Of a stretch of DNA of 64,000 nucleotides, positions 1 through 64,000 are shown piece by piece. Made by a program: the position numbers and the translations under genes. Under the pieces are notes generated by a model. That model was given only the letters and a program-made list of their open reading frames with translations. It was not told the origin of the DNA and made no database searches. Each line of letters opens with the position of its first letter. Position 1 is the first letter of the stretch. The DNA is taken from positions 35,339,583 through 35,403,582 of the forward strand of contig NC_088797.1 in the NCBI RefSeq assembly GCF_011386835.1, written 5' to 3'. Source of the stretch: Chrysemys picta bellii (lineage: Eukaryota; Chordata; Testudines; Emydidae).

Positions 1-199
1 AATAGTGTCCACAACACGGCCTGATGCTTTTCATATTTACTCAAGTTCCAGTGTTCCTTCGGTGTATGTTAGTGAGTGAGAAAGCATGCTACTCTCCAGC
101 ACATTGCTAGGTGTGTGGCAAAAGGCTGGTTCCTCTGTCAACAAGAGAGTGGGGGTGTTAAAGTATATTTTTAACATACAATTAAATTGAATAAATGAA
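1..199. other. non-coding DNA, no feature seen
   Basis: AT-rich sequence without a convincing open frame, RNA gene or repeat structure that I recognise. Confidence 0.5.
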
Positions 200-258
200 A
201 CTTGAGGTGAGGCTACACCACCTCATGATGGTACCTTCTAGCCTTAAAATCTATGACA
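200..258 (+). repeat. CR1 LINE 3' tail fragment
   Basis: A short stretch ending in a phrase close to 'cttctagccttaaaatctatga' closely matches the segment at about 39908-39945, which lies in a longer CR1 3' untranslated fragment. CR1 insertions are usually 5'-truncated, so tail-only copies are expected. The match is short, hence modest confidence. Confidence 0.4.
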
Positions 259-3215
259 TTTTAAGGTGGCTTTTGTGCACAGTATGAAAATCTCAACGAG
301 TGCCTACAAGCAAAGTATTTGTTTAAATGGGAAGAACACAAAAAAGAAGGAAAAGGAAAGCCATGAAATGTCTTAGCACATGTGTGGTTTATTTACTATA
401 CACCTTTCGCTTTTAAAGGATAAAGAGACAGAGCCTAAGTTGGTATAAATCTGCAGCATTCCTCTGAAGTTAATGAAGCTATACTAAATTATACCCTCTG
501 AGGATCTAAGCCAACATGCTTTCGCACAGTATCTTCTTCCACTCAAAAGAAGAGAGTTTTTAATATGATGACTAGAAGGAAATTGTGTAGAAGCATGCTT
601 TCCCCCAATTCCTCCTGGGTTATTTTCCTTACACAAATATTTCTAAATAAAATTATAATTGTGAGGTTCCAACTAATTATTCTCCAAATGTCAAGGAGGG
701 AGAACAGTGTTATTATAGCTAGTCATTTACACAGAGAAAAAAGATTCTAGTCCTGCTCCATAAATTAGGAACCAGTGGAATTTGTATCTTCATGAGGTTT
801 TCCACTAACAGCTATCTACCCTTAGTTATGCAGCAAGAACTCCTTATCTTAATCTGACTGCTACCAAGATCATTTCTAACTCCCCCTAGTGGATTATTGC
901 ATAATGATACTACACTTACTAGTGCCTTTCATCCCGAAGTGCTTCGAAATGCCTTAGAAGCAGTTACAAAATATAGGAGAATCGCTTCACCAATTTCTGA
1001 GGGTAAAGCAGATTGCAACTGTTTGACAGCGCACAGCTACACTACACAGCATCTTAAAATAGGAAGTGGAGAATAATGCCATGGAGCTAAGTTTCCTATC
1101 TCATATAAAAGACAGCACACCAGTACCACTCCCTAGCACACAGGGAATTGGTTCAACATTGGTTCCCCAATGCTGCAAGATGCCCTGTTCAGCCACAAAA
1201 ACCTCTCCACATCCTGCATACTCTGCGCCTTAGACAACAGGCAAGGATAGTGTACCTCCTTGCATGGGCTTTCAAAAGCCCCCCTGCATTGATTCTGCTG
1301 GATCTGGGACCCTTTGCTCCCACACATTAGAGGAGCAGGATTAGGGCCTAAATGCTGAATTCTCTTTTAGTGGTAGTCATATTGGTTTGGGAGAGCACTT
1401 AAAATGTGATCATACTAGTTCAGAATTTGTATTTCCAGGATGTTTTGAGATTAGTCGTAAAAAGTCTTAGAAACAAGCCTAGAACAACTGCTGTATATTC
1501 AACCAGGATGGAAAAAGTTATTCTATTGATGCCAGCTATGTTAGTCCACTAGCCTAAATGATTAATGTTGATAATTCCTCTCCAGCGGACTCATTAAACC
1601 TCGACTTATTTTTCTTACAGGCCTTTGACATTTCCTACTTTCTTAATATCAGAGGTAATGACAGTGGTGTGATTATATACTTATTCCTTTCCACCTTCAA
1701 GCCGTTTTCTTTGGCAAGAGTTACTTTTTAAGCAGAAAACCTGCACACGAGTATTCCTTCTTTCCTGAAAACTGTTACAGCTCCATTAGCAACACTAAAT
1801 GGCAGTGCTTTAGAGGAATGCACAACAACCCCCGTCCCCCAAAATGTTTAAATAGTTGAGGTATTCAGTGCAGTACCATAAGACAGACATTTTCTATAGA
1901 AGCACAATTTAGAATGGTGGTTTTTTGCCTTTTAAAAAAAATCCTGTTGTCAAAAAATGTCTAAGTTAAACAAAGGAGAAATTACAGAATGAATCTGGAG
2001 CTTAGCCTTGAAGAATTAGGTTTCACTCTAATTGAGATCATACGCTGCATGTGCAGTTTTGGCACATAAGTCATATTAATCAGAAACTCTTTAATCGTGG
2101 ATAATTTCTCCTGCGTGCACGCCAGATTGGGCATTCTGCTGCTGGCCCAGCTTCTTAGTCTGTTTAAGAGTGCACCTTTGACTTCATAAACACCCGCTTA
2201 CAAAATTGGGGTCAACTTCCTTCTATGCAGGCATGCGAGGCTGGCGCTACACCAGTTCCCTTAATGATTAAATTGCATCTCTCATGGAAATAATAAAATC
2301 TGCAGATTCCAAGGGAGTGACTATTCCTTGTGATCACAATTTGCATTGGAAATAGCCTTCACTTGAGCCTCTGTCAAGAACACAAGGAATGAAACTAGGA
2401 AAGATGATCCAATAGCCACAACATGAAATTTAAGATGACTGCACAAGCATCATTTAATATAAGATTATTACACTACTACAGGGACCCAAGGCTGCATAGA
2501 GAGTAAATGGGATACAAAGACTGCCCTGCTTTCTCTAGGATTTGATAGGATGGTCACCGAACATCATGTAGGAGGGGCTATTTGATCTTAGCCTCTGTTA
2601 CATGGAGAAAGTTGGATTTAACAAGGTAGATGTAGGAAAAGACCACAGGCAAAATCCTGAACCCACTTAAATCAAAGGCAAAACTCTCACTGACTTCAAC
2701 AGCACTAGGATTTCCCCCACATACTTGACTAGCGATGTTTTTAGGAAGTCAGAATTAACCATATTCCTTCTACTGTGAAATAAAATACTATCACTCTTGG
2801 TTGCTGTTGGATTTCTTATATTTAATGCTTTTCTTTGCAACAGATCACAACGGGTACTATAAAACAAGACTGGATTTATCATAATGTATAAGAAATCCTC
2901 TATAATAAATGGATCTTTCCATAGATTTCTGCACCCACAGATACAAAGGGAGCTTTCAGCTCTAGAGTTTCATTCAATATTTAAATGGTTCAATAGTATG
3001 AGACCCATGCAAGATAAGTTTTACTCTAGAATTACCCTTATGAGCTTCATAGCAAAGAGAAAACTACTGCAGCATAGTGTGCTCTTAAAGTAAAATATTA
3101 AGAAAGGGAACCCTCTTTTCTCAAGAATACCACATCCATGAAACATCAGATTCTTTGCACTAATGTTTACAATTTATTATAGTGGTGCCTGCTAGACTTT
3201 CCATTATAAAAACTT
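259..3215. other. non-coding unique DNA
   Basis: No gene is supported. Open frames are all below about 75 codons and show no family resemblance. A short piece at about 915-985 resembles the start of an old amniote interspersed repeat (the 'tttcatcccga...' phrase). The part at 2010-2390 is balanced in composition, free of recognisable repeats and rich in TAAT/ATTA-type motifs, which makes it a possible conserved regulatory block (see findings). Confidence 0.5.
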
Positions 3216-3219
3216 TCCA

Positions 3220-3470
3220 GTTTCAAACAGGCCTCCTTGTTTCTAAAACTCTGCACCAACTGGCTCCCACCTGACTTGTGCGCCGTATCTCTCTACATCC
3301 CCTTCATCACTCCTTCTGCTGAACTCAGCCTCCTTTTATACCCCTTGCCACATTCTTATCCAAGCACCTTTTCCTCCACATCTCACATCAGAAGGCTGTT
3401 CCAAATGGTCTCTCTCCACCCAGTCAACTCTCCAGCTATCTTCAAATGCCCCAGTTGAAAATGTATCCTT
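3220..3470 (+). repeat. possible L2-clade LINE reverse-transcriptase tail relic
   Basis: On the plus strand a broken frame reads a phrase like 'LCTNWLPPDL' followed by 'SLYIPF'. This resembles the conserved C-terminal tail of L2/CR1-clade reverse transcriptases, where a leucine-rich 'ALHNLAP' phrase precedes a Tyr-Leu and an Ile-Pro pair. The remainder is too decayed to place. Alternatives are a chance match or another LINE clade. Confidence 0.3.
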
Positions 3471-3479
3471 TGCCCATAG

Positions 3480-4407
3480 AAATGATGGACTTCCCCTCCC
3501 CCACTAAAGGGGGTTGCAGGTGGGTGTGGCTTGAGCACAGGGCAAAGGGGCATGGGGAAGAACAGAAATTGAAACTATCTAGCTGTCTTTTGGTGGGGTG
3601 GAGCTGCCAGTTACCAGCTCTAGGGTGCAGGCATGGCTGTGTGTTGGATTTTTTTGGTGGTGTACCAAAACGTGACTCAAATTATTCCCAACAAAAATCT
3701 CAGAAATGTAGTCCATTTCTCACCTCAGCGCAAGCAGTCATGAAAACCCAAGACCTCTCATCCCTCGATGCCTCACGTACCACACACCAGCGCCTTTGAC
3801 GACGTCTGGACTCTGTCAGTCCTCTCTTGCCCTTGTGCCAGGACAGTCACCCTCACCTTTCCAACTGGAGTGAAGCCCCCTCTTCTCAGCGGGAAGCCCC
3901 AGAGCCTCTCTGCTGAGAGCATCCCTCACTTCGATAGCACTCCCATGGTTCCTCTGGGTCCAGCTCTCTGGGCCTGGAAGAGTCAGAAGGTAAGCTCCTC
4001 TGTCACACCCTTGCTTTCAGCCCTCTCCATCTGTTGGCTCCTGCTTAGAGCCAGCAGGCGCCTACCTGCTGCTGCTTCTCCTCCTGGCTTCTGGCCTGGG
4101 GGGCACCAGCCAGCAAACCCCCTTGCTGCTCTCCCGTCTTTAATCTTTTCCCAGGAATCACCTTTTGCTTCCTTCCAGGACTCCTCCAATTCCCTGGTCT
4201 CTGGCAGGTCTCACCTGCTCTTCATGACTGAGGGAGTCTGCTTTGACCCCAGTGAGACTCCCTCTCTCTAGGACTCTCACTGATCCTGGATAGCCTCCAG
4301 GTGCTGCCCTGTCATCTTAATTGACCCAACAGGAGCAACTGCTCAGGCACAGGTGAGCTGGACCTACTTCATTTACAGGGCCAGCCCCCTGTCCCTATGC
4401 TTTCCTC
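3480..4407. repeat. C-rich unclassified interspersed sequence
   Basis: Strong C over G bias on the plus strand, with many CCT/CTC/CAG phrases. It contains an open frame of 167 codons (3768-4271) that I read as a composition effect, because it shows no domain and no repetition of residues expected of a protein family. The style is like 27190-27890, 31590-32230 and 47640-48830, so it may be an old retroelement or terminal repeat, but no terminal motif or primer site could be identified. Confidence 0.3.
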
Positions 4408-4415
4408 TCCCCACC

Positions 4416-4564
4416 CAGGGCCAGCTCCAGGCACCAGCCTAGCAAGCAGGGGGGCGGCACGTCTGGCCGTTCGGCAGCAATTCGGAGAGAAGGACTTGCC
4501 GGCGATCGCAGCTTTTTTGTGTGTGTGTGTGTTTGGGGCGGCAAAAACGCTAAAGGCGGCCCTG
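4416..4564. mobile_element. hAT-type miniature element (149 bp) with perfect 8-bp target duplication
   Basis: The element begins CAGGGCCAGCTCCAGG and ends GGCGGCCCTG. It is flanked by identical 8-bp copies of TCCCCACC at 4408-4415 and 4565-4572. Eight-base duplications and CAG...CTG ends are the signature of hAT transposons. There is no coding capacity, so a transposase supplied elsewhere must have moved it. Its left end matches the right end of the element at 9391-9617 in reverse orientation, so the two are members of one family. It contains a short (GT)n tract near 4518-4532. Confidence 0.9.
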
Positions 4565-4572
4565 TCCCCACC

Positions 4573-5342
4573 ATCCCTCTCCTGGGGCACAAAAGGGGGA
4601 CGCTGTAACAGATAAAGACAGACAGTTGTGCCTTTGTCATACCGCAGCTATTCTGGGCATTCTGACTTTTTATATTCACTCCACCAACCGCTCAATAACC
4701 GAAGGTAGTTTAGGAGCACTGGAAAGTTATGTGCATGTTTCTTCTTTTTGTGTCACTGTATCGAGTTACGAAGTTTGCAGGGCTTCTTTTCAAAGTGTTT
4801 TGAGTCTACCTCAATATTCTGTAATTGCCGCAGTTGTTTGATATCAAACAGGGAGGGGAAGTTTTACAGACGTTTACTATAGTTTAATAAACTGGTTATT
4901 TGAGAGAAGCCGTGTCCTTCTTAATCAAAAAGGAACAATGTGACATTTGTGATTTCTTTATTATTACTTCAGGCAGGTGACGAGCACAGTGAAAATCCAA
5001 ACAATCACACAATGACTGCAACCGTCCCCACCATCAACCCCACCCTGAAACATAGAGCCATTCCAGGAAATTTGTTAAGATGGGTTTTGTATGGGTGCAA
5101 ATGTCACAAAGTATAGTACACTGGAAATGCCAGCAACTACAAATTGGATTAAACAAAAGAGCGTAAACAGCACTTGTGGCCCCTCCCAATTTTGGCCTGT
5201 ACCTGCCATTAAAGTAAAATCAGATGTCATCCTCTTTCTCCCTGCGCTGATAAGCATCCCTTATTTCCCCTTTCCCGCTTGGACCCAGGACCAGTATGAA
5301 AGCATGCAAAGTCCTGAGTTCATTCCATGTGGAAATACCTTT
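4573..5342. other. non-coding DNA, no feature seen
   Basis: No supported gene. The first part may continue the C-rich sequence interrupted by the 4416-4564 insertion; the rest is ordinary AT-balanced sequence. Confidence 0.45.
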
Positions 5343-5819
5343 AGCCTCATAGATTATGTGCATTTAAACAGCAGGCACCGATTCTTTGCAGTGTTGGGCA
5401 CACTGGCCTCAAGATGGCTTTGTAGGCAACACCATTGAGACCTTCCACCACCATCCTGCAGTTGCTGAGCTTGAAATTGAACTCTAGGACCCCTGACATC
5501 AGGGTACAATTTCCTGGGTGATGACAGGAGCGGGTATGCGGGGTCCCCTAAAACAGCTGGCACAGATGCTCCATTTGTAATAATATTGTTTGTTGGGTAT
5601 AAGGTCCCTGCTTTTCCCTTCAAATACAAGCCTGATCTCCTCAGCAAGCTGGTATCATGAACCTTTCCCGTATTTCCAGTACTAGCTTTTAAGAACCTGC
5701 CTCTGATCGACCAAGTCTTGAAGAATGAGTGAATAGTATCCTGGGTAGTTTACGTACTCACTTGCACCTTCTGGCAGGCAAATGATGGACACAGAAGTCC
5801 CAGCGCATTTTGGGAATCC
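5343..5819 (-). pseudogene. relic of a PIF/Harbinger (HARBI1-like) transposase
   Basis: Reading the minus strand across several frames gives a chain of landmarks in the right order for a DDE_Tnp_4 transposase: a GFPKC phrase (intact elements have GFPNC), EYVNYPGYYSLILQDLVDQR (compare QYINRKGYFSMVLQALVDHR in the intact protein of this window), GNTGKVHD carrying a catalytic-region Asp, RRSGLY, VLGDPAYPLL, then FNFKLSNCRMVVE with the Glu, and finally ACCLNAHNL before a stop. Frameshifts and stops separate the blocks, and the FGRLKGRWR block after the Glu is lost. No N-terminal half, Myb partner or terminal repeats are visible nearby. It is clearly older than the elements at 41.9 and 57.4 kb and may belong to a different Harbinger lineage. 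A decayed copy of a host HARBI1-type gene is a less likely alternative. Confidence 0.75.
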
Positions 5820-6931
5820 CAGCCTCAACCAGCTATAATTTCAGGCACGTTTCTGCCCACCAAATACGGGTAAACCACCGTGTTAATTGCACTTGCTTGT
5901 GCTCACATGCATGAGTACATCGGTACACCCCAGTCAGAGCAGAGTTACACCAATACAGAGCAATTATGAAAATCCCACACTTCATCTCTACACAAAATTT
6001 CATGTTTGTAGATTCTTAATTACTTTATAGGAGCTCAGTTAAAGGTACATTTTTACTATAAAGGCCATTCCCAATGCCCATGTGTATAATATCTTGACAG
6101 ACATTGCCTGGAATTACACATTTCCTTTTAAACACATGCATTGTGATATATTTATGTACTAAGCATATATTTGCATAGTCCACATAAGCAGACTGATCAT
6201 CCCACATTTTCTAGAAATCAGGCATTTACCAGTTTTCTTTGGAAAGAATCAAGCCTCATTATCTAAATAAAGGGTATTGGCTCCTAAAAATTTGGAACGC
6301 CATCTTTGCGGAAAGTTGATCAAACAGGGCTGGGGGGGGGGGAAATCAAAGCTTTACTTTTATCATAGGTATTCAATTAAAATTAAAACATCCCCTAAAG
6401 ACTAATCTTTCAGGAATGTTATTTTGTTCCAAGTCAGAAATTAACACCATAGGAGACTTTAGGTGAAAGTGAGATTAGCAGCCAGTGATAAAACAATGCA
6501 GGAATGTTCCCATTTTTAATTATCATTACCGAATTCCACTAAATCTACTATTCATCACTGGTTATTACAGTTTTTTCTGCCTGAAGCAGAATTCTCAATA
6601 CAGCCAGAGATTAAGGGGGAGCTAAGATTTAGTCTTTTCCTCCTTGTACTAATGATCAGCAGCAGCAGGGACATCTAGATATCTGAGTGGACCACCACCC
6701 ACCAACCAGAGATAGATGGTATAACCAACTACCAGGGGGGCTCTTGTCTTCTCTGGTTGGAATGCCAGGCTATTATAAGCCAATATAGTTGAGTTTTCAT
6801 GTACTCTTATTTCCCATTCCTAAACTTCTCTCCCAGGATGCAGAATCCACTACAAATAATGGGTAATTCTCTCTTGCCACACAGTAAGTCCAAGTATCTT
6901 TTTCCATCGCAGAATAGGAATAGAATAAAAT
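5820..6931. other. non-coding DNA
   Basis: No gene or RNA seen. A poly-G run lies at about 6331-6341. The upstream half of the transposase relic is not recognisable beyond about 5820. Confidence 0.45.
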
Positions 6932-8084
6932 TTTACTCCTGGGGGAATTCTGTGCCACTGTGCATGTGCAGAATTTATGTCCCTTGCAGATTTCTTTGCT
7001 TCCCCGCAGAGAAATGACTTTGATGGGGAAGCAAAGAGAAGCCACAAGAGCAGTCATGGGACCCTCCCCAGCAGTATGTTTCGGGTGCCCAGGGCAGCTG
7101 GCAGAGAGGTAAATCACTGGGGGGGGGCAGGGTTGGACTGGGGAAGACCTGGCTGGTGGCTCCTACCCTGCGCCGGACTCATCTACTAGTCCTGGCTGGG
7201 CTGGGGAGGACGGGACTTCCTCTTCCCCTGCACAGCATCTGGGGCTGCATCAGACCCACCCCCATTTGCAGGAAGCTCTGCAAACTCCATCCCCCTCCCC
7301 CTTCATGCGCCCATTGCTCCTCAGTTGCAGGGGGAGGGATCCCGGTACAAGGAGCTGCTCCCGCATCCACCCAACCCCCATGCATCCACATACTCAGACC
7401 CTTCCACTGAGCCCCAATTCCTCTGCACCTGGATCATCCTGATGAGCCACCCACACCTGGATCACTACTCCACCAAGCCCCAACCAGCTGCACCTGGATC
7501 CCCACCCCATTGAGGCCTACTCCCCCAGCATCTGGATCCTTCACTAAGCCCCCCACACCCAGACACCCCGGCCAAGCTCTATCGCCCTCAACACGCAACC
7601 CTGCTGAGCCCCAACCACTTTCACCTGGACTCCTCTACAGAGTTCCATTACCATTGCACCCAGAACCCTCCCCTCCCACAAGCCCCTGTGCATCCAGATC
7701 TGCCACTGAGCCGCCCGGACCCAGATTGCCCCACACAGAACCCTCTCCACCCACACCTGGATCACACACACACTAAGTCCCTCCACACTTGGATCCTGAC
7801 TTGTGGAGCTTGCCTGTCCACACAGAGTGGCAGGGCCCTGGGGCGCTTTTGGGGCAGGCCTGGTCCTTGTGCTGTGCCAGGTTTGGGTGCAACTTCACCA
7901 CTGAGTCCGTGTCCTGGGGGATGAGGGGGGAGCTGAACAGTAAACTCCCACTTCTGTGCAGCCAGTGGCCTGTGCTCCTCAATTCTATGCTGGAGCCTCC
8001 ACATTTATTTGACAAAATTTGCAGAATTTTAAAATATTGTGTGCAGAATTTATTTTTGGGGCGCAGAATGCCCTCAGGAGTAAA
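6932..8084. mobile_element. non-autonomous DNA transposon, about 1.15 kb
   Basis: The two ends are inverted copies over 25 bp with three mismatches: TTTACTCCTGGGGG... on the left and ...CCCTCAGGAGTAAA on the right. Subterminal GCAGAATTT boxes repeat near both ends (about 6967, 8020 and 8042). The interior is GC-rich and has no transposase. I could not assign a clean target-site duplication; the flanks share only TAAAA-like sequence. The superfamily is therefore uncertain. Open frames in the interior, some above 140 codons, are low-complexity Pro/His-rich reads of the repeat array and are not believed to be genes. Confidence 0.65.
7375..7800. repeat. degenerate tandem array with CACCTGGATC core
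   Basis: The phrase cacctggatc or a close variant (catctggatc, cacttggatc, catccagatc) recurs about every 30-50 bases, separated by CCAACC/CCACTGAGCC spacers. This is a decayed minisatellite inside the 6932-8084 element. It produces long proline-rich open frames on both strands that should not be read as genes. Confidence 0.55.
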
Positions 8085-8584
8085 TAAAACTCTGGTGTGG
8101 TGCCCTCTGCATGGCAAAGAATACAGGAATAAGCCACAAGAGGGCATGTGGCAATGCACAAGGCTGAAAGACAGAGTGCCTTCAACCACTGCATACCAAA
8201 GGCCCTGCTCCAATTCCTGTTGTAGTCAATGGAGAGATTTTGGATTAAAGCTTATAAACCTAAACAGTGAGTGTGGTGTTCAAGCATGGCTGCATTTTAC
8301 ATTTAAACACTGTCAACTCCCCTCCTCCCAAAAGCAGAGACTTAAGCATTCTTACTTTAGGGCAATATTTTTGACAGAATTTTCTCTGGAGTCAGGGAGG
8401 CCTCCATGCTGCTGGTGGATGCTGAACATCATTTTAGATCATGCAGTTGGGAGGGTGAGTGTTAAAATGCTACTGTGTATGCCTTTGCACCCCACCATGT
8501 GGCATTAGGGATGCAGTATTGCAAGGAAGACAGCGCTGCCACTTCCCATTGAGGAGTGGGACACTGCTAAATTTGAGTTGGCAT
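8085..8584. other. non-coding DNA
   Basis: No supported gene. A short inverted phrase (agggatgc near 8507 and gcatccct near 8581) could bracket a small element, but no target duplication was found. Confidence 0.4.
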
Positions 8585-8851
8585 CCCTGCTCTAGTTCCA
8601 ATGTTTGTGTGTGTGTGGGGGGGTTCTTGGGGAGGTTTTTTTGGTGGTGATCCCTTTACTTCCTCCAGCCCAGGTGCGGAGCCACACCGAGGCTGGGGAT
8701 GGGGCCAAGACAGAAGCCAGGGCTCCAACTGGGGGCGAGACAGAGGTGGGTGGGGCCCCCTCCCCATCCCTTGTGGGGGCTGGCCCAAGCCCGCTGCACC
8801 CCCCCCCCCCGACTTTCCTCTGCGCCCCACAGTTTGGGGACCTCTGCTGTA
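8585..8851. mobile_element. partial hAT-like miniature element (right end only)
   Basis: The segment ends with CACAGTTTGGGGACCTCTGCTG, which resembles the CAG(T/A)GGTCCCCAAACTGTG terminus of reptilian hAT miniature elements in reverse orientation. The interior is very G-rich on the plus strand, with (GT)n and poly-C tracts. No matching left terminus or 8-bp duplication was found, so the copy may be truncated. Confidence 0.35.
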
Positions 8852-9382
8852 TGTGATTATTACTATATTAAAAACTGTCATTCTTAAGATGGTCTACCAT
8901 GATGGACCAAATGGTGCATCTTATGCATCTAGCATCCTTGAGGGCATTCATTTTGGGTGAAGTTCAGAGTGTCAGTAGAAGGCCTATTTTGAGGACTTAA
9001 AAGGTGCATAGGCCTAGTATGGGGTGAATTTCACCCTTGAAGAAAGAAATGAAGGGAGAAAAAAATCCTTTCCTAATATAGACGGCCAACCCCTCGTACC
9101 ACCATCTCTTTGGTTTCATATCATCCTTCCCAACACAAAACCCATCTTTTCCCCCTTCTACTGAAAATATTCTTACTCCCAGTTCGATGAAATCTGAAGT
9201 GGGAATGTCCCTATGTTCTGTCAGGTTCCCGCATTTAATAAAAAAGATAATTTAGGAGACAAAAGCCAGATTTGGGTTTTAAAAGTAGGGGAGTTGTTTT
9301 TTGTTTTGTTTTAAACGGGCTACTTTGTAAGTGGTTGCTACCTTGGGTCAGCTCTAAGACACACTGTAGTCTTTTAGGGCCA
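8852..9382. other. non-coding DNA, no feature seen
   Basis: Ordinary AT-balanced sequence. No open frame or repeat could be assigned. Confidence 0.45.
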
Positions 9383-9390
9383 TATACGGC

Positions 9391-9617
9391 CAGGGCCAGC
9401 TCCAGGGTTTTGGCCGCCCCAAGCAGCCAAAAAAAAAAAATAAATAAAAAAGCCGGGATCGCGAGCTGCGGCGGCAATTCGGCGGGTGGTCCTTTGCTCC
9501 CAGCGGGAGTGAGGGACCGTCCGCCGAATTGCCGCTGAACACCTGGACGTGCCGCCACTCTCCGGAGCGGCCGCCCCAAGCACCTGCTTGCCAGGCTGGT
9601 GCCTGGAGCCGGCCCTG
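9391..9617. mobile_element. hAT-type miniature element (227 bp) with perfect 8-bp target duplication
   Basis: It starts CAGGGCCAGCTCCAGG and ends CTGGAGCCGGCCCTG, a clear terminal inverted repeat. Identical 8-bp copies of TATACGGC lie at 9383-9390 and 9618-9625. The interior has a GC-rich core with the phrase GCAATTCGG in both orientations and an A-rich tract near 9430-9450. Reverse-complemented, its right half matches the left half of the 4416-4564 element. There is no coding capacity; open frames of up to about 198 codons crossing it are incidental. Confidence 0.92.
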
Positions 9618-9625
9618 TATACGGC

Positions 9626-12600
9626 CATGCATAGTGAGCCACAGAGCAAAGAACTAGGTCCCAAGAGACTTTAAAAGGTTTGAGAATTCCCTGCAAGTGA
9701 AACAAAATGCCTACGAGATACCATGTGCTACCAGCACCAAATATCTGTGTATTCCTGCAAAAAGGCTGAAAAAGGGACATAGACAGTACACAGTGGGAGG
9801 AGTCATTCAAGGTACTTGTGCCACATGACAAAACAGAGGAAGGAGAAAGACATCATTTGCAATGCAATCCAAAATTCCTATAGAAAACAGGGTAAAGCCA
9901 TTGACCCAATGCCTACTTAGAAAGGGAGCATGGCACTAATAGAGATGAGTTGGAGGGAAAAGGCACATTGCCGAGTGCAGGGTAACACCCATTGGTCAGT
10001 GTGCATTTTCCCTACCTCTGTGCATGATTCAGAGTGAATATGAATCTGTTGTGGGTCAAGCTATAGAGCCTCACGTTTTATCTCTGAAGGTCTCTGATTC
10101 ATTCCCTAGTGCTATCCAAAATGACTGCCACCACACAGGCACCAATGGTATCATTGCTATGTCGGAGCTGTAACTCCTCTCTACACATTTTGTAGCAAAA
10201 CCTTTCATTTCTTGCCAGTTCTTATGCCCACTACAGGAATGGACTGTGCATAGAGCCTGGAGAGGGCATGCCACAATATGAACCTGATGCTACTCCTCTA
10301 CTTGCACTCTCTTCTATCCAGGAGGGCATTGTACAGCTCTTAGAATGGACACAGCAAGCTATTTTTCAACAGGAATAATTTAATTTCAGTAACAGTTCTG
10401 CATTAAATAATTTCAAGAGTCAGTGACAGTACCTGCCACATTATTTAAAATAAATAAATAAACCCAACCACTTAAAAGGAAGTAGTTAAAAACTGCACAA
10501 ATCTTACATTCCCTACACAGTGAATCCGTTATTTTTTATAAGAATGCAAATTAATTATTCATTACAACACCTAAACCTTAACTCTGACCCATAGATTGTT
10601 AAGTTTTTTCTATGTATTATTTTTATCATCTTAACTTCAGTTTTCCTTAATGGGAAACGGTTTTCCTTAATGGCTTCCTGTTATAGGGGAAATAGAATAC
10701 TTATAATTACTTTTTCCTTGAGAATCATGTTGTGTGTAACATCGCTGATTTATGGTATAATAGTGGGTGTATGTGGACTTGCATTAGGGGCTGAGCAGTG
10801 TGCACTTTATTGTTTTCCATACAGTTCGTATTATGTTCATATGCTGAGATTACTGTTTTCCTCAGTAGTTATTTTGAGCAGTTTTCAAAAGGTGAAGCTG
10901 CAAGAGGAGTGCTAAAAAAGCATTTCAGAACGGAAGCTGTTTGCCACCTTCAATATGCACAGCCTCTCCATCCCACGTGTTCCATGTCACTACTAATTTT
11001 GGATAGAGGGACTGAATTTCTTTTCCAGATAATATTACAGTATATCAATTTAGATTTTCAGACACAATTATTTTGGTCTTCATATACTATTTTTATACAC
11101 ATTAGCACTAGTTGCCTCGGTGTCCCTGTTAATGATATTTAGCAAAAATAGTCACAAACCTCAAAGGGCATAAATCAACATACTAATTACTGAACAGCAA
11201 ACTTTAGCGTCATATTTCAAGTGCACGGAGAAGCTCAGTCACTGACAACTGTGCTCATTAGTAAGTTTCTTAACATGTAATAAAGCAAAAAGATAGGAGT
11301 GAATTTGGGGCCTCATTGAAGTCAATGGGAGTTTTGACATTGACTTCAATGGAGCCAGGATCTCACTCAGAGAATTGGGGAAGCCTTTGTCAACAGATTT
11401 AGGCCAGTAAAAATGTGTCTATTCTGGAAGAAAGTTAGTGCCCAAGTTTTTTGTCAGATAATGGCACAGTTCACCAGGAAGAATTACATGTTTAATTTGA
11501 TGGCAGGATTAAAGGATATTCAACCCATCAAATTATTAAACTGTTTACACTGAATGTAAAAATTGTGCTTGCCATAAAGTTACATCAGCTAAAGAGCCTT
11601 GCATTCTGGTTTATGTTCAGATATAGCCACAATTTAGTAAACAGCAGACATGGAGTATCAAAGTAAGCCTGTACTGACAAACCTTTAAGAACCCAAAGCA
11701 GACCAAATTATAGCTCTGTCTTCCAATAAAGCATTTCAACATTTAGGGAACAGTCTCTTTTAAAAGGCTTTGTGCAATTTTTAGAATACTACAGTTTGGG
11801 GTGCACTATATTTCCAGCATCTAAATTTCAATAACTTTACCAAAAGATCTCTTTACAAGTGCTGTGTGTCACGATAGGCCCAATCCAACACCCACTGAAG
11901 CCAGTGGGAGTCTGGACCAAGCTTTATGAAAGTAAAATGGATTATTTAAAGGGAATTATAATATATTCATCTTGACAGTACTGTCCATCTTAGGGTAAGA
12001 GGTAGGACAAGGTAAGTGTTAATGTTTTTTTTAAATAGCTAGAAAATTATGAATACTCGCCTTGATTTCCTCTTATCTCCTCCAGTAGGTTTTTCCACGG
12101 AGCAGATGATCTGAGCCATACTATACGTTCTATTTTTAGGTCACATGTGATCCCAATCACTGTGAGCCAGCCTGTGGCCCCCATTTCCACAGCAGTTCAG
12201 GGGCAAAAGGGCAAGTATGACACACCTACATAACCCTACATGGCCTCCCTTCAGCTGAACCTCTGATGCAGAAGGGGAGGGTGTAGGGCTGGCCTGCCTA
12301 CCTGGTATCCCTCCCCTTCCCCATGGCTCATTAGGTAACTTTATTCCTGATTATGAAGCAATAATTGTATCCTGGACTAACACTGAGCTATTTATATAAG
12401 CCCAGGATGTGGTTATTATGGAGTTAACAGGGAGGAGCGTCAAATTATACAAACACTGTATTTTCCATCATATTACCCCTAAATTGTGCAGCTCAAAATT
12501 ACAGCAGGTACTGTGCATAAATTGCAGAATTGTGCACTGCATCACCTTTTTCTTGTTCAAACCACTGAAAAGCAATTTCTAATGCATAAAAGTCATCAGA

Positions 12601-13064
12601 ATATGAAGGGATTTAGATTGATTTGTTCTTCGACATCACTTTCATTATGAGATTTATTTCTCCTGGTGGGAAAGTGGTTTATATACAGTCATTCATAAGA
12701 CTGGTGTTTGAAAAATTGAGGTTCTATTGTACGTATATTTACAGCATCCTAACTGGTTGAGACAGCTCCACTTCTGTATTATTCAATTGCCATTTTTAAA
12801 GCATATTATTATTATATTGTTTTCTTATTATTTCAAACTGCAGTAAATGGGTTCCATTTGTTAGTTTTTAAAAAGTTACAAAAATATGCACAATACAGAT
12901 GTTCATATGGAAATTTAACAGTAGCACCTTACAAAAATTACTCCCATATTTGTATGTAGTATATGCACTCTCTCTCACACCCACAAAAATTGTTTAAAAC
13001 CAGTTAAGGTTGGTCAAGGGAGTTCACCACTCCTGTAAAGCCTCGAACTACAGTAAATAAACTC
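9626..13064. other. non-coding unique DNA
   Basis: About 3.4 kb without a supported gene. Open frames of 81 and 114 codons at 10670-11142 have no recognisable domain. A fold-back repeat lies inside at 11307-11367 and is listed separately. A short related phrase ('cccactgaagccagtgggagt') is at 11888-11908. Confidence 0.5.
11307..11367. repeat. fold-back repeat with AAGTCAATGG core
   Basis: Two inverted halves, cattgaagtcaatggg and cattgacttcaatgg, are separated by a few bases. The same unit occurs at 17651-17700 with only a few differences, which shows a dispersed family rather than a local palindrome. Confidence 0.6.
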
Positions 13065-13145
13065 TTTCGAATCTGTGGTTGTACATCTAGCACAATGGAG
13101 TTCTGGCTCATGACTGGGGCTCTTATGTTCTACAATAATCTATAT
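13065..13145 (+). repeat. interspersed repeat tail (ctagcacaatggag type)
   Basis: The phrase 'tctagcacaatggagttctggctcatgactggggctc' is shared in diverged form with 31375-31440, where it reads 'cctagcacaatggagtcatgccataaaactagggctt'. This looks like the 3' part of an old SINE or LINE. Its family is not assigned. Confidence 0.45.
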
Positions 13146-13172
13146 AAGAAGTTTCCAGGACTAACATGTCCA

Positions 13173-13430
13173 CATCTCACTCTGAAGTCTAGAACGTCCA
13201 AGTCAGTGTGAAGTAATGGGGAACAGCTACAAGCATGGTTGAGTGTGCTTTTTGTTCAGACTATCACCAGGTTGAATCATCATGAGGTTTTTGCAGTCTG
13301 TAACCATTCTATTTTTAAATTCTCAGACATTTTGACTTTACAAATTACACCTGTGCAGTGTACAGCTACAGTAAAGCATGTATCCATGAGGACAAAAGTC
13401 GTAGACCATTGTGATAATCGGCGGTAACCA
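13173..13430 (+). repeat. direct duplication, copy 1
   Basis: The block starting 'cactctgaagtctagaa' and containing 'cagctacaagcatggttgag' recurs about 450 bases downstream at 13622-13870 in the same order and orientation, with moderate divergence. Either a local tandem duplication or two insertions of one unknown element would explain it. Confidence 0.6.
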
Positions 13431-13621
13431 CAACTGCCACCTTTACTCTTCAGGTAATTTGCAGGAAACAATTTCATTAGCTGCATGAGGGAGGCTGCAC
13501 AGACTGTGGATTACTTGGCCCAACACCCACACCCCCAAATCAACACAAGAACTTGCCAAGCACACACCCCTCATTTGCCACCAGCACAAATCAACACAAC
13601 TATGACACAAGAAAACCCCAA

Positions 13622-13870
13622 ACATCACTCTGAAGCCTAGAATGTCTGTTGACTCAGGATGAAGTGATGGAAACAGCTACAAGCATGGTTGAGAGCTCTT
13701 TGTATTTAGAATGTCAGCAGGTTCAAAGCATCCAGGGATTTGTGGTCTGTCACTGTCCAATTTTTTTTTTAAGTTCTCACCATTTTTGACTCCCCCCACC
13801 CCCCATATAAGCACGCATGACTTTGCAAGTTAGCCCAGGCTGTTGCACAGGTGTTTCAGCTACTAGTACA
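13622..13870 (+). repeat. direct duplication, copy 2
   Basis: Second copy of the block at 13173-13430. Shared landmarks in order are cactctgaag-ctagaa, cagctacaagcatggttgag, a cag-aggtt phrase, 'tctgt' with a T-rich tract, and 'ttttgact'. Copy 2 has an expanded poly-T at about 13761 and a C-rich insertion near 13795. Confidence 0.6.
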
Positions 13871-14069
13871 AATAATAAATAAATGATACTATTAAGGGAA
13901 TAGGCTTTGGATATCATTTATACACATATCCTACTGCTACCAAGCCACAGCACCCAATTAAAGGTACACAGGCCCAACTGTACCTACTCTATCAAAAGCA
14001 AACGAGCAGCTTTAACTATAACCATGGGTATAATTTAAAAAATGGATTCAAACATTTGAAGATACTAAT

Positions 14070-14285
14070 TATTAGTGCCTAGCTTATAGCACTTCTCATC
14101 CACAGATCTCATTACAGAGCTGGACACCATTATCCACATTTTACAGTTAAGGAAACTGAGGCAGAAATAGGTTAAGTGACTTTCCCCAAGAGCCCACCCA
14201 ACAGGCTGGCCAATGGTATAACAAGGGAACAGAAATAAGTCCTGAGTTCCAATCCAGTGCTCTAATCACCGGACCCAGTCTCCCT
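14070..14285 (+). repeat. ancient amniote interspersed repeat (MIR/L3-like)
   Basis: It contains 'attatccacattttacag', then 'ggaaactgaggca', 'ggttaagtgacttt' and later 'ccagtgctctaatcaccggacc'. This is the order of landmarks in old MIR/L3-type repeats found throughout amniotes. Family assignment needs a library search. Confidence 0.6.
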
Positions 14286-15086
14286 CTTGAGTACCTGATC
14301 ACACATCCACTAAGTCTTTCCATTAACTTCTGTGGAACTAGGACTGGGCATTAAATGCACACAGTTGTGCATTTAGAGACAACATGAATTTCTTTACTGA
14401 AGTGCAGTATTCTTCAGGAGTAAACTTTTGCAGGCCCCTGTTTCTGGTATCTGAAATGCTAATGCTTTCCAGAACAGTTTAACTGATGCATAGCTGTACT
14501 CTACCTCTTTTGTGATAGTTTACATTAAAACTGAACATTTAGTACAGTTATTGGCACAAAGATCATATGAATTTTGACAATCTACACTTTAATTTTAGGA
14601 AGTTTAACGTAAAATCATGAACGTTCTAGTTTTATTAGGAAAATATTTACCAATCTCTTGAGACACTGGCTTATTGCCTTATGCTGACATCATATCTCAT
14701 TGGAAATTGGTTTCTTAAATTAACAGGGAAAAGTAATTAAATGTCAGGTCAAGTAGAAAATTTTCTACCACTCTCCATTTCAAAATATGCATTTCATCAG
14801 TTTGGACTGATTTGAAAACAAAACAAAAAACCACACACACACACGACATATGGACACGTTCTGGCCTCAGTGACACATGCTCACTGCCCACGAAGGTGCC
14901 AGTATGATAGTTGTACTTGTCCAGTGGGATTGGGACTGTGGCCATCAAATGTAGCAGTGCTTTATATACAAATAATAGGCCCCTATCACAAGTGCTAGGA
15001 GCATGTAATAACTTTAAGACATAAATAATACACAAAATAGCAATTTATCCAGCTGCTTAACAACAACCAAACTTAACCGTGGACAC
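14286..15086. other. non-coding DNA
   Basis: No supported gene. A 106-codon minus-strand open frame at 14715-15035 shows no domain. Confidence 0.45.
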
Positions 15087-15237
15087 TAAGGATACACTAC
15101 GGGATTACTCCGATTTTACAGAATTTGATTTTTGGCAACAGATTGTATAAAGTCGAGTGCATGCAGCCACACTAAGCACATTAATTCGGCGGTGTGCGTC
15201 CATGTACCGAGGCTACCTTCGACTTCCAGGGTGTTGC

Positions 15238-15735
15238 ACAGTGGGTAGCTATCCCAGAGCTATCCCATAGTTCCCACAGTCTCCCCCGCCCATTGGAATT
15301 ATGGATTGAGCCCCCAATGCCTGAGGGGGCCAAAAATTTGTCGCGGGTGGTTATGGGTAAATGTTGTCAGTCAATCCTCCCTCCGTGAAAGCAACGACAG
15401 ACAATCATTTCGCGCCCTTTTCCCTGGATTGCCCAGGCAGACCCATAGCACGGCAACCATGGAGCCCGTTCAGCCTTTTTTCACTGTCATCGTAGGTCTA
15501 CTGGATGCTGCTGACAGACGTGGTACTGCAGCGCTACACAGCAGCATCCCCTTGCCTTTGCAAGTTGGCAAAGACGGTTACCAGCCATACTGTACCGTCT
15601 GCTGCTGTCATGGGTGCTCCTGCCCGGCCTCGGTGAGGTCGGTCGGGGGCGCCTGGACAAAAATGGGCATGACTCCCCAGGTCTTTCTCTTCTTTAAGTT
15701 TTGTCTAATGGAGAGTCAGTCCTGCCTAGAATATC
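15238..15735. repeat. left arm of long inverted repeat inside the Harbinger derivative
   Basis: Most of this stretch is the reverse complement of 16345-16830, with moderate divergence and small indels. Shared blocks include 'gagctcccaatgcctga', 'ctactggatgctgctg', 'cagcgctacacagcagcatcc' and 'gtcggtcgggggcgcctgg'. It starts near the subterminal region and ends next to the plus-strand Myb fragment. Confidence 0.8.
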
Positions 15736-15738
15736 AGG

Positions 15739-15917
15739 CAAGCCTACTAAAGAACCAGAGAGGCAAACGGCCGCTCCGGGTCAGAGCCCAGACATCCCGC
15801 AGAAATGATGAGCTGCATGCCATTCTAGGGGGTGCCCCTACAACAACCCCACCCACTGCTTCCCACCTCCCCCACCCCTCCCGGGCTACCTTGGCAGTTA
15901 TCCCCCCATTTGTGTGA
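15739..15917 (+). pseudogene. Myb/SANT-like partner gene fragment (end of domain and linker)
   Basis: Across one frameshift this reads a lysine/arginine-rich helix end, EANGRSGSEPQTS-like, then NDELHAILGGAPTTTPPT. It corresponds to residues about 83-118 of the intact protein at 57753 (ANGRSGSHPQTS, ALHSILGAAATTTPP). The frame ends at a stop at 15915-15917, and an AATAAA signal lies at 15924-15929. The domain core is missing here and found instead on the opposite strand at 16831-17057, so the gene has been broken and inverted. Confidence 0.7.
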
Positions 15918-15923
15918 TGAAGT

Positions 15924-15929
15924 AATAAA
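15924..15929 (+). terminator. polyadenylation signal AATAAA after the Myb fragment
   Basis: The hexamer AATAAA stands seven bases after the stop of the plus-strand Myb fragment. It is probably inherited from a gene of the parent element. Confidence 0.4.
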
Positions 15930-16019
15930 GAATGCATGAATTTGAAACAACACTGTCTTTATTGCCTCTGCAAGCAGAGATCAAAGGAGGGAGGGGAGGG
16001 CAGTTGGCTTACAGCGAAG

Positions 16020-16070
16020 TTGAGTGAACCACCATTCTACACTTGCTCAGCCTATAGCTGAAAATGGGAA
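16020..16070 (-). pseudogene. short Harbinger transposase fragment
   Basis: The minus strand encodes SYRLSKCRMVV, matching NYRLSKCRMVVE at residues 323-334 of the intact transposase at 60536-61807. The catalytic Glu that should follow is replaced by His. Only this block survives, showing that the element descends from a transposase-bearing parent by internal deletion. Confidence 0.7.
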
Positions 16071-16344
16071 TCTGTGATAAGCACTAGGATAGTAGCACAG
16101 GCAGGACTGAACCTCCATTTGTGTGTGGGCCTTTGGTTGACACTGGTAAAATACAAACTGTCCCAGGATATGTATGTTGGGGGACAGTTCTAAACGGCAG
16201 CTTAATTTTTTTATTTGCAGCAAAATGTAGAAGTCTAAGTATCTGATTGTGAGCCCTGGGAGCAAGGGGTAGGCTGGGGTAGGTGCGACCGCACGGTGCT
16301 GCCGACTGGGAGAGCAGCCTGAGGCAGACGCCTACAGCTGGCAT

Positions 16345-16830
16345 GATATTCCAGGCAGGACTGAATCTCCATTGGACAAAACTTAAAGAAGAGAATGACC
16401 TGGAGTCATTCCCATTTTTGTCCAGGCGCCCCCGACCGACCTTACCAAGGCCAGCCAGGAGCACCCATGTCTGCCCAGGTGCCCCCGACCGACCTCACTG
16501 AGGCCAGCCAGGAGCACCCACGGGACAACGATGACAGTTACCAGTCATACTGCACCGTCTGCAAGGCAAAGGGATGCTGCTGTGTAGCGCTGCAGCACCG
16601 CGTCTGCCAGCAGCATCCAGTAGACATACGGTGACAGTGAAAAAAGGTGAGAAACGATTTTTTTCCTTTTGCTTTCACAGGAGAGGGTAAGGGGACTCAC
16701 GACATATACCCTGAACCACTCGCGACAATGTTTTTGACCCTTCAGGCATTGGGAGCTCAATCCAGAATTCAAATGGTTTTCGGAGAGTGCGGGAACTGCG
16801 GGATAGCTGCAGTCGTCAGTCACCCCTCCC
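16345..16830. repeat. right arm of long inverted repeat, with an internal tandem duplication
   Basis: Reverse complement of 15238-15735. Within it, a roughly 50-bp unit (gcccccgaccgacct...aggccagccaggagcaccca) is tandemly duplicated at about 16424-16521; the left arm has one copy only. A smaller palindrome around the gacrgttaccag...ctgcaccgtc phrase is present in both arms. Confidence 0.8.
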
Positions 16831-17057
16831 TCCGTGAGCGTCCATTTGATTCTTTGGCTTTCTGGTACGCTTGTCTCAGCTCCTTGAGTTTCACGCAGCA
16901 CTTGGAGATTTTTTCAAATGTTTGGGCATTTCGTTTTTTGGAATGGAGTTCTGATAGAACAGATTCATCTCCCCATACAGAGATCAGATTCAGTATCTCC
17001 CGTACGATTCATGCTGGAGCTCTTTTTTGATTCTGGCTGCGCTGATGAGCTCTGCAT
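16831..17057 (-). pseudogene. Myb/SANT-like partner gene fragment (domain core)
   Basis: The minus strand starts with an ATG and MQSS as in the intact protein. After a frameshift it reads VREILNLISVWGDESVLSEL, then SKKRNAQTFEKISK, and CCVKLKELRQAYQKAKESNGRS. This is the trihelix Myb/SANT-like domain, with the second Trp anchor kept, but about 12 residues between KISK and the KLKELR helix are deleted and a stop precedes VREIL. The first Trp anchor is lost. It is broken relative to the complete gene at 57753. Confidence 0.8.
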
Positions 17058-17422
17058 GGTCACCTGTGCTGATCAGCGCTTCACGCTGGGCAAACAGGAA
17101 ATGAAATTCAAAAGTTCGCGGGGCTTTTCCTGTCTACCTGGCCAGTGCATCCGAGTTCAGATTGCTGTCCAGAGCGGTCACAATGGTGCACTGTGGGATT
17201 GCTCCCGGAGGCCAATACCATCGAATTGCGGCCACACTAACCCTAATTTGACATGGCAATGTTGATTTCGGTGCTACTCCTCTCATCGGGGAGGAGTACG
17301 GAAATCGATTTTAAGAGCCTTTTACTTCGAAATAAATGGTTTCATTGCATGGATGAGTGCAGGGTTAATTCGATTTAACGCTGCTAAATTCGACCTAAAC
17401 TCATAGTGTAGACCAGGCCTAA

Positions 17423-18005
17423 AAATAACCCAGCCTGCACATCCCCAAACTATTCAGGACTTCCCTCTAGGGGAATCACAAATAGATAAAGCAGATGATG
17501 AAGCACTGGTGTAGTGTTCTTGTAGCAAGACACCCTACTTAACAATCAGGCTGCAATTTATAGCATAGCTACTGTTCACCAATTTCAGTCTAGTCCAGAT
17601 AGGTAGTGACCAAAACCTACAATGAACAGACCTGCAGCATTAACTCCTTGCCCCAATGAAGTCAATGGGAATTTTGCCATTATCTTCAATGAGGCCAGGG
17701 AAGAACCCCTGGTGTTTTGGTAGCCCCTTAGTGGGCAGTAGTAACTGACAGAAAATTGTGCAGTGGATTATAATTTCCAAGATCTTTAATAGGAATTTGG
17801 GTGTGTGTATTGCTGAGTGAAAAGTAAACCAAAGTAGATTGTTAGACGCAAGCTCAGACAGGCTCTCTTTTTCTTTATAACCTGTGTGATGCACAACAAG
17901 GAACTATATGGATTCCCCACTTCTTTCCGAAATGGCTGAGACTATATGAACACATTTTGAGCCCCATTTCCAAAGCCCTAAGCATTTTCCCACTCTGCTG
18001 CAGTT
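17423..18005. other. non-coding DNA
   Basis: No gene seen. It includes the fold-back repeat at 17651-17700. Confidence 0.5.
17651..17700. repeat. fold-back repeat with AAGTCAATGG core
   Basis: It reads aatgaagtcaatgggaattttgcc followed by the inverted half attatcttcaatgaggcc. It is nearly the same unit as 11307-11367. Confidence 0.55.
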
Positions 18006-18127
18006 AGGGTTGCCAACTTCGGTTGGATATGTTCCTGGAGGTTTCAACACATGATATAATCTTTAATTAAAGATTAATCTTTAATTCCTGGAGACTCCAG
18101 GACAATTGTGGAGGGTTGGCATCCCTA
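18006..18127. mobile_element. small inverted-repeat element (about 120 bp)
   Basis: It begins TTAGGGTTGCCAAC and ends GTTGGCATCCCTAG, an imperfect terminal inverted repeat. Internal inverted phrases (cctggaggtt / ctggagactccagg, and aatctttaattaaagatt) give a fold-back structure. No target duplication could be confirmed, so superfamily is left open. Confidence 0.55.
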
Positions 18128-21100
18128 GGTGCAGGTGGGGGCAGATACCAGATGCACAGGGGAGAAAGTCCATTGATCAGTTACAGAGCTGTTCAGTGTG
18201 TTGTATCTAGCACTGTGAGGGGTAAGGCAAGGCCATTTGGTGGAGGATTGCCATAATTTTCAAAGTTTGGTTTAATTTCCAATTGAGGACGAATACCAAA
18301 AATTTCAAAGTTCTCTGCAAAATGGGAAAGCCCGGTCCCACCTCTGGGGGCAGTCCAACCAGCTAACTGTCTTGGAGCCATGGACCCAAGAAACCTCAGT
18401 TCCTCAGCAGCTTGTCAGGTGCTGCTCACAAAACAGCCCACAATGTCCAGAATCGCCGACATCTTTGGGGTTCACAAGGTCAAAGGAACCACACCTGGTG
18501 CTGCTGGCAATGGCTGATACAGATTCTCTCCCACCTGGAAAATACTGGGTTAAAGAAGCGTTTAAGGGACCTGTGGTGGGTTAATTATGATTACCAGCAT
18601 TGCATTCGGTACAGTAACTGGAAAATCTGCTCCAGCCTTTGCACTGTTTTTGAAACCCTTAGTAAGTATTGCAGCATGATTTTGTTAGGGAATTTCTATT
18701 CCTGGAAGTTCCTTATGCAATACAAGACTTTGAGTTGGAAGCCCTACTACTGATGAAACATCTCGTATATTTTGTTTAAAATATAGTTTCTCAGGGATTA
18801 AAAATCTAACCCATATTTTGTTGGCTCATACTTTTCAAATAAACTTTTTTTGCTATTTCACATGGAGATCTGCGTCACTGAAGATAAGTCTTCATACAGC
18901 ACTCTGATTTTTCAGTGCTTATACCTTCAGTGCTGACTGGATCAGCGGGTGTGAGGTGTCTGGTTGTTACTGGGAGAAGGGTAAATGGAGAGGTTATTTA
19001 TATTTGTTATTGCACCCTTTTTCTTCCTGAAACAGTTCATTTGGGAAGTTACTTTGATAACATCAGCAGAACTATGCTTAGTTTGTTGAAGCTAATTATC
19101 AACTCTGCACCAGGGAGATGATCTTCCTTTTATATATGTCCAGCATCAAGCACACACACTGCTTGAAAAAATAAATAGAACTAGTACTAATAAAGCAGAG
19201 AGCATGTTCCACTGTTTTTGAGGTTGTTTTATTTTAAAATCTACTGGCACTTTGTGAAACTGAAACATTACTTTGAGACACAATTTTGCTGAAGCCTATA
19301 ATTTTCTGTAATCCTTTCCCCACGATTCTTTTTCAAACCACCGGGGATGTCTGTGTTAAAGCTGGATCTTTAAGGTTTTATTTACTCTACCTCATGGAAT
19401 GCTAATCTTGTTTGTGACAGTAAGTGTAGCCATTCTGGAAAAGATGTCATCTAGCAACCTAAGAATTTAACTTCAGGCAGGAAAGCACTAAGTGAGCTCT
19501 TAAAACAAACGCGTTCTTTTCAGACAAATGTCCAGAATACTGAATTGAAGGGGGAAGAGAGATACAGGTTATATTTTAAGACACCGTTCTTCGAAGTTTT
19601 CTATGAAATAGCTGCTCTTTAAGGCTCTGACCCTACATACACTTATGCACACACTTAACTCTACCACCATAACTGGTTGTATTTTTTAATATATATTTCA
19701 GGATTGGGGCTTTAAACAACAGAATTGGCCTAATCCTAAAAGATGCTGTTAAGCATGCACAATTCCCATTTCCTTTAGTGATAATTGGGATTGCTCATCA
19801 ACTTCCAAGATCAAGTCCATGAATAGTTCCAGGTTAATAATGCATTATTTAAATGCTATTTGTGCATTAAAATGACTATGAAGCATTTAATATGTTGGTG
19901 AAGACAGCAGAAGTCATCTGCACCTTGATCCGCTTACAGTTTACGTCAGAAGCCTTGGTGTAATTTAACCTACCACCATTAATAGTTCTGAGGAAGAGAG
20001 CTCACGATGAAAAATAATTACACACCATTCTCTTTTCCCGTTACATCAAATGACCGCAACTAATCAGTATCCCAAGGTCTAATGCAGACTGCAGCCCTAA
20101 TTTCCAGTGGAAATGTTCATAACAACAGAACCCAACATAATTCATCTCATCACTGCGGCTCTCTGGCATGTTATCAAGCAACAGAGACTCTGACTGATGC
20201 ATATTATTTGCTCATTAGGCAGTTGTAGCTTTTATGTAAGAGCTCACATCCCCTCAACAAAAACTTAAACTTGCAAGCCTGACAGAAATAATACCCCTTT
20301 TTCTGGACATTTCTTTTAAGGGAGACATTAACAATGAGAAATTATTGTAGAGAAAACTAAAATTTTGAGGAGAGCAGTTTTGGAGTTTTTTTGCTAGATA
20401 TATAATACTTCCCTTGGAGAACATGCAGCCTTTTTGACATACAATATTGATTTTGGAGGCCATACGGCAATTTAAATTTTTGGAATATACACAGTAAATT
20501 AAAAATGCCTTCCCCTTCAATTTCTTCCAGGGATTGTATATTTTTGATGTCAAAATTATGGATTAATGATAAACATCTGTTTATTTGATATTGACATGAT
20601 TATGATACCAGTTATAGAATAAAAATTACTATTGGAAGGACTTGTGACAAGCTGCATTTTTTCCACCACTAGGAAGTTTGAGACACTAGCTGAGAGTAGC
20701 ATGATCAGCCAAGGGAGGACAACAATGAGCAATTAACATTAGGCCTTAATTGTTGCTGCTGCTCCAGAGACTCCGAACAAAGATTACTTAGGTTTCAAAA
20801 TGAGCTGCTAGAAAAATGCTGCAAGTTATTGGACCCGCTTTAATTTTTAAAGTGTTTCTCTAGTTGTTTTCTGATTTTCTTTAAGCTCTATTAGGTTTTA
20901 ATCATCACAGAATGACATCCAGCCAATTCTGCTCACTGAGATGGGTGAAGAGGTTCTGGAAGTTTTCCGTTCCCCTTTAGCATCCACTGAGTTAGGGGTT
21001 TGAAAAAACCCCGAGATGAGAAGTGAACTGCAGTCAGGATGGGCAAGCTTTGTCCACTTTGGGAACCAAACCATGGGACACAAGAAGTGTCCAATATTTT

Positions 21101-22090
21101 TTCTCCAACCCCCCAAAACCACAAGCTGGGCACAGGCTCCCACAAAATTAGGGCCCAAACTCGACAAAAGGTTTGTGGACCTTAGTGAGCCCAATCCAAG
21201 TTCCAGGTGTGTGTTACACAGAGGTTGTTACAAGCGTTGAGAAAGACCGTCAGAATCTCACCATAGTTCAACTATCTCCATCCAGAACAATGCAATCTCA
21301 AACTTTTCAGTAACTGGCAGACCTCCAGTGACTTGGCATTCTGGATCGGTTAGGAAAGGCATCCAAAAAGTTTAACTGCTTATTTGAAATCTATCCAGGC
21401 CACTTCAATCTGATTAACTGGGCCAGATATCTTGCATGAGCAGGCTTTCCTATGAGATATGCAACACTTCTGCTTCTGGTCCCTGATTCAAATACCATGA
21501 GAACAGCCCTTCTCACTGCATTCTGGTCACACACAGACACCAGACATGAACAAACATTTCATCTGAACTGTTCAGGAAAGGGTCACAGAATGGCTCTAAA
21601 AATTGATGAAGGTGCAGAAGGCTGAGGGAGTTGCTTTATATGAACTGGTTCACTAGTCCCTGTTCATAATACCTTGGGTAAACCCACATACCAACTGCAG
21701 TAGAAGATTTAGAGGTGGGCCTGAACCAAAACCCCAGACCTAGGTTTGGACACAAGGTCTGAGCTGTAAACTACCGCTATAACCTGACAGAACTTGAGCT
21801 CAGTAAACTTTGGGAACAATTTAGCTGGATTGCAAACCCCTAAACCCAGAAGTGTTCAGATCAGAGAGTCTGGGTTTATTGTTTGGGCCTTTCACAAGCT
21901 TTGACTTTCAGTTGCCCACATTTATTTCTGGTAGGCTGAATTCAGCCTCATTCACAGTGATGCTGATTGTTGCACATAGAGAGTGTGGGAAATTTTCAGA
22001 AAAAAAAGTTACTTTAAGAATCAGAAAATTCTGCTTTCTAAAGACTGAAGGGGGGGTCCATTTTGGCAAACCTTTCATAATAAAGGGACC
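18128..22090. other. non-coding unique DNA
   Basis: About 4 kb without a supported gene. Open frames of up to 113 codons (18412-18753) show no domain. Segments at 19740-20260 and 20620-20900 are repeat-free, balanced in composition and rich in homeodomain-type TAAT/ATTA motifs; they are candidate conserved non-coding elements only. Confidence 0.5.
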
Positions 22091-22094
22091 CAAC

Positions 22095-22640
22095 CTGGAA
22101 CAGCCAGCAGCCTGGTGCTCAGGGCATTCTCCTGGGATGTGAGAAACCATGTTCAAGGCCCTGCTTTGAAGCAGGGCCTTGAACACGGGTCTCCCACCTC
22201 CCAGGAGAGTGCCCTGAGCACCAGGCTACTAGGGGTTGAGTGTGTCCCAGTCTTTCCTGTTGAGCTGTTCCACTTCATATAAATATTCATTGGGATAGAG
22301 ACTGAGTCACACACTCTGTAGCCCAGGTGTTATGGCACTCAGCCTGGATCTCCACCTCTCAGATGCGTGCCAGAACAACCATGGTACAGAGTGAGAGTCC
22401 CTCTCCCCCATTCCCAGTTAGACATTTATACAAAATGGAACAGCTCCAACAGGAGAGATGAGCTGTTCCCCTGGACTAGCCAATAGCCAGAAGTTAGGGC
22501 ACCACCCTGGGATGCGGGGGTGCTGCATTCAAGTCCCTGCTCCAACATGAGCAAAGCAAGGACTTGAACCTGGGCCTTTCATATCCCAGCAGAGTGCTAT
22601 AACCATGGGGCAATTGGCTACTATGTGGTGTCTCCCTCCG
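22095..22640. repeat. chain of three fold-back repeats
   Basis: Three consecutive inverted repeats fill this stretch: about 22098-22236, about 22240-22465 and about 22478-22626. The first and third are related; each has a left half of the form 'aggg-ca-t-ctcctgggatgtg...gttcaag-ccctgct' and an inverted right half. The 'ttcaagtccctgct' phrase resembles a tRNA-type internal B box, so a head-to-head pair of tRNA-like SINE units is possible. The middle one pairs 'gagctgttccacttcatataaat' with its inverse at 22424-22446. Confidence 0.65.
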
Positions 22641-22699
22641 GTTTGCCACCAAAACACTAAAGAGATCTTGGGTTGAATGTACCATGGGGGATACGTGTC

Positions 22700-24480
22700 A
22701 AAGCCTCCACAAATTTTCATGGGACAAGAAAGCCACTTCCTGTCCAGCCCTACTTACACATTGCTCTTGTAATAGGGCACATGCTGCGGTGCAAGGCACC
22801 AGTTTAAAACATAAAAGAGAATCCAAATGACAAAACAACATTGACTCTTTTGAACAAAGTGAAAAGACTCATTTTAGGTGCTTTTCAAATTTCAAGTGGA
22901 TAATGTTTCCTTCTAGGAGGGATATGAAATACAAACATTAAAGCACAGTGATTAATGCCCCAAAGTTGTAGCCTCAGTTACACCACAATACATACATTTC
23001 AATTGCAAGCATTTTACAAAAATGTGTTCCTATACAGAGTTTTAAACTATGATATTTTCCTGCCTATAGCAAATTAATACGTAATATGGATCTTGATATT
23101 TTTGGCAGCTTTATTACAGCAATTGTTAATAATCACTCAGAATACAAAATTTTCTTTCCAACATATCCTCCTAGTTTCTTTCCAGCTGCTATGAGATCCC
23201 CAAGTAACTAGCATATGACTCCTTACTTCCACCATGGCTAATCATTACTATACACACAAGGCGAGGTTTGTTTGCTAAGCCAGCTTATTTCATTTGACCT
23301 AGCCAATGCCAAGCTAAACACCATTTTTACTCACACAAAGTTAAACTTGTGGCACCAATGTAAGAGGAAGAAAAATAGTTTCACTCACTTGGTTTTGCAT
23401 TTTACACAATATTTATATTTACACAGAGTTTTTATGTTTTGTGGTGATTTTACTTTAAAAAACAGTTTGAAAAATGAGATTTATCTAACTCAGCACAAAA
23501 TGAAAACATCAAGCCATTGAAGCGAGTTTGTACCTAGTTTTGGAGAAGAGGAATTTTTAAAAAAAATCATACTGTTACTGAGAAATGGGCTGGGGAAGTT
23601 GAGTTCCATGGGCGTTCCTCTGAATTCAGAGCAGTTTTGGAGGTCCACTGGTGGAATTTATTTCACTTTCCTGACTGATTTCTAAACGAGTAAGTGACCA
23701 GCTACCTTATCTGTTATTCAGCACTGATAGTGCCACCGCAAAAAACAGCCATCACGATGACTGCACCAGACCTCACCAATTGGCGAGAGGATAAAGTGCA
23801 AAATCACACTGGGACTCAAGTGACCTTAATCATTCCAGACATGAGAACAGTGTCCAAAAGTACTGTGCATATTTCTTTCCAAAAACTGATCTAAAAAGAT
23901 CTCTTTTCAAAATACCTTTGAAATAGAATAGCATAAAAATCTACAAACATTACCTTTTAATATTGATACATTTGATACTTTAAAATGGTTTAAGTAAAAA
24001 TACTGAAAAAATATGTAAAGCATGAGTGAAGTAAATTCCACTTCCAGTTAAAGCAAGCACTTACATGGCAATGATTGTCATATTTACAAATAATACTGAA
24101 GCAGAGCAAAATAGATTTCCCCTTGTACCGCTTCAGATAGAATGCAATCCATTTCATCTGACATTCAGAGATTCGTGTTTCCAGTGACCCATTTCTGTAG
24201 CTGAAGATATTTACTGAGTATGTCACAGATAATATTTAAAGAAAGGATTTAATGTTTATACAAAATTGATGAATTTTACCATTTAATAACCACACAGAAT
24301 CATCAAAAGTTAAATTATATTAAAAATAGCAATGTGGAAATTATGAAAATGGGAAAGAATGATTATTTTTAGAACACTAGAAATCTTTGGCAAACAGCAC
24401 TTAAAGTTACCCAGACCATATGAAAATCCAGACACTGATAAAAGTAGGTTTTTGTAAGTGAATGAGATGATCTCGGATAT
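22700..24480. other. non-coding DNA, no feature seen
   Basis: AT-rich sequence with no supported gene or recognised repeat. Confidence 0.45.
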
Positions 24481-24497
24481 AGAATGGAACACTATTA

Positions 24498-24560
24498 TGG
24501 CCCCGAGTCAGCAAAGCATTAAAGCAAGTGCTTATACACTTTGCTGAATCAGGACCTTAG
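24498..24560. repeat. short fold-back repeat (cagcaaag-type)
   Basis: The sequence cagcaaagcattaaagcaagtgctt is followed by the inverse tttgctgaatcaggacc. The same phrases (cagcaaagc-ttaagca and tttgctgaat) recur at 32935-33030, and the first also in form at 63735-63760. Confidence 0.5.
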
Positions 24561-27054
24561 CTAAGAGCAACTTCTGTCCCATTGGGCTGGCATGCAAGGC
24601 CTAACACATTGCTTCTGCTGCACAAGAGGGGCAGGCAATCTCCATATCCCTGTGCATACTGCAGACACAGGCCTCCTTAGATGCTCTGAGAGCTCGCCAT
24701 GGAGGATGAAAGATGGTCAGGCCAGGGTGGGACCAGGCATGGTATAGTGCTGATCCACAAGCCTGAATCCCACGAGTGAGAGAAAGGGCATATTACTCTT
24801 CCTCCCCATAGCCAGCAGTAGCAGCCATTATCTCTTTATACAGGCTCCCTGGCCCCAACATACAGCATGGTGGGAGAGGGGATCCTACTTCCCTTGGGCA
24901 AAGCCAAAGTACTAGGTTTGGCTTGTGAGACTGACATTTGACCCTCTTTTATACTAATCTCCCCTTTGCTCCTGCATCTGACTGTTCACTACTCAGAATC
25001 CCAGAATGCCCAGAGACAGGCAGACAATCCTAGAACTGTAAAACCAAGTATGTGGGACAAACCTGGGGTGCAACAATCTTATGCTGCTCTCTGGGTGCAA
25101 AGCTACCCTAAAGCCAATTTCAGGGTGACAGGGGGACTCCCTCCCGACACAGGGGGATAATAAAATGGCCGAGAACCACAGTGGTGACTTCTACAACCAT
25201 CTCTTGCTTGCCACCAGCTCAAAGGGTATGACCCAATACCATGGAAATGGAGAAAGCCTGGACCTCAGTCATGCATTGCTATATAACCCCTTATCTCCTG
25301 AAGAACAGGAGTCCAATTTTCAAGAGTGCGGGGCATTCACATCTCTTCTAGCTGAAGTCAGTGGTACTCAGCATTCAGAAACAAAACAATCAGGCCCCTT
25401 TATTTATAAAGTTTTATTGGCCAAATATTGAGCACCTATTTCCTAGTCACATCCCACTCTCAAAAGTTGATTTGAATAGCACTTCTTATTACCTATTAGT
25501 CTTTAACCCCAAGCAGTTTGCTATATTTTTCTCCACTATGATCACAAAGATTTTATGTTGAAAGATAAATGAATAGGGTACATTTCTCCACTGCACCCCT
25601 GCCTCTATGTTACAATCCTGGTCCTTTTAATGTAATCAGAGAGGGGGCAGTCTCTGTCATCTTATGAAGCAGCAATTTAAACAAATATTAGATAACCATT
25701 TGAGCAGAAACACACGAGAAGCTGAGGACTGCAGTCCAGAGAAGCCAGTCCAAACTCCCAGTTGCACTTCTGCCATGTGAAAAGGTTAAATTCATAGCCA
25801 ATTGGCTGTCATACAAATAACTATTTTAATATAGCAGCTGAAGCGAACAAACAACTATTTGTGGGGAACATAGTGTGATACTAATTATTAATTGACAAAT
25901 CTGAAATAATACATTATTAAGGTATTCAGACAGGAGACCTTTTAAAAAGCCATAGAGGCTGAAATGAGTCAAGTTTGTGGCTTGGCCTCTCACTCCTCAG
26001 TATACACTAAAATGGGTGGCAACAATAAAATGGATTATGACAGACTGGCGAGAGTAGCCTTGTTTTGTGTTTTTAATAAAAGCGTTGCTAAATACAACAT
26101 TTAAAGTGTAAGGTTTGAAAGAATTTAACCAGAAAATGCTGTATTAACTAGCCAGTCAGACATACAAAGCCCTTTAAGCAAACGCTCATATAAACCTTGC
26201 AATGAAATATTAGCATTAGGATTCCCACCCCCACAACAGAGACTCATAACCTGACTCATTCCTACTCCAGGGCTATTTTAGTAGCCAGGATGCACGTGCA
26301 GGAATATTATTTAATTTATTTATTTTGGGTGCAGAGTGAAACAGCATTTGTGCAGTCAAAATGCCATGTGCCAAGTTCCACCCTGTGCTACATCAGAGCT
26401 TCTCGCCCTACATCCCCCATGCAGCTTCAAAATAGGACTTCAACTTAGTAGAGTGCTACATAATAATTTATGGGTAAAACTTTCCAAAGCACTCAACATT
26501 GGTGTAACTCTGCTCCCATTGAAGTCACTAGGAGCTTTAACTTTGATATCAGTCGGAGAAGTGTTAGACCAATGCTATGGGGTTTTGAAAACCTGAGCCT
26601 ACGCTTCTGAAATACTTTGATTTGAGGATCTCAAAGAGCTTCAATATTAATGGAATGAGCCTCAACACTCCTGTAAGTAAGGCGTTCTTAACCCAGTTAA
26701 TACATATAGGACAAAATGAGGAGTCTTGGGAACTTAAATACAGAAGAATTCTGTAATTCTCTCTTTCAAGGCACTTTGCAATATTTCTTCAAACTTCACT
26801 TTCAGATAGAACTGCCTCTCTCTGGAGACAGCAGCATCTGGGAGTCTACAGATAAATACAGCCCTGGAATAGCAGTGGGCATATTTTAAAAGCAAACTAC
26901 AGTGATTATTTTCCTACTGCCTTAGATGACTATGGAAAGTATTGCATATTTTGATTAAATAATTTTTTCAGTTGTGATTTCCTTCAATACTAGAAAGTGT
27001 TTTAAAACTTCTACTGATAGAAGCTGGTAACTGAAAAATCCCTGGGGCTGCCAC
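24561..27054. other. non-coding DNA
   Basis: No supported gene. The adjoining open frames at 24966-25431 (64 and 88 codons) have no domain. A diverged AAGTCA fold-back lies near 26490-26560, and a piece of old interspersed repeat ('gaggatctcaaag') near 26622-26690. Confidence 0.45.
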
Positions 27055-27125
27055 CTACTGTACTGTTATTGCAAGTCTCATGGTATTTGGTGTTTTTCTT
27101 AAAGCCCCAGCTCCTGGAGTCCTGG
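27055..27125 (+). repeat. dispersed repeat shared with 56 kb
   Basis: A phrase of about 50 bases (caagtctcatggtatttgg, then tttttcttaaagcccca and cctggagtc) is shared in diverged form with 56115-56165, where it begins 'tgagtcttatgatatttg'. Both are probably copies of one miniature element. Confidence 0.6.
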
Positions 27126-27189
27126 GAGTCTATTAAATAAATATTTATTTTTGGAAAGTAAGTGTCTAGCTATAATTTTTGCAGAGGAA

Positions 27190-27890
27190 AGTGTGACAAT
27201 ATGACCCTGTCACACTCACCAGCCTGGAGCACCTCCCCATAGCAAGACCCAGCATTGCGGCCCTGTGCCTCAGCCTCCTTTGCACTGCGGTGATCTATGC
27301 AGTGACTTGGCCACCGAGCTAAGTCACAATCAGAGTTCCACCCCTTCCAGGGGTAAACGTGTTCAACCTCAACTCAAAAGGAACCAAAACTCCTCCAACC
27401 TTCCTGGGCTCAGTTCTCTGCTGACTCTTCACCCCTCTCAGGCTCTGCAGAGTTCTTCCGCACCCCATTATTCACTGCTGCCTCCCAAGGCTCTCCCCCT
27501 AGGGGCCCGGTGCCTTTCAAGCCACTGACCCTCAGGGCTTCTCTGAGGTCTACTTTAGGGGTCTCCCCTCTCCTGAGCTGACTTCTCCCTTCAGGCACAG
27601 CCTCATGGACAAGCTCCTTCCTTCAGGCCCCTCTGTAAGTTCCTTTCCCCAAAAGAAGAAACTCCCAGCTACCTCTCTCCGAGATCTCTTCTCCCTATTG
27701 CCCTGCAGTCCTTCCTTTACCAGAACTACCCAGTCTGGTTCTAATCCTTAATTGCCTCTCTCTTCTCCACATATCACAGAATAAGCATATTGGGCTATTG
27801 CCACATATCACAGAGTAGGCTTATTGTCAGCCTCCTCTTACCCCTTTCTATACCAGTACGATGTATACACTCCACCACAGACTCATGTTG
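27190..27890. repeat. C-rich unclassified interspersed sequence, possible retroelement
   Basis: Strong C/T bias on the plus strand, unlike the flanks. A 33-bp unit around 'ccacatatcacagaataag' is tandemly repeated at about 27769-27826. No coding frame with a recognisable domain and no confirmed terminal repeats. Confidence 0.35.
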
Positions 27891-28407
27891 GCTCAAAAAG
27901 CCAAAGAACCCCCCCCTTTTTTTTTAATAAAGGGGTGTGATTTTTAAGCCAATCTCAAGATTATTGGGTATCTGACTCAATTTTTCAGCACTTGATATCC
28001 GACTGGCAATTCTGCATTCAAGGGGAAAACACAACCTGGTATTGTATCAGAACATGAAGATCAGAGCATCAGCCAGAAACAGACACATTTCTGATTAGTG
28101 TGGGGCTCTGTAGTTGACAAGAAGTGTAAGCAATACATGGATACATTTTGGGGTGGAGAAAAACAATAGAGAAATAGAACACCCCTCCCTTATCCCATCC
28201 TTCACTTCTCTCTCCCCCCACCTCCCAAAAAAATGTATTTGAAAACCTCTGTAAAATTCATCAATGGAAATCTCCTGCTATTCCCTGTCTAACTGCAGAT
28301 CTCATCATCCTAGGTTGATACACATCAGGCAGGCAACATGACTACTTGGGTGGGGGAAGTTATACTTGTTAATACCATATATAACATATCAATATATATT
28401 TATGATT

Positions 28408-28516
28408 TAGGTCCCAACCCTGCAATTGGTTGTACATGGGTGTACTCTACATGTAAATGGAACTTCTGCATGTGCAAACCAATCTGCTGACAATTGCAGG
28501 ATCAGGTCCTTAATCA
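28408..28516. repeat. fold-back repeat (ggtcc-aaccctgcaattg type)
   Basis: The left end 'taggtcccaaccctgcaattg' is inverted at the right end as 'caattgcaggatcaggtcctta'. This is a miniature inverted-repeat structure of about 110 bp. Confidence 0.55.
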
Positions 28517-29929
28517 TAATTTGCATTGATTAAGTGATTGGGAATGTTATATTTCATTAGAATTTTCCTTTACTGTAGTCATATGGGCCATATTCTGTCT
28601 CTCAGATGTGCACGCCGCTTTCATTTACTTCAGTGGGCACCGGGTGCATAATATATAGCAGAGTTTGGGCCATAATGATGAGGTAAAACAAGCCAAAGTT
28701 AAAAGAGGATAGACTAAGAAGGGCTGCACTTTTCATGCCAGCATACAAGGCCTTGACCTGATGCAGGTCTCAGCAACACATCTCCTCTCCCCACAGGAGT
28801 AGATAACACTATGAAACACCAGCATCCCATATTTCTCTACAGATGCCTTAATTCTACATTTAGAGCAAATGCTAAATGAACTTTCAATAGACTGAGTTTC
28901 ACTGAAAGACAACCACCCCCCACGTTTGTATTCTGCATAAAGAAGGGAGTTCACTTGCAACTCAGTCAGCCCGCAGTCCAAATACTGTGTGTTGTTTTCC
29001 CCAGCTAACAATAGCCCCAGAGATCCATGTTGTAACCAGAACCCTGATACAGTTGTACATGCTGTGCAGATGGGTCCTCACGGATTCATCTTACCAAGCT
29101 TTTTATGGGCAGCGTCTTTATTTCCCAGTCTCTAATGCAGGTTTCCAGTCCCACAAGAACTAGAAAAGTCATTACAAGTATGTCCAGATTTGGGTTTTAG
29201 ATTCCAAGTTTAACATGAAGGATGCAGAGTTGACTGTTACAGAAGTAAAAGCCATTCCCCATGTCCTTGACATGGTTTGCATGTGAATTGGGCAGGCTGG
29301 ATAATGTAGGACCAAAGTGAGCTTTATCTTTCTTTTTGGGGGGGAGGGAGACAGGGAGGAATAAGCTAATGCTGTAGGTGAACCACAGAAACTTGATCAC
29401 ACTTAATCGCAAGCCTACTATGAAACCAGAAAGGACAGATAAGGGAGCTAGAGTTGGCTCTTACCCTTCTCATCTCAGGGCTGATTAGATGAAAGCAATC
29501 TCCGTACTTCTGAAAGCATTTTTTCATTCTGTCAGTCTTAAGTAATAGCTACTGCAGATAAGACAATACATCAAGCAGTAAATACATTAATCCCTCTCTC
29601 CTTCATTTACCACTAGAAATGAATGGAGGAAAATGTAGAGCTCCGCAAATGTTACTTTATTTTGTATAATGTAGAAACCACCCACCCCCTATTTTTGATC
29701 TGTCATCTCCCTGTGTCCTTACAGAACTGCAGTTATTTACCTCAGGTGTGTTTAGGTGTTAAATTAGTCATAGAAAAGCAAATTTGATAATCAGTTACAG
29801 ACTAAGGGTACAGTTTTCAAAAGCCTCTAACTGATTTAGGAGATTAAGTCCTATTTTTAAAAGTGAGTTAGGCTAACTCTCATCGAAACTTAACCAAGTC
29901 ACTTAAGCACTTTTGAAGATTTTATCCTA

Positions 29930-30172
29930 AGCCCTGGTCCTACCAGGATTTGTATCTGTGTGCTTTACTTTAAGCATGTGAGTGAAGTCAGTAGACTATT
30001 TCCACACTTAATGATAAGCACATAAGTCTTTGATAAATCAGCACCTAGGCCCTGATCCTGAAACTGTTCCATGCTAAGACCCCTTATGATCACAAGAGAT
30101 CCAGCTGAATCAATGGATCTCAGCATGACCACTGGGGTCTGCTCATACAGATCTGATTGCAGGACCAGGAAC
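29930..30172. repeat. two adjacent fold-back repeats
   Basis: At 29930-30055 the phrase 'gccctggtcctaccagga...ttaagcatgtgagtgaagtcag' is partly inverted as 'acttaatgataagcacataagt...cctaggccc'. At 30055-30172 'cctgatcctgaaact' is inverted as 'tgcaggaccagg'. Both look like members of the GATCCTG-ended fold-back family also seen at 28408-28516 and 49975-50085. Confidence 0.45.
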
Positions 30173-31299
30173 TAAAACTACCATGCTTCCTGCAGAAAAA
30201 GTACATAGAACCTGCTATACCAACAAAAGTACCACCTGCAGTACACATGCCAAGCACATGAAGTTCTATATGTTTTATTACTGCTACTGTGGGTCAGTTT
30301 AAAATATCTTGACATGTGTTTAAACACAATGAATTCGTGTATGAGTCTCAGTGGGGTCTTGGTCTGTGACTTGGGTGCCAAGGCGCTACGATACTACAAA
30401 TAAATTCACAATAGAGTTTATGAATCAGACCAAGTAAAATGACTTTTTTAAAAAAAGAGAAAAGTTGCTGTACCCTACTTACAATAATCACTCTTTAAAA
30501 AGCCCAGAACTTACAACTTTGAAGGTCCCCGATTTCTCATGCCGTCAAACAGGAACAGCATTCCCAGAACCTCGTTCTGCTATCAAGAGAGACTACATCA
30601 AACTATCAAGACAGAATGTTAGGGGATTTTCTTGTATTAAATTTGCTTAATGAAATTTCTATTACAACATGCCAAGTATAACCTTTGATAAATATACAAC
30701 CATAAAGCAGGAGGGTTCAGTATGGAGCACCAATGAGTTACGTGTTAAATGTTCAATGGTTTCCCATTATGGCGACAACTCTTTAGTACCACACACGAGG
30801 AGGTGAGTGTCCTAGGAAAAGGAAACTTCAAAAGCTAGATGCAATAGTAAAGAGTTCCTTAATTGAGGTGTAGAGATAATAGAAACCAAGGCTATACAAA
30901 GACTGGGATTAAGTGCACTTGCGTAAACAAACTCACTTAGTGGCAGAACCTGTCACATAAACACCAACGCCCCATTGACAGTGTGCAGGCAGACTTCTAC
31001 ACCTGGGGAGAGGCCCACTGAAGAAAGTAGGGCTCCACTCACAATCCCTCCTTAAATCTCTCTTTTGCTGTGATGCCTCCAAAAACAAAACAAAAAACCA
31101 CTTGACAACAGTTAGGCTGCTGGTGTGCCAAGACCAGTGGCATTAAAAAAAAAAAAAAAGTGGGTGAACTCCTTATTCCCCAAAAGAGAAGTGGGTAAAC
31201 TCAGTTTACCTATGTTTACTCTCGACTAGCCTACTGGCCAAGGCCACTGACTGTAATGCCGACCAATATAGTCTCAACTGTTTTCTTGAACTGCCCCGT

Positions 31300-31440
31300 C
31301 ACCATCCATCTGTTGTCTCTTGTCTTGTACTTAGATTGTAAGTTTTTGGGAGTACGGACCATCTTTTTGCTCTGTTTGTACAGCACCTAGCACAATGGAG
31401 TCATGCCATAAAACTAGGGCTTCTTGCCACTACTGTAATA
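31300..31440 (+). repeat. interspersed repeat tail (ctagcacaatggag type)
   Basis: It contains 'agattgtaagtttttgggag', 'tttgtacagcacctagcacaatggagtc' and an A-rich end 'taatacaagtaa'. Shares its core with 13065-13145. Probably the 3' end of an old SINE or LINE. Confidence 0.5.
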
Positions 31441-31590
31441 CAAGTAACTATCAGTCAAAGGATTGGGGCCAAAGGAGGACATTCAGCTCAGTGCTAGCAG
31501 AAGTCCTATGCACCATTTAAGCCCCACACAAACTTTGAGGGTTTAAATGGAATTTGGGTAATGCATAGGCCTATTGATGACCCTCTGCAT

Positions 31591-32240
31591 AGGGTGAATG
31601 TAACGGGGTCCAATCACTGCTAGGGTACCTCCTCCTTGCTGCTCTGGGAATTAGCTCCTTCCAGGTCTTATGCTCACTTCTGCTTGTTCACACACCCTGC
31701 CATCTCTCTCTCTGTGCAACTTAGGGTGCTCCCACTTCATGACTTGGCCCACTGCCCAGGTCAGTATAGTCCTTCCCTTCCAGTGTATCAAAGTCCCGTG
31801 GGAGGATTGTCCCAGGCAGCCTTCTTCTCCCCTGTCTAGTCTATGCCATTTCTCCAGTGGCTGGTAGGGGAACCTGGAGCTGATGTCTACTCCAGGTTCC
31901 AGTCCAGGGACTCTGTGCCTAGCAACGGTGGTCTGCTTGCTTCCAGACCCTGTTGCTCTTTCCCTGGACTCCTTCCTACATCTTCTGGCTCCCACCTCTG
32001 GGTTTACAAGCCTAAGCTACTTCCTCCCAGAGAAGTAACCACAGACCACTTAACTCCCTATCCCTAAAAAACATCTCCCTTCTCCCAGGGAATGACTCAG
32101 GCTACTTCCCCTGGAGCCCCTTTCTGCTGCCGAATTCCCGGCTTTGTACTAGCCCTCCCTGTTCCTTCCCAGTCGGGCTCCTGCATCAATCACCCTTTCC
32201 ATCCCTGGCTCTCCCTCAGTTGCAGCCTATCAAGTAGGTT
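31591..32240. repeat. C-rich unclassified interspersed sequence
   Basis: Strong C/T bias on the plus strand with many CTCC and CCAGG phrases. In composition and style it resembles 27190-27890 and 47640-48830. Open frames of up to 114 codons on either strand have no domain. It is possibly retroelement-derived. Confidence 0.3.
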
Positions 32241-34591
32241 AGCCTAATTTAACATGTTCTTCCTTGTGTGGTGTGAACATCCCGACCAGAGAGTTTTTCT
32301 CCTTAACAGAATAAAATTGTCCAGAAAGTATCTAGTGTGTAATTAACATTCATATAATTAACATGAAAAGATTCAGGGTATATTGGTGATTCAAATATTT
32401 GGCAAATGATGTGAGAGAATCCAACTTAATAAAATGATTTGTCATTTTTCTCTAAGTAGTTTGTAGCTAGGGGGAAAGGCCATAGGGGTCGGTCTGTGAT
32501 TCTGGGAAGATGTTTGGGTTTCCAGTGAACAGTAATGCATCAGTAGAGCTGTGTGTGTAAATCTCATTCTGTATGTGGTGGTGGGTTTTTAACCTCATTT
32601 AACAAGAATAGCCTAAAACGAAGTTGGAAGGAACCACTGTTTTCTTAATTCTAGATTAGTACTAATTTTCCACAAAATAAATGTAACCTTCCTTTGCCTT
32701 AAAAGGCATGTGATTAATTCTTTTAAAAATATACTTAAAATACATAGCTGTGTGAACCACAAAAAAATGCTTAATTATATCCAAGATGTTCTAACCGTTA
32801 TATTGTTTTCATACTGTCCTACCATTCTTTAAACTAATAAGAAAAAGCTACAGTCGACCCAATCCTCAAGTCCTACTCAGGCCAAATTGCCATTGACCTA
32901 TTATGACCACCAAAGGCCCTGCATGTGCAACCTATCCCTGTTCAGCAAAGCCCTTAAGCACATGGTAAGACCATGCTGAAATCCTGGGACTCCAGCACAT
33001 GCTCGCATGCTTTGCTGAATAGGGGCTGAAATTGGAATTTTAGTAAGGTAAAGGCTGAGATTTAACATGGACAAATAGCCTAAATTCAGGTTAATGCCTA
33101 AAAATAGTTACCTCTTTTTTGAAGAATCTCACCATTGGCTTCTTCCTGGCTGTTTAGTTAAGCAAAAGTCCTTTAAAAGGAGGAATTAAATTCTAGTTAT
33201 TAATTACCAACAACCCCTAGCAACATGGGCTATTTCAATGGATTTTTGGACTGAGTCAACTTTTGCCTCAGTCAGTTTTGTCTACCCAATTATGAACACA
33301 ATATATTTCCCAGGCACATCTGTGAAAGATACATTTCATTTAGAATGTATGTTCATCTTCCCTTGTACAATACAGCATTCTTCTGATGTTTTTAATCATG
33401 CTTCAAACAATGAGAGAAACTGCTCACACCATGAAATAAGTGACCTGCTAGAGTGGAAGGATTTTTTTCCTCCCTTTAAGTACATTATTTAACCAAAAAA
33501 AGAAATCAAATCACAAGAGTCTGTGGTACACATTAAATGCCTCATGTATTAGATTGAGTTATATCCCACATGAGGAAAAATTACCCAACTTGCTCATAGC
33601 TCTCGAAATTGCAAGTCTTTCCTCAGATGGAAGACAAATGTGTTATCCATTATTCTTACATACAGTATGTTGCCATAGCATCCAGCTAACCACGGGCCCT
33701 CATTCCTATTGCATTGAACACTTGAAATGTCACATGGATGACTTCTTCATAGCAATCCTGTTCAGTCTTCAGTACAGTCACTAATATGTTTCCCCTGATC
33801 CAATATTGCCAACTTGTTTTCTCTGGTGCTCCAACTCCTTTTGTTCATTAATAATGGGGAAGGTGAAGCTTTACCTATAGAGGGAATTGAGTGACCAGAG
33901 TTAGGTCACATATTGTTTCTTTAGGATGAGGAGATCAGATAAACAAGAACCAAGATAAAAATACTTAAACCATCTCCTGGGCATTAGCTTATTTTAGAAG
34001 ATTACCCACTCCCCAACTCAAGTAAAGCAATTAACAAGTGAGTTGCCAATAGATCACCAATGGCACGCATGCAGCTAGCTATACATTTCTTCCACACAGG
34101 TGTTTCATTTTATATTTGTCAGCTAGCCAGCATGAAATCCTATTCTTTTGGGAAATGGGATCCTCACTCATTGTTGGAGTGAGAGGACTTTCATAAGTCC
34201 CTTCACTTCCTCCCTGTTCAGCCTCATTTCCTCCCTCCTCACCAGGAAAGGCAAGATTAACAGTAAACTCTGAAATGTAAGAGAGCAGTCAAATGGATAA
34301 TCTAGGAAATTCAGTATCCTTTGGAAGAAGGTATAATCCCTACACCAAATACAACTCACCAATCTGACAGAGCACAGCTGAGAATAGTGAAGATGTGCTC
34401 CGAGTACAAGTTACAGTACAGGTCATCTTGGAGGGAAGCAAGGTAGGCCAGCCAAGAGAATTCCCAATACAATAGCTTCCCTAATACCTCTAATCGGTAC
34501 ATCCTGGGAAAGTCTTACACTAGCACAGATGCAGATTTAGTTGAGGTTTCCTCAGTTAGATTCCCTTTAGATTGGTCCCCATGATGGTCAT
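32241..34591. other. non-coding DNA
   Basis: No supported gene. A fold-back repeat at 32935-33030 pairs 'cagcaaagcccttaagcacatg' with 'catgctttgctgaat'. The remainder is AT-rich unique sequence. Confidence 0.45.
32935..33030. repeat. fold-back repeat (cagcaaag-type)
   Basis: Left phrase ttcagcaaagcccttaagca; right inverse tgcatg-type core followed by ctttgctgaatagggg. Same family as 24498-24560 and 63725-63865. Confidence 0.5.
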
Positions 34592-34595
34592 TGTG

Positions 34596-34879
34596 GGTAC
34601 ATCTACACTACAGGGGGGAGTCGATTTAAGATACGCAAATTCAGCTACGTGAATAGCGTAGCTGAATTTGATGTATCGCAGCCGACTTACCCCGCTGTGA
34701 GGACGGCGGCAAAATCGACTTCTGCGGCTTTCTGTCGGCGGCGCTTACTCCCACCTCCGCTGGTGGAGTAAGAGCGCCGATTCGGGGATCAATTGTCACG
34801 TCCCGACGGGACGCGATAAATCGATCCCCGAGAGGTCGATTTCTACCCGCCGATTCAGGCGGGTAGTGTAGACCTAGCC
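34596..34879. mobile_element. multi-hairpin miniature inverted-repeat element (284 bp)
   Basis: The ends GGTACATCTACACTAC and GTAGTGTAGACCTAGCC form a terminal inverted repeat around TCTACACTAC. TGTG flanks both sides (34592-34595 and 34880-34883). Three internal hairpins follow one another: 34630-34679, with a perfect 13-bp stem AAATTCAGCTACG; 34740-34778, with GGCGCTTACTCC pairing GGAGTAAGAGCGCC; and about 34778-34827, with CGGGGATC pairing GATCCCCG. There is no coding capacity. The TCTACAC ends resemble those of the Harbinger elements here, but the duplication is not the usual TAA, so superfamily is left open. Confidence 0.85.
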
Positions 34880-34883
34880 TGTG

Positions 34884-35304
34884 TCAAAGTCCTCTATTTC
34901 ATCAGGGATAGCATGTGCAATGGCAGTACAAGCCTCCCCCTGCTGCTCAGCCAGCAAGCTTTAAAGAGGTCCTAGACCATGGATTGTTCTCCAGAGATGA
35001 TATTTCAGTCTCCATTCTCATTCAGTCGTCTCACTGATGAGACTGCCAACGCCTTGTCCAGCTAGGGCCCATCGCATTGGTGATCGTTTTGTAATTTGGA
35101 CACTTGTCCACTGGGAACTCATTAGGACCAAAACTCATTTCACAGCAGTCACTCAGCAGCCACCAGATGGCAACAATTTTCAGTCATTAATCTGGGATGG
35201 ATCTGACAGACAATCTGGAAGTATGAAATCTCTTTCACCCGTTACCAAATTCCTAAGCCATCTACTCCCCCGATCCTGTAGTGATATATTTTACATACAC
35301 AGTT
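34884..35304. other. non-coding DNA between two miniature elements
   Basis: No supported gene. An open frame starting at 35037 runs into the hAT element and is incidental. Confidence 0.45.
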
Positions 35305-35312
35305 ACCTAGAT

Positions 35313-35645
35313 CAGTGTTTCTCAAACTGGGGACACCGCTTGTGTAGGGAAAGCCCCTGGCAGGCCGGGCCGGTTTGTTTACCTGCCCCGTCCGCAGATC
35401 CGGCCGATCGCAGTTCCCACTGGCCACAGTTCGCTGCTCCAGGCCAATGGGGGCTGCGGGAAGCAGCACGGGCTGAGGGACGTACTGGCCGCCACTTCCC
35501 ACAGCCCCCATTGGCCTGGAACAGCGAACCGCGGCCAGTGGGAGCCGCGATCGGCCAGACCTGCGGACGGGGCAGGTAAACAAAGTGGCCCGGCCAACCA
35601 GGGACTTTCCCTACACAAGCGGCGGCCCCAGTTTGAGAAACACTG
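35313..35645. mobile_element. palindromic hAT-type miniature element (333 bp) with perfect 8-bp target duplication
   Basis: It starts CAGTGTTTCTCAAACTGGGG and ends CCCCAGTTTGAGAAACACTG, so the ends are perfect inverted repeats over 20 bp. The inverted symmetry continues through the whole GC-rich interior to a centre near 35480. Both flanks carry ACCTAGAT (35305-35312 and 35646-35653). CAG..CTG ends with 8-bp duplications identify hAT. Open frames up to 180 codons in it are products of the palindrome. Confidence 0.96.
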
Positions 35646-35653
35646 ACCTAGAT

Positions 35654-38600
35654 AATGCTTTCTTTTTGCTGGTTTAATGACAAAATCTAAGCTACATTTC
35701 TGAGGTGATTAAATTGTCCTGGATAATTATTTGCTACTTTTTATAGACTTATCCCAGATTCAAGACAAGAATATTTCCCCCCTCCCCCATTTTTCCCCTT
35801 GCAAAGATGCCACCATTAGTATAAATAAAGGGACAGTATTGGACTTGGCATCTTTGCATGTTCCAAATAATGACATGAAAAATCCGCTTAAATAGTACAG
35901 TAAACTGTGTTCTGTTTTGCTCTGTGATCTGATTTCACTGACAACTAGAATGTTACGAAATTAAAACCTCCCGAAGAGAGAGAATGTCAGCGGTAGTAAT
36001 CATAACTTTAGGGGGCACTCTTTATAGAAAATTCCTGTTAATGGAAATGAGAGTTATACAGGCAATAAGAAGGTGTAGGGGGGAAAATTAGTTACTTGCA
36101 CTGAGCAAATACTGATTTTTTTCTATAGCCCCCAAGTTTGCTTTTCATATGCTTTTCATGAAATGAAGCTTTTCATACTGAAACATGCAAAAATTATGTT
36201 TTAATGTAAAAAACTGATCTTTCCCAGAACAAAATCTCTTTACAAAATACAAAGTTGGAAAAATTAGAAATTTTCAACTCCAAAAGCTAGTTTAGATTCA
36301 GTAAGCCTATTTTCAAAAAGAAAAATGTGAAATTGAAACTTTTTTTTTTTTAAGTGGAAACGTGATAGCCTCCTATTTCAAAGTTCCCTCATTTGGCCGC
36401 TGCTATTTTTCATACCCTTTATACTTACATAGTTGCAGTATCTTGTAGGAACACTAGTGGGCCAGTCTTTAAAGGAGCTTCACTTGTAAATTAAAAACAT
36501 GAATTAGCAAGATCCATAAATATACATCGTGATCTTTTTCTGCTGTAAGCCTTTTCCTCCTACCTATACCCCCACACCCATTTTATTGTCACCCCTTGCT
36601 GTGCAGTGTCTGAATAGATTATTCAGACCTGGAAGAGAGATGGGTTTTATTTGCTCTATAGAGTACCATGTGATGATGGGTCCCACAGGAAACTCCAAAA
36701 CAGAAAAAACTCTGAAGGTGCTGAATAAAAATATCAAATCACAACAATAAACTGGGTGTGTCTGGAATGGTTTGATGACAACTCTGCTATCATTTTAACA
36801 CTGTTTTCTAAAAGATTTTTAAAACATCACAAGTAGGGTTTGTTTTTAACCCTGGGGATGGGGGAGGACGGGAAGAGTGGCCGCCGGAGAAAATGAAAAG
36901 CATTCCTTTGTAAACACACACAAGAATTCCTCGGAGTGAGGTGGATAAGGGTAGGAATATCAGCAAAAAAATCCCCTCCTGAGCCCTCAGAAAGGGCATC
37001 CAGTTATTTCCAAATACAAGGCTAATAGCAAGTGAAGCAATCAGCAGTGAAGATTAGAAATGGAAAATTCATAGCGATTATTGACAAAAGATACTCCTCA
37101 AACATGTTTACACTACTGCACGCCTATAAATATACATGTCCATGAGTAAAATCCTTGGAATGCTATTTGGAACATTTTAAATAGGAATCTTTATTAATGG
37201 AAATGTGGCTATTTAGCCTACATGGGTTGACTATATTAAAATGTATTGTACATGTGTTAGTCAAATATAAAGTGCATGTCTAAATGCACAGATACTGACA
37301 AATGTGTGGTGTAAAAAACATGCCTGTTACCAGTTATTTAACCAGAGGGAACTGCAGAATATCAACTGGTGCTATGAAGACTGAAAGTGCTAGGCAGTAG
37401 TAACAATAATTACAATGCAAGAAGCATAATCTGAGTTTTTAAACAAGCAGTGAGACTGGATGGCTCAGAAATTGGAAATGAAATACAGAACCTTTTATCA
37501 TTAAGTCACAGATTCAAACCCAGACCAGATGTTGGTAGCCAACGAGAGCAGTAGCCAGCGAGAGTTCTTACCCTCTGATAGCTGTTCAATGACTTCTGCT
37601 AAACCAATCTTGTTTTATTTCTAATGGACAGATGCCCACATTCTAAAACTCTCACTACAACCAGCATCTTCACTGGCAGCCTCAGCAAAGACACTAAGGA
37701 GAAATGAACATTGGGAGCGATGTACCTCCAGGTCAGAGTTGAAGTACGTTGGCAGGAGAGTATGGAGAAAGCTTGCGCTACCCACTGCTCATGATGTTTT
37801 CGTTCTGTAGCCAGGCAGACAACCCCTGTCTGTCTCCATGTCTATCAGTTCAACTCCTTTCATAAGCACTGGATTCAATTTTAAACAATTAAGTTGAATT
37901 AAGTTACAAGAACTGGGGTTCAGCCCAGTGCTGACCAGCTGTATCACAAGGCCTGCAAGCTTGATGAGCTTTTCATTGCCAGAATTTGCGACTAAACTAA
38001 GTAAGCTTGCTTATAATAGCAGGAAGAAATCAGATTTTCCAAATGCTTATACTGTGTTGCCATGAACTAGCCAGCACTCATTTGAACTGAGATTGGAACT
38101 GGTTTCCACATTGCTGTGTTTATATTGACTGCATTTATGATGCCTCAGAAGTTGCCAGTAAAATATTTATTTAGCAGTTAAAACATTCTGCAAATGATTT
38201 TGCTGTCCCAAAAGATAAATATTTCTCAGCATACTGACATGATATATTGCTGTTTTTGTTAAGGCAATTGCATGTTGATAAAATTCTCTCAAATTACAGT
38301 TTGCTGTCCCTTTGTATTTGAAGTGGCAACATTAATTTCATGATATTTATTACAATTGTAAATTGCACGGAGATTAGAGACATTAAATTTAGAACTGAAC
38401 ATACTACCCTAAAATGAGACATTTTAAGGGTTCCCAAGTCAATTTAAGAGCCTAAAAGACAAACTTTGATCCTTCAGGTGGTTCTTCGCAATGCAAGCAG
38501 ATTAATAAGGATCAACACAAATTGGGACTCAACTGATTTTTAAGCTACCTGGGATAGTTTTAGTTTTTTTTTTTTAAATGCCAAAAGATTTACACGCTGA

Positions 38601-39715
38601 TTAGTAACTCTGGAGGTGCCTAAGCTGCAAAACTTGGATCTAAATTTGACATTTGAAGGTATTCAGGTTGGAAATTTGACTTGTCCCATTATAGAAACAG
38701 TGGCAGACCAGAATTGCAATCCCCAGCCCTGCCTTTCCCCCGCCCCCCCATCTTCCCCATCCCAAACAAAAAACAAACAGGTAGACTTCAGGTCCAGAGG
38801 CTGGTTTGAGCCCCTCTGCATTAGGGATGGTCTTTCCAGATGAGTCAAAACCAAAGGTCAGTGCACTTGTGGTTGTTTCCATAGCACTTATTGTGAGCCA
38901 AATTCTGATCTCTGGACACAACCAGTGCTGTGTGCAAGGCAACACAGGGTGTTATTTTGGGTGGGGGAGGGGGGCAGATAGAATACGTCTTACACGCGTA
39001 CATCCCAATCAGGGAGCAGAGCCCTTCCACAGCCATCACTGCAACCTTAGGTGACTTCAGGGCTGAAGCCTAGTCTATGGGCCACAAAATGGCCCCAGTA
39101 CAGCTTTTTCTCAGTGATTCAATGCAGCTGAAGTCCCCCATGACCTGACCCCCAGGTCTCCTTCCATGGGCCTGCTGCAGAGACTGATGCCTTGCTGAGC
39201 TCCATTAAATGTGGGTGTGTAAAGTCTCTGTGCATAGGATCTCCACACCCAGCCACACCACATACAGCAGAACCATCCTGATCTTCTATAGCTTTTCCAT
39301 GCAGAGCATTTGGTCCTGTCAGAGGAGTTGCTGCCAAGCCAAGTCTCCTGACCAAATTCCAGCTTGGGTAGATGCAGTCTGCCAGCCTAAAATTCCCCCT
39401 GCAGTCCTTCATTGACTATATCAAACTCTTCACATCCTGCCCTAAGCCATTGTGTAGGTTTGCTGTGTGTTATTAAAAGGCTGCTGCATCCATCCCCAGA
39501 GGTAGTCACATTGCCAGAGTGAGTGAAATAGCTTTAGATGCAATACAGGAAATATTTTAGCTTTCAGAACCTATGTGAATCTCTGGTAAACTTCTGTTAT
39601 TGCTTTTCAGTTTTCTGCCACTTACTTATACTTTAGGCATTAAAAACAAACAAGCAGATACAGTAGTAGCGTACCGGATGCCTTGCCTCTCATTCATTTG
39701 AAGGAAGCTAACTCT
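35654..39715. other. non-coding unique DNA
   Basis: About 4 kb without a supported gene or recognisable exon. Homopolymer runs occur at about 36340 and 38563. The segment at 38040-38420 is repeat-free and of balanced, high complexity, a candidate conserved non-coding element. Confidence 0.5.
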
Positions 39716-39719
39716 GACT

Positions 39720-39945
39720 TTTCCAAGTAGCTTTTGAGGCGGTGTGGTTTAACCACTATAGAAAATATGTGTGAGGGAATTCTCTGTAACTTGAAGTCTT
39801 TAAATTGTTATTTGAGAACTTCAGTAACTCATCCAGAGGTTAGGGGTCTATTACAGGAGTGGATGAGTGAGGCTCTGTGGCCTGCACTGTGCAGGAAGTC
39901 AGACGAGATGATCATGATGGTCCCTTCTGGCCTTAAAATTTGAGA
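39720..39945 (+). repeat. CR1 LINE 3' untranslated fragment
   Basis: It contains, in order, 'gggtctattacaggagtgga', 'gaggctctgtggcctgc', 'tgtgcaggaagtcagac', and 'gatggtcccttctggcctta'. These are characteristic CR1 3' phrases of turtles and birds. No coding part remains, as is typical of a 5'-truncated insertion. The final phrase also occurs at 200-258. Confidence 0.75.
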
Positions 39946-40378
39946 CTCATTGCCTCAGTGGTTCCAGAGCTGCAGTCCAAAGAAATGTTTGCATCTGGGA
40001 AATGGAGTTTGACTTAGAGTACAACACTGCTCAAGTCTTTAAAGAATGATAGATGTAATTCTGAGTAGATCCTGCATGGCACACGCAGTGTTCATGAACA
40101 CATTTTTGTACATGTTAAGAATGCATATTTCTATCACAACAACAACTTTTACTCTGACCTACCCAGGTTGCTGGGAGGGTACATAGTACACTACTTTTTT
40201 CTTGATTTTCGTGTTTAAATATTTTCTTCTAAGGAATAGTGTTATCTCCCCTTTAAATCAAGATATTTATCAATACACCTGATTTTGTTGGGAAAGTTCT
40301 TATACTTGGTGTCTCTTGCGACTAGTGTTGTAGGTGTACTTTTTTAAAGAGGAAGAGTGTGTAACATCAAGAAATAGT

Positions 40379-40381
<3 letters not shown>

Positions 40382-40418
<37 letters not shown>

Positions 40419-40430
40419 ATATGTGCACAC
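40382..40430. repeat. (GT)n microsatellite
   Basis: About sixteen GT dinucleotides in a row, ending in GTATGTATATGTG. Confidence 0.95.
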
Positions 40431-41887
40431 GCTGTCTTGCATGAGGAGTGCCATGAAGCTGCATCTTACTATTTTTATATTTCTTTTTCAGAAGGTCACT
40501 GTGCTTATGCTTTGTGATTACTGATGAAAGAATAGTCTCTCTTTTGGGTCAGAGTTCAGATTGTTGTGATGTGTTGAAATACGCATGGCTGGGCAGCTTA
40601 CATACCAAGTCTCTGTGCGTGCAGTTCAATGCTGCCATGCGAATCGTACCTGGAGCAAAAATCAACACCTGTTCAATGGTTGCTAACTCTAGCACATATA
40701 TCCCCACCCAGATCTAGATGTGCACATGCGCACACATACACCTTGTGAGCACATGGCTCATGAGTACAACTGAGCCATGACCAACCTGAACTTACCAATT
40801 CATGGAGGCACACCAAAAACTCCAAGTTTTGCAAGCCTTTTGGGGATCAGTCTAAAGCTCTTAAAGTGTCCTCATTCAATCCTGAGGCACACTGGGAAGA
40901 ATACTTGGGATAATGCTAATGTCCCAAACACACACCTTATTACCCATCCCACAAAAGCACTTTCAGGCTCCAAACTACCCCAGAAACAATGGTCCACATA
41001 AAACCATTTCAGAATATCCCATGGCAGATGCAGTCATCTTTTACACCTCTGGAAGATGAGACAACACACAATGAGACTAGTCGCAAACTATGGACCACAC
41101 ACTAAGTCAATGCTCGCTTTGATCGTTTGGTGGAGGAATTTCAGACTTACACCAAGCCACTTCCAGGTCCAAATTAGTGAGCCAGTGAGTGCATACTGAA
41201 CATTGCTAATCACCTGTCTTGCCATATGAAAGGTTTCACCTGATAGAAACAAAATATTTGGTCCTAAAAGCCCCAGTTTAGTAAGGAACTTAAATATATA
41301 CTTAAGTATTTGAGTAGCCACAATGAAATACTTGCAAATCAGGGACTCTGTGGGCAGCGTAAAATATACGATGTCCTTAACTTTTTATTTCCTTGTTTTT
41401 AAGTCCCTGGACTTTGTAAATGATGCAATAGGAAACTACACTGTTCTCATTTGGCAAACTAAGCTTTTTTTTGTTTGTAATTTCCCAGGGTTTTCTTAAT
41501 TATTTCCTTTTGCGTAGGTAGATGCTGATACAGTTTTTAAAACTTTAAACAAAATGAAATGTATGGGTCACCAAATTGTTAAGTTAAAGGAGCAAGCAGA
41601 GGTAACCAAGATAATAACGGCTCCCCAAGAGTTTGTCTCAGTCAGGTGACACTCACGCCACTGCCAAGACCAGCGTAAGGTCAATATACCATGTAAGCCC
41701 CAGTTAAATCTCTATTTGAAGGGAGACTTAAGCCTTACCCCTCTGCAGTACAGTGAGTTTCAACCTCGGTGTGCATCTCACATCTGTATGTTCTCCATGC
41801 TGCTAATTTTACTGCATATATGTGCCCTGCACCCAGGGCCTATTCCTCTAAGCCACAATGCCTCTCAAACAAGTTATTGAATCTCTC
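40431..41887. other. non-coding DNA
   Basis: No supported gene. Open frames are below 80 codons and no known repeat was identified. Confidence 0.45.
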
Positions 41888-42250
41888 TGGGGCCTTGGCT
41901 ACACTTGCAGCTGTACAGCGCTGTGAGTTAAACTGTCTTCGTACAGCTGAGTAGAGAAAGCGCTGCAGTCTGTCCACACTGACAGCTGACAGCGCACTGT
42001 CGTGGCCACATTTGCAGCGGCATTGGGAGCGGAGCATTATAGGCAGCTATCCCACAGAGCACCTCTTACCCTTCTGGCACCATGTGTTGTGGGAAGGGGG
42101 CGGGGGGGCGGGGCATTCTGGGTCCTGTCCCAATGCCCCGTGATGCATCACTTCACATCCCAGCAATCCCTGTGTTTCCGTCCACATTTGGTGCCATCTT
42201 TCAACAGTTTCTGTGCAGCACAATCTGTGTTCCGTTTCAGTCTGGGGGAA

Positions 42251-43493
42251 ATGGAGCCTGAACTGCTGAGGCGTATGCTGACGAGTCTCACCAGCACATA
42301 ACGTTTGGCAGTCGAGCTATTCCTTAAGATCCAAAGTGACAGTGAGGAGTCCGACAATGATATCGAGTCGCATAACACGTACAACACGAGATTGCTTGTG
42401 GCATTCACGGATACGCTCAGCACCGTGGAACACCGCCTTTGGGCTCGGGAAACAAGCACTGACTGGTGGGATCATATCATCATGCAAGTCTGGGATGAAG
42501 AGCAGTGACTGCAGAACTTTCGGATGAGAGAAGCCACTTTCATGGGACTGTGTGAGGAGCTCGCCTCCACCCTGTGGCGCAAGGACACGAGATTGAGAGC
42601 TGCCTTGCTGGTGGAGAAGCGGGTGGCTATTGCAATCTAGAAGCTGGCAACTCCAGACAGCTACCGGTCAGTTGCGAACCAGTTTGGAGTGGGAAAGTTG
42701 ACTGTTGGAATCGTGTTGATGCAAGTTTACAGGGCCATTAATCACATCCTGCTCAGAAGAACCGTGACTCTGGGTAACGTACAGGACATAGTGGATCGCT
42801 TTGCACAAATGGGGTTCCCTAACTGTGGAGGGGCGATAGATGGGATACATATTCCTATTCTGGCACCACCCCACCTAGCATCTGAGTACGTTAATCGGAA
42901 GGGGTATTTCTCTATGGTTCTCCAGGCGCTTGTGGATCACCGTGGGCGTTTCATTGACATTAACACAGGCTGGCCCGGAAAGGTGCATGATGCACGTATC
43001 TTTCGGAACACTGGCCTGTTCAGGAAGCTGCAGGCCGGGACTTTTTTCCCCAGAGTGGAAGATCACAGTAGAGGAAGTCGAAATGCCCATTGTGATCCTT
43101 GGAGACCCTGCTTAGCCGTTAATGCCGTTGCTCATGAAACCCTACACAGGGAGCCTTGACAGCAGCAAGGAGCGGTTCAACTACAGGCTGAGCTGGTGCC
43201 AAATGACTGTGGAGTGTTCTTTTGGCCGTTTAAAGGGCCGCTGGCGCTCTCTGTACGGGAAGCTGGACTTGGCTGAACACAACATCCCCGCAGTTATAAC
43301 CGCGTGCTGTGCCCTCCATAATATTTGTGAAGGGAAGGGTGAAAGATTCAGTCAGGCATGGACCTCCAAGGTTCAACACCTGGAGGCTGACTTTGCACAG
43401 CCAGACAGCAGAGTTATTAGAGGGGCCCAGCGCAGGGCTGCAAGGATTAGGGATGCCTTGAGGGAGCAATTTGAGGCTGAAAACCAGCAGTGA
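42251..43493 (+). pseudogene. PIF/Harbinger transposase pseudogene
   Basis: It aligns with the intact 423-aa transposase at 60536-61807 over nearly all its length: RLWARETSTDWWDHI, RMREATFMGLCEEL, LATPDSYRSVANQFGVGK, the GGAIDG block with the first acidic residue, GWPGKVHDARIFRNTGLF, VILGDPA and VECSFGRLKGRWRSL are all recognisable. Four in-frame stops (42299, 42506, 42638, 43113) and one frameshift disable it. The frameshift is best explained by an extra base in the T/C homopolymer at 43042-43051. The frame ends at a stop at 43491-43493 and is followed by AATAAA. The acidic residues of the catalytic core are all still present, so loss of function is recent relative to the relic at 5.5 kb. 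Confidence 0.93.
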
Positions 43494-43617
43494 TATCTGG
43501 TGCCCTGCATTTGAGTGAAGTGCAGTGGTTACAATGTTAGTAGGAATCTGTGTTTGCTAATCTGATTTTCAGTGCCTGTTTCTTTCCTGGGCTAAGGTAT
43601 CTTTTACTTTATGCAAT

Positions 43618-43623
43618 AATAAA
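43618..43623 (+). terminator. polyadenylation signal for the transposase pseudogene
   Basis: AATAAA lies 125 bases after the transposase stop, facing the opposite-strand signal at 43650-43655. This is the expected layout for convergent genes with closely spaced ends. Confidence 0.6.
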
Positions 43624-43649
43624 GAATGTTTTCCACGCCAAAAAATCCA

Positions 43650-43655
43650 TTTATT
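43650..43655 (-). terminator. polyadenylation signal for the Myb-like pseudogene
   Basis: TTTATT on plus is AATAAA on minus, downstream of the minus-strand Myb-like gene end at 43739. Confidence 0.5.
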
Positions 43656-43738
43656 GAAAATAAAATTCATTAATTGAAAAGAAACACAACTGTTTGAGAA
43701 TCAGAAAGGGCATGGGGGTGTGGTGGGGAACGGTACAA

Positions 43739-45455
43739 TCACAGATTTGCATATGTCCTGTCTGGAGTGCTGTGCACTGAGTGCTGCACTTCAGGATGGC
43801 TATACTGCATGGTGTTGGGGGTTGAGTGCAGAGGGTAAGGGTCGTAGTTTTCAGGGATGGGTGGTGAAGATACAGGTATTGGAGGCAGCTGGTGGCGGTA
43901 AGAACCCGGATGTTGGGGAAAGTGGGTTGGAGGTGACATGGGGGCACAAAGGAAAGAGACAAGGGACAAGGGCTGCGGGGGGGGGGGGGAGGTAGTGCTC
44001 TGCCTGCATGGCGACAAGCGCCTGGATAGAGTCCGCTTGGTGTTCCATGATGCTTATCAGCTGGTCCGTGCTTTGCTGCAGGTGCTCCATGCTTCGCCGC
44101 CGGTGAGCTGCGTTTTCTTGGCGGATCCTGTTTTCGCTCTCCCTCCACTCCTGCGCTTTTTGATTCTCTTTAAGAGATTGCTGCATCACTTCTTGCAGCA
44201 TGTCTTCTTTGCTTTTTCGCGATCTCTTCCTGTGTTTTCAGTGTCTCTCAGCCGGTGATAACACGGACGGCTGAGGTCTCAAGGTTGCATCTGTAAAGGC
44301 AAAATGCAACACTTAACAGAGGCAGCATTGTTTATACCAGACAGAGTAATGATTCCCCCGCACTTAAGGAGGGCACACACCGTCTACACAATAGCATAAT
44401 TTTCCCGTTCCAAAGAGAGCGCACATAACCCACGGGAGCCCCAAAATGGTGAGTAAGGGGGACTGATTGTTTCATGGCTGTACTGTCCTCTGGGTTTCTG
44501 TGCCTTGGGGAGAGCCAACAGCTGCAGGGGGCACCTACACTGAACACTGTCCCAACATTTTCCACAGGAGTTCGTCCTGGAAGATATCTCGCTGCTAAGG
44601 GTGACCTGGGAAGCAAGGGAGGGTCTTCTACTGCAATGCGGCTTCCGCCCTGGCCCATATGTAGCTTGCCTGTGTGCAGCAATGGTCCCCCTGCCCCTCG
44701 CGGCACAGTGGCGCGGACATGTTAGCCTGACTGGGACAAGGACTGCAGTGGCTCTCCCAAGAAACCTGCACAGGCACATTGCTCATGTTCTGGATGAGAC
44801 TTTCTAAGAGATTATTGAGGCCGATTACCACGATGTGATAGACCACATCAATGCGCTATTCCGCATCTAGGCATGCATGCAGCCCTAACCCTCCTCTCCC
44901 AAAGAGCCCTCACCGAAAAATTTCTTCCCCCCCCTCAAAAAGCCACTTACCGGGAACCTGCTCTTCTGTTTGTCCTCCACCAGGTATCAGCCGCTGCGAC
45001 TGGCTACCTTCCTCCTGGCTCGAGAAGAGCTCCTGGCTGCATGCCTCCAGGGATTCCGGGGTGTCTCCCCCCACCCCAGCATCCTCACTCCTGCTTTCCT
45101 CCTCCTCCTGCTCTGAAGTGTCCATGGTGGTGCTCGGAGTGGAGGTGGGGTCACCCCCAAGTATCGCGTCCAGCTCTTTGTAGAATCGGCAGGTCGTGGG
45201 GGGAGCACCGGAGCGGCCGTTTGCCTCGCAGGCTTTGCGGTAGGCACTCCGCAGCTCCTTCACTTTAACCTAGCACCGCAGTGCGTCCCGGTCATGGCCC
45301 CTTTCCATCATGGCCCTTGATATGTGCCCAAAGGTATAGTAATTCCTATGGCTGGAGCGCAGCTGGGACTGGACAGCTTCCTCCCCCAAAACACTGATGA
45401 GGTCCAGCAACCCGCCATTGCTCCATGCTGGGGCTCACTTGGCGCATGGAGGCAT
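43739..45455 (-). pseudogene. Myb/SANT-like partner gene pseudogene, two exons
   Basis: Exon 1 runs from the ATG at 45455 to 44951, followed by a GTAAGT donor. It reads APAWSNGGLLDLISVLGEEA, RNYYTFGHISRAMMERG, VKVKELRSAYRKACEANGRSG and CRFYKELDAILGGDPTSTPS, the same trihelix Myb/SANT-like domain and linker order as the intact protein at 57753, then an acidic Ser/Glu-rich stretch. Exon 2 begins at 44290 after a CTTTACAG acceptor and encodes a basic patch (KHRKRSRKSKEDM) and a Gln/Arg-rich coiled-coil-like helix (LQEVMQQSLKEN, ENAAHRRRSMEHLQQSTDQL). Stops occur after MPPCAK and RDALRC in exon 1 and after SPAERH in exon 2, and a frameshift lies near 43850. The plus-strand small gene sits in its intron. 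Confidence 0.88.
44577..44870 (+). pseudogene. third Harbinger gene, decayed copy (97 codons, one stop)
   Basis: One continuous frame from 44577 to the TAG at 44868-44870 is broken only by a TAA at 44805-44807. It reads LEDISLLRVT, RPGPYVACLCAAMVP, QWRGHV, and VALPRNLHRHIAHVLDETF. It aligns without gaps with the 96-aa protein at 58537-58827 (MGDITLMRIS, RPGPYAALLCRAMIP, SWHGNV, AALPRNLMQRLSNYLQESF), with about 37 of 96 positions identical by hand count. The initiating ATG is CTG here. A TTTTCCACAG acceptor-like sequence stands just upstream (44559-44568). It lies in the intron of the opposite-strand Myb-like gene, as in the intact element. See the intact copy for discussion of the possible domain. 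Confidence 0.8.
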
Positions 45456-45858
45456 GGTCACCTGGAAAGATTCTCTGATAGCACTACACACCTGGCTGAG
45501 CAAACAGGAAGGGGATTTTCAAAATTCCCGGGGAATATAAAGGGCGGGTCTGACAGTTGGTCACCTGAGGCCAGGGCAGTAGAGTTCGAACTGATGACCA
45601 GAGTGGCTAGAACAGGCATTGTGGGATACTGCCGAATACTTCTGGAGGCCAATCAGAGCGCATTGGGTGGCCACACTGGCGCTGCAGCACAGCAGCGGCA
45701 GCACAATACTCTTTATTCCTCTCGGGGAGGTGGAGTACAAGCAGCGCTGTAGCTGTGGAGATACAGCGCTGTACATGCCTTGCCAGTGTGGACGGGGAGC
45801 GAGTTACAACGCTGAGGGCGGCTTTATTGTGCTGTAACTCTCAAGTGTAGCCAAGGCC

Positions 45859-47635
45859 TGGGCCTCAGCTACACCATTTTAAAAATGTGGCTAATAATAG
45901 TGCTTTGCATTTACATAACACTGTCATTTATAGATCTCAAAGCACTTTACAAAGGTAAGCATTATTAAAACAAGTTCACGGTCTGCGTAAGTGCAGGGAT
46001 TTGAACCAACTTGCATGCAAGGCACTAATATATAGCCAATAAAATCTGGGCCCACAGCTCCATGAATCAGGTTTCCAGGCCAGACTCTGCTACACATTTT
46101 TAGGTCACCTTTGACAAATCACTTAACTCTGATCCTGAGTTAGCCCTTCTGGGAAGGCAACCAATGCTCCTTCTCCCTCAGCAATGGGAAACTTTTTGTG
46201 GTGAATGCAGGGAAGGCATTTTGCCAGATTCTAGAGATGCCTTTCATTTTTGAGAAGTACCTCAGGTCACTTTAAGGTCAACAACAAAAATTCTTCTTTG
46301 CCAAGTCTCTTCCTCCCCCAATCATTCCACAGACAATCATGTCTAATAAGTGTGTATGGTTTGAAAACTAGACATTTTACTATTCCAGCCCTTGAAAACA
46401 GATTCTTGCCTATGTATATCTAGCAATATTTCAAATTTTGTGGTGTCATGTGATGTGGGTACATCTGGAGGGACAAAAGCCATTAGACACTGCTAAAGAT
46501 TCCAGTTTTAAATTTTAAAAAATTACTGAATTTACTCATTTTATACTTCTCCACAGAAAAGCACCCACACACACTCCAAGTCAAACAAGAACCCTGCCCC
46601 TAGAGTGTCAAATAGGTAGGCCTGTTCCACTTGCACTAAGGGAAGAGTTCTTTTTAGCCCTTAACTCTGAGGGACATGTTATTCTCTATTGGCTGGATGC
46701 AGATGAGAAAGAATAAACATGATCACACAAACATACATGGCTAAATTTTAAAAGATCTCCAACCCAGTATAAGGATGCTGCAACAGTTTGTGCTGAGAGC
46801 CATTGAACCAAACTGTAAACCCTGTATATAATGGAAACCACTTCAACCCTGGGGTACGGCATCACCCCTAGCACTCTTAGTTCCAGCAGCTCTCATTGAG
46901 GCACTTGAAAATATGTCTACTTCATTCAGAAGGGCTCAGGACTGAGCAGTTCCCGCTGAGAATAATAGATGTTGCTCGCTGAGCTCTTTTGAAAATCTGG
47001 CCCCTGGTCTTAATCCTGTTCCCAGCAGTCACTGGCAACAAGCCCTCCCATTGACCATCAATAGGAGAGAAGCAGGACTGGTCTCACAACAAAAATTGTG
47101 ACTAGCTTTGCTTACTGACAATTTTCCTTCAAATATAGCCAGAACTTAAGTTCTTAGTATGTGGAAAAGTCTGAAGGGGTAGTAATATGCCATTTTGACC
47201 TAAAAGGAAAACAAAAAGCAAGACAGAGCCAAAATTTCAAACTGGAGTCACTAAAAGTGATCCGTAGCTCAAGAACGTTTGATGAATTTTCTTAAAACTT
47301 CACAGCAACATTCTCCCTTGCCTCCAGACTAATCCTGACAATTTTCAGGTCAGACTGAATTTCAGAGGCAGTAAAAGAGAGGACCTAAGAAACAATTTTA
47401 GAGAGAAGTCCATTTACAGCCAGAACCTTGAAGAGACTTTCTCTAGACACACAGAAATACATAAATTAGAGATGTTCTATGCTGGCAGTTTATTATTTTT
47501 AGTATGCATCATGTACTATTAGACAGCTATATGTGAACTGCCCTTTAACTAGTGTAATCCTTCTGCCAAGTGGCATTAGCAGCAACAAGGGCTGGGTTCA
47601 ATTTCTAGGGGTTCCTCTTAACAGAACTAGCTTGA
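45859..47635. other. non-coding DNA with an old repeat piece
   Basis: At 45895-45970 the phrase 'tagtgctttgcatttacataacactgtcatttatagatctcaaagcactttacaaaggtaag' resembles the start of the old amniote repeat also hinted at near 915 and 26622. No gene is supported in the rest. Confidence 0.45.
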
Positions 47636-48830
47636 GCCCTACAGGTGTCCCTTTAATACTCCACTCACCTGTCTCTCTGCTGCCCTCAGGCACCCAACTG
47701 TGAGGGGGGGAGAGGGGGCAGCAAAGTCCCAGAATTCATGGGTGCATTCATCCCTCACCCCTATATTCTAGAACATAGTTTATTTTGTCTCATTTATAAA
47801 CCCCTTTAGCCCCCACACAGCACCTTAGGGTGTGACAGGGCCCCCTACTCACCGAGGCTGTAGTCATCAGTGTCCAGTCAGCAGCACATGTCTGGGTGTG
47901 GGAGATTCAACCCTCGGGCTGGGTCCCACTAGGTACCCTTTTAGGATTATTTAAAAGGTCCATGTAGGCAGTTTAGGCCGCCTGATGCTCCCTTGTGGCA
48001 GGAACATGCCCCTGCAGATCCCACCAATCGCTCCACAAATACTCTTTCAACCAAAAACCACCAGCATTGGCTCCTTTATTTACATACAGGCTTCAAACCT
48101 GCCCAGTCACAGTCTTAAAGAAAAGCGCAGATGTCCCCAGTTAAGAGTTCTAATGTGACTCTTACTGTTTGCTGTCCGCCCATACTCTTCTTCCTTCACA
48201 CAGCTCACCCATCCAGGTGGAGGAACACTGCATTCCCCCCCGTGTCCCCTCCTAAACAAAGAAACTTGGGGTCCTTCCCATCCTGGGGTTAAGCAACAGT
48301 CCCACATACTTAGTATCTCCTCCTCCTGGGCTTGTCTCTTTCAGTCCAACAGGGGTTTTCCCCAGTATACAGAAAAGCAGGGTCCAGGGTAATTCCACTG
48401 AATCGGTCCTTTCTCAGCAGTGCTTCTCTGCTTCCTTCAGAACCAGGGAACTCTGAGGCCACCCCAAGGAATTTCCAGCAGCTTGCTCCTGCTTCTTTAT
48501 TCATCTGGGGAAGCTGGCAGCCCCCCCACCACTGCCACCTAAGTTTCCCTGTTCCAGGCAGCTCCCCTGCGCTAACTGAAGAGAGCCTGCAGAGACCATC
48601 CCATCTCTCCTTACAGCTTTCTTCCACTAGTATGAGCTCCTTTCTTTGTGAGAAGCTGCTAGTCCCTCACCAGCTGGGACAGACAGCTAATTGAGTTGGC
48701 CCCAGGTGAAGCCAGGTGAGCTAAACAGTCCCTACCAGGAGGCAGCTAATTAATTTGAGCAGCCAGGGCCTGTTCCCTCTTACTGGAGCCAAGCTGCCTA
48801 TGACAGTCCACCAGAGAGGACAAAAAGGAA
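47636..48830. repeat. C-rich unclassified interspersed sequence
   Basis: Strong C/T bias on plus with phrases such as 'gtgacagggccccctactcacc' and 'gctgggtcccactaggtaccc'. Open frames of up to 120 codons on both strands have no domain. It resembles 3480-4407, 27190-27890 and 31591-32240 in style, and a retroelement origin is possible but unproven. Confidence 0.35.
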
Positions 48831-49476
48831 GACAAATGAACCGTCAAACATGCTGCAGGCCCCTCTTCCTTCTAGGAGCCTTTAGCAAGCTGCAGTCCAG
48901 CTCAATGCCCTTGTAGAAGTCACTGGAATGAGTACAAACTAGTCATTCAGGGCCCTGCCCACCTTCCCTTCAGGGGACTCAGACTAGCTGTGGTGATGTG
49001 AGCAGTCCCTGTTCTCAGCTCCACTCCTCCATGGGAGCTGAGGCTTGGAGAGCTGTTCTCCTCCCATAGCTACTACTAAGGGAGCTGGGCCGAGGCCCCC
49101 CTCTTTTAAAGCCCTTCCTCCTGATCTGACGGGTCTTACAGGTGTGGCAGCCCAGGATTGCTTGAGTCAACAGCAGCTCCTTAACCCTTTTCTGTCTGGT
49201 GAGGGGCGTACACCATCCTTCCAGTATCTGTTGGGCTCATGTATGTATACAGTAAGTGCTCAGTATACACCATAATAAATTATGCTGTGTTCTCAGAAAA
49301 CATAGCTCTTCCCAACATGTGGTAGCTCCCACGCTGTAGATCTGTATTTCACCCTTAGTTAAGAAAAAAAAAATCTGCCCCTGCCCTACATTTATATAAA
49401 TAGCTGGCCATGAAGGGTGTAAAAGTGAGTGAGGAGTGAGGGAACAAGATTTTCTTTGCTTTAGAGTGTCAGAACA
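48831..49476. other. non-coding DNA
   Basis: No gene seen. The C-rich character continues in part up to about 49215. Confidence 0.4.
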
Positions 49477-49484
49477 TTTTCAAC

Positions 49485-49583
49485 CAGGGCTTTGGAGCTG
49501 TGCTCCGGCTCCGCTCCAGCTCCAGACAAAAGTCTGCAGCTCCACTGCTCCAGAACTGCTCCGGGCTCCGCTCCAAAACCCTG
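49485..49583. mobile_element. hAT-type miniature element (99 bp) with perfect 8-bp target duplication
   Basis: It starts CAGGGCTTTGGAGC and ends GCTCCAAAACCCTG. The flanks are identical TTTTCAAC (49477-49484 and 49584-49591). The interior consists largely of repeated GGAGC/GCTCC phrases, so the unit is almost a simple repeat between two termini. hAT identity rests on the CAG..CTG ends and the 8-bp duplication. Confidence 0.93.
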
Positions 49584-49591
49584 TTTTCAAC

Positions 49592-51256
49592 ATCTCACAA
49601 TCCCTCTAGCTGCCTTTCGTGACTCCCTTAGTATCACAACCCACCAGATGAGAAACACTGCTTAACAGAGATGTAACAGGGCTGGGCGGGGCAAGTGGGA
49701 CAGCCACCCAGGGTGCAAAGTCCCAGGGGTGGAAAAATGGGGCCAGAGGCAATGTGTGTGTGTGTGTGTGTGGGGAGACACATGGGGTCACATCTCAACG
49801 AGCATCATGCTGTTGCCGATATCTGAATCCTGTTAACATTAAAGTCAACATGGTGGGATTGGCTCCTGGCAAAGTGTTGCTATCATCCAGACATTGTTAA
49901 TATCAGGATTGCTATTAAGCACAATCTACTGTATGGTGAATACCATTACTGACCCCCCTATTTGCTGTGATTTCCAAACTATTATTACATCTGATCCTGC
50001 ACTCGCTGCCCAGGCATAGCTTCCCAATGACATCAGTGGGAGCGTGGCCTGAGTCAGGAGTGCAGGATTAGACCCATAGTTCTTTAGCAGGCAATGAAGT
50101 GTCCTGCCTCAAACACATTCCGCAGGAACAGTAGTTCCATTTTAAAAACACCGACACCTGGAATTTATGCTCTTTAGGTTTAGCTTTCATCTGAATTGAA
50201 CATAATACGACAGAATGTATATTGGAGAGAGATTGTGGGACAGTCAAGGGCACATTTACTGTAAATACACTAATAAAAATATCATCAGGGAAAGCACACC
50301 TGGAAAATGTGAGATATGTAAATGAAAGGTCAAAGAAGAGAACCCTTGTGGAATTCATATGTCTGAGCCCAGGAAAAACAGGGTTTTTTTTTCCATTTTC
50401 AAACGGCAAAAAAACACATATGTGTCAAAGTGTTTGGCCCAATTTTGGGCATCTCCAATCGTGAGCTCTCTGGTAATAAAGGTGATATTTTCTTATCCAA
50501 CCCACACACACCTAATAAAAATTCAGATAGGGATAAATACTCTCACCAAATATGGGACTTTTTAGGGAGGAACAGAAAGCTTTTACAGAAATTGCATTCA
50601 TTTACGCAATTTTTAGAAGACTGTATTTTGCTTCCAAGAGGCTTTAAAGATCCACACACAAAAATAAATCTTGCTACAGAAAAAAAAAATAGGATTAAAG
50701 TATGTGTCTGACATATATTGTATGATCTCTTCAGTAAGGAGCAGTCAGATACAATTATTATGCCTATAGAGCAGGTATTTTACCACTTTCTGCAAGTATA
50801 ATCAGATAGCAAACATAACTGATGTTTCTAAGCAGCATTTCCATATGTGGTATTTTGTCTGCTTCCACATTAAACAATAATAAGTTAAGTGATTTTATAG
50901 ACTGGAGGAGAAGTGAGAGCCTCAAACCACACTAAAACACACCAAACAAAAATCTCTTCCTGCCCTTGCTGACAACTCCCCTTTCACTCTTAGAAATAAT
51001 TTTTTTTTCTGAAATAAGTGGATTTAGTTTCAGAAAAACTATATGAATAGCCCTGTTTGACAAGCACATTAGCGAACAGATGCATCTTACAATGTAATGC
51101 AGTTGTCTCTACTGAAATAATAGGGCTCAAGGGGTATACAGGAAAAAGTAGCAATTTAAAGACTAGGGGCAAATAATCCCCTGCTATGCAAAATCATTCC
51201 CACACAGGGAAACAAACAAATCTTTTCTGAGACTTTGGCGAGACAGGGCTTGTGGC
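49592..51256. other. non-coding DNA
   Basis: No supported gene. It contains a (GT)n run at about 49755-49772 and a fold-back repeat near 49995-50075 (gatcctgcac...gtgcaggatt). Open frames of up to 113 codons (50068-50409, minus) show no domain. Confidence 0.45.
49755..49772. repeat. short (GT)n tract
   Basis: About nine GT dinucleotides followed by a G run. Confidence 0.85.
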
Positions 51257-54200
51257 AGAGAATATAAGAATGACCATACTGGGTCAGACTGTCTAGCCCA
51301 GTATCCTGTCTTCCGACAAGAGTCAATGCTAGATGCTTCAAAGGGAATGAACAGAACAGAGCAATCATCAAGTGATCCATCCTGTTGTTTAACCCCAGCA
51401 TCTGGCAGTCAGAGGGTTAGGGATACCCAAAGCGCAGGGTTGCATCCCTGACCATCTTGGCTAATAGCGATTGATGGACCTATCCATGAATTTATCAAAT
51501 TCTTTTTTTAATCCAGTTATAGCTTTCACTTTCACAACATCCCCCGGCAATGAGTTCCATAGGTTGACTGCATGTTCTGTGAAGTACTTCCTTTTGTTTG
51601 TTTTAAGCCTGCTGCCTATTATTTCATTGCATGACCCCTGGCTCTTGTGTTATGTGAAGGGGTAATTAGCACTTCCTTATTCACTTTCTCCACACCATTC
51701 ATGATTTTATAGACTTCTGTCACATACCCACCCACCCCCAGTCATCTCTTTTCAAGCTAAATAGGCTCAGTCTTTTTAAACTCTTTTTGTATCATATTTA
51801 TCATTTTAATCATTTTTTTTGCCCTTTGCTGTATCTCTTCCATTTCTAATATTTTTTTTGAGATGGGGTGACAAGAACTTCCTGCAGTATTCAAGGTGTG
51901 GCATACCCATGGATTTATATAGTGGCATTATGATATTTACTGTTTTATTATCTAATCCCTTTCCTAATGGCTCCTAACATTATTAGCTTTTTTGACTCCT
52001 GCTCCACATCGAGCAGATGTTCTCAGAGAACTATCCACAGTGACTCCAAGATCTCTTTCTTGAGCGGTAAGAGCTAATGTATAGTTGGGATTATGTTTTC
52101 CCAATATGCATTACTTTGCTTTTATCAACATTGAATATCATCTCACATTTTCTTGCCCAGTCAGCCAGTTTTGTGAGATCCCTTTGTAGCTTTTCACATT
52201 CAGCTTTGGACTTAACTCTCTTGAGTAATTTTGTATCATCTGCAAACTTTACCAACTCACTGTTTTCCCCTTTTTCCAGATCATTTATGAATGTTACAGT
52301 ACAGACCCATGGGAGAAACCGCTATTTACCACTCTCCATTCTGAGAGCTGACCATTTATTCCTACCCTTGGTTTCCTATCTTTTAACTAGTTACTGATCC
52401 ATGAGAAGACCTTCTCTTAAGCAAACTAAGAGCCTCTGGTGAGGGACCTTGTCAAAGACATAGTGTACTTGGACTTTCAGAATATCAACTGGATCACACT
52501 TGTCCACATGTTTGTTGGCCTCCCTCAAAGAATTCTAATAGATTGGGGAGGCATGATTTCCCTTTACAAAAGCCGTGTTGATTCTTCCCCAACAAATCAT
52601 GGTGATCTAGGGGTCTGATCATTCTGTTCTTTACTATAGTTTCAATCAATTTTTACTGGTACTGAAGTTAGTCTTAATGGCCTTTAACTGCCAGAATTGC
52701 CCCTGGAGCCTTTTTTTTAAAATTGGCATCACAGTAGCTATCCTCCAGTCACCTGGTTCAGAAGCTGATTTAAGTGATAGGTTATATACCCCAGTTAGTA
52801 GTTCTGCAAATTTCATATTAAAGTTCCGTCAGAACTCTTGGGTGAATAACATCTGGTCCTGGTGACTTTTTACTGTTTTATCAATTTGTTCCAAAACCTC
52901 CTCTGTTGACACCTCACTCTGGGACAATTCCTCAGATTTGTCACCTAAAAAGGATGGCTCAGGTGTGGGAATCTCCCTCACATCTTCTGCAGTGAAGTCC
53001 AATGCAAAGAATACATTTAGCTTCTCCACAATAGCTTTGTCTTCCTTGAGTGCTCCTTTAGCATCTCAATCATCCAGTGGCCCCACTGACTGTTTTGCAC
53101 ATTTCCTGATTCTGATGTACTTAATTTTTTTGCTGTTAGTTTTTGTGTCTCTTGCTAGCTGCTCTTCCAATTCTTTTGTGGCCTACCTAATTATACTTTT
53201 ACACTTGACTTGCCAGAGTTTACGGTCCCATTTCCCACAATTAGAATTCGACTACCAATTTTTAAAGGGTACCTTTTTGTCTCTAACCACTTCATTTTTT
53301 GGTCCTCTTACTGTTTTTTAATTTGGGGTATACATTTAATTTGAGCTCTATTCTGGTTTCTTTAAAAAGTTTGTAGGCACTTCATTCTTGTGACTATTTT
53401 TTTTAATTTCTGTTTAACTAGCTTCCTCATTTATGTATAGTTGCCCTTACTGAAATTTAATGCTACTGTAGTAGGTTTCTTTGGTATTTTCCCGCCCCCA
53501 GGGATGTTAAATTTAATTATATTATGGTCACTATTACCAAGCGGTTTAGCTATATTTACCTCTCTTGGACCAGATCCTGTGCTCCAATTAGGACTCAATC
53601 AAGAATTGCCTCTTGTCTTCTGGGTTCCAGGACTAGCTGCTCCAAGCAGCAGTCATAAATGGTGTCTAGTAACTTTATTTGTGCAGCCTGTCCTGAGGTG
53701 ACATGTACCCCGTCAATATGGGGATAGTTGAACTCCTCTATTAACTATTATTATTATTGAGTTTTCTATTTTTATAGCCTCTCTAATCTCCTTGAGCATT
53801 TCACAATCACTGTTGTTATCATCCTATCAGGTGGTCGGTAATATATTCTTACTGCTATACTCTTATTATTCAAGCATGGACTTTCTATCCAGAGCAATTC
53901 TGGTATAATTTGATTCATTTAAATTTGGTTTTACTAAATTTGACTCTATGCTTTCTTTCATATAGAGACCATGACCTACTCTGTCACTCCTGTATATTTT
54001 ATACTCTGATATTACAGTGTCCCATTGATTGACATCATTCCATCAAGGTTCTGTGATGCCTGTTATATCAATATGCTCATTTAATAGCAGGCACTCCACT
54101 TCACCCTTCTTAGTATTTAAACTTTTAGCATTTGTATACAAGCACTTATTCAATGTATCACGTCTTAGTTGGTTGCCTTCCTGGGAAGTAATTTGAATGG

Positions 54201-54746
54201 GACTCTTTCTTTTAACTGTTTCTCTTCAGTTCCTACCTGTACTTTATCAACTTCTACATCCTAGTAGAGAGGAGAGGATAGAGAATCCTGCTTAATAGAT
54301 CCTCCCCTATGCAATGTCTCTGTCCAAACCATGTGCTCCTCTGCGCCATTCTGCTTTCCCCCCAGCCCTTAGTTTAAAAACTCCTCTCTGGCCTTTTTAA
54401 TTTTCATGCCAGCAGTCTCATTCCATTTTGGTTTAGATGGAGCCCATCCTTCCTGCATAGGCTCCTCCTTTCCCAAAAGGTTTCCTAGGTCCTAATAAAC
54501 CTAAAACCCTCCTCCCTACACCACTGTTCCATCCATGCATTGAGACCTTGCAGTTCTGCCTGTCTAACTTGCATTGCATGTGGAACTAGAAGCATTTCAG
54601 AGGATGTTACCATGGAGGTTCTGGACTTTATTCTCTTACAAACAGCTTAAATTTGGCCTCCAGGACCCATCTCCTACTTTTTCTTATGTCATAGGTACTT
54701 ACACGTACCACAACCACTGGCTCCTCCCCAGCACTGCACATAAGTC
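51257..54746 (-). mobile_element. CR1 LINE, about 3.5 kb, minus strand, decayed
   Basis: The minus strand holds much of a CR1 retrotransposon in order. Near 54746-54550 is the C-terminal part of ORF1, where the frame runs through the esterase-like region. ORF2 then follows with endonuclease, reverse transcriptase and C-terminal part, and the 3' end lies near 51260 ('gaccatactgggtcag' phrase). The polymerase FADD motif is at 52246-52235. A clear ORF2 block reads FTAEDVREIPTPEPSFLGDKSEEL at 52990-52920 or nearby. Frameshifts and stops are scattered through, so it is inactive. The 5' end is truncated at about 54746. This is a large copy, since most CR1 copies are only a few hundred bases. Confidence 0.9.
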
Positions 54747-56084
54747 AGCAAGACTGAAGAATGGATCCTCATGGAAATCTGTGGCTCTTGGGTAATTCCT
54801 ACAGAAGGTCTGTCCTGTTGCATTGGGAGGCAGAGTTGTAGGATATATCTTTGGGGTATGGTCAGTGTAACATGCTGGGGTTCTAGAGCCTGAGCCCAAG
54901 CAGTCAGGATTCAACATGCATTCCTGAGCCTCTGCTATCCCACCAAACTATATCCCTCCGGAAACCTGACCCTTGTGCTCCCATTCCACTCATGTCCCTC
55001 CAGAACGTTGCCAAGCTCTTCCTCCTGTCTAAGCTCAACTCCATACCCAGCTCTGAGCACACCCCTGTCCACTTTGACAAGGGAAAGAAAAATTGCAGGG
55101 ACTGAGTTAATGATGACATTTCCTCATTGAATGAAGCATCTTGGACAGGGGATGATGCTGAGCTAAGGGCAAACACTCTATGCAGTAATCCTGTAACTGA
55201 CCACTCCCCACAAAACCTACAGAGTCCCAACCAGGCAGTGGTTGCAATGAAACACCTGCTGTCTCTTTGGTTTGCTGCACTCATCCTTTCCCACCTACAC
55301 ACCAGCCAGCTTTGGGTTTGTGCTTTTTTCATTCCCTCTGCACCAAACAGACAGAACCCGCCTTACTGGAAGTGGGCAATTTAGCCGGGATGAGGAGGGC
55401 ATCCCTTAGCATTTTTCACAATTGCTATGAACTCTTTAGTTTCCACCCAGACAGCAACCAGATACACACAGAGGATGGGACCTCCATTTAAGGGCTCATC
55501 CAAAGTTGCAGAAGTTCGACACGTTTTGTTGAAAGGTTTTGTTTGTGCTTTTTCAAACATGGCTATTTCCCTCCCCTGGAAAGTAAGTGTATAAATTAGA
55601 CTCAGTAGGATTAGCTACAATTTAAACAGTAGTAAGAATAAAGGGCTGGAATTTACACATACGGACACACAGTACAGTTTAGCCAAGAGCAGAAGAAAAT
55701 TCTGCAAAAGTTCATTGAACTCAAAAGTAAATTCAACCATATTTGCAGCTGCTTTGCATTTTCTTTCTGCAAATATTTGAGTACTTGAGCTTTACTAGTG
55801 CCAATACTAGTGAAAGAATTAATTCTATGCTTAAGTAATCAGTGACTTTAGAATAGCATGTTCTATTCTAAGATTAATTCATAAGTCAACTGTGTTATTT
55901 AGTAACATGTATCCAAATGGAAAGCACACCACCATGTGACTTATGTAACTAACCAAGAGCACAAAATTAAAATATTCAATATTTGCCCATTGTTAGTGGA
56001 GTAAATACATTTGAGAATTTCTGAACTGCTTGTATTTCACAGACAGAAAAGGAAATTTGAAAACCCATCTGAAAACTGGCTTTA
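54747..56084. other. non-coding DNA
   Basis: No supported gene. A minus-strand open frame of 142 codons (54904-55332) contains no recognisable domain or repeated pattern, so I do not call it a gene. Confidence 0.4.
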
Positions 56085-56415
56085 ACAGTATTGCCAACTC
56101 TGGTGATTTTTATTATGAGTCTTATGATATTTGTATTTTTCTTAAAGCCCTACCTCCTGGAGTCATGTGATTATGAGAATTTCAGCTCTGTTTTTTGTTT
56201 GTTTGTTTTAAAGGAGGAAGTTTCTAGCTTTCATTATTGTGAAGAAAGCTTTAGGATTCATGTTTTCAAGCCTAAAGTAAAAATGCAAATAAAAAGACCC
56301 AAAAATATATTATTTTTAAAATCCTGAGATTTTTAGAAAAAGAAAAAGACAATTCCATGATTCTGGGGGCCTAACATGATTTTTTAATGCTTGGGGCCAG
56401 CGGTAGTGCTTAGAC
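56085..56415. mobile_element. probable miniature inverted-repeat element
   Basis: It begins near 'cagtattgccaactctggtgattttta' and ends near 'tgattttttaatgcttggggccagcggtagtgct', imperfect inverses of one another. The internal stretch 56115-56165 is shared with 27055-27125. Target duplication not identified. Confidence 0.45.
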
Positions 56416-57353
56416 TCGTTCACAATTTCAGTGTTATCTTCACAAGTATGAGGACTAAAATATTTTTTTTTTAAATGAAAGCTTAGATTCTGGCACATGG
56501 CCATGTGGCAAAAGATAAGTTCCATAGCATCACGAAATACACAGGGCCTTGCTTAGGGTGCACTGATCAGGGTCCCTTCAAAACAGTAGCTGAGACAGTA
56601 ATCAGCCTTATCTAGTTAAAGTGAGCCTGCAATCATCAGATTTTGAATATTCTCCACATTTTGGCACAAAACCCAACACCACAGCATTGACTAAATGTTG
56701 TATTAGAACATCTGTCTAAGAACTAAGGTTCCCCTAGACACACTTTCAGGGAGAAGGAGATGAGGGATATGTCCAAGTAATTCATTTTTAAATGTTAGCT
56801 GAATCAGAGCAGCCCTAACGTGGGAATTTCAGACACAGTTAAGTGAGGGATATAAATAAGACCGTTTTGATGTCTAAAATAAATGTGAGGGTTACTTTAA
56901 ATTGTCGCCTGCTTGATTTAATCTCCAGTTAGGTGTCTCCAGGAGTAATTTTAGAAGTGTCTGATGAGGCAGAATTGGTATGAGGGTTATTTGTGGGATA
57001 GTAGAGAAGAGGCCAAGGAGGAATCATAGGCACAAGTCAGACTACAAGTTCAAATGAACCAGCCAACTTTTAACTTACACACCCTACTTTTGCCAAAAGT
57101 GTTGCACTTGGGAAGCGGAGGAGAGGAGTAGCTTCCTTGCTAGTCCAAGTCAAACCTATTTTTCAACTAGATCTGGCTCTGCACACTCTCCTTATGCAAC
57201 ATTTGCACAACTCAAGGTGGATAATTTTGGGGGGCTGCAGGTTTTATAGGGCATAATTCATGGAAATAGGTTGTCTGGAGAAGCTTTTGTTTAAATTGTG
57301 AGACAGTTGTGCATCTGCAGAAAGACGATGCTAGAGATTTTGGGGAAGCATTC
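56416..57353. other. non-coding DNA
   Basis: AT-rich sequence with no supported feature, ending at the TAA target site of the Harbinger insertion. Confidence 0.5.
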
Positions 57354-57356
57354 TAA

Positions 57357-57640
57357 GGCCTGGTCTACACTAGGCGTTTATGTCGAAGTTAGCGCCGTTA
57401 CATCGAATTAACCCTGCACCCGTCCACACTGCAATGCTATTTAGTTCGACATAGAGGTCTCTTTAATTCGACTTCTGTACTCCTCCCTGACAAGGGGAGT
57501 AGCGCTAAATTCGACATGGCCATGTCGAATTAGGCTAGGTGTGGATGGAAATCGACGCTAATAGCTCCGGGAGCTATCCCACAGTGCACCACTCTGTTGA
57601 CGCTCTGGACAGCAGTGCGAGCTCGTATGCTCTGACCAGC
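57357..57640. promoter_or_regulatory. left subterminal region with clustered TCGA boxes
   Basis: Within the first 210 bp there are about seven TCGAA/TTCGA/TCGAC boxes (for example near 57382, 57404, 57445, 57466, 57510, 57525 and 57551). Such boxes are likely binding sites for the Myb-like protein or transposase, as in other Harbinger systems (inference). The region must also hold the Myb gene promoter, whose exact place is not visible. The right end carries a matching cluster. Confidence 0.5.
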
Positions 57641-57752
57641 CACACAGGAAAAGCCCCGGGAAAATTTGAATTGGAATTCCTTTTCCTGTCTGGCCAGTTT
57701 GAATCTCATTTCCTGTCTGGACATCGTGGCGAGCACAGCAGCACTGGCAACG

Positions 57753-59787
57753 ATGCAGAGCTCTCCAGCAGTGATGGCCGTGCAGTCTGTGAATAGAAAG
57801 AGGGCCCCAGCATGGACTGATCGGGAAGTCTTGGATCTCATCGCTGTGTGGGGCGATGAGTACGTGCTTTCCGAGCTGCGATCCAAAAGAAGGAATGCAA
57901 AGATCTACGAGAAGATCTCTAAAGACATGTCAGAGAGAGGATACAGCCGGGATGCAACGCAGTGCCGCGTGAAAATCAAGGAGCTGAGACAAGGCTACCA
58001 GAAGACCAAAGAGGCAAACGGACGCTCCGGATCCCATCCCCAGACATCCCGTTTCTACGAGGCACTGCATTCCATCCTCGGTGCGGCCGCCACCACTACC
58101 CCACCAGTGACCGTGGACTCTGAGGATGGGATAGTGTCCACGGCCGGTTCCTCGGACATGTTAGGGGACGGGGAAGATGAGGAAGGAGATGAGGAGGGCG
58201 AGGCAGTCGGCAGCGCTCACAACGCTGATTTCCGCGACAGCCAGGATCTCTTCATCACCCTTACAGAGATCCCCTACGAAGCGTCCCCAGCCGTTACCCC
58301 GGACACAGAATCTGGGGAAGGATCAGCCAGTAAGTGTTGTAAACATCTAAACATTTATTTTTAACAGAACAGGAATATTAACAATTAAAAGAATGGGTTG
58401 TTCATGATTAGTGTGCCCTAGGCGCTTAACGGTTTACTCATGGGCAGTGCAAGTTTTGAAAAAAAATCTAGCAATGTCCGGTTTTCAGTGATTGTCCTGC
58501 ACAAGCTGCTCTACTGTTTATTCCCTGCTACTGCAGCTACAGTAAAATGCGGTCTATATGTCCGGGGATAGAGCAGTAATCCTCCTGGGACATCTCGATG
58601 AAGCTCTCCTGGAGGTAATTTGAAAGCCGTTGCATGAGGTTCCTGGGGAGAGCGGCCTTATTGGGTCCTCCGAAGTACAACACGTTGCCGTGCCACGAGA
58701 CTATCAAGTACTCGGGAATCATTGCTCTGCACAGCAGGGCGGCATACGGCCCTGGTCTTTGGAGGCTTTCCCGGAGCATTCTCTCTCTCTCACTCTCAGA
58801 GATCCTCATCAGGGTGATGTCGCCCATGGTGACCTGCTTTGAATTAGGTAGGGGAATGTTAGTGTTGGGACTGCTTTCCCGTTCCTTTACAGAACTGTAA
58901 CCGCTGGTTTGTAGCCACGTGGTGGAGGCGGGAGAGGGGCAGCCGAAAGGGATCATTCCCGGGGACAGCCGCGAGGGGGTGGGACAGGGGCAGAGTTCCC
59001 GCTTGCCGGATTGCTGGCAGCAGGAACTGACATTGCTTTAAATGTGAAATGAGGCCAGTGGTAATATAAAAGTTTTAAACTGCCACAAGTGTACGGCTTA
59101 CCATGTCTGCCTGCAACAGAAATTCCATTGTCCTGCCCCGCTTCTCAAATGTGCTGTGCACTGAATGCGAAGGCCGAGAATTCGACCTTGTGCTGAGTGC
59201 GCATGTGATAGGTGCTGTGCATGGTCTTGTTCACAGAGAAAGACTATGTTCTTTGTTCACAACTACATTTATCTTTCAGAGGAATTCACTCCCTTTTTCC
59301 CATTTCCACAGCCCCATCTGCGACTGTCTCACAACCTAGCCTGGCATCACACTCCCAGAGGCTAGCGCGGATTAGGCGTAGGAAGAAGAGGACACGGGAG
59401 GACATGTTCTCTGAGCTTATGGCCTGTTCCCAAGCCCAGGCAGCACAGCAGACGCAGTGGCGGGAGAACTTGACCCGAATGCACCAAGCCAACATGGATC
59501 GGGAGGAGAGGTGGCGGCAGGAAGACCAGCAGGCGACTCAAACGCTGCTTGGACTACTGAGGGAGCAAACGGACACGCTCCGGCGCCTTGTGGATGTTCT
59601 GCAGGAACGGAGGCAGGAGGACAGAGCCCCGCTACAGTCCATCTGTAACCGCCCTCCCCCGCCACCAAGTCCCATACCCACCTCACCCAAAGTGCAAAGA
59701 AGGAGAGGCGGCAGAGTCCCTGCTAACTCTCACTCCACCCCTGCAGAGAGCTCTAGTAGCAGAAGGCTCTCATTTCCCAAAATTTGA
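57753..59787 (+). CDS. Myb/SANT-like transposon partner protein, two exons, 350 aa
   Basis: Exon 1 is 57753-58329, the intron 58330-59311 (GTAAGT donor, TTTCCACAG acceptor) and exon 2 59312-59787, giving one uninterrupted frame of 350 residues. The ATG at 57753 (MQSSPAV) is chosen because the same start is retained in the 17 kb copy; an upstream in-frame ATG at 57666 is possible. Residues about 18-87 form a trihelix Myb/SANT-like DNA-binding domain with Trp21 and Trp33 as anchors and a basic third helix (CRVKIKELRQGY). An acidic stretch follows at about 137-150, then a basic patch RIRRRKKRTRE at 212-222 (likely nuclear localisation), a long Gln/Arg-rich helix at 224-294 and a proline-rich tail. 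In known Harbinger systems this partner brings the transposase to the nucleus and binds subterminal DNA. AATAAA follows the stop by about 70 bases. Confidence 0.92.
58517..58522 (-). terminator. polyadenylation signal just after the small minus-strand gene
   Basis: TTTATT on plus is AATAAA on minus, only 14 bases after the TAG-type stop of the 96-aa frame (58539-58537). Its closeness supports this frame being a real 3' exon. Confidence 0.55.
58537..58827 (-). CDS. third Harbinger gene, 96-aa protein of unknown function (possible BEN-like fold)
   Basis: I do not recognise this with certainty. The frame starts at an ATG in an excellent initiation context (GTCACCATGG) and a CAG splice-acceptor-like sequence stands six bases before it; AATAAA follows the stop by 14 bases. 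Blocks in order are MGDITLMRIS, a charged helix SERERMLRESLQ, RPGPYAALLCRAMIP (19-38 region), SWHGNVLYFGG, and ALPRNLMQRLSNYLQESF (59-76) with an acidic tail. The order helix, W-G turn, 'ALP', amphipathic helix recalls the C-terminal half of BEN domains, which bind DNA, but the resemblance is weak and untested. It lies antisense in the intron of the Myb-like gene. The 44577-44870 copy aligns without gaps at about 38% identity, which argues for selection on the protein. Upstream the frame is open to 58956, so a longer start or an upstream exon is possible. Confidence 0.72.
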   Translation of the reverse strand: MGDITLMRISESERERMLRESLQRPGPYAALLCRAMIPEYLIVSWHGNVLYFGGPNKAALPRNLMQRLSNYLQESFIEMSQEDYCSIPGHIDRILL

Positions 59788-59858
59788 AAAGTTCTTTCCT
59801 TCCTGCCTGACACAAGCCCCCGTCCAAGTTTCACCTCCCAATGCCATGTGTAGTTGAT

Positions 59859-59864
59859 AATAAA
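59859..59864 (+). terminator. polyadenylation signal of the Myb-like gene
   Basis: AATAAA 72 bases after the stop codon. Confidence 0.7.
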
Positions 59865-60413
59865 AAATACGTTTCTGTTAACTACTGTTTCAATCATGTT
59901 CTTTTGGAGGAGGAGGGGAAAGGGGGTTGGTAATTGGACAGGACAGTCACCTTTGGCAGGGTACATATCGGGGGCAGGCACAGCAGCAGGGCACATACAC
60001 AGTGCAGTGATGCAGTGACTAGTTACCCTGGTTAGTCTGGGAGGTTGTTTTCATGTTATGTGGTGGGGGGTGGGTTGCTCTGTGACTTTGTGGGGGGGGA
60101 GGGCAGTTACAGATCTTAAGCGCCGGTCCTTAGGCAGGATCACAGAGCCACACAGCAGGGGATCTGTAACCGTCCTCCCCCTGCCACAAAGTCACATAGA
60201 CCCCCCATACACACAGTCCCGATCAGGAGGGGGACAGGCTCTGTTGAAACAACCATCCCACCGCAGCAGAGCCTGTCAATCCTTGAGTTTAGAAGCTGCA
60301 TTCGCGTCACTACACTACACCCGCTCCGCACCACAGTCTGCGTCCCAGTTTTAAAAAATTCCTGCGAAAACAGTATTAAAGAAAATGGTGTGCTTTAACA
60401 AAGTAGAACTATT

Positions 60414-60419
60414 TTTATT
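60414..60419 (-). terminator. polyadenylation signal of the transposase gene
   Basis: AATAAA on minus, about 117 bases after the transposase stop at 60536. Confidence 0.6.
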
Positions 60420-60535
60420 TCGAAACGTGTGTTGGAAGGGGGGGTGAATGGGGTATGTAACTGGATAGGATAGTCAACATTAACTGGGTAAAGAAACGGG
60501 GGCAGGTTTAGCTTCTCAGTACACAAACTTTAAAG

Positions 60536-61807
60536 TCACAGGTTACCCTGCTCACTCAGGAACTTTGCTTTCAAAGCCTCCCGGATGCACAGCGCTTCCC
60601 GCTGGTCTCTTCTAATCGCCCAGCTGTCTGGCTGTGAGTAACTATTTTCCTCAACCTCCCACCCGGCCATAAAGGTCTCCCCCTTGCTCTCACAGAGATT
60701 GTGGAGCACACAGCAAGCTGCTATAACAATGGGGATATTGGTTTCGCTGAGATCACAGCGAGTCAGTAAGCTTCTCCATCTCCCCTTGAGACGGCCAAAA
60801 GCACACTCCACCACCATTCTGCACTTGCTCAGCCGGTAGTTGAAGAGTTCTTTTTCAGTGTCCAGGGCGCCAGTATAGGGCTTCATGAGCCAGGGCATTA
60901 GCGGGTAGGCTGGGTCCCCGAGGATGACTATAGGCATCTCCACATCCCCAACAGTTATTTTGTGGTCCGGGAAGTAAATACCTTGTTGCAGCCGTCTAAA
61001 CAGACCAGAGTTCCTGAAAACACGAGCGTCATGAACCTTGCCCGGCCATCCCACGTAGATGTTGGTAAAACGTCCCCTGTGGTCCACCAGTGCTTGCAGC
61101 ACCATGGAAAAGTAGCCCTTTCGGTTAATGTACTGGGTGGCCTGGTGGTCCGGTGCCAGGATAGGGATGTGAGTTCCATCTATGGCCCCACCGCAGTTTG
61201 GGAATCCCATCGCTGCGAAGCCATCTATGATCGCCTCCATGTTTCCCAGGGTCACTACCTTTGGCAGCAGTACATCAATGATTGCCTTCGCTACTTGCAT
61301 CACAACAACCCCCACGGTAGATTTGCCCACCCCAAACTGGTTCGCGACTGACCAGTAGCTATCTGGCGTTGCAAGCTTCCAGAGGGCTATAGCCACTCGC
61401 TTCTGTACACTCAGTGCAGCTCGCAAGCGGGTGTCACTGCGCTTCAGGGCAGGGGACAGCAACTCACAAAGTTCCAGGAAAGTTCCCTTCCGCATGCGAA
61501 AGTTTCGCAGCCACTGGGATTCATCCCAGACCTGCAGCACTATGCGGTCCCACCACTCAGTGCTTGTTTCCCGTGCCCAGAATCGCCGTTCCACAGCATC
61601 AACATGACCCATTGCCACCGTGATGTCCTCGGCGCTGGGTCCCCTGCTTTCTGAGAGGTCTGTGCTACTCTCAGACTTCAGGACATCACCGCGGTGCCGT
61701 AGCCTCCTCGCCTGACTTTTCTGCATCTGCCTCAGGGAAACCTGTATGATAAGCTGCGAGGCGTTGAGAGCGGCCACAACTGCAGCGATGGTCGCAGCGT
61801 GCTCCAT
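60536..61807 (-). CDS. PIF/Harbinger DDE transposase, 423 aa, intact
   Basis: Single-exon frame of 423 residues, a full length for HARBI1-like transposases (roughly 350-450). The first 60 residues are variable and Ser/Glu-rich; residues about 76-185 form the helical N-terminal region with a helix-turn-helix-like part around SVANQFGVGKSTV. The catalytic domain carries the family landmarks GGAIDGTHIPI (Asp210), GKVHDARVF (Asp260), VILGDPAYPL (Asp298) and MVVECAFGRLKGRWR (Glu334), among which the DDE triad lies. ACCVLHNLCESKGE follows as the usual C-terminal motif. No stop or frameshift is present. The ATG at 61807 gives MEHAATIAAV; the broken copy at 42251 begins MEPELL at a similar place. Enzyme: cuts and joins the element ends at TAA targets together with the Myb-like partner. 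An interrupted reading frame elsewhere in the family makes this copy the likely source of activity, if any. Confidence 0.95.
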   Translation of the reverse strand: MEHAATIAAVVAALNASQLIIQVSLRQMQKSQARRLRHRGDVLKSESSTDLSESRGPSAEDITVAMGHVDAVERRFWARETSTEWWDRIVLQVWDESQWLRNFRMRKGTFLELCELLSPALKRSDTRLRAALSVQKRVAIALWKLATPDSYWSVANQFGVGKSTVGVVVMQVAKAIIDVLLPKVVTLGNMEAIIDGFAAMGFPNCGGAIDGTHIPILAPDHQATQYINRKGYFSMVLQALVDHRGRFTNIYVGWPGKVHDARVFRNSGLFRRLQQGIYFPDHKITVGDVEMPIVILGDPAYPLMPWLMKPYTGALDTEKELFNYRLSKCRMVVECAFGRLKGRWRSLLTRCDLSETNIPIVIAACCVLHNLCESKGETFMAGWEVEENSYSQPDSWAIRRDQREALCIREALKAKFLSEQGNL

Positions 61808-62029
61808 GCTCGCAGTGCTGTGGCGTCCGCGCTGTCAATGACTGGAAAAGTGCGCAAACTGATTTCCCGCCGGTGCTTTCAGGGAGGGAGGGCGGGAGTG
61901 ATGGATGGATGACGACAGTTACCCAAAAGCACCCTCGATTCATTTTGTTACCCAGAAGGCATTGCCGGCTACACCCAGAATTCCAATGGGCAGAGGGGAC
62001 TGCGGGAACTGTGGGATAGCTGACCACAG

Positions 62030-62186
62030 CGCACCGCTTCGAATGTCGACGCTTTCACCGTTAGTGTGGACGCACAAAGTCGAATTACTGTCCTTAGTGT
62101 GGACACACACGTTCGACTTTGCAATATCGATTCCAAAAATTCGATGCAAGTAAAATCGAACTACTCTCGTAGTGTAGACAAGGCCT
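62030..62186. promoter_or_regulatory. right subterminal region with clustered TCGA boxes
   Basis: About seven TCGA-centred boxes occur in 150 bp (near 62037, 62045, 62082, 62113, 62128, 62141 and 62157), in both orientations, mirroring the left end. Includes the transposase gene's upstream side. Likely protein-binding sites for excision (inference). Confidence 0.5.
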
Positions 62187-62189
62187 AAG

Positions 62190-63892
62190 TTTTCACTTCG
62201 TGAATAAGCATTATTCACTTGTCTGTTCCCTTCACAAACCTATTTACTTTTCCTTCTCTTTATCCTTCAAGAATGCATGTGAAGTCTGGGATATTGCACC
62301 GAACTGAGAAAGTAGTGCAACATCACAATGGAAACAATCTTCAATTTTTTTCCCCATAGAATCCATAATTTTTCAGAGTGTGTGATGGTTGAAGAACTCT
62401 TGTATATGAATAAAAAGAGCATAATGCATTAAGCAGATCTCTATTGGAACCCACTATGAAACTTCTTTATATCAAATTGACTTTTGCAGGCATTTTTCCT
62501 GGAATAGTAGCCTCCATATAAATATAATCCATTAACTTCTTTACCTGTTCAAATAGTCTTATACTGCATAAATTAGCTATTTAAATTAAACTGCTGCTGC
62601 CAATCACTTCAGATTTTAAGCAAACAGCAGAAGTACAGTTCGGTAAATCAAAAGTGTTAAAAAAAAAAATCATCCCAACTAATACTTTTTATACTAAACT
62701 CCATGTCAGTCTGAAAGCATAACATTTCTTATTTGTTCAATTGATTTTCAGGTGCTTTTTCAGTCCTAAAAAGTATCTGCACTTTCAACCTAAAAATCAT
62801 TTTTTAGAGAGGTTACTAGCATTTTCTCTGTGGGGTTTTAATTGTGTACAGTATAAACAACAGATTCTGGAATCTTGCAGTCCGTGAGCCCACTTTGTAT
62901 ATAATCATGTTTTAATTGGCTATGTTTGTAAACTGGGTGAAACTAGATAAGACCCTAACTATGATTTTTTTCAATCAACAGGGAACTGTCTGGTTAGAGG
63001 CTAAGCTTCATATGCTTTTAAAATATACTACAAAAAACACTGCTTATTGGTCTATCAGACATAATTCCATTAGAGAGAGAGGCCTAATGGTTCCTGCAGA
63101 CTTTATTCAGAGAAAACTCATTGACTTCAGAGAGTTTTGCATGAATTAAGACTGCAGGATCAAGAGCAGTGACTTACATCAATCATTTGGCAAAAGCAGG
63201 ATGGGTAAGTTAAAAGCTGGTTTCATTTGAGCTTATACTACGCTTCATATAAAACCTTTCCTTTCCCAAATGTGATGGTATTAAGATTCAGTGGGTAGAT
63301 TCAACCCATTATAAGTCTGCTTCAGAGCTGCTACATCACATTTGAATCTAGATCTGGATCCTAGGTTTTGATTTGAACCCAACTCTAATAAAGTATAATC
63401 ATCAATCGTGTTCATCAGAGAATTTGGTTGAAATCAATCTGATATGCAATGACACTAGTACCACCTATTTATCTCTGTCCAAAAGGGTGGTAAAGAAACT
63501 CTAGATATAACTATATTTACAGAATATAAAACAAAAACAAACAAAAAACCCACCCACAATGCCTAAACAGCACCACAAAGGTGTACATACTTCGTATGAA
63601 TAGTGATATTTTTAAAAATTAAAAATATTCTTTCAAGATTTGCAATGGATAGGCTTACTTAGATTTTAAAATGATTCCCCCATAGTTCTGAGAAGCACTG
63701 TACCCCTCACCCCCAACTTCTATTGACTGTAGCCCTGACTAAGCAAAGCATTTAAGCACATGAGCAGTCTCCTAGAAGTGAATGGGACTACTCAAGTACT
63801 TGAGAGTTCATCAACCAGGGCCTTTATTGACTCCTGAGGGTGCTCAATATTTATGGATCAGGTCCCCACTGAATAACTTACCTTTCCTACAC
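62190..63892. other. non-coding DNA
   Basis: AT-rich unique sequence without a supported gene. A fold-back repeat of the cagcaaag family lies at about 63725-63865. Confidence 0.5.
63725..63865. repeat. fold-back repeat (ctaagcaaagcatttaagca type)
   Basis: It begins 'gccctgactaagcaaagcatttaagcacatgagcag', has an aagtgaatggga core and ends with the inverse phrases 'ctactcaagtacttgag...cagggcc'. Related to 24498-24560 and 32935-33030. Confidence 0.5.
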
Positions 63893-64000
63893 TTAGCCTT
63901 AGATGGAGTTTACCACCAGCTTTGGGCTGCATTCCCAAGCAACCCGACTCCAAGAAGACCCGGTCCCGGCGTGCCGGGGGCCGCTACCGGCCTCACACCG
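63893..64000 (-). rRNA. 28S rRNA pseudogene fragment, cut by the window end
   Basis: From 63893 to the window end the minus strand reads the conserved 5' portion of vertebrate 28S rRNA: GGTGTGAGGCCGGTAGCGG, GTCGGGTTGCTTGGGAATGC and TGGTAAACTCCATCTAAGGC are all present. About five substitutions against the nearly invariant vertebrate sequence, mostly at CpG sites, and an abrupt break at 63893 where 28S should continue, mark a dead copy rather than functional rDNA. The break after GGCTAA is the 3' side of the fragment; its 5' part lies beyond the window. Probably a reverse-transcribed or translocated rRNA piece. Confidence 0.85.

Follow-up and report, generated by a model that had tools for sequence, protein, structure and literature searches.

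Two related PIF/Harbinger transposon families very probably carry a third gene, ORF3, which is predicted to be spliced and for which we propose a two-exon model. Its coding strand in both families is that of the transposase, and it is nested within the intron of the Myb/SANT partner gene. One element of each family, E2 and E1, is present in the window, by which we mean the whole 64,000-nucleotide stretch of Chrysemys picta bellii DNA that was analysed (Table 1). That the Myb intron houses a third gene for a protein, in antisense, was the proposal of the sequence-only reading; selection between the two families backs it, as do the numerous open copies in the genome.

Table 1 Features of the two window elements; the ORF3 exons and all introns are predicted
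Feature	Position	Strand	Details
E2, complete PIF/Harbinger transposon	57357..62184		TIR GGCCTGGTCTACACTA / GGCCTTGTCTACACTA
E2 transposase	60536..61807	-	423 aa, frame intact; Pfam DDE_Tnp_4 E 3.2e-37
E2 Myb/SANT exon 1	57753..58329	+	Myb_DNA-bind_4 E 7.8e-22; donor A|GTAAGT, phase 1
E2 Myb intron (contains ORF3, opposite strand)	58330..59311	+	phase 1, from splice signals
E2 Myb exon 2	59312..59787	+	
E2 ORF3 exon 1 end, ATG	59102..59104	-	followed by donor GTAAGC
E2 ORF3 intron	58834..59101	-	268 nt, phase 0
E2 ORF3 exon 2	58537..58833	-	VTMGDITL...RILL, stop; its final 96 codons are the frame reported earlier
E1, decayed PIF/Harbinger transposon, second family	41891..45858		TIR GGCCTTGGCTACACTTG; TGG on both flanks
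E1 transposase	42215..43484	+	broken: stops and a frame break
E1 Myb exon 1	44951..45440	-	broken
E1 Myb intron (contains ORF3, opposite strand)	44291..44950	-	phase 1, from splice signals
E1 Myb exon 2	43851..44290	-	broken; one stop within the aligned part
E1 ORF3 exon 1 end, ATG	44446..44448	+	followed by donor GTGAGTAAG
E1 ORF3 intron	44449..44567	+	119 nt, phase 0
E1 ORF3 exon 2	44568..44870	+	EFVLEDISL...FRI, stop

The two elements and the ORF3 frame

Both families are PIF/Harbinger elements, because they combine a DDE_Tnp_4 transposase and a Myb/SANT partner with short terminal inverted repeats (TIRs) that start with GG and 3-bp target-site duplications (TSDs) that are mostly TAA or TTA. 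In the window, E2 has an intact Myb frame and is flanked by TAA duplications at 57354-57356 and 62185-62187; the flanks of E1 are TGG. Elsewhere in the genome, equal 3-bp flanks were present in 13 of the 16 E2-type loci in which both ends were identified (TAA or TTA in 11) and in 6 of 8 E1-type loci (TAA or TTA in 4), and a pair of ends was not found in 4 of the 20 long E2-type loci. At 59641-60199, where the Myb and transposase genes of E2 converge, there are direct and inverted repeats of 21-67 nt.

These families differ from the typical arrangement in having a third conserved gene antisense in the Myb intron. In the accessible text of two sources, Harbinger elements are two-gene systems that need both the transposase and the Myb protein (PMC9179366), and in the PHIS groups other than Spy, most of the autonomous elements have two ORFs (PMC4482050). 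NuwaII, a PHIS group, is reported there from one turtle, with the target C|TNA|G; our elements share with it GG termini, a TNA duplication in most copies and, for the E2 type, a length near 4.7-4.9 kb, but the neighbouring C and G vary here, and the accessible part of the NuwaII description has no third gene (PMC4482050). Another of these relatives, ISL2EU, also carries an accessory protein beside its transposase. However, in ISL2EU that protein is a YqaJ nuclease encoded by a second ORF, with AT as the TSD (PMC4482050), whereas ORF3 is a third gene without a YqaJ match. In the literature covered, with most subscription papers, Repbase entries and preprints lying outside the search, we found no description of a third Harbinger ORF of this kind.

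The 96-aa frame that had been read on the minus strand within the E2 Myb intron is indeed open from 58827 to 58540(-), with the stop extending to 58537. Its reported surroundings were also recovered: an acceptor-like CAG lies directly 5' of GTCACCATGG, and an AATAAA follows the stop by 14 bases, its first base at 58522 (58517..58522, -). A second AATAAA 3' of ORF3 starts at 58359, and both signals are inside the Myb intron. The further claim, that a second element in the window keeps the frame at 44577-44870(+), stands for the alignment, in which 96 codons pair without a gap, giving 37 identical residues and 56 positive positions. It does not stand for the integrity of the E1 copy, which has an in-frame TAA at 44805-44807 and no ATG, with CTG at the place where E2 has ATG. 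In a tblastn search of the window with the E2 protein, the E1 match (44583-44861(+), 37 identities) had an E value of 2.8e-20, and nothing beyond it scored better than E 2; a two-sequence ORF3 profile identified no third place within the window. We found no AATAAA after the ORF3 frame in E1 and no TATA-type box upstream of ORF3.

The window holds other transposon-derived sequence. E2-like Harbinger remnants at 15093-17419, made up of pieces of Myb exon 1 and of element ends, are deleted or rearranged copies, and no ORF3 match above noise was found among them. Transposase fragments of another Harbinger family lie at 5443-5822(-), in three pieces 42-77% identical to the E2 transposase, and no ORF3 match above noise was found near these either. 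Reverse-transcriptase-like frames at 52091-53065(-) resemble fragments of CR1-type LINEs.

Purifying selection on ORF3

ORF3 has diverged between the two families in the manner of a protein-coding sequence under purifying selection. Nucleotide identity between E1 and E2 is 0.52 at first, 0.60 at second and 0.375 at third codon positions, and the dN/dS (NG86) of the ORF3 frame is 0.27, compared with 0.56-1.35 in the five other frames. Shuffling the alignment columns inside blocks of 9 bases matched the observed pN/pS in only 1 of 2000 trials. Majority sequences for each family, built from 24 and 27 distinct exon sequences, gave a dN/dS of 0.315 for ORF3 and 0.75-1.79 for the other frames, and again 1 of 2000 shuffles. 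When a single method was used throughout, the E1-E2 ratios were 0.33 for Myb exon 1, 0.22 for Myb exon 2, 0.13 for part A of the transposase and 0.24 for ORF3, with part B of the transposase saturated. The ORF3 values (0.24-0.32) thus fall within the range of the Myb gene, and all of these ratios are rough because synonymous sites are near saturation and rest on a single pair because two families, E1 and E2, were compared. The ratio between families is well below 1, where a value near 1 had been named as grounds for discarding the gene.

Conservation within the Myb intron is confined to the predicted exon. When the intron was cut into four pieces and each was aligned between E1 and E2, only ORF3 exon 2 aligned above shuffled sequence (0 of 500 shuffles as high); the corresponding counts were 58/500 for the 5' flank, 87/500 for the ORF3 intron and 495/500 for the 3' flank. 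The sequence-only reading had argued that an accidental frame would not survive such divergence, and a chance open frame is ruled out by the codon pattern together with the presence of ORF3 in the second family. Within families, ORF3 dN/dS ratios were 0.35-0.56 and pN/pS 0.38-0.42, and exon and intron diverge at about equal rates. We did not count these within-family ratios as evidence because the choice of loci followed protein score and because dead copies drift.

Fold of the predicted protein

The ORF3 protein had no match beyond chance level in Pfam, NCBIfam, PHROGs or PDB sequences (UNC45-central from Pfam, at E 0.09-0.18, was taken as chance), and no relatives were confirmed in viral contigs or prokaryotic genome contigs. 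Two structure models were of low confidence, with pLDDT values of 46.5 and, for the second, made with AlphaFold, 54.4. The best Foldseek matches of the first were three BEN chains from two proteins (BEND3 BEN4 and NACC1), placed above the next fold; for the second, neither Foldseek nor VIA listed a BEN match. ORF3 resembles BEN domains (BEND3 BEN4, NACC1, Insensitive, Bsg25A and BEND6) in size, in a mostly helical prediction and in the Foldseek matches of one model, but differs from them in having no Pfam BEN match, a sequence similarity mostly at shuffle level and a second model without a match.

Comparisons of sequence with the BEN family covered profiles and single domains. Pfam BEN (PF10523) did not match any of six forms of the ORF3 protein at E 10, in a search whose HMMER filters drop weak matches, and a typed fly-like BEN domain, serving as control, matched at 4e-22. 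Against a six-sequence BEN profile, 12 of 1000 shuffles scored as high as the E2 protein and 200 of 1000 as high as the E1 protein; in a profile alignment of 40 distinct ORF3 copies with BEN, 1 of 100 shuffles did so. A three-sequence BEN profile gave ORF3 a score of 9.3, with a shuffle mean of 10.2, and 8.4 when repeated with the 40 copies; its positive control, BEND6, reached 58.6% probability. Pairwise comparisons with single BEN domains were mostly at shuffle level, and the two-row ORF3 profile was equalled by 43 to 167 of 200 shuffles. The best pair, the E2 protein and Insensitive, was equalled by 15 of 1000 shuffles with BLOSUM62 and 112 of 1000 with BLOSUM45.

Whether ORF3 has a BEN-like fold is, from these models and comparisons, an evenly balanced question. 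A real protein unrelated to BEN, with a new small helical fold and serving, for example, as a bridging adaptor between the Myb protein and the transposase, has a chance just short of even. Such a protein would account for the missing family match, the second model and the marginal sequence tests, but against it stand the top matches of the first model and the rarity with which shuffles equalled the 40-copy profile. If ORF3 does fold like a BEN domain, it might bind DNA or chromatin, in concert with the Myb protein and the transposase or in opposition to them, and its role might be that of an accessory factor or of a regulator of expression or transposition. Any particular role is doubtful, including that of a DNA-binding accessory factor or of a transposition regulator. 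In the literature covered, with most subscription papers outside the search, Harbinger elements and the BEN domain were co-mentioned only in unrelated passages.

Transcript model and copies across the genome

Splice signals conserved in both families suggest that ORF3 is read from a two-exon transcript of the transposase strand, with the last codon of exon 1 as its start (ATG|GT) and a spliced product of ~99-101 aa. The predicted junction products are M|VTMGDITL in E2 and M|EFVLEDISL in E1, both junctions are in phase 0, and in both elements the acceptor AG ends directly before the conserved frame. By a simple weight matrix, the donors rank in the top 0.5% (E2) and 0.2% (E1) of GT sites in the window and the acceptors in the top 8% (E2) and 2% (E1) of its AG sites; ATGGTRAG occurs 6 times in the window, counting both strands. 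Read unspliced from the ATG|GT start, the E1 frame meets a TGA at the seventh codon, and splicing would therefore be needed in E1. In E2 the transcript would end at the AATAAA at 58522 or 58359, both of which precede Myb exon 1, and therefore mature ORF3 and Myb transcripts need not overlap there.

The frame's own ATG had previously been taken as the start; the ATG that ends the upstream exon is the likelier one, and that first exon had been missed. As a conserved start the in-exon ATG of E2 was rejected, since E1-type loci have CTG at this place in 28 of 30 cases and CTA or CCG in the other two. A further-upstream in-frame ATG, at E2 59128-59126, was also rejected, because just two of the 28 E2-type loci, the window copy included, keep its context exactly. 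ORF3 is thus most likely a two-exon gene whose start codon ends the first exon (ATG|GTRAG) in both families, as judged from sequence.

We searched the whole genome (2.37 Gb, 9732 contigs) twice, once with each ORF3 protein. Among the best 150 of 14,134 candidates for the E2 protein (94-100% identity), 2 had a stop, as did 9 of the best 150 of 12,632 candidates for the E1 protein (81-99% identity), including the window copy; these counts are lower bounds that favour open copies, because only the best matches by protein similarity were scored. Seven E1-type copies with 84-86% identity to the E1 protein lie on one strand at G000:C3:13760979-13938730, spaced by ~28-32 kb, which suggests tandem duplication of a roughly 30-kb unit containing the element.

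We then considered the surroundings of 28 E2-type loci (8 short ones and 20 of 7.3 kb picked for variety) and 30 E1-type loci among the matches listed, the window's own copies included. Myb exon 1 was present in 28/28 E2-type and 29/30 E1-type loci, Myb exon 2 in 27/28 and 26/30, and the transposase in 19/28 (8 of the 9 misses being short loci) and 28/30. A stop interrupted the ORF3 frame in 2/28 and 2/30. Strand relations matched those of the window in all loci but one, which has extra Myb matches nearby. The expectation that ORF3 would recur in further Harbinger copies was borne out, as it adjoins Myb and transposase genes in the other copies examined. Nine of the E1-type loci (L044-L052), on small separate contigs, have an identical predicted ORF3 protein, suggesting recent amplification or assembly duplicates.

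The AG acceptor precedes ORF3 in 28/28 E2-type and 30/30 E1-type loci (58/58), always in phase 0, and ORF3 lies downstream of the transposase on the same strand. Both features would also suit a long transposase transcript that skips the end of the transposase and splices to ORF3 exon 2 as an alternative 3' exon, with the ORF3 domain fused to transposase N-terminal sequence or made from a long shared transcript. This is improbable: an AATAAA separates the transposase stop from ORF3 in both window elements (at 60419 in E2, at 43618 and 43659 in E1), and ORF3 has its own upstream ATG|GTRAG close by in 26/28 E2-type and 28/30 E1-type loci (54/58). Barely credible is a non-coding regulatory sequence or an antisense RNA controlling Myb expression, which would fit the intronic, antisense position and the E2 AATAAA signals that would end such an RNA before Myb exon 1, but which is largely refuted by differences concentrated at third codon positions and in synonymous changes, in one frame only, and is further opposed by open frames in 148/150 and 141/150 of the best copies scored, although that scoring favours open ones.

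A third gene under selection would mean that the recognised two-gene Harbinger system is incomplete, at least for these families, and would make ORF3 a candidate regulator or missing cofactor; because the genome holds many young, open copies, this is directly testable. ORF3 would also exemplify a gene nested in antisense within an intron of a transposon. More tentatively, and with the chances somewhat against it, some vertebrate PIF/Harbinger transposons may be three-gene elements in which a nested antisense, BEN-like DNA-binding protein regulates or assists transposition. If the BEN-like fold is true, transposons could be a source or carrier of a DNA-binding domain used in host chromatin factors; if the three-gene reading is true, a cut-and-paste transposon would have a domain of the chromatin-factor type as an integral and selected component.
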